Positions 1-20,750 of a DNA stretch of 20,750 nt are shown one piece after another. The translations under genes and the position numbers were made by a program. The first letter of the stretch is position 1, and each line of letters opens with the position of its first letter. The DNA lies in the IMG/VR virus record IMGVR_UViG_3300023244_000011, positions 1 to 20,750 of that record. One strand, 5' to 3'. This DNA comes from a virus. A model generated the notes under the pieces. That model did not search any database. It saw only the letters and a program-made list of their open reading frames with translations, and was not told where the DNA came from.

Positions 1-10
1 TAATAAGGTC

Positions 11-268
11 TCAAGTATTTTTCCACGCATTATTTTGCTCTTTCGATCTTTTTCTTCTTTTCTTCCTAAAATCACTCTCTCTAATCTGCTCTTGCGTTTC
101 TTCATCGTCAAACCTTTCGTGGCCAGATTTTAGGTCCTTATCCTCATTCTTTACGGTATACATATGGAAACCTATACATTTCTTGCATTCAGTAGTATTA
201 AGAAAGACACAGTTCCCTCTAAAACAAATGCCTGGGTTGCTGAAACAATACCTCGATTTGTTACCCAT
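11..268 (-). CDS. Small Cys-rich hypothetical protein (85 aa)
   Basis: I do not recognise this protein. The first 35 residues hold five cysteines (C8, C15, C20, C28, C31) and H35, a spacing that could bind one zinc ion. The C-terminal half is strongly charged, with a basic KKRRKR cluster near residue 70, and is probably disordered. An AAGGA Shine-Dalgarno site lies about 8 nt before the ATG. It is the last gene of the leftward replication block in this window, 33 nt after its neighbour. The basic tail plus a possible zinc knuckle would fit a small nucleic-acid-binding protein, but that is inference only. Confidence 0.7.
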   Translation of the reverse strand: MGNKSRYCFSNPGICFRGNCVFLNTTECKKCIGFHMYTVKNEDKDLKSGHERFDDEETQEQIRESDFRKKRRKRSKEQNNAWKNT

Positions 269-301
269 CTTCTTATCCTTTCTTAGATAGTATTGAGTTG
301 A

Positions 302-553
302 TCATCTTTTCATCATGCTTAACATCTTGCAATTAACAGGGTTCAGGCATTTACTAATACAAGGCATTCCAGCGCAAGGATCCATAGCATAGATACCCAA
401 GGCCTTTCGGATCACCTTACCTTTCTCATTCAATTCATTCTCAATAAAGAGCAAATGTGTATAATCTTTACCTTGAGCCTTATATTCTTCCATCTTATCA
501 AAATTCTTAGAGTATTTAGCAATATGCTCTTTTAACTTAGTCGTGTATTCCAT
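302..553 (-). CDS. Small hypothetical protein with a C-terminal four-Cys cluster (83 aa)
   Basis: The function is unknown. The N-terminal half is helical and charged. The C-terminus carries four cysteines at residues 60, 65, 69 and 75 (C-x4-C-x3-C-x5-C), which could hold a metal. I chose the ATG at 553 over the TTG one codon upstream because the AAAGGAG site then sits 6 nt away. The ATG overlaps the TGA of the upstream gene by one base (TGATG), which suggests translational coupling. The next gene downstream is also Cys-rich, so the two may be a functional pair or distant relatives; the similarity is too weak to claim homology. Confidence 0.75.
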   Translation of the reverse strand: MEYTTKLKEHIAKYSKNFDKMEEYKAQGKDYTHLLFIENELNEKGKVIRKALGIYAMDPCAGMPCISKCLNPVNCKMLSMMKR

Positions 554-789
554 CAAGCTCTCCTTTCATAAACTCCAACTATTGTTCCTACAAATAATTC
601 TACAATATACCTAACTTGAGAATTATATTCAGCTCTACTCAATTTAGACTTTAACATGCCTGTATAGCGAGAAAATGACTCTGACCTTCTCACTCCTTTG
701 GGTGTCGTGCTCCAATCGTTGTAATGTTTCTTTAAGATATCGTCGATTGCTCGCGTTTTCGCCCTTAATCCCCCTCTTACGATCCGCAT
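553..789 (-). CDS. Small basic hypothetical protein, 5' half overlapping the upstream gene (78 aa)
   Basis: Unknown function. The protein is basic and mostly helical, with no motif I recognise. Its first 146 bases overlap the 3' end of the preceding gene in another frame. A GGAGAGGAG site ends 10 nt before this ATG, inside the upstream gene, which supports a real start here. The next internal ATG (at 657) has no SD. The stop codon overlaps the start of the following gene (TGATG). The alternative is that the two frames are one longer protein joined by a programmed or sequencing frameshift; the internal SD makes separate genes more likely. Confidence 0.6.
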   Translation of the reverse strand: MRIVRGGLRAKTRAIDDILKKHYNDWSTTPKGVRRSESFSRYTGMLKSKLSRAEYNSQVRYIVELFVGTIVGVYERRA

Positions 790-1048
790 ACTCTTTCATC
801 TCCTCTCCGTTTAACCAGTTAGGATTGTCTTTATTGAAGAAATCTCTCTCTTTTTCTGTTGAAAGCTGTTGGTATTTGATCATAATTCCCGGCAATCTCT
901 CACCAAAAACCTTTGGTTTGTAAAGATTGATCCAATCATCTGCCGTATGTTCAGCAAGCTTAAGAGCTAACTCATCTCCGTCATAGGTTTTGAGCAACTC
1001 AACACACTTTCTACCAACAGCACATCTAGGTGGAGGAAGTTGAACCAT
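644..1048 (-). CDS. Hypothetical protein downstream of the replication initiator (134 aa)
   Basis: No family recognised. The protein is charged and mainly helical, with Cys at residues 9 and 15 and a Lys/Arg-rich C-terminal third. The start has an AAGGA site about 7 nt upstream and overlaps the 3' end of the replication initiator gene by 23 bp. Its own 3' end overlaps the next gene by 146 bp. Small proteins next to DnaD-like phage initiators are sometimes helicase loaders or partners. This one shows no Walker motif, so that role cannot be read from the sequence. Confidence 0.7.
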   Translation of the reverse strand: MVQLPPPRCAVGRKCVELLKTYDGDELALKLAEHTADDWINLYKPKVFGERLPGIMIKYQQLSTEKERDFFNKDNPNWLNGEEMKEYADRKRGIKGENASNRRYLKETLQRLEHDTQRSEKVRVIFSLYRHVKV

Positions 1049-1745
1049 TCATGATCCTTTCTATATGCTTATCCACATTCTTTGTTTTAGATCTAATTTG
1101 TTGAACTTCTCCCTCGTTTGTAATAGGATCTTCAACCCAATCTTCCCAGTTATTAAACCAAGTAGAAGCATTCTGAACAAAATTCTTCTTAACTCGATCA
1201 GACCTTTTGTAGTTTTCCAGCGCGGACTTAATCCTTTCAAAATCTTGTTCTGTTTGTATTGATGAGTAGAAAGACTTCTCTGCTCTCTTTCTTCCAATCT
1301 TGTTAGGATATGATGTCCAGATTGTGTCGAAATGCACACCCCCTATATAAACAGCTTTATGTTTACCTTTATGTTTATGTATATCTTTATCACTCTTGCC
1401 CCACTCTTGGTCAAGGGTTAACCCATTTTCTATAAGTCTTTGTCTCACAGCCCTATGGAAGTTTATTGAACTGTTCAATTCACCACAATGGAAACGTACA
1501 TAATCATGTACATACCACTTAGAACCACTGTTTAATACAGTCATCTGTTTACCCAATAATTCTAGTGATTTGTCATAAGTTAGTGTAGTACCAATGAAAT
1601 ACGAAGCAGTATCGAAATCTACATACCAAATACCAGCTATGTCGCATTTGTCCAATATGTACAACCATAGAGCTTTGTACTCTGGAGGCAACTTTCTGAA
1701 CCAGGGTCTTTCCCATTTCTCAGTATCAGTATGCCTTTTAGACAT
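1026..1745 (-). CDS. DnaD-like phage replication initiator / helicase-loader-type protein (239 aa)
   Basis: The N-terminus (about residues 5-115) has the layout of phage replisome-organiser winged-helix domains, with the conserved run around residues 10-50 (KWERPWFRKLP, ALWLYILDKCD, GIW.VD). A short Lys/His-rich linker (residues 119-131) leads to a C-terminal domain with F139, W143, SYPNKIGRKRAEKSF (145-159) and NASTWFNNW.DW (192-203). This C-terminal signature is common in phage replication proteins that act at the origin and bring in the helicase. The gene lies 2 nt after the SSB-like gene with an AAAGG site, in one operon with the recombination genes. The linker-coding DNA holds short direct repeats (see 1355-1382). 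The replication role is likely; the exact step is inference. Confidence 0.8.
   Translation of the reverse strand: MSKRHTDTEKWERPWFRKLPPEYKALWLYILDKCDIAGIWYVDFDTASYFIGTTLTYDKSLELLGKQMTVLNSGSKWYVHDYVRFHCGELNSSINFHRAVRQRLIENGLTLDQEWGKSDKDIHKHKGKHKAVYIGGVHFDTIWTSYPNKIGRKRAEKSFYSSIQTEQDFERIKSALENYKRSDRVKKNFVQNASTWFNNWEDWVEDPITNEGEVQQIRSKTKNVDKHIERIMNGSTSST
1355..1382. repeat. Short AT-rich direct repeats inside the initiator gene (possible iterons)
   Basis: CTTTATGTTTA occurs at 1355-1365 and again at 1367-1377, a 12-bp period, followed by a partial third copy overlapping from 1374. They encode the His/Lys linker of the initiator, so amino-acid composition alone may explain them. Origins of lambda-type phages lie at this position inside the initiator gene, which is the only reason to record them as origin candidates. 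Confidence 0.3.
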
Positions 1746-1747
1746 TC

Positions 1748-2227
1748 TTACTTACCTTTCTTCTTTGTTTCTTTAGGTTGTTCTTCTTCTTCTACCCATC
1801 CAGGAGTATCGTCTGTTGGAGTAACTTCAAGCATCTCTTGGTCACGATCATTGTTATAGCCTTTGATCTCGTTAACCATTGTTCCACTATCTAAGGTCTT
1901 TTCATCTACTAACCAAAAGGTTGTTCTGCCTAAAGAGGCTTGACATAGCTGATTAAAAAAATCAGAGTCCGTATCAATACCTTCTTTGAAGTCAAGTCCA
2001 CAAGCACCTAATAGATTAGCTACTCTCCATACAGAAGAATCAACCATAATAGTTCTATCCCATAAAAACTTTCCTTTAAAGTCTTCTGGTTCAATAATTT
2101 CAGCTTTCCATTTAATTTGAGGTGTTCCCTTAACACTTGAATGACCATGCTCATAATTAACAACACGGACTTTATATGTTCCTGCTGGTACTGGTTCAAA
2201 ACTACTTGGCTTTGGTAACTTTGGCAT
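1748..2227 (-). CDS. DUF669-like protein, putative phage ssDNA-binding protein (159 aa)
   Basis: The start of the protein (PVPAGTYKVRVV, about 12-23), followed by a strand pattern with IKWKAEIIEPEDFKGK (38-53) and WDR, matches what I know of the DUF669/phage SSB-like family. These proteins bind single-stranded DNA and are usually encoded beside a Sak4-type ATPase. The C-terminus is acidic (VEEEEQ) and then lysine-rich; acidic tails are common in SSBs, though here they are not the final residues. The gene starts within the last 26 bp of the ATPase gene and has an AAGGAG site 7 nt before the ATG. Family and neighbour agree; binding itself is inferred. Confidence 0.72.
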   Translation of the reverse strand: MPKLPKPSSFEPVPAGTYKVRVVNYEHGHSSVKGTPQIKWKAEIIEPEDFKGKFLWDRTIMVDSSVWRVANLLGACGLDFKEGIDTDSDFFNQLCQASLGRTTFWLVDEKTLDSGTMVNEIKGYNNDRDQEMLEVTPTDDTPGWVEEEEQPKETKKKGK

Positions 2228-2993
2228 CTTTATTCTCCTTTTTATAATCCTCTGCTATTGCTCTCATATCTGAATAGTCAAAGTCTTTAATTTTTTTAAT
2301 AATATTAGCTAGATCAGCTTCTTCTCCTGCAAGATCTAACCCTTGAAACTGACTCTTTGTTATGTATTGTGTGCTTGGGCCTACTCTAATCCACCGCTTG
2401 CCTGATTTCTCATGGCACTCAAGATGTCCAACAACATCAACAAGTCCACAGATACGGAAACAACTAGCCTTTCCAACCATAGGAGCTGTCTTTGTTTGGG
2501 TAATGCCATCATTCTTTTGAATCTCATAAGGAAATTCCCAAGCATTAAATATAACATTGATACCTAACTCTTGAAGATCTCTCCATTCATGGATCCAAGA
2601 GAGCATTTTATAGGCAGCATCTCCGTGTTCTCTGATCTCTGGAAACTCCTTACCTCTGATTGTAGTGAAATGAATCTTAAGCTGATCTATCAACTCACTC
2701 ACATTGTCAATAACAACATTCTTAACCTTTAATTCCTTAGTTCGAATGCTTTTATAGAGCTCTGTCATGGCTTTTTCTATGTTTACACCGTTCAAAACAG
2801 CTTCTCTTAGGTTAAACACTATGTGTTTTGTGCCTAAAAGTGGCCCTAAGCCAGCTTCCGTGTTTATGATGAGTGTTTCTCCTTCTGGAAGGGTTGTTGC
2901 GAGGGTTGTCTTACCTATTCCGGGATCGGCATAGATAATGATAGATATTCCCCTATCTATCTTGCTTGGAGATACTTTGATAAACTTTGGCAT
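2202..2993 (-). CDS. Sak4-like RecA-fold ATPase (phage AAA_24-type recombination protein, 263 aa)
   Basis: A P-loop lies at residues 22-30 (ADPGIGKTT, with Ala where the first Gly is usual) and a Walker B strand at 92-96 (NVVID). The length and layout match the AAA_24/Sak4 group, RecA/Rad51-core ATPases used by phages for single-strand annealing with an SSB partner. The DUF669-like gene follows directly, and an exonuclease gene lies upstream in the same operon. The start has an AAGGAGG site and overlaps the previous stop as TGATG. A C-terminal Lys-rich tail is probably flexible. An alternative role is a replicative or accessory ATPase; the SSB neighbour favours recombination. Confidence 0.78.
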   Translation of the reverse strand: MPKFIKVSPSKIDRGISIIIYADPGIGKTTLATTLPEGETLIINTEAGLGPLLGTKHIVFNLREAVLNGVNIEKAMTELYKSIRTKELKVKNVVIDNVSELIDQLKIHFTTIRGKEFPEIREHGDAAYKMLSWIHEWRDLQELGINVIFNAWEFPYEIQKNDGITQTKTAPMVGKASCFRICGLVDVVGHLECHEKSGKRWIRVGPSTQYITKSQFQGLDLAGEEADLANIIKKIKDFDYSDMRAIAEDYKKENKDAKVTKAK

Positions 2994-3301
2994 CAGGCCT
3001 CCTTCTTTGGTTCAACTTCTTCCATTGATTCAACTGGAGTAAACGAATGAGATCCTCCGTTTGCTTGATCTGACGGATCCTCTGGATCAACTGGAGGTAA
3101 ATCAGGTAAAGGTTCAGGTTCTGGCGGAGTCGTTTTCTCAATTTCCTCAGCAATAGTAATGCGATACTTGAGGTTAAGAATATATCCAGCATCAGCTCCT
3201 TTGATCATAGTTCCATCAAGAATATTGATCAGGTTGTTTCTGTCACTTTGACTAAGCACTAAATTGAATCTAGGCTCTATTTGTTGCTCTTGTTTATTCA
3301 T
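2993..3301 (-). CDS. Hypothetical protein with acidic Pro-rich tail (102 aa)
   Basis: Not recognised. Residues 1-55 look folded, with hydrophobic residues spaced as in helices and strands. Residues 57-102 are rich in Pro, Glu and Asp and are probably disordered. It starts one base after the stop of the small membrane protein with an AAAGGGGAG site, and its stop overlaps the ATPase start. Acidic disordered tails occur in SSB-interacting and DNA-mimic proteins, and the position next to the recombination ATPase would allow such a role, but nothing in the sequence proves it. Confidence 0.68.
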   Translation of the reverse strand: MNKQEQQIEPRFNLVLSQSDRNNLINILDGTMIKGADAGYILNLKYRITIAEEIEKTTPPEPEPLPDLPPVDPEDPSDQANGGSHSFTPVESMEEVEPKKEA

Positions 3302-3302
3302 T

Positions 3303-3455
3303 TTACTCCCCTTTCAGTTTTTTACATAAGAATGACCACACTTCACCGATACCAATACCAACAAGCATAATAGCAACAAAAACTAGGTTTATGAAGAAAT
3401 ACCCTACTGTTATTGCTACTGCTAAAAAAATTCCAATCTTAATGAATTCCCACAT
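3303..3455 (-). CDS. Small membrane protein (50 aa)
   Basis: Translation gives 50 residues starting MWEFIKIGIF. Residues about 6-38 are almost entirely hydrophobic, enough for one long or two short membrane segments, and the C-terminus is basic (CKKLKGE). An AAAGGAG site lies 6 nt before the ATG, and the TAA ends one base before the next gene's ATG, so it fits the operon precisely. The function is unknown. Small membrane proteins in early phage operons can act in superinfection exclusion or takeover of the host membrane, but this is only context. Confidence 0.65.
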   Translation of the reverse strand: MWEFIKIGIFLAVAITVGYFFINLVFVAIMLVGIGIGEVWSFLCKKLKGE

Positions 3456-3477
3456 CACATACTCCTTTCTAAATAGC

Positions 3478-3502
3478 CCTCAGACTGCTGAGGATGCCTC
3501 AG
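3478..3502 (-). other. Overlapping alternative hairpins between two small genes
   Basis: CCTCAG (3478-3483), CTGAGG (3488-3493) and CCTCAG (3497-3502) lie in a row with 4-nt and 3-nt spacers. In the leftward transcript the middle element can pair with either flank, so two 6-bp hairpins exclude each other. There is no U-tract, so this is not an intrinsic terminator. It sits in the 69-nt gap between the GyrA-blade gene and the membrane-protein gene and could be an RNA processing or translation-control element. Confidence 0.35.
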
Positions 3503-3524
3503 GTTGAACGATCTACCCATATAC

Positions 3525-3689
3525 CTACTCACTTCCCTCTGAGATATTAAATGCAGCTACAACTTCATCATCAGGGGCTAGTCTTATTGCCCTAACTCCT
3601 TTACAACCTCTTGACATATCTCTTAATTGTTTAGAATCAAACTTAAGAATTACACCAGCCTTTGTTATTATTGTGATTATGTTTTTCAT
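3525..3689 (-). CDS. Stand-alone GyrA C-terminal blade-like protein (54 aa)
   Basis: The 54-residue translation follows the pattern of one repeat of the DNA gyrase A / topoisomerase IV ParC C-terminal beta-propeller (PF03989 type): IITIITKAGVILKFD (4-18), then LRDMSRGCKGVRAIRL (22-37), then DDEVVAAF (40-47). In GyrA the same order reads as a strand with T..G..VRF, then MGR...GVRGI.L, then GD.VV. In GyrA six such blades form a wheel that bends DNA; one blade cannot close a propeller alone. AGGAGG sits 5 nt before the ATG, so expression looks efficient. It may assemble as an oligomer, bind DNA, or interfere with host gyrase; these are hypotheses. The homology is strong by eye but rests on a short protein. 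Confidence 0.72.
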   Translation of the reverse strand: MKNIITIITKAGVILKFDSKQLRDMSRGCKGVRAIRLAPDDEVVAAFNISEGSE

Positions 3690-3699
3690 ACAAACCTCC

Positions 3700-3723
3700 T
3701 TGATTACATTTTTGATTACATTT
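3700..3723. repeat. Perfect 12-bp tandem repeat (two copies)
   Basis: TTGATTACATTT occurs at 3700-3711 and again at 3712-3723. The second copy contains the stop codon of the 58-aa gene and the first lies just before the AGGAGG site of the GyrA-blade gene. It is either a recent slippage duplication or a small regulatory repeat. Confidence 0.6.
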
Positions 3724-3892
3724 TTCCTGCTCTATACCATTTAATGTTTTCTTTGGTCAACTCAGAGATAGCTTTCGTTAACTCTTTAAGAGCTTCTAAC
3801 ACATCAATAACGTCTTGTTTACTTGCAGCTACGAACACTTCTTTTGCTACTTTCTTTTCTGGTACTACTTTTTCCTTTGTTTCTGGATCCAT
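3716..3892 (-). CDS. Small helical protein (58 aa) overlapping the exonuclease C-terminus
   Basis: Translation gives 58 residues: a charged Lys/Glu-rich start (1-17), then a likely amphipathic helix with leucine, isoleucine and valine spaced about every 3-4 residues (24-45), and a short basic end. An AAGGAGG site lies 5 nt before the ATG, one of the best in the window. It begins inside the exonuclease gene and overlaps its last 74 bp in another frame. The function is unknown; a coiled-coil partner or small regulator would fit. The strong ribosome site and its place ahead of the GyrA-blade gene make it likely real. Confidence 0.62.
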   Translation of the reverse strand: MDPETKEKVVPEKKVAKEVFVAASKQDVIDVLEALKELTKAISELTKENIKWYRAGKM

Positions 3893-4784
3893 CGGTTCCT
3901 CCTTTGGTTATGTTTATTGGTTTCTTCTCAAAAAATACATCGATTGTTAGGTTATCTGGTTCTTTTTGGAAACATATTGGTAAATAACTACATGCAGAGT
4001 TAAAGTTCCAACACGAATCAGGGTTCCTGTACCAATCGCACTTCCTGCATCTTGTTCTGATCTCCCTTGTTACTCTCCTTAGATCTTCTTCAAACAGATC
4101 TAAAGTTTCTTGAGAACGATAAGACGGATGACGCTTGTAATAGAACTCTGGTCTTTCTTTATAAGATGCTGATATTCTTCTTCCAAAATCATCCTTACTC
4201 TCGCGCACATGCCTTCTAAGCATAGGCTTCTTAACAAAGTCATAGATAATTCCTTCCACAGGATAGCCAGCTTTACGTACAGCATAGGTGTAAAGGGAAC
4301 ATTGTGGTGAAGTCTCACAGCGCTTCTCAAATTGACCAAAAGACATTCCTGTTGTCTTGAGCTCTCTTATCCAGAACTTTCCATCAATCTTAACAAGTCC
4401 ATCGATCTTCATAACGAGATCTACCCCTCTCATTCCAGGCATCTTAATCCTCAATTCAAGCTCAGGCTTGATATCTGAGAATCTAGACAAGTCTTTGGGA
4501 TAGTTGAGCCACATAGCTAGAGCAGTGTACTTAACGAGAACTAAACCCTCTGCTGCCTCTGGTGGAGCTTTGGCTATCTCCTCATCAGAAGTCTTTATAA
4601 TGAAATCAGTGACTTCATCAACAGAGAATTTATTGTAGTACATATCAAAAGCAGAGTGAACAATAGATCCTAGGGATAATGCGGTTGATCTTTTAAACGG
4701 AACAAGACCTCTAAGGTATCTCCAATAATATTTCTTTGGACATGAACGATAGATGCTTGTTGAGTTATTACTTATCTCAAGCAT
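3819..4784 (-). CDS. PD-(D/E)XK exonuclease, RecB/Cas4-like with probable Fe-S cysteines (321 aa)
   Basis: The sequence shows the motifs of the PDDEXK_1/RecB nuclease family: GSIVHSAFD with H43, KIDG with D128, the E-x-K motif RELKTT with E141 and K143, and a QxxxY motif (Q161, Y165). C15 in the N-terminal CPKKYYWRY stretch and C258, C265 and C271 near the C-terminus are placed like the four cysteines that hold a 4Fe-4S cluster in Cas4 and AddB. C246 and C249 add a further CxxC. The likely role is 5'-end resection supplying ssDNA to the Sak4-like ATPase and SSB-like protein. The last 24 or so residues are basic, probably disordered, and overlap the next gene. GGAGG lies 4 nt before the ATG, which falls within the end of the upstream 81-aa frame. 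Confidence 0.85.
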   Translation of the reverse strand: MLEISNNSTSIYRSCPKKYYWRYLRGLVPFKRSTALSLGSIVHSAFDMYYNKFSVDEVTDFIIKTSDEEIAKAPPEAAEGLVLVKYTALAMWLNYPKDLSRFSDIKPELELRIKMPGMRGVDLVMKIDGLVKIDGKFWIRELKTTGMSFGQFEKRCETSPQCSLYTYAVRKAGYPVEGIIYDFVKKPMLRRHVRESKDDFGRRISASYKERPEFYYKRHPSYRSQETLDLFEEDLRRVTREIRTRCRKCDWYRNPDSCWNFNSACSYLPICFQKEPDNLTIDVFFEKKPINITKGGTDGSRNKGKSSTRKESSKRSVRSCK

Positions 4785-5017
4785 TTTTCCTCCTCTCTTT
4801 TAGATTGCCTTGCATTGACTATACAACGATATGGTTGTCCGGGGGGTTGTTGGTGTTGACCTGCGGGTGGGTTGTAGAAAGGACAAGTAACGACAGAGCC
4901 CACCTCGACAGGAATCTCATGTGCGCCCAATATCCATCTGGCATGAGACATAAAAAAATGACGGAGGAGTTCCGTCATAGTATTTAAAATTATAGAATTG
5001 TGATGGGCGCGAAGCAT
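4772..5017 (-). CDS. Leader reading frame ahead of the exonuclease (81 aa, uncertain)
   Basis: An AAGAGGAA site lies 7 nt before the ATG and the frame runs 81 codons to overlap the exonuclease start by 13 bp, as coupled genes do. Its coding DNA includes an intrinsic terminator hairpin at codons 14-22, which is unusual for an ordinary gene. Part of the frame (about 4838-4880) is C-rich in the sense strand and unlike its neighbours. No domain is recognised; residues 44-63 are Pro/Gln-rich with Cys at 45 and 65. It may be a real small protein whose translation melts the terminator, or a leader peptide of which only the start matters. Confidence 0.45.
   Translation of the reverse strand: MLRAHHNSIILNTMTELLRHFFMSHARWILGAHEIPVEVGSVVTCPFYNPPAGQHQQPPGQPYRCIVNARQSKREEEKCLR
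4923..5010 (-). other. Structured leader: GC-rich 7-bp helix bracketing the terminator
   Basis: GCGCCCA (4923-4929) and TGGGCGC (5004-5010) are perfect complements and enclose the terminator hairpin. In leftward RNA they would form an outer helix of six G-C pairs and one A-U pair, giving a closed two-helix leader. The SD of the leader frame (GAGGA) can also pair with UCCUC in the terminator loop and 3' arm, a possible competing fold. The repeats are seen in the sequence; the folding is inferred. Confidence 0.45.
4952..4978 (-). terminator. Intrinsic terminator / attenuator hairpin
   Basis: In the leftward transcript ATGACGGA, a 5-nt loop and TCCGTCAT form a perfect 8-bp stem (4958-4978), followed at once by six T residues (4952-4957). 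There is no matching T-run on the other side, so it acts on leftward RNA only. It could end late transcripts coming from the virion genes. It also lies about 90 nt downstream of the promoter at 5049-5076, so it would stop early transcripts too unless translation or an antiterminator prevents the hairpin. Confidence 0.85.
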
Positions 5018-5023
5018 ATTTAA

Positions 5024-5069
5024 TTCCTCTTAGTTAATCGATGAATTTATTATACACAATTAAGAGGAA
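5024..5069. promoter_or_regulatory. 9-bp inverted repeat flanking the -10 region (putative operator)
   Basis: TTCCTCTTA (5024-5032) and TAAGAGGAA (5061-5069) are perfect inverted copies with centres 37 bp apart. One arm lies in the spacer between -35 and -10, the other just downstream of the expected transcription start and over the leader's Shine-Dalgarno site. Placement around the core promoter suits a repressor binding two half-sites, but the downstream arm may be only an SD sequence that happens to match. Confidence 0.45.
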
Positions 5070-5076
5070 ATGTCAA
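5049..5076 (-). promoter_or_regulatory. Consensus sigma-70 promoter for the replication operon
   Basis: On the minus strand TTGACA (5071-5076) and TATAAT (5049-5054) are both perfect consensus hexamers with a 16-bp spacer. The expected start is near 5042. It lies three bases beyond the stop of the last late gene and points into the exonuclease operon, so it is probably the early promoter of this block. Host-type hexamers mean the phage likely uses host RNA polymerase here. Confidence 0.85.
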
Positions 5077-5079
5077 TAG

Positions 5080-8000
5080 TTATTTGTTGTCATACTTGTA
5101 GTCATCAAGCATCTTCTCTGCTTCTTTTGAATTTAGCTTTTTCAATCTCTTTCCGGCTGCTCCACCATATAATTCGTTGTTGAAATAGTCTTCGTATTCT
5201 TTATTGTCAATGCGCTTTATGTTTAAAAAGAACATCTTGATATATTCTTCTGATATATTATACTTTCTAATCTCACCCTTATCAGGCCCTTTATTTGGTA
5301 TGCGTGGTGGTAATATCTTTGAGGCATAGGGAATGACATTGGTGATCGGATCAACAAAGTTCCTGAACATACCATAATCTTGAGAGTATGTCTTACGCTT
5401 CTTAGGATCAACTTGTATTCTCATAAGGTTCATATACGCTCCAAAAGGTATGTATCCAGCTACTTGCTCACCAATCAATGACGCCATAGGCCTGTACTTC
5501 TCGTAATCACTTCTTAATCCAATCAGTAATGCCGGAAGCTTTAGTGCTGGTCCAAGACTCAACATATCTGAGAACAATGCAGTAATATCAGATCTACCCA
5601 TAAGAATCTCTCTCATATACAGAACATCTCCAATGTATGGTTGATCGTAAGCTCTTACGAACAAAGATACCTCATCATCTCCATAGAATTTAATTCTTCC
5701 AGAAGTATCGAACTTCCAATCAATCCTTTTTAAGGAAAGGTCTTCAAGTTGTTTATCTCTAATTTCACCTGTATCATTAGCAACCTTAGTTGCAATAGCA
5801 AGAATAGTAGCACCGGCTAATGCTTTAGCTATGCGTGTTCTCATTTCAGACAATGATACCTTAGCTTTAAATCCTTTCTCCTCAAATCCAAAATTTTTAC
5901 CACCAAAGCTCTGAGAATGGTTCTTCTTCCCTACACCAAACAAAGCCAACGGACTGTGTTCAATGTAAAACCTTGCTTTATGATAAGCATAGTTAGGGAA
6001 TGGAACCATAGCCTTAGGAAGCATCTCTAAAAACTTTGGCTTGTTCCAATAGTCATAAGTGTATGAGTCAGCATTGTCAGAGATGGTCTGGAACATTTCT
6101 CTGAACATAGCCTCCATGTTCTCCTCTTTATACTGCTTATAAGGTGTGTTCTTTGAAATCTCACCACTCTTTTTCTTCCTTCTGAAATCTGTAATCATCT
6201 TTGTATTAAGGTCAGCTACAACAGAAGATCTCTTAAAGAAGAACTCAATAGCTCTAAAAGGCATCAAAGGATAATGGAAGATGGACTTCTTATTATATAA
6301 ATCAGAAACAAACACGCCACCTAATAACTCATCAGGTATAGCTCTCTGAACAGCAGGACTTAATGCTTTTAATAAAGCAGACAAGTCTTGGCCAACTGCA
6401 GTAAACCCACCACCTAGCATACCTTCATAGAAATGAACCATAGGTTTCATCATGTATTGCTCAAACCCCGAGACAAAGTTTCTGTTTGCAGTAGAAGGCT
6501 TAATAAGATAGTTTGTTGTTACTATCCTGCTAAACCCATTATAAGTATCCTTAAGTATCTCCGCTCCTCTTTGTGTTGCTTTGTTACCAAACATTAAAGG
6601 AGCTTTGTCATTAATATCAAACTCTTTATCAAGAATAGATGGGTACTGATACATAGACATATTCTCAACATCGATCCCATTAGCAGAAAACAACTCAGCT
6701 TTTGCTTCTGTGATTGCAGCAATCCTAGGATGGTTGATATTGATCTTTGTATATCCGTGCTTAACCTCACCATCAATAGGTTCTAAAACAATAGATAATA
6801 CGTTACCAATCATGTCATTGAGAAGGAATTCCTTAGTAAAGTCTTGTTGCTTGATAGTGTATGCCTTTTGAATATCAGTTTCTTCTAACCCTAACTCTGC
6901 TGATCTACCAGTCTTTCTATATCTACCACTTGCAGTATAGCTCTTAAATAGATTCTTAAGCTTAGACATAAATCGTTGCTCTGCAAGAACACCTGGTACA
7001 TATGTGTAGGCATCAGGGTGCATAGACTTAATGTTAAACTGATTGTGCATAACTTGAGTAGCGAATGCAGGAAGATCCACACCAAGAATAGTGTGCTCTA
7101 GCTCCTCATTAAGAGCAAAGTATTGTGCTATAATATCCTTTGTTTTAGGATCCTTAGCAATAAGCTTTGAATATCTGCTCTGAGTATTGTAAACTCTGTA
7201 TGTAGCATAGGTATTCTTTTTAACTTCTCTACCTATGATCCGGCCATCGCGTAGTTCTTCTCCAGGTTCATATGTAATATCTTTACCTTCACTCTTTGAT
7301 ACTGTGTAATCTCCAGCTGGTTGTAACGCACCAAACTCAACAATGCCATTCTCATCTACACCTTGGATACCTTTAAGCACAGCAAAGAGCTCTCTCTTGT
7401 CATTCTCACTTACCTTAAAGAAAATCTTCTTATTTCGTTTCTCTGTCAAAGAGTTAATAAGAGCAACTGCTCTCTCGTAATATCTAATCATTTCAAAAAT
7501 TTGTCTTCCCTTAATTGCACCAATACCAACTTGCCACCGTTCTTCTTTTGTTCCTACCCAATATTTCATAGCATCTGTAAAGCCATTAAGCTTAGCAAGT
7601 ATCGGTAGTTCAGGTTCTTCTGAAACAGCATCTGTTGGTGGTGCTTGATCAAATGTCTCTGCTGTCTGAACTGCCTTGCTGATCTTAGCATCTGTTATAG
7701 CTTGTTCCTCAGGTGTTATCACCGTACCATCAGGAGTTGTAAGGTTGTTCTTATTCAACTTTTTGCTTATGCTTACGCTCTCGATACCATCTGGATCCTC
7801 GATGCTTGAGAATGCTATTGGTCCTGTCTCCTCACCGCTAATCTCTGGTTCACTAAGCGCACTGCCAATGCCAGCTCTATTAGCTAGTGCTAACAGATCA
7901 TCGTACAGTGCCTGTTGCTTCTCTGTCAAAGGCTTGTTAGCTTTAATATTCTTAATAACAGCATCAATACCAGCAGTAGAGTATCCTTTATTAGAGAGAG

Positions 8001-9663
8001 GATCAGGAAATCCTCCAGAGATAATAGAATAGTTTCTGTCCTCATCCATAATACCTTGAGATGGTTCAAAGTAAGAAACAAGTTCTGCTGCTTCTACTGC
8101 CTTCTGAACATCTAATGGATCATATAGGCTGCTCACAGCTTCTGTACCTGCAGGATTAAATAATTCTTGCGCTTTAGAAGGGTTGGCCTTGTTCCAGATG
8201 TCGGTAAGCTTAGGAATAAATATTTTTTCTCTCCACTCTGCTTTTGGTAAGGTAGATCCGCTCAAACTTATATCTTCTCCTTTATCAATCATTTCTTGCT
8301 TGAATACTTCTAGCTTTTCCCTATCTACATTCTTTATAAACTCCTCAGCAGTCTTAAACTTCTTGGCTTGGGCTTGGGCTTCGAGGTTCTCCCCACCCTG
8401 TGCCTCAACAACACCTGGAAATTGGTCTGGTAGGAACGAAAGGTCTTCTGTGCCAGCAGGCTGCACACCTTGTGCCGGAGTTTCTGTGCCTGCAAGACTT
8501 TCTGTAACTACCTCTATCCCATCTGGAGTAACTTCTGGTGCAACTGTTTCAGTACCAGCAACCTCTGGAGCTTTGTTAGTAACAACATCTTGCTTTATCT
8601 GAATATCATCTACGATAGCAGCAAGAGCTAACTTCACAGCACTCTCAACATTCTCACCAATAAGCAACTTACCAGAGAATACCTTAGCAAAGTTTGCTGA
8701 TTGAGGAACAGTTATCTTTCCCTTAAGATGTTCAGGCATGTGCTTAAGGACTTGTTCTATGACTGGTGGCTTGATCGATCTATCTAAGCTACCCATTAAT
8801 GACAATACTTTTTTAGCATGAACCTTTGAGTACTTTGGATTCCTTGCCATAATCTTATTAAGGTCAAGAGCCTTTCTCCATCCCTCAGTATGCTGTTTCT
8901 TGAAAGCCCTAGTCACTTGCTTAGCATTAATAGCTTCAACAGCAACAGCAACAACAGAGTTCAACCCAATATTAAGCAGATCTCCCGCATCAATAACTCC
9001 ATCTTTCATTAACTCTTTAGCTGTTGTCCAAGCTCCTCTATATATTCCTTGACCAAGTAATCTAGGAACAGTCTTAGCCACTCCAGAAACAAGTCCAGAA
9101 CCTGCACCAAACGCTGTTTCTCCTGCTACCTTACCAATCATTCCTGCTGATGGTTTCTCTCCACTAATCATACTCGCAATCTGGTCTATAGCTTCTTTAC
9201 CACCCCATAAAGCACCTCTCTGTGCTGCTCTAGGGATAGCCTTAGCAAGAAATGGAAAAGCAGGAGTTGCTGTTGCTAGCTTAGATGTTAATGCCGGAGC
9301 AATTCCAGCAGTCATAGCACCAACGGCTGCATAGCCTGTAAGTTTACCTGCAATATTAGCAAATGGGTGAGCTTCTTCTAACCCAGGAGAGATAGAATCC
9401 TTTGGAGCAATAGGCAATACACCTTGAGCAAACGCACTCATACCTTGGAATGGTCGTTGGTTTCTCTTAAGAGCATATTGATTGTAAGCATCTTCTGATC
9501 TCTTTTGTTCTTCAGGAGTATATGGAGTAAATGGCTTCTTAGACTGACTTAATTGTGGTATATCCGATTGTACCTTATCAGGCAAGAAGGATGTGTCTTG
9601 TTTCTTATCTGGTAGAAATGATAAATCTTCTGCTTGATCTGGTAAAAAGGATAGGTCTGCCAT
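5080..9663 (-). CDS. Giant ejection / large polyvalent-type virion protein (1527 aa)
   Basis: This is the largest gene and the last of the late block. Residues 1-30 hold three tandem copies of a D-(L/T)-SFLPD-(Q/K) motif, and a fourth copy appears at 407-414 after an acidic Thr/Pro/Val-rich linker (about 360-406). Residues 101-200 are Gly/Ala-rich and hydrophobic, suited to membrane contact. The C-terminal half (about 700-1527) is mostly helical and resembles, from memory, the large polyvalent/ejection proteins of podoviruses. I see no lysozyme or transglycosylase motif. By position and size it matches T7 gp16-type proteins that enter the host with the DNA. The start directly follows the previous stop (TAAATG) with a weak AGGGA site, so it is probably coupled. 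Confidence 0.7.
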   Translation of the reverse strand: MADLSFLPDQAEDLSFLPDKKQDTSFLPDKVQSDIPQLSQSKKPFTPYTPEEQKRSEDAYNQYALKRNQRPFQGMSAFAQGVLPIAPKDSISPGLEEAHPFANIAGKLTGYAAVGAMTAGIAPALTSKLATATPAFPFLAKAIPRAAQRGALWGGKEAIDQIASMISGEKPSAGMIGKVAGETAFGAGSGLVSGVAKTVPRLLGQGIYRGAWTTAKELMKDGVIDAGDLLNIGLNSVVAVAVEAINAKQVTRAFKKQHTEGWRKALDLNKIMARNPKYSKVHAKKVLSLMGSLDRSIKPPVIEQVLKHMPEHLKGKITVPQSANFAKVFSGKLLIGENVESAVKLALAAIVDDIQIKQDVVTNKAPEVAGTETVAPEVTPDGIEVVTESLAGTETPAQGVQPAGTEDLSFLPDQFPGVVEAQGGENLEAQAQAKKFKTAEEFIKNVDREKLEVFKQEMIDKGEDISLSGSTLPKAEWREKIFIPKLTDIWNKANPSKAQELFNPAGTEAVSSLYDPLDVQKAVEAAELVSYFEPSQGIMDEDRNYSIISGGFPDPLSNKGYSTAGIDAVIKNIKANKPLTEKQQALYDDLLALANRAGIGSALSEPEISGEETGPIAFSSIEDPDGIESVSISKKLNKNNLTTPDGTVITPEEQAITDAKISKAVQTAETFDQAPPTDAVSEEPELPILAKLNGFTDAMKYWVGTKEERWQVGIGAIKGRQIFEMIRYYERAVALINSLTEKRNKKIFFKVSENDKRELFAVLKGIQGVDENGIVEFGALQPAGDYTVSKSEGKDITYEPGEELRDGRIIGREVKKNTYATYRVYNTQSRYSKLIAKDPKTKDIIAQYFALNEELEHTILGVDLPAFATQVMHNQFNIKSMHPDAYTYVPGVLAEQRFMSKLKNLFKSYTASGRYRKTGRSAELGLEETDIQKAYTIKQQDFTKEFLLNDMIGNVLSIVLEPIDGEVKHGYTKININHPRIAAITEAKAELFSANGIDVENMSMYQYPSILDKEFDINDKAPLMFGNKATQRGAEILKDTYNGFSRIVTTNYLIKPSTANRNFVSGFEQYMMKPMVHFYEGMLGGGFTAVGQDLSALLKALSPAVQRAIPDELLGGVFVSDLYNKKSIFHYPLMPFRAIEFFFKRSSVVADLNTKMITDFRRKKKSGEISKNTPYKQYKEENMEAMFREMFQTISDNADSYTYDYWNKPKFLEMLPKAMVPFPNYAYHKARFYIEHSPLALFGVGKKNHSQSFGGKNFGFEEKGFKAKVSLSEMRTRIAKALAGATILAIATKVANDTGEIRDKQLEDLSLKRIDWKFDTSGRIKFYGDDEVSLFVRAYDQPYIGDVLYMREILMGRSDITALFSDMLSLGPALKLPALLIGLRSDYEKYRPMASLIGEQVAGYIPFGAYMNLMRIQVDPKKRKTYSQDYGMFRNFVDPITNVIPYASKILPPRIPNKGPDKGEIRKYNISEEYIKMFFLNIKRIDNKEYEDYFNNELYGGAAGKRLKKLNSKEAEKMLDDYKYDNK

Positions 9664-10431
9664 TTATTTTACTTTCCCTTGTTTGATAACTGCTTTAATG
9701 TTAGCTTCTGTAACTGGAGCTCCATTATCTGTAAGCCATTTAGCTGCCTTTGTATCTATTGCTAGGTTCTTTTGTGGAATAACTTTAGAATTCTTTATTT
9801 TATTCTTTCCAGCAAAATCAAGAGCTGGATTGTTAAAGACATTGTTAAGGATTCCTCTACTTGGAGTCTTTATTCCACCTTCATCTGCTGCTGGATCAGA
9901 AGGTCGAATAGATTTCCCTAGCTGAGCGTTAAGTTCTCGTTCCCTTAAAGCTTGCCACTTTGCCATATCTTCTGATGTTCCACTAGCCATAAGCTTTGTT
10001 GCTTCAGGGCTGTTAAAAAGAAGCTTCTTGTTAACATCTCCCAAGACCTTATCATACTTAGCTTTATCAGTAGCTGCTTGAACATTAGGAGTCGTTTCTA
10101 AAAGACCACCCTTCATGCCTGCAAGTGTTCCAGTTATCTGAGCTTTCTTCTTAGTCCAATCAACTTCCTTAGGACGTTCCTTCAATCCCAGCTCCTTATA
10201 CCAAGTAGGAGTATTAGGACCCTCAGCAATAATACCTTTTTGTGCTAGAGTGCTAAGAAGATTAGCAACATATTTACTCTGTTGCTCTTGCTGATCTACT
10301 TCTTGTTCCTTCTTCCTAATATTCTCATTAGCCATATTGTTTGCAAAGCCTGCAAAACCTTGCATTGCTCCACCTAATATATTCTGCTGAGGAGCTTTTA
10401 TTGGTTGTCTCACTGATTTAATTTGTACCAT
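9664..10431 (-). CDS. Putative internal/ejection protein (255 aa)
   Basis: No domain is firmly recognised. The protein has a short hydrophobic Gly/Ala/Phe segment (residues 19-31), then a Glu/Gln-rich predicted coiled coil (35-55), and a basic C-terminus. It lies between a Met/Gln-rich small ejection-type protein and the giant late protein, the place of T7 gp15-like internal proteins. AAGGAGG lies about 6 nt before the ATG. The role as an ejection protein rests on gene order and composition, not on homology. Confidence 0.6.
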   Translation of the reverse strand: MVQIKSVRQPIKAPQQNILGGAMQGFAGFANNMANENIRKKEQEVDQQEQQSKYVANLLSTLAQKGIIAEGPNTPTWYKELGLKERPKEVDWTKKKAQITGTLAGMKGGLLETTPNVQAATDKAKYDKVLGDVNKKLLFNSPEATKLMASGTSEDMAKWQALRERELNAQLGKSIRPSDPAADEGGIKTPSRGILNNVFNNPALDFAGKNKIKNSKVIPQKNLAIDTKAAKWLTDNGAPVTEANIKAVIKQGKVK

Positions 10432-10442
10432 CTCACTCCTCC

Positions 10443-11162
10443 TTAATATCCCATTTTACTTGCTAAATCATTATTTGATCCTAGTGAACCTGTTAATTGA
10501 TACTGACTCTGAGGAATAACTGTATTCTGCATTGGTGTCTTCTGCTTATCAAACCACCCTGTATTCTGCATAGCATTAACCCAATCAACATTCTGTAACC
10601 CTGTATTCATACCTGGCTGAGCTGGTGTGCTCATATCAACAGTCCGCCCTGTATATGGTATCTCATTGCTACGAGGCATACCTTGCATAATGTTTGCAGA
10701 AGTTTTCTCATTACTCATTAGACCTGTCATCTTAAGACTATCAATGTAGTTCATAATCTGAGCATCTCTACCAGCATAATCTTGCATAGCTCTGCTTCCT
10801 TGAGCCATCATAGCCTTCGGACCAACACCACCCATAGATCCCATAGACATAGTGTTGTCCATAATAGAGCCACCTCTACGACCTTCTTGACCAAACATAG
10901 CTTCTTTACTCTGTTGTAACTGATACCTCTTAATCTTATTCAACATAATCTCTTGCCCAGGTGACAACCTACCCTGTTGAGCATTAAGAGCCATGTTCTG
11001 CCCCATCTGAGAGGTTAACTGCTGATTCTGTGCATCCCAAGGTGCTGGAGTCAACATAGGCATATCATAGCCCATAGACCCATCTTCCCCTTTACTCATC
11101 GCGCTACTTGCTGCTCCTGCTCCCACAGAAACAACAGCTCCTGCTATTGCTCCCCAAGACAT
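10443..11162 (-). CDS. Putative small ejection protein, Met/Gln/Gly-rich (239 aa)
   Basis: The N-terminus (residues 3-22) is Gly/Ala/Val-rich and hydrophobic, as in many podovirus internal proteins of the gp14 type. The rest is rich in Met, Gln, Gly and Ser with predicted helices around 65-90 and little else. GGAGG lies 7 nt before the ATG, and the start overlaps the 3' end of the cupin-like gene by 19 bp. Its composition and position before two larger ejection-type proteins support a role in forming the DNA-injection channel. The assignment is by context. Confidence 0.6.
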   Translation of the reverse strand: MSWGAIAGAVVSVGAGAASSAMSKGEDGSMGYDMPMLTPAPWDAQNQQLTSQMGQNMALNAQQGRLSPGQEIMLNKIKRYQLQQSKEAMFGQEGRRGGSIMDNTMSMGSMGGVGPKAMMAQGSRAMQDYAGRDAQIMNYIDSLKMTGLMSNEKTSANIMQGMPRSNEIPYTGRTVDMSTPAQPGMNTGLQNVDWVNAMQNTGWFDKQKTPMQNTVIPQSQYQLTGSLGSNNDLASKMGY

Positions 11163-11536
11163 AATGTGTCCTCCAATTCTGAATAGTCTTTAGCTATTAC
11201 CTGTTTCTCTATTTTTTTTAAATCTGTTTCTTGTGTAACGTGGACCGTTGTCCAGATCACTTCTGTATAAGTTCTAAGCACTCTTTTAGTTCCGGCCTTA
11301 GTCACTCCTTGATACGGAGCTTTAATCCTTTGCATTCCATTCTCAGTCATTACATCAACCTCGCCACTCATAACGAAATAAGGGTGTGTAACCTTGTGGA
11401 TCTTACTTGTCATAATAATGTCGGCCGGTATCTTTATCGTTCTCACATATGCACCATCAACAAACACATGATCTAAAGGAAAACAATCCTCACTCATAGC
11501 ACCTTCTACCTTACTAAGTTGCTTCTCAAAATCCAT
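11144..11536 (-). CDS. Cupin-like phage protein (130 aa)
   Basis: The sequence pattern is that of a single cupin barrel: FPLDHVFVDGAYVR (about 19-32), IPADIIM, then HKVTHPYFVMSGEVDV (46-61) with two His of cupin motif 1, and a second half ending in a W/H-containing strand (about 94-98). Such proteins occur among podovirus late genes, with no firm function known to me. The frame stays open to an ATG at 11653, but I chose 11536: GAGGAG sits 5 nt before it, the cupin fold starts there, and it removes a 95-bp overlap with the upstream gene. A metal-binding or structural role is possible; the catalytic residues look incomplete. Confidence 0.65.
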   Translation of the reverse strand: MDFEKQLSKVEGAMSEDCFPLDHVFVDGAYVRTIKIPADIIMTSKIHKVTHPYFVMSGEVDVMTENGMQRIKAPYQGVTKAGTKRVLRTYTEVIWTTVHVTQETDLKKIEKQVIAKDYSELEDTLCLGEQ

Positions 11537-11558
11537 AACAGCTCCTCGAAATTGCTCT

Positions 11559-11810
11559 TTATGTAAGCGTGATATATCCAAGGTTCTTTTTTGCTGTAAT
11601 GACGTAGATTCTTTTTGTTCCATCGTCAACTCCTGCGACTGCTGCACTGTCATAGATAACCACCTGCCCTTCCGAAACTGTACTAGCTGTTGGTAAAATT
11701 GATGTATGTTTAACCGATAAAGCTTGAGTCCTTATGCCATCTATTATGCTATTCAATACTGGCAACTGTGTGTTTTCCATACTTGTCATGTTTGCATTTT
11801 TGTCTATCAT
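11559..11810 (-). CDS. Small virion-region protein (83 aa)
   Basis: Unknown function, but the C-terminal half (SILPTASTVSEGQVVIYDS, then RIYVITAKKNLGYITLT) is a beta-strand pattern that I recognise as recurring in small phage late proteins, perhaps a fibre-tip or attachment peptide. The ATG overlaps the stop of the nozzle-like gene (TAATG) and has only a weak GGGA site, so translation is probably coupled. Internal ATGs at 11789 and 11780 lack better ribosome sites. Confidence 0.6.
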   Translation of the reverse strand: MIDKNANMTSMENTQLPVLNSIIDGIRTQALSVKHTSILPTASTVSEGQVVIYDSAAVAGVDDGTKRIYVITAKKNLGYITLT

Positions 11811-14800
11811 TAGATAATTATCCCGTACGGAGAGAAAATACCCTTAATCTCCGATATTCTAAACTCATTTAAGTCGTTCTTTGATATTGTAAAATCAATC
11901 TCTTTACCCATAGCATCATCTTGGAAATAACTATCCCAATACTTAGGGTAAGTATCTAAAGGAACTACAAATTCATCATTCGAATTCTCTGTTTCCCAAG
12001 ACACAGTAAACGATCCTGTTTCTCCGGCATGCTTTGTTATGATCTTCTTAAATACTTTATCAAGGGAAGGCTCGTCAAAGTTTCTAAGTCCTATCCCATA
12101 TTCAAAGTTAACGGAAGTCTCCGCGACTGTTACACCTGCATGATACTCATATTTTACCACATAGCCATCAGTAAAGTAAACTTTTGGTATTGTTGAGGTA
12201 GTATCTGTTGCCGTAAAGGTCAACTTGTACTGAAACCAAACATTAGCTGTTGAAGTTATCGTGCTTCCGTTAGAGTCCGTTACTCCTACACTCCAAGAGG
12301 CAGATTCACAAGCAGTCTGAGTAGCTCCTGATCTTGTATAAAACACAACATCATCAGATCCAGAGATTGATTCATTCCAATATAGCTTCAAAAGTGTATC
12401 AGCATTGATGTTCTGAGAAAGAGATGTCCAAGTTCCAGTCGTATAAGAAGATGATTCTATCGCATCATTGTAAGATTTCATCTTTCCTAATATCTTCTTT
12501 ACTAACCTAAAAGTAACAGAAGGAGGAGTTTCAAGATCTGAATTAGCACTTGCTATCACAGCCTCATGAGTATGAGGATCAGCATAGCCACCAGCGTGGT
12601 AACCTCCATTACCCCAAGAAGAACTACCCGTGCTTGTTGTAAACGTTCCACCTGTGTGAGTATGTGACTCATTAGCTTCATCTCCTGTGGCTGGTTCATC
12701 TCCACCTATCTTTAAGTACCTATCATCATAAGTTGAAACTTCTTCCCACCCACTACGATTAACAACGGGTTCATAAGTAATAACCCTTGCCGTAGCACTT
12801 CCAGAAGAAGTAACATTTTCAGCAGAAGAAAGAGTAAGCTCAAGAACAGGAGCAGAGACATCCATATCTGTTCCATCTCCAGAAGTAGATACATAATTAG
12901 GAGCATATAAAGCATAGCAATATTTCTCTACGCCATCCCAAGTGCTAGTCTCTCCAACTTTCTTAATAAAAGTAAGAGCAACATAATCAACTTCCCAAGT
13001 GTCATTTGTTTCTGTACTCAATGCACCTGTGATTGTATGAGTATGGCCATAACGTGGACCATTAGTACCACTATCAGATTCAGCAAGATTACCTGCTGCT
13101 GTTCCAGTAGGAATGCTAAAAGAATGACTATGTGACGAACTATCGCCAACACCTAAATCTGCAGTATCTTGAGATATATAATATCCAACGGAAGATAAAA
13201 CTTGATATCCTGTTGGTGCAGTAGCTTGATCCCACATAACAATAGCTCCATCAGGAAACTCTGTGTCCGTATTGCTTGAAGATTTAAACATCCTATATTT
13301 AATATTTCTAGGCAAAGGAGAAGATCCGTTACTTGTAGATGCTACCTCATGAGTATGAGCAGAAACACAATTAGCATTACCGTCACCATAATTAACATTA
13401 GATCCATACCACATAGGAATAGAGCTTGTTAGAACGTGAGTATGATCAGTTCCATCGCTAGAATCCCAAGCACCCATACCTAGTTTAATAATCTTATCTT
13501 CAAGGCCCGTGATCTCTGTCCATCCTGTTCCGGGAACTTGCGTGTCATTATCCCAAAAGATAACAATTCCATCAGGGATAGCATCTGGCGTTACAGAATC
13601 TCCTATTTCAAGATAAGGAGCATTTTCGGTACCACCAACAAACACATCAGAAGCTGTTCCGGCATTACACTCAACCTTTGTTCTTAATCGATAGGTGCTG
13701 TTCGTATCTCTCTCTTTTAAAACATATCCTTTAACAGAATCTCCGAAGTATAAATCTCCAACCTCATCATCTCCCGATCTAGCACCAAAGCAATTAGGAC
13801 CAGTGATTGTTGTACTTGTCCACAAGTCATAGGCTAAGGCTGTTCTCTTAAGATTGTAAACCATAAGCCTATTATGTATCTGAGCAGCAGACTCTTTATC
13901 TGTATACGCAGCATAAAAATTCTCATTATGTAAATATCCTACTGTATCGCTATATTTTGCTTCAAGAATATCTCCTGTGTCAAACTCATCAAACAAAGGT
14001 TGTGCACTAGCACCATCGAACACATACCAATGATCCCAACCTAAGAACACAACCCCATTAGGTGTCTGTGTGATAGACCATTGAGCCGGAGAACCCAACC
14101 AAGCGATTGGATCATCTGCATACCAAGTCTCAGGATCAGAACCAGATACGGCCGAAGTAACATGAACCTTTCGTATGGAGTTCTTTTTAATACAAATCAT
14201 AACCTCAAGCTGAATTGGGATCCCCATGATCTCATCACCATCATCAGGACTTATCTCCATATAATCTAAATTAGTTGTCTGCTGGATATAATGAGGTAAG
14301 TAAACATTCGAATAATATATCTTGCTTGGACTGCTAGGATCTCCTGCAATAAACAATCTTTCTCTATGCAACTTTAAAATAGATCCTTTAGGCATATCAT
14401 CTGTAACTGCTGGATAAGCAGTTGTTAAAGAAGCATCTGCTACGGTATCTGAATAAGTTGTAGTGGTATTGTCTGCTAGAGTAGCTACAAGCTTTAAAGA
14501 TGAACCATCTCCCTCAGTTCGATAGATCTTCCTATTAGTTGTGCCTGTAGGCCCTAGAGGTATCTCTGTGAGCTCTATCGTCTTCTTAGAGGCATCAGTA
14601 GTCACCGTATTGCTAAAAGCCCCATTAACGACAGCATCAGCATCTAAAGTGATAGAATAGTAATAATCCTTGCTTGCTTCAAGACTTCCTCCTGCAGCCC
14701 CCAAGACGGCCTTACAGCCACCCAGTTCCCACGTTACATTATTTGTAGTGTCACCATCCCAAGTCCATGGATTGTCATACCCATTAGAGCAAATTAAAAG

Positions 14801-15154
14801 GTCTTGATATGTTGCGAATGAACATCTCTTTCCATCTGTTAAGCCTGTTCTTATTGCAGTAGCTGTTCCGGAGTCACTAATTGAATACGCAGTTGTTCCA
14901 CATACAGTAACCCAAGTGGCCAAACCAGTTGAGGCGTAATATCTGTAAAGACCAACAACAGGATCAGTACCCATAGAAACATCATTAAGATGAGACAAAG
15001 GTTCGCGTTTATCTAACGATCCCGGTTCTTCTTCAAAGCGACAGTTCTGTGCCTTTTCAACCCATTTAGTCTTAAGATCAAGATCCTCAACTTTGCTATT
15101 TTGACCAGGCATCGTTTTTATGTACCAGTTCTTTACCTGTGATGTTAAAGTCAT
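11810..15154 (-). CDS. Nozzle-like tail protein with inserted triple HxH fibre modules (1114 aa)
   Basis: Residues 1-490 look like the beta-propeller tail nozzle/stabilisation proteins of podoviruses: an early NCRFEEEPGSLDKREPL segment, then repeated strands with WTV, RTGLTDGKRCSF and YSNVYLPHYIQQ. From about 519 to 890 there are three related modules, each with a conserved start (PDGIVIFWD, PDGAIVMWD; the third diverged) and two HxH motifs about 29 residues apart (571/600, 675/704, 831/861). After that the propeller-type sequence resumes. HxH pairs bind metal in T4-type fibres and collar domains. The frame reaches a GTG at 15190, but I prefer the ATG at 15154, which overlaps the HNH stop as ATGA; its AAGGAG site is rather far at 11 nt. 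Probable job: closing the tail and presenting a receptor-binding surface. Confidence 0.72.
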   Translation of the reverse strand: MTLTSQVKNWYIKTMPGQNSKVEDLDLKTKWVEKAQNCRFEEEPGSLDKREPLSHLNDVSMGTDPVVGLYRYYASTGLATWVTVCGTTAYSISDSGTATAIRTGLTDGKRCSFATYQDLLICSNGYDNPWTWDGDTTNNVTWELGGCKAVLGAAGGSLEASKDYYYSITLDADAVVNGAFSNTVTTDASKKTIELTEIPLGPTGTTNRKIYRTEGDGSSLKLVATLADNTTTTYSDTVADASLTTAYPAVTDDMPKGSILKLHRERLFIAGDPSSPSKIYYSNVYLPHYIQQTTNLDYMEISPDDGDEIMGIPIQLEVMICIKKNSIRKVHVTSAVSGSDPETWYADDPIAWLGSPAQWSITQTPNGVVFLGWDHWYVFDGASAQPLFDEFDTGDILEAKYSDTVGYLHNENFYAAYTDKESAAQIHNRLMVYNLKRTALAYDLWTSTTITGPNCFGARSGDDEVGDLYFGDSVKGYVLKERDTNSTYRLRTKVECNAGTASDVFVGGTENAPYLEIGDSVTPDAIPDGIVIFWDNDTQVPGTGWTEITGLEDKIIKLGMGAWDSSDGTDHTHVLTSSIPMWYGSNVNYGDGNANCVSAHTHEVASTSNGSSPLPRNIKYRMFKSSSNTDTEFPDGAIVMWDQATAPTGYQVLSSVGYYISQDTADLGVGDSSSHSHSFSIPTGTAAGNLAESDSGTNGPRYGHTHTITGALSTETNDTWEVDYVALTFIKKVGETSTWDGVEKYCYALYAPNYVSTSGDGTDMDVSAPVLELTLSSAENVTSSGSATARVITYEPVVNRSGWEEVSTYDDRYLKIGGDEPATGDEANESHTHTGGTFTTSTGSSSWGNGGYHAGGYADPHTHEAVIASANSDLETPPSVTFRLVKKILGKMKSYNDAIESSSYTTGTWTSLSQNINADTLLKLYWNESISGSDDVVFYTRSGATQTACESASWSVGVTDSNGSTITSTANVWFQYKLTFTATDTTSTIPKVYFTDGYVVKYEYHAGVTVAETSVNFEYGIGLRNFDEPSLDKVFKKIITKHAGETGSFTVSWETENSNDEFVVPLDTYPKYWDSYFQDDAMGKEIDFTISKNDLNEFRISEIKGIFSPYGIII
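12560..13580 (-). repeat. Three diverged repeat modules with paired HxH motifs
   Basis: Within the nozzle-like gene the encoded HTH/HSH triplets fall in three pairs with nearly equal spacing (29, 29 and 30 residues). The modules also share a leading P-D-G-x-(V/A)-I-x-x-W-D element (first two) and a closing aromatic/basic strand (KYRMFK, ALTFIKK, FRLVKK). The copies are clearly related but not recent duplicates. Confidence 0.75.
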
Positions 15155-15513
15155 TTTATTAGAAACTCCTTCTGACAGTGAGGACAGCACACTTTAGCCT
15201 TATGAAAACCAGTAACCATAATCTCAAGATTCTCTATCCTATTGTCATTTTTTATAGCATTCTTATGATGAATTTCTTCACTTCTTAAAAGCTTTCTCCC
15301 TAAATGCTCTTCCATGATATGTCTATGTTCTCTGACATATCTTTCTTTAGGTCCTCTCCAGATATTAACATAGCCATGTTGCTCATATCTCCCGCCTCTC
15401 CATCGTGCTTTGCCTAAATTCTTACGATGTTCTTCAGACCTAGGTGGTCTTTTCTTGCCAATTAAAGAACGGCTTATGTTTTTCTTGTGTTCTTCTGTCA
15501 AAGGTTTTCCCAT
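15151..15513 (-). CDS. NUMOD3-HNH homing endonuclease (120 aa)
   Basis: The N-terminus has two NUMOD3-type motifs (LTEEHKKNISRSLIGKK at 5-21 and SEEHRKNLGKA at 26-36), DNA-binding elements typical of homing endonucleases. The HNH core follows: YVREHRHIMEEHLGRKL (59-75), then EEIHHKNAIKNDNRIENLEIM (79-99). The C-terminus has a zinc-knuckle start, CCPHC, near 109-113. It lies between the adaptor and nozzle genes and overlaps the nozzle start as ATGA. AGGAA lies 7 nt before the ATG. A free-standing mobile gene inside a late operon is typical for phages; no intron is visible. Confidence 0.88.
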   Translation of the reverse strand: MGKPLTEEHKKNISRSLIGKKRPPRSEEHRKNLGKARWRGGRYEQHGYVNIWRGPKERYVREHRHIMEEHLGRKLLRSEEIHHKNAIKNDNRIENLEIMVTGFHKAKVCCPHCQKEFLIK

Positions 15514-15537
15514 TATATATTCCTATCATATAATTCC

Positions 15538-16275
15538 TTATATATTATAAATTGACTTCATGACAATATCGTCGTCTTCTCTTTCAACTCGACGTTCTGT
15601 CTGATACTCTTTAAGTTTCATTTTATACTTATTCCACATATCATTTGCTCGATCACCCCATCCTCTATCTTCAAGGCCGGAAGCCACCGCAAAGTCTACT
15701 ATTGACAAATGTATTCCCTCAGGAAGCGTTGGAGATGCACCATCAGAAGATAAGTCTGTATGTTTCTTTGAATAATAAACCTTTAATAATGCACCATCGT
15801 TATCATCATTTGGAGGAGGATAAATACCTAGATTATCTTCTTCTCTATCCCAATAATAATGTGTCGGTTGACTTGTTTTTGAATCATAATTATACGTAAT
15901 AACTCCTGTGCCTGTATCTGTGTAAGTTCTCCCTACTAAGCTCTGCCAAGCTTCATCAAGAACATCTAATTCTTCTCTTGAAGAAGGAGTAAGCCTGCAA
16001 TAATCTTCTCCTAGTCTCTGATAGTACACCTCGTTAACGGCATAAAAATCTGAGAAAGCATCAGATAAAATAAATTCTGCAGAGGCAGCAGCTATAATAT
16101 TAGCTTCACAACTTGACACAGCAATAGTACCATTCGATCTTAAGCACTTAACTCTCCAAGCAACATCACTACACGCTAAGTTGATGTATGTATTCAATTC
16201 TGCGTCTGTCCAGAAGGCAGAGGTGGTTTCCCCTAACCTCTTTCTGACGATAGTTCTTATTTCTAGCCTAGTCAT
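15538..16275 (-). CDS. Head-to-tail adaptor / neck protein (245 aa)
   Basis: The start MTRLEIRTIVRKRLGE, then FWTDAELNTYINLA (21-34), and the later QPTHYYWDREEDNLGIYPPP (136-155) are the signature of a widespread phage adaptor family (gp11-like, sometimes called DUF6682 or tail tubular A type). Such proteins form a 12-fold ring between portal and nozzle. The nozzle-like gene follows, separated only by the HNH gene, which fits. GGAGG lies 5 nt before the ATG and is encoded by the last codons of the upstream gene. The C-terminus is strongly charged. Confidence 0.75.
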   Translation of the reverse strand: MTRLEIRTIVRKRLGETTSAFWTDAELNTYINLACSDVAWRVKCLRSNGTIAVSSCEANIIAAASAEFILSDAFSDFYAVNEVYYQRLGEDYCRLTPSSREELDVLDEAWQSLVGRTYTDTGTGVITYNYDSKTSQPTHYYWDREEDNLGIYPPPNDDNDGALLKVYYSKKHTDLSSDGASPTLPEGIHLSIVDFAVASGLEDRGWGDRANDMWNKYKMKLKEYQTERRVEREDDDIVMKSIYNI

Positions 16276-16276
16276 C

Positions 16277-16606
16277 TTATCCTCCCGCTTCTATTTCTGT
16301 ATATTTAAGACCCCAACCTATATGAGCTCTTTTCTTTGATTCTAAATCTCTTTGAGTATGACAAATAAATCCACACTTGCCACACCTAACATATTTGTTA
16401 TCTTTTAAAGCAGTCCTGTCCTCATTACGTCCATAATTAATAGCTCTAGATCTAACTGGCTCGCTCCTCTTTGATTGATATAAATATGTTCCACACATAG
16501 GGCAACCACCGGTAACAATAGGATCATCTATGTATCTCTCTATGGTAACTGGCTTTACAGAAAGTGTTAAATCAAAAGCTATTTGCTCATAGTTAGCATT
16601 AGCCAT
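16277..16606 (-). CDS. Zinc-ribbon protein, paralogue of the neighbour's C-terminus (109 aa)
   Basis: Residues 7-30 match one beta-repeat of the upstream 469-aa protein, and residues 25-109 match its C-terminal domain. C35, C38, C75 and C78 form a CxxC...CxxC zinc ribbon, with an extra C82. RYIDDPI, GCPMCGTYLY and CGKCGFIC are nearly identical in the two. The start overlaps the upstream stop (TAATG). It appears to have arisen by duplication of the 3' end of the upstream gene. A structural role is likely from its place between two virion genes; the zinc ribbon may be a docking point or bind a metal for stability. Confidence 0.75.
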   Translation of the reverse strand: MANANYEQIAFDLTLSVKPVTIERYIDDPIVTGGCPMCGTYLYQSKRSEPVRSRAINYGRNEDRTALKDNKYVRCGKCGFICHTQRDLESKKRAHIGWGLKYTEIEAGG

Positions 16607-18015
16607 TATCCTGCCTCAACTTCTTCATATTTTACTCCCCAACCAACTCTTGATCCTTCTGGAGCGTATTGATCTCTCTGTGTATTACAGATAAATCCAC
16701 ATTTACTGCATTTAATATATGCATCATCTTTGTACTCACCTCTATCAAAGTTTCGGCCATGTCTCACAGGCTCAGAGAATATTCTTCTCTTAGGAACTTG
16801 ATTGACACCTCTCCTGTATAGATAAGTACCACACATCGGGCATCCACTCTTATCAATAGGATCATATATATATCTTTGTATGCTTGGGTCTCTAAGGTCT
16901 AGAGACAATGCTAGTAATCCAGAAGTAGAAGAAATATTAATATTAACTGCCTGTTCTGATAAAGATAATGCAAACGATCCAGGTTTATTCATAATATTGA
17001 CATATGAAGTCAATAATGATATTGTCGCTGGAAGTACACTCGGTCCGACTGCATTAGAAATAGCTGAATCTAATAAAGAAATACCTAGTTCCAGAGTACT
17101 TGCTGTATATTTACTATTAAAATTTATATTAGGAGTCTCTACAGATATTGCAAGCTCTTGACGTTCTGGAATTGCTCCATGACCCTTATGAAGAATAACA
17201 TCATACACATCCAAAGACATTACTTGCTCAGAAGGTGTATCTAAATGAGAGAAGTTTGCATTAGGCACTTCTACAGAAAGAGCTAGTTCAACTGTAGAAG
17301 AATAAACATTACTAATACTTGTTATGCTTGGTGCCTCTACAGATAGAGTTAGTGTTTGCTCAGAAGGCAAGACAGTCCCAGTCCTAGCAATAGCAGGAGC
17401 ATAGGAAGCTAGAGATAAAGCAAACGTAGAAGGATCACTATAAATTACTGGAGTTGAAGTCTGTAGCGTTAAAGTTGATGTACTAGCTGCTGGTTCAACA
17501 GTAATATTAGTTTCTTCAGTATAACCAATCCCTGAAACATATGAATTGTAGGTACTACTACCATAACGAAAGTTACAAGCATTAGGAGAAACCCACCTAT
17601 CAGTATACTTATAGAAAGTCCACGTAACATTAGTTAGTCCTGTCCAACCTAGCTCACCAGATAAAAAAGTTTTAGTAGCATTAGAAACTTGAGTACAAGA
17701 ACTTGCTGTACCAATTTTCTCTATAATCTCTATCTTATCGGTAGCTACCATAGAACTTTCAGGACAAGACCAAGTTGTTGACTGAATTCCTGATGCTGGA
17801 GATGATGATACAGAAATAAGTCTACAAACATTAGCTACGCTGGTTCCTACTGAAGTAAAGCTATCATCACTATGCTTTATTCTGACTGAATAAGTTGAGT
17901 AATTAAAATAATAATTAGCCGCTTGAGACATGAACCAATTAAGGTAATCCGTAGAGCTACCCTGTGATGTACTTAGGGTTTCATCATCTCTATAATAAAG
18001 AGTTTCTGTTGCCAT
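16606..18015 (-). CDS. Beta-repeat structural protein with C-terminal zinc ribbon (469 aa)
   Basis: Residues 1-170 resemble a domain common in phage minor structural proteins (strand-rich, with GIQSTTWSCPES, FLSGELGWTGLTNVTWTFYKYT and YGSSTYNSYV). Residues about 181-380 hold roughly ten imperfect repeats of about 22 residues with the core (L/A)-x-L-S-(V/L)-E-x-P, four of them exactly 22 residues long. Residues 392-443 carry a zinc ribbon (C392, C395, C436, C439, plus C443). The next gene repeats the last repeat and ribbon. AAGGA lies before the ATG. I take it as a fibre- or decoration-like virion protein; its exact position in the particle is unknown. Confidence 0.7.
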   Translation of the reverse strand: MATETLYYRDDETLSTSQGSSTDYLNWFMSQAANYYFNYSTYSVRIKHSDDSFTSVGTSVANVCRLISVSSSPASGIQSTTWSCPESSMVATDKIEIIEKIGTASSCTQVSNATKTFLSGELGWTGLTNVTWTFYKYTDRWVSPNACNFRYGSSTYNSYVSGIGYTEETNITVEPAASTSTLTLQTSTPVIYSDPSTFALSLASYAPAIARTGTVLPSEQTLTLSVEAPSITSISNVYSSTVELALSVEVPNANFSHLDTPSEQVMSLDVYDVILHKGHGAIPERQELAISVETPNINFNSKYTASTLELGISLLDSAISNAVGPSVLPATISLLTSYVNIMNKPGSFALSLSEQAVNINISSTSGLLALSLDLRDPSIQRYIYDPIDKSGCPMCGTYLYRRGVNQVPKRRIFSEPVRHGRNFDRGEYKDDAYIKCSKCGFICNTQRDQYAPEGSRVGWGVKYEEVEAG

Positions 18016-18022
18016 TATATCC

Positions 18023-18424
18023 TTATGCCAAAGTAATTATTCCTGCTGCGTTCCATTCAATCGTGAATGTTCCTGAACTAACTGATTGTGCTCCACCAAA
18101 GTCTATTGAACAAATTAAGTCATCTCCAGCAGTCTCATCATAGATTACTGCATGATAAGCTGTAAAAGTAGCTGCTGTCCAAGCGGTATCAGTACCATCC
18201 CACTTAGTTGTTGCTGCTTCTGTTACTGCTCCACCGGCTAATTCCTTGTCTCCACGAGTGTATCCACCTGTTGTTGCAAGTTCATTTGTAGTTGTATAAT
18301 TAGTGTCTGTCGCTGTGAACGCATGACTGTTATCATACAAAGCTACAATGATAGTATCTCCTTCTAAATCAACTACCTTGTTCATAAGGTTAGCCTTAAA
18401 TCTGTTATAAATTCCGCTCGACAT
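18023..18424 (-). CDS. Conserved phage structural-type protein (133 aa)
   Basis: MSSGIYNRFKANLMNKVVDL, then ALYDNSHAFTATDTNY, GGYTRGDKELAGGAVT and HAVIYDETAGDDLICSIDFG follow the pattern of a protein found in many tailed-phage late regions. It is all-beta and Thr/Ala-rich, with no known enzymatic motif. It lies 7 nt upstream of the beta-repeat gene, with AGGAGG 5 nt before the ATG. The likely role is a virion component such as a decoration or head-completion protein; the family is recognised from memory, the function is not established. Confidence 0.7.
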   Translation of the reverse strand: MSSGIYNRFKANLMNKVVDLEGDTIIVALYDNSHAFTATDTNYTTTNELATTGGYTRGDKELAGGAVTEAATTKWDGTDTAWTAATFTAYHAVIYDETAGDDLICSIDFGGAQSVSSGTFTIEWNAAGIITLA

Positions 18425-18433
18425 TTCTTCCTC

Positions 18434-18607
18434 CTATTGCTTTGTAGCCCCCATTGGACTAACTGGTAGTTTAATTCTTGTATTGTACCCACCAACTTCG
18501 TTGGGTTCTGTCTCTACTGCTATGTCCATCTCTACTTCTTTACCTTTAATATTCATCTTACCCTTTACAATCTTAGAGGTCTTTTCTTTAAACTTATTCT
18601 TTTTCAT
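18434..18607 (-). CDS. Small lysine-rich hypothetical protein (57 aa)
   Basis: Translation gives 57 residues with a very basic first third (KKNKFKEKTSKIVKGK) followed by a short beta-like part (VEMDIAVETEPNEVGGY). GGGGA lies 4 nt before the ATG and the previous gene stops one base upstream, so it fits the operon. No family recognised. Confidence 0.6.
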   Translation of the reverse strand: MKKNKFKEKTSKIVKGKMNIKGKEVEMDIAVETEPNEVGGYNTRIKLPVSPMGATKQ

Positions 18608-18608
18608 A

Positions 18609-18821
18609 TTATCCCCAAGCCTTTACTTGTTTTTTATAGTGAACCAGCCACTTTCTTTTACTTCTAGTGTTAAGAACCTTCTCCTTAAGCTTTCCTGTCT
18701 CATTGATCGCTATGTACTGCTTAGCTGAGTAGAGAGCCTGTCTTTTAAGTCTCCCAGGCCTACTCTCCCATATCTTTAAGACTGTATTGAATAAGGTGGC
18801 TACCTTACCAACATCACTCAT
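18609..18821 (-). CDS. Small basic helical hypothetical protein (70 aa)
   Basis: Unknown function. It is helical, rich in Lys and Arg, with alternating hydrophobic residues and a C-terminal basic stretch (TRSKRKWLVHYKKQVK). AAGGA lies 7 nt before the ATG, which overlaps the upstream stop by four bases (ATGA). It belongs to the cluster of small genes between the HNH gene and the first large structural gene. Confidence 0.65.
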   Translation of the reverse strand: MSDVGKVATLFNTVLKIWESRPGRLKRQALYSAKQYIAINETGKLKEKVLNTRSKRKWLVHYKKQVKAWG

Positions 18822-18985
18822 TCAGCATCCTTGTTCTTAGCTAATAAGAAGTTCATTCCGAACATATTAATAACTTTAAGGATTGAATTAATAATCTTGT
18901 TATCCACCTGTGTTGGTGTGATCGCAGCGATAGCTGCACAAGCCGTGATTACGATTGGTACAATCTTAAGTATTAGTTCCATCAT
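18818..18985 (-). CDS. Small membrane protein, possible holin-type (55 aa)
   Basis: The first 25 residues (from MMELILKIVPIV through ACAAIAAITPTQ) form one membrane segment, and the remainder is a short amphipathic helix with NMFGMNFLLAKN near the end. I recall similar short proteins in many phages, with a TPT element after the membrane segment, usually of unknown function. AGGAG lies 7 nt before the first of two adjacent ATGs, and I take the first. Lysis is possible since another small membrane protein lies close by, but no endolysin gene is in the window. Confidence 0.6.
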   Translation of the reverse strand: MMELILKIVPIVITACAAIAAITPTQVDNKIINSILKVINMFGMNFLLAKNKDAE

Positions 18986-19106
18986 TATCTTGCTCCTTTG
19001 TTATGATTATATTAGTAATATCTTTCTCCAAATCTATGATTAATTGCTGAACTTTACTAAAGTCAACAAATATTTTTCTGATAGCGTCATGCTGTGCTTG
19101 ATCCAT
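18966..19106 (-). CDS. Small helical protein (46 aa)
   Basis: Translation gives 46 residues with a likely single helix (residues 4-37) having Ile, Leu and Val at heptad-like positions, then a polar end. AAAGGG lies 5 nt before the ATG. It overlaps the start of the small membrane protein gene by 20 bp, and the previous gene ends 10 nt upstream. No family recognised; a coiled-coil partner of one of the small membrane proteins is possible. Confidence 0.5.
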   Translation of the reverse strand: MDQAQHDAIRKIFVDFSKVQQLIIDLEKDITNIIITKEQDNDGTNT

Positions 19107-19116
19107 TTTAACCCTT

Positions 19117-19365
19117 TCATGTATGTAGCTTAGCAACCCAAGCAGCCAAGGCTCCTATGCAACTACAAGCTCCTACAATAGCAATCCACATATATTTTAA
19201 GCTTGCTTGGTGTGTTTTACAGAGTCTATTCCTATCATTCTCAAATAATAAATCTACATCTTTACGATTTTCTTTGTGGTGAAGCTCCTCTGTTACGACA
19301 ACAGTTGTCAATATTTTAAGCATCTTCTCTTGTCGATGATAGAGTTTACCTAGGTCACCATTCAT
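19117..19365 (-). CDS. Tail-anchored membrane protein, lysis-type candidate (82 aa)
   Basis: Residues 1-56 are polar and predicted helical, and residues 58-77 form one clear membrane segment (YMWIAIVGACSCIGALAAWV) just before the C-terminus. That is the layout of tail-anchored proteins found beside phage holins. The start overlaps the upstream stop (TAATG), with GGAG 9 nt away. Together with the 55-aa membrane protein it may form a small lysis or membrane set, but the genes for cell-wall breakdown are not visible here. Confidence 0.62.
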   Translation of the reverse strand: MNGDLGKLYHRQEKMLKILTTVVVTEELHHKENRKDVDLLFENDRNRLCKTHQASLKYMWIAIVGACSCIGALAAWVAKLHT

Positions 19366-19463
19366 TATCTTCTTCTCCGTCCTGCTCCACGACCTCTGCT
19401 AGGCTTATTATCCCCTGCTTTCCCTACGCGAGGTGTTCCCCCACATGAACCTTTTTTAGCCAT
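19365..19463 (-). CDS. Very small basic Gly/Arg-rich protein (32 aa)
   Basis: The 32-residue product starts MAKKGSCGGTPR and ends in RGRGAGRRRR. Short proteins starting with this K-G-(S/T)-C-G-G-(T/S)-P motif recur in phage late regions, which supports a real gene despite its size. AGGAGG lies 5 nt before the ATG, and the stop overlaps the next start (TAATG). The strong basic tail suggests binding to DNA or RNA; the function is unknown. Confidence 0.65.
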   Translation of the reverse strand: MAKKGSCGGTPRVGKAGDNKPSRGRGAGRRRR

Positions 19464-19472
19464 GATGTCCTC

Positions 19473-20177
19473 CTATTGTTGTACTTGGTCTGTTGTTTTG
19501 ATAAATTCTTCGTCTGTTTTTCTAGCTTTGCTTAAATTGCAAGCTGGACAAGCTATGGTTAAATTGTCTCTAACATTTAATCCACCCCTGCATAATGGTA
19601 TCTTATGTTCTAAATGCCAATCGTTCTCGCAAGATTCTAAACAGTATACGCAGGTCAACCCATCGTAGTCTTTGACGTTTTTATCGTAGACTTGTTTGAC
19701 CATAGTTGTTGTTAATGTTCCTGCTTTTTTTTCTCTGGAATATCTACGTCTTTTCCCTGCTCTTATATGAAACTGAGCACTAGGAGTTTTATTATATCCT
19801 TTAACATATTTCTTTCTACATTCCTTGCAAGATGATATTAAACTATCCCAAGTATTTTTGTCCTTACCAAAATTAGATAACTTAAGCCATTGACTACATT
19901 TGTGACAATATTTATTTTTAACATTGTCTATAATCTTATGATGACCATTGTTTGCTTCCCAGTAATATTTCTTTGAGCATGATTTTGAACAAAAGTTAGC
20001 AGGGAACTTCTTAGCATCATGGATATTTTTTATATGCGTTTTACCACAATAATCACAAACATATTCTGCAACAGATTTTTTAGCACGGTGTTTTGCAGAA
20101 CATCTCGGATTGCAAAAAATCTTATTTTTATATCTCGTGCTAAATTCTATTTCACATATAGGACATATTTTATTCAT
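19473..20177 (-). CDS. HNH endonuclease with three N-terminal zinc modules (234 aa)
   Basis: Three CxxC-type pairs come first: C5/C8 with C22/C26, C41/C44 with C63/C67, and C91/C94 with C117/C120. The HNH core follows at 176-217: CVYC, then HLEHKIPLCRGG (188-199) with H188 and H191, DNLTIACPAC (204-213) and NLSK. The core matches the HNH_5/McrA-like type with its own zinc. A basic linker (141-151, GKRRRYSREKK) joins the parts. It starts immediately after the stop of the LamG-like gene (TAAATG). It is probably a mobile homing-type nuclease that entered the late operon; the zinc modules may set its target site. Confidence 0.85.
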   Translation of the reverse strand: MNKICPICEIEFSTRYKNKIFCNPRCSAKHRAKKSVAEYVCDYCGKTHIKNIHDAKKFPANFCSKSCSKKYYWEANNGHHKIIDNVKNKYCHKCSQWLKLSNFGKDKNTWDSLISSCKECRKKYVKGYNKTPSAQFHIRAGKRRRYSREKKAGTLTTTMVKQVYDKNVKDYDGLTCVYCLESCENDWHLEHKIPLCRGGLNVRDNLTIACPACNLSKARKTDEEFIKTTDQVQQ

Positions 20178-20750
20178 TTAATCTACCTTCTTTTGATTCT
20201 TAAATAATAGGTTGGTACATTTATCTGATGCATCCAAGTCTAACACGCAATATTCCGAAGTCGTATAGGTATTATCTGTTACAGGATTATTTGTATAAAC
20301 TAAAGGGTCACCTGATAATGATTCTCCCGTAGGCTGTACAAGTGTCCATCCGTCATATCCTATGGTAGCTGTAAACGAACCGCCTTTGATTAGAACTGTG
20401 AACTCTCCATCAGTTGTACGAGTAACCTTTAGTCTGTACCAAGTGTTGATGTCGATGTAGGAGGTTGCTGTTTCAAGTAATGCTGTAGGGTTACTAGTGT
20501 TAGTTTCATATAAAAAAATCTTTTCATTACCTTCTATTTGAAGTAAATATGTATTTGCAGAAGTTGGATAAACATCTGTTGAAGAATTAATAAAATATAA
20601 AGAAAATACACCTGCATCACCCCCTTTATACATATCAAACTCCCAGCAGCCATGACTTTGGCGAGATGGGATTGCAATTGTTCCAGCTGTGGTGCATTCT
20701 AAGAAATGTGTTCCAATATCTAAATCCTTTAATACTGAATCTTGAGCTGC
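20178..20750 (-). CDS. LamG / concanavalin-like virion protein, N-terminus outside the window (190 aa visible)
   Basis: The frame is open to the window edge, so the start is not visible. The ATG at 20633 is internal: readable codons upstream of it give sequence that continues the fold, including GTIAIPSRQSHGCWEFDMYK across that point. The pattern WEFDMYKGG, then LQIEGNEKIFLYET, then INTWYRLKVTRTTDGEFTVLIKGG is that of a LamG-like jelly roll (concanavalin A type), common in phage fibres, capsid decorations and other minor virion proteins. It may bind sugars or serve as a structural domain. The next gene starts immediately after its stop. Confidence 0.7.
   Translation of the reverse strand, partial: AAQDSVLKDLDIGTHFLECTTAGTIAIPSRQSHGCWEFDMYKGGDAGVFSLYFINSSTDVYPTSANTYLLQIEGNEKIFLYETNTSNPTALLETATSYIDINTWYRLKVTRTTDGEFTVLIKGGSFTATIGYDGWTLVQPTGESLSGDPLVYTNNPVTDNTYTTSEYCVLDLDASDKCTNLLFKNQKKVD

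Follow-up and report, generated by a model that had tools for sequence, protein, structure and literature searches.

Identification of a stand-alone gyrase repeat

A protein of 54 amino acids encoded by an uncultured phage is, judged from its sequence, exactly one repeat from blade 4 of the C-terminal domain of a cellular GyrA. Its gene is located at positions 3525-3689 of the window, which is the whole 20,750-nucleotide stretch analyzed here (IMG/VR record IMGVR_UViG_3300023244_000011). The open reading frame lies on the minus strand, with the ATG at 3689 and the stop codon ending at 3525, and the product is MKNIITIITKAGVILKFDSKQLRDMSRGCKGVRAIRLAPDDEVVAAFNISEGSE. The plus strand across this region is dense with stop codons. 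An earlier sequence-only reading had placed the gene at exactly these coordinates and had called its ribosome-binding site excellent, in agreement with the AAGGAGG found 5 nt ahead of the ATG. The GC3 of the gene (0.20) is low, as in the neighboring genes. The record encodes an SU10-type adaptor and therefore derives from a tailed phage. A short direct repeat (AAAATGTAATCAA, two copies) is present at 3700-3726, between the preceding gene for a 58-aa protein and the Shine-Dalgarno sequence; it could be an insertion scar.

A second IMG/VR record contains 12,993 bp fully identical to this one and probably represents the same viral population, perhaps the same sample. The blade sequence is cellular in kind, as would be expected if phage and bacterial DNA had been joined during assembly. 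Such a chimera is extremely improbable and is nearly refuted by the identity of the two records, though these may share a sample, and by the gene itself, which holds one repeat only, shares 67% identity with the closest GyrA detected, and has its own start codon and ribosome site.

Sequence family and predicted fold

The protein matched PF03989 with an E-value of 3.1e-11 and a score of 43 bits, the cut-off being 27. The alignment paired residues 6-49 with positions 4-47 of the profile and so covered 44 of its 48 positions. At the sequence level this match is far beyond chance, and the proposal of a gyrase blade, which was to be dropped if the PF03989 profile did not match, withstood the search. 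A six-frame search of the whole record detected no second PF03989 match. Thus, the product does not have the several blades per chain that characterize GyrA and ParC, and it also lacks their catalytic breakage-reunion domain. No PHROG family was detected for the protein at E-values up to 1, and RNA-family and tRNA searches gave nothing informative.

Structure prediction of the product alone, which had been suggested as a check, was performed with AlphaFold2 using a 41-row alignment (pLDDT 84, pTM 0.60). In the monomer model, strands were assigned to residues 2-9, 14-18, and 43-51, and the segment 19-42 contained only a short helical turn and no strand. The best ten PDB matches of the model were all C-terminal domains or holoenzymes of GyrA or ParC, with TM scores of 0.54-0.71 over the query; their E-values (0.05-0.94) were weak because the chain has only 54 residues. 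The protein is thus predicted by the model to have the repeat fold of the GyrA C-terminal domain. A Foldseek search against viral models gave no convincing small match.

Within the pinwheel of gyrase, each repeat contributes its strands B and C to the next blade, and this hairpin exchange is the rule (PMC3797127). The protein is therefore one repeat unit and not by itself one complete blade. This modifies the earlier claim that the whole product equals one blade: the single GyrA-type repeat stands, with 44 of 48 profile positions aligned, but a repeat gives strands to two blades and so leaves its own incomplete. Completion of a gyrase blade takes a hairpin from a neighboring repeat, so the lone repeat should need a partner, and by analogy with the gyrase fold it would have to pair either with its own copies or with host GyrA.

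Descent from blade 4 of a cellular GyrA

The NCBIfam GyrA models aligned the protein to GyrA positions 652-699, which correspond to blade 4. We also built a separate profile for each of the six blades, using 19 proteins that have all six. The protein scored 62.4 bits with the blade 4 profile and 33.4 bits with that of blade 6, followed by blades 3, 1, 5, and 2 (21, 18, 12, and 5 bits, respectively). The nearest sequence found by tblastn was blade 4 of Acetoanaerobium noterae GyrA, with 69% identity over residues 7-45; in a codon-by-codon comparison, 26 of 39 residues (67%) and 80 of 117 bases were the same. The A. noterae match is located in an open frame of 818 aa that encodes six blades, and this species is the nearest GyrA found, not an identified host. 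By the profile scores and this identity, the ancestor of the phage gene was blade 4 of a cellular GyrA, and the gene has diverged since. It shares with blade 4 of known GyrA structures (PDB 5ztj, 1suu, and 3l6v) the sequence family, the predicted strands, the blade 4 signature, and a DNA-binding arginine, but in GyrA about six such repeats are attached to a catalytic domain, whereas one repeat is the entire phage protein.

The 69% identity over 39 residues means that interfaces with GyrA may still match. The protein might accordingly modulate host gyrase, a possible but doubtful role suggested by sequence: it would exchange hairpins with, or dock on, the C-terminal domain of host GyrA, or compete for wrapped DNA, and supercoiling would be lowered or retuned in favor of phage replication. 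Its size resembles that of the known phage gyrase regulators Igy of phage LUZ24 and Gip of the Corynebacterium glutamicum prophage CGP3, which are also about 50 aa long and act on gyrase (PMC10886550). This likeness is a functional analogy only; no homology of Igy or Gip to GyrA blades is reported in that review, and Igy is modeled as an acidic DNA mimic whereas the lone repeat is net basic. No LUZ24 or Corynebacterium record was listed among the tblastn matches of the repeat in phages (E up to 10), in a collection that may not contain them.

DNA-binding residues

Residues R23 and R27 aligned with chain positions 184 and 188 of the Salmonella GyrA C-terminal domain (5ztj). Using a numbering offset of 528, which was verified on five published arginines (R612, R667, R716, R766, and R817), these correspond to R712 and R716 of Salmonella GyrA, respectively. 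Mutation of R716 abolishes DNA binding and that of R712 weakens it (PMC7210945). R27 was invariant across the 41-row blade alignment.

We compared residues 25-31 (MSRGCKG) with the GyrA-box, Q(R/K)RGG(R/K)G (PMC3510516). Four of the seven positions matched, so the segment is not a GyrA-box. The RGCKG loop (residues 27-31) is nonetheless nearer to the GyrA-box than blade 4 loops are, and RGx(K/R)G was present in none of the 19 blade 4 sequences. The core charge of the phage protein is +3, equal to the median of blade 1, and the blade 4 median is +1 (range -1 to +5). The GyrA-box-like loop and the blade-1-like charge hint at DNA binding but are suggestive only.

Operon and variable slot in related phages

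The genes on the minus strand are arranged in the order exonuclease, 58-aa protein, lone repeat, 51-aa protein, 102-aa protein, Sak4-like ATPase, DUF669 protein, and replication-initiation-like protein (Table 1). Pfam and PHROG assignments of the exonuclease and of the last three genes bear out the suggestion that the repeat lies inside a recombination and replication operon. The 58-aa protein matched no Pfam or PHROG family at significance and may act together with the recombination enzymes. Proteins of the same type, with the motif ELTK...KW.RAGKF, are encoded between the exonuclease and Sak4 in the related phages L107 (4792-4935), L108 (4750-4986), and L114 (4738-4971).

Table 1 Features of the operon in the window and contents of the equivalent slot in related phages.
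Feature	Position	Strand	Evidence or remark
PD-(D/E)XK exonuclease	3819-4784	-	PF12705 6.7e-18; phrog_1218 2.5e-25
58-aa protein, motif ALKELTK...KWYRAGKM; 5' border of slot	3716-3892	-	Kept ahead of Sak4 in nearly all relatives
Shine-Dalgarno sequence AAGGAGG	3695-3701	-	5 nt before ATG of lone-repeat gene
Stand-alone GyrA blade 4 repeat (PF03989), 54 aa	3525-3689	-	Pfam, blade 4 HMM, NCBIfam gyrA, AlphaFold2 and PDB matches
51-aa hydrophobic, probably membrane, protein; slot gene 2	3303-3458	-	Lacking in relatives
102-aa Pro/Glu-rich protein; slot gene 3	2993-3301	-	Lacking in relatives
Sak4-like ATPase (AAA_24); 3' border of slot	2202-2993	-	PF13479 2.4e-21; phrog_124 5e-40
DUF669/single-strand DNA-binding-like protein	1748-2227	-	PF05037 1.3e-11; phrog_378 3.6e-8
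Replication-initiation/primosomal-like protein	1026-1745	-	phrog_270 3.1e-10
L110 slot	4701-4949		82-aa HTH-like ORF
L111 slot	3467-4983		321-, 124-, and 73-aa ORFs; first ParB-like by eye
L112/L121 slot	L121 4826-4978		50-aa ORF
L120 slot	4504-4971		155-aa HNH-like ORF

Scans of IMG/VR with the exonuclease and with an alignment of Sak4 yielded 12 distinct related phages with the same operon, after contigs that looked like the same virus were merged. The blade was absent from the available DNA of all 12. In the window, the region between the 58-aa gene and Sak4 forms a slot at 2994-3715. The slot is empty, with the 58-aa gene adjoining Sak4, in seven relatives (L107, L108, L109, L114, L115, L116, and L118) and holds other genes in four (L110, L111, L112/L121, and L120); the remaining one, L119, has 65 bp ahead of Sak4 and no recognized 58-aa gene. 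Since the slot contents vary among relatives, the lone repeat is cargo and not a core gene.

Debris of a broken gyrA was considered and ruled out, as no other blade was present in any frame of the record and none in the available DNA of the related phages. The objection raised beforehand, that the sequence might occur in relatives only as a fragment of a broken GyrA or ParC gene, thus fell away.

A piece of host gyrA might also have recombined in recently, acquired a start and ribosome site by chance, and be drifting without function. The presence of the gene in one virus only, with no relative carrying it, and the rapid turnover of the slot are what such a capture would produce. We regard it as unlikely, because the repeat has exact boundaries, a strong Shine-Dalgarno sequence, and a phage-like low GC3, no remnant of a neighboring blade remains, and key residues are kept though the closest GyrA detected differs at one-third of the positions.

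Mimicry of blade 4 in sequence and the location in an accessory-gene slot would also suit a decoy or adaptor that sequesters a host protein, antitoxin, or defense factor recognizing the GyrA C-terminal domain. This role is less probable still, as it has no candidate partner and no gyrase-targeting gene was identified nearby.

Elsewhere in the window, adjacent proteins encoded on the minus strand at 16277-16606 and 16606-18015 have similar zinc-ribbon-like tails (CPMCGTYLY ... CGKCGFIC or CSKCGFIC), suggesting by sequence a duplicated domain. HNH endonuclease genes at 15151-15513, with a weak NUMOD3 match, and 19473-20177 (both minus strand) lie amid structural genes and are likely homing endonucleases.

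Search for other stand-alone blades

We searched 50,697 phage records by tblastn, using the protein itself and a pair of consensus blades as queries, and extended the search to IMG/VR, plasmids, genome contigs, and samples of two bacterial classes. The pattern scans used short near-exact peptides, with which diverged lone blades could be missed. No other stand-alone blade was detected: every phage or cellular frame opened was GyrA/ParC-like or ran off a contig end. The search for single-blade PF03989 proteins in phages, proposed in the sequence-only reading, thus gave no second example among the frames opened. The phage matches, of which a subset was opened, were either jumbo-phage proteins annotated as GyrA or contigs listed as phage that look bacterial. 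IMG/VR matches were frames several hundred residues long that resembled GyrA or ParC, a few of them cut off by contig ends, and the sampled bacterial classes had only long frames among the matches listed. The PF03989 domain is already known; no phage protein made of a lone gyrase blade was found in the literature searched, mostly outside subscription papers.

PF03989 blades are also present in phage genomes within full-length GyrA/ParC-like topoisomerases, in jumbo phages and in large IMG/VR phages (L017-L020). Unlike the lone repeat, these are about 780-800 aa long and are usually encoded beside ParE/GyrB. Each of the large phages L017, L019, and L020 has genes for both subunits of a type II topoisomerase (ParE-like and ParC/GyrA-like), and in L017 and L019 this pair lies near an NAD-dependent-DNA-ligase-like gene. 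Contig L131 has a 246-aa GyrA C-terminal frame (2737-3474) that opens after a stop codon and continues up to the end of the contig; it may belong to a gyrA that is broken or frameshifted.

Proposed mechanism

We tentatively favor a self-assembled DNA-binding pinwheel, with the modulation of host gyrase close behind; both readings are drawn from sequence comparison. In gyrase, the inner hairpin of each repeat is lent to the adjoining blade; free copies of the phage protein would therefore complete one another by swapping hairpins and would form a small homomeric pinwheel, either a closed ring or a short spiral. The rim, carrying R23, R27, and a basic RGCKG loop per copy, would bind and bend duplex DNA and might help organize replicating or recombining phage DNA, without topoisomerase activity.

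Retention of the two DNA-binding arginines and the approach of the loop to the GyrA-box are consistent with this pinwheel, as are the rule of hairpin exchange (PMC3797127), the mostly strandless 19-42 segment of the monomer model, and the recombination operon. A precedent exists in a single blade derived from tachylectin-2 and evolved in vitro, which assembles into a five-fold propeller (PMC7734218). In this blade, and in the two- and three-blade Pizza designs, units smaller than a ring self-assemble into a propeller as proposed here, but these are engineered or evolved true propellers and not gyrase-type pinwheels. Against self-assembly, blade 4 naturally packs on blades 3 and 5 and not on itself, closeness to cellular GyrA fits interaction with host GyrA equally well, and the gene is present in one virus only, the identical second contig being probably of the same population. 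The fuller proposal, that the phage captured one host GyrA repeat whose copies, linked by hairpin exchange, make up a naturally occurring homomeric beta-pinwheel and act as a free-standing ring that bends DNA in the recombination and replication module, is a somewhat doubtful possibility suggested by the sequence.

The wheel with which gyrase wraps DNA consists of repeats joined in a single chain, and the enzyme is an important antibiotic target. Here a phage took a sub-domain, not a whole gene, from this cellular enzyme. The lone repeat would provide a natural test of whether gyrase repeats can assemble from single units, which bears on the evolution of pinwheels and propellers, and it may be a minimal DNA-wrapping module or a GyrA-derived modulator of gyrase.
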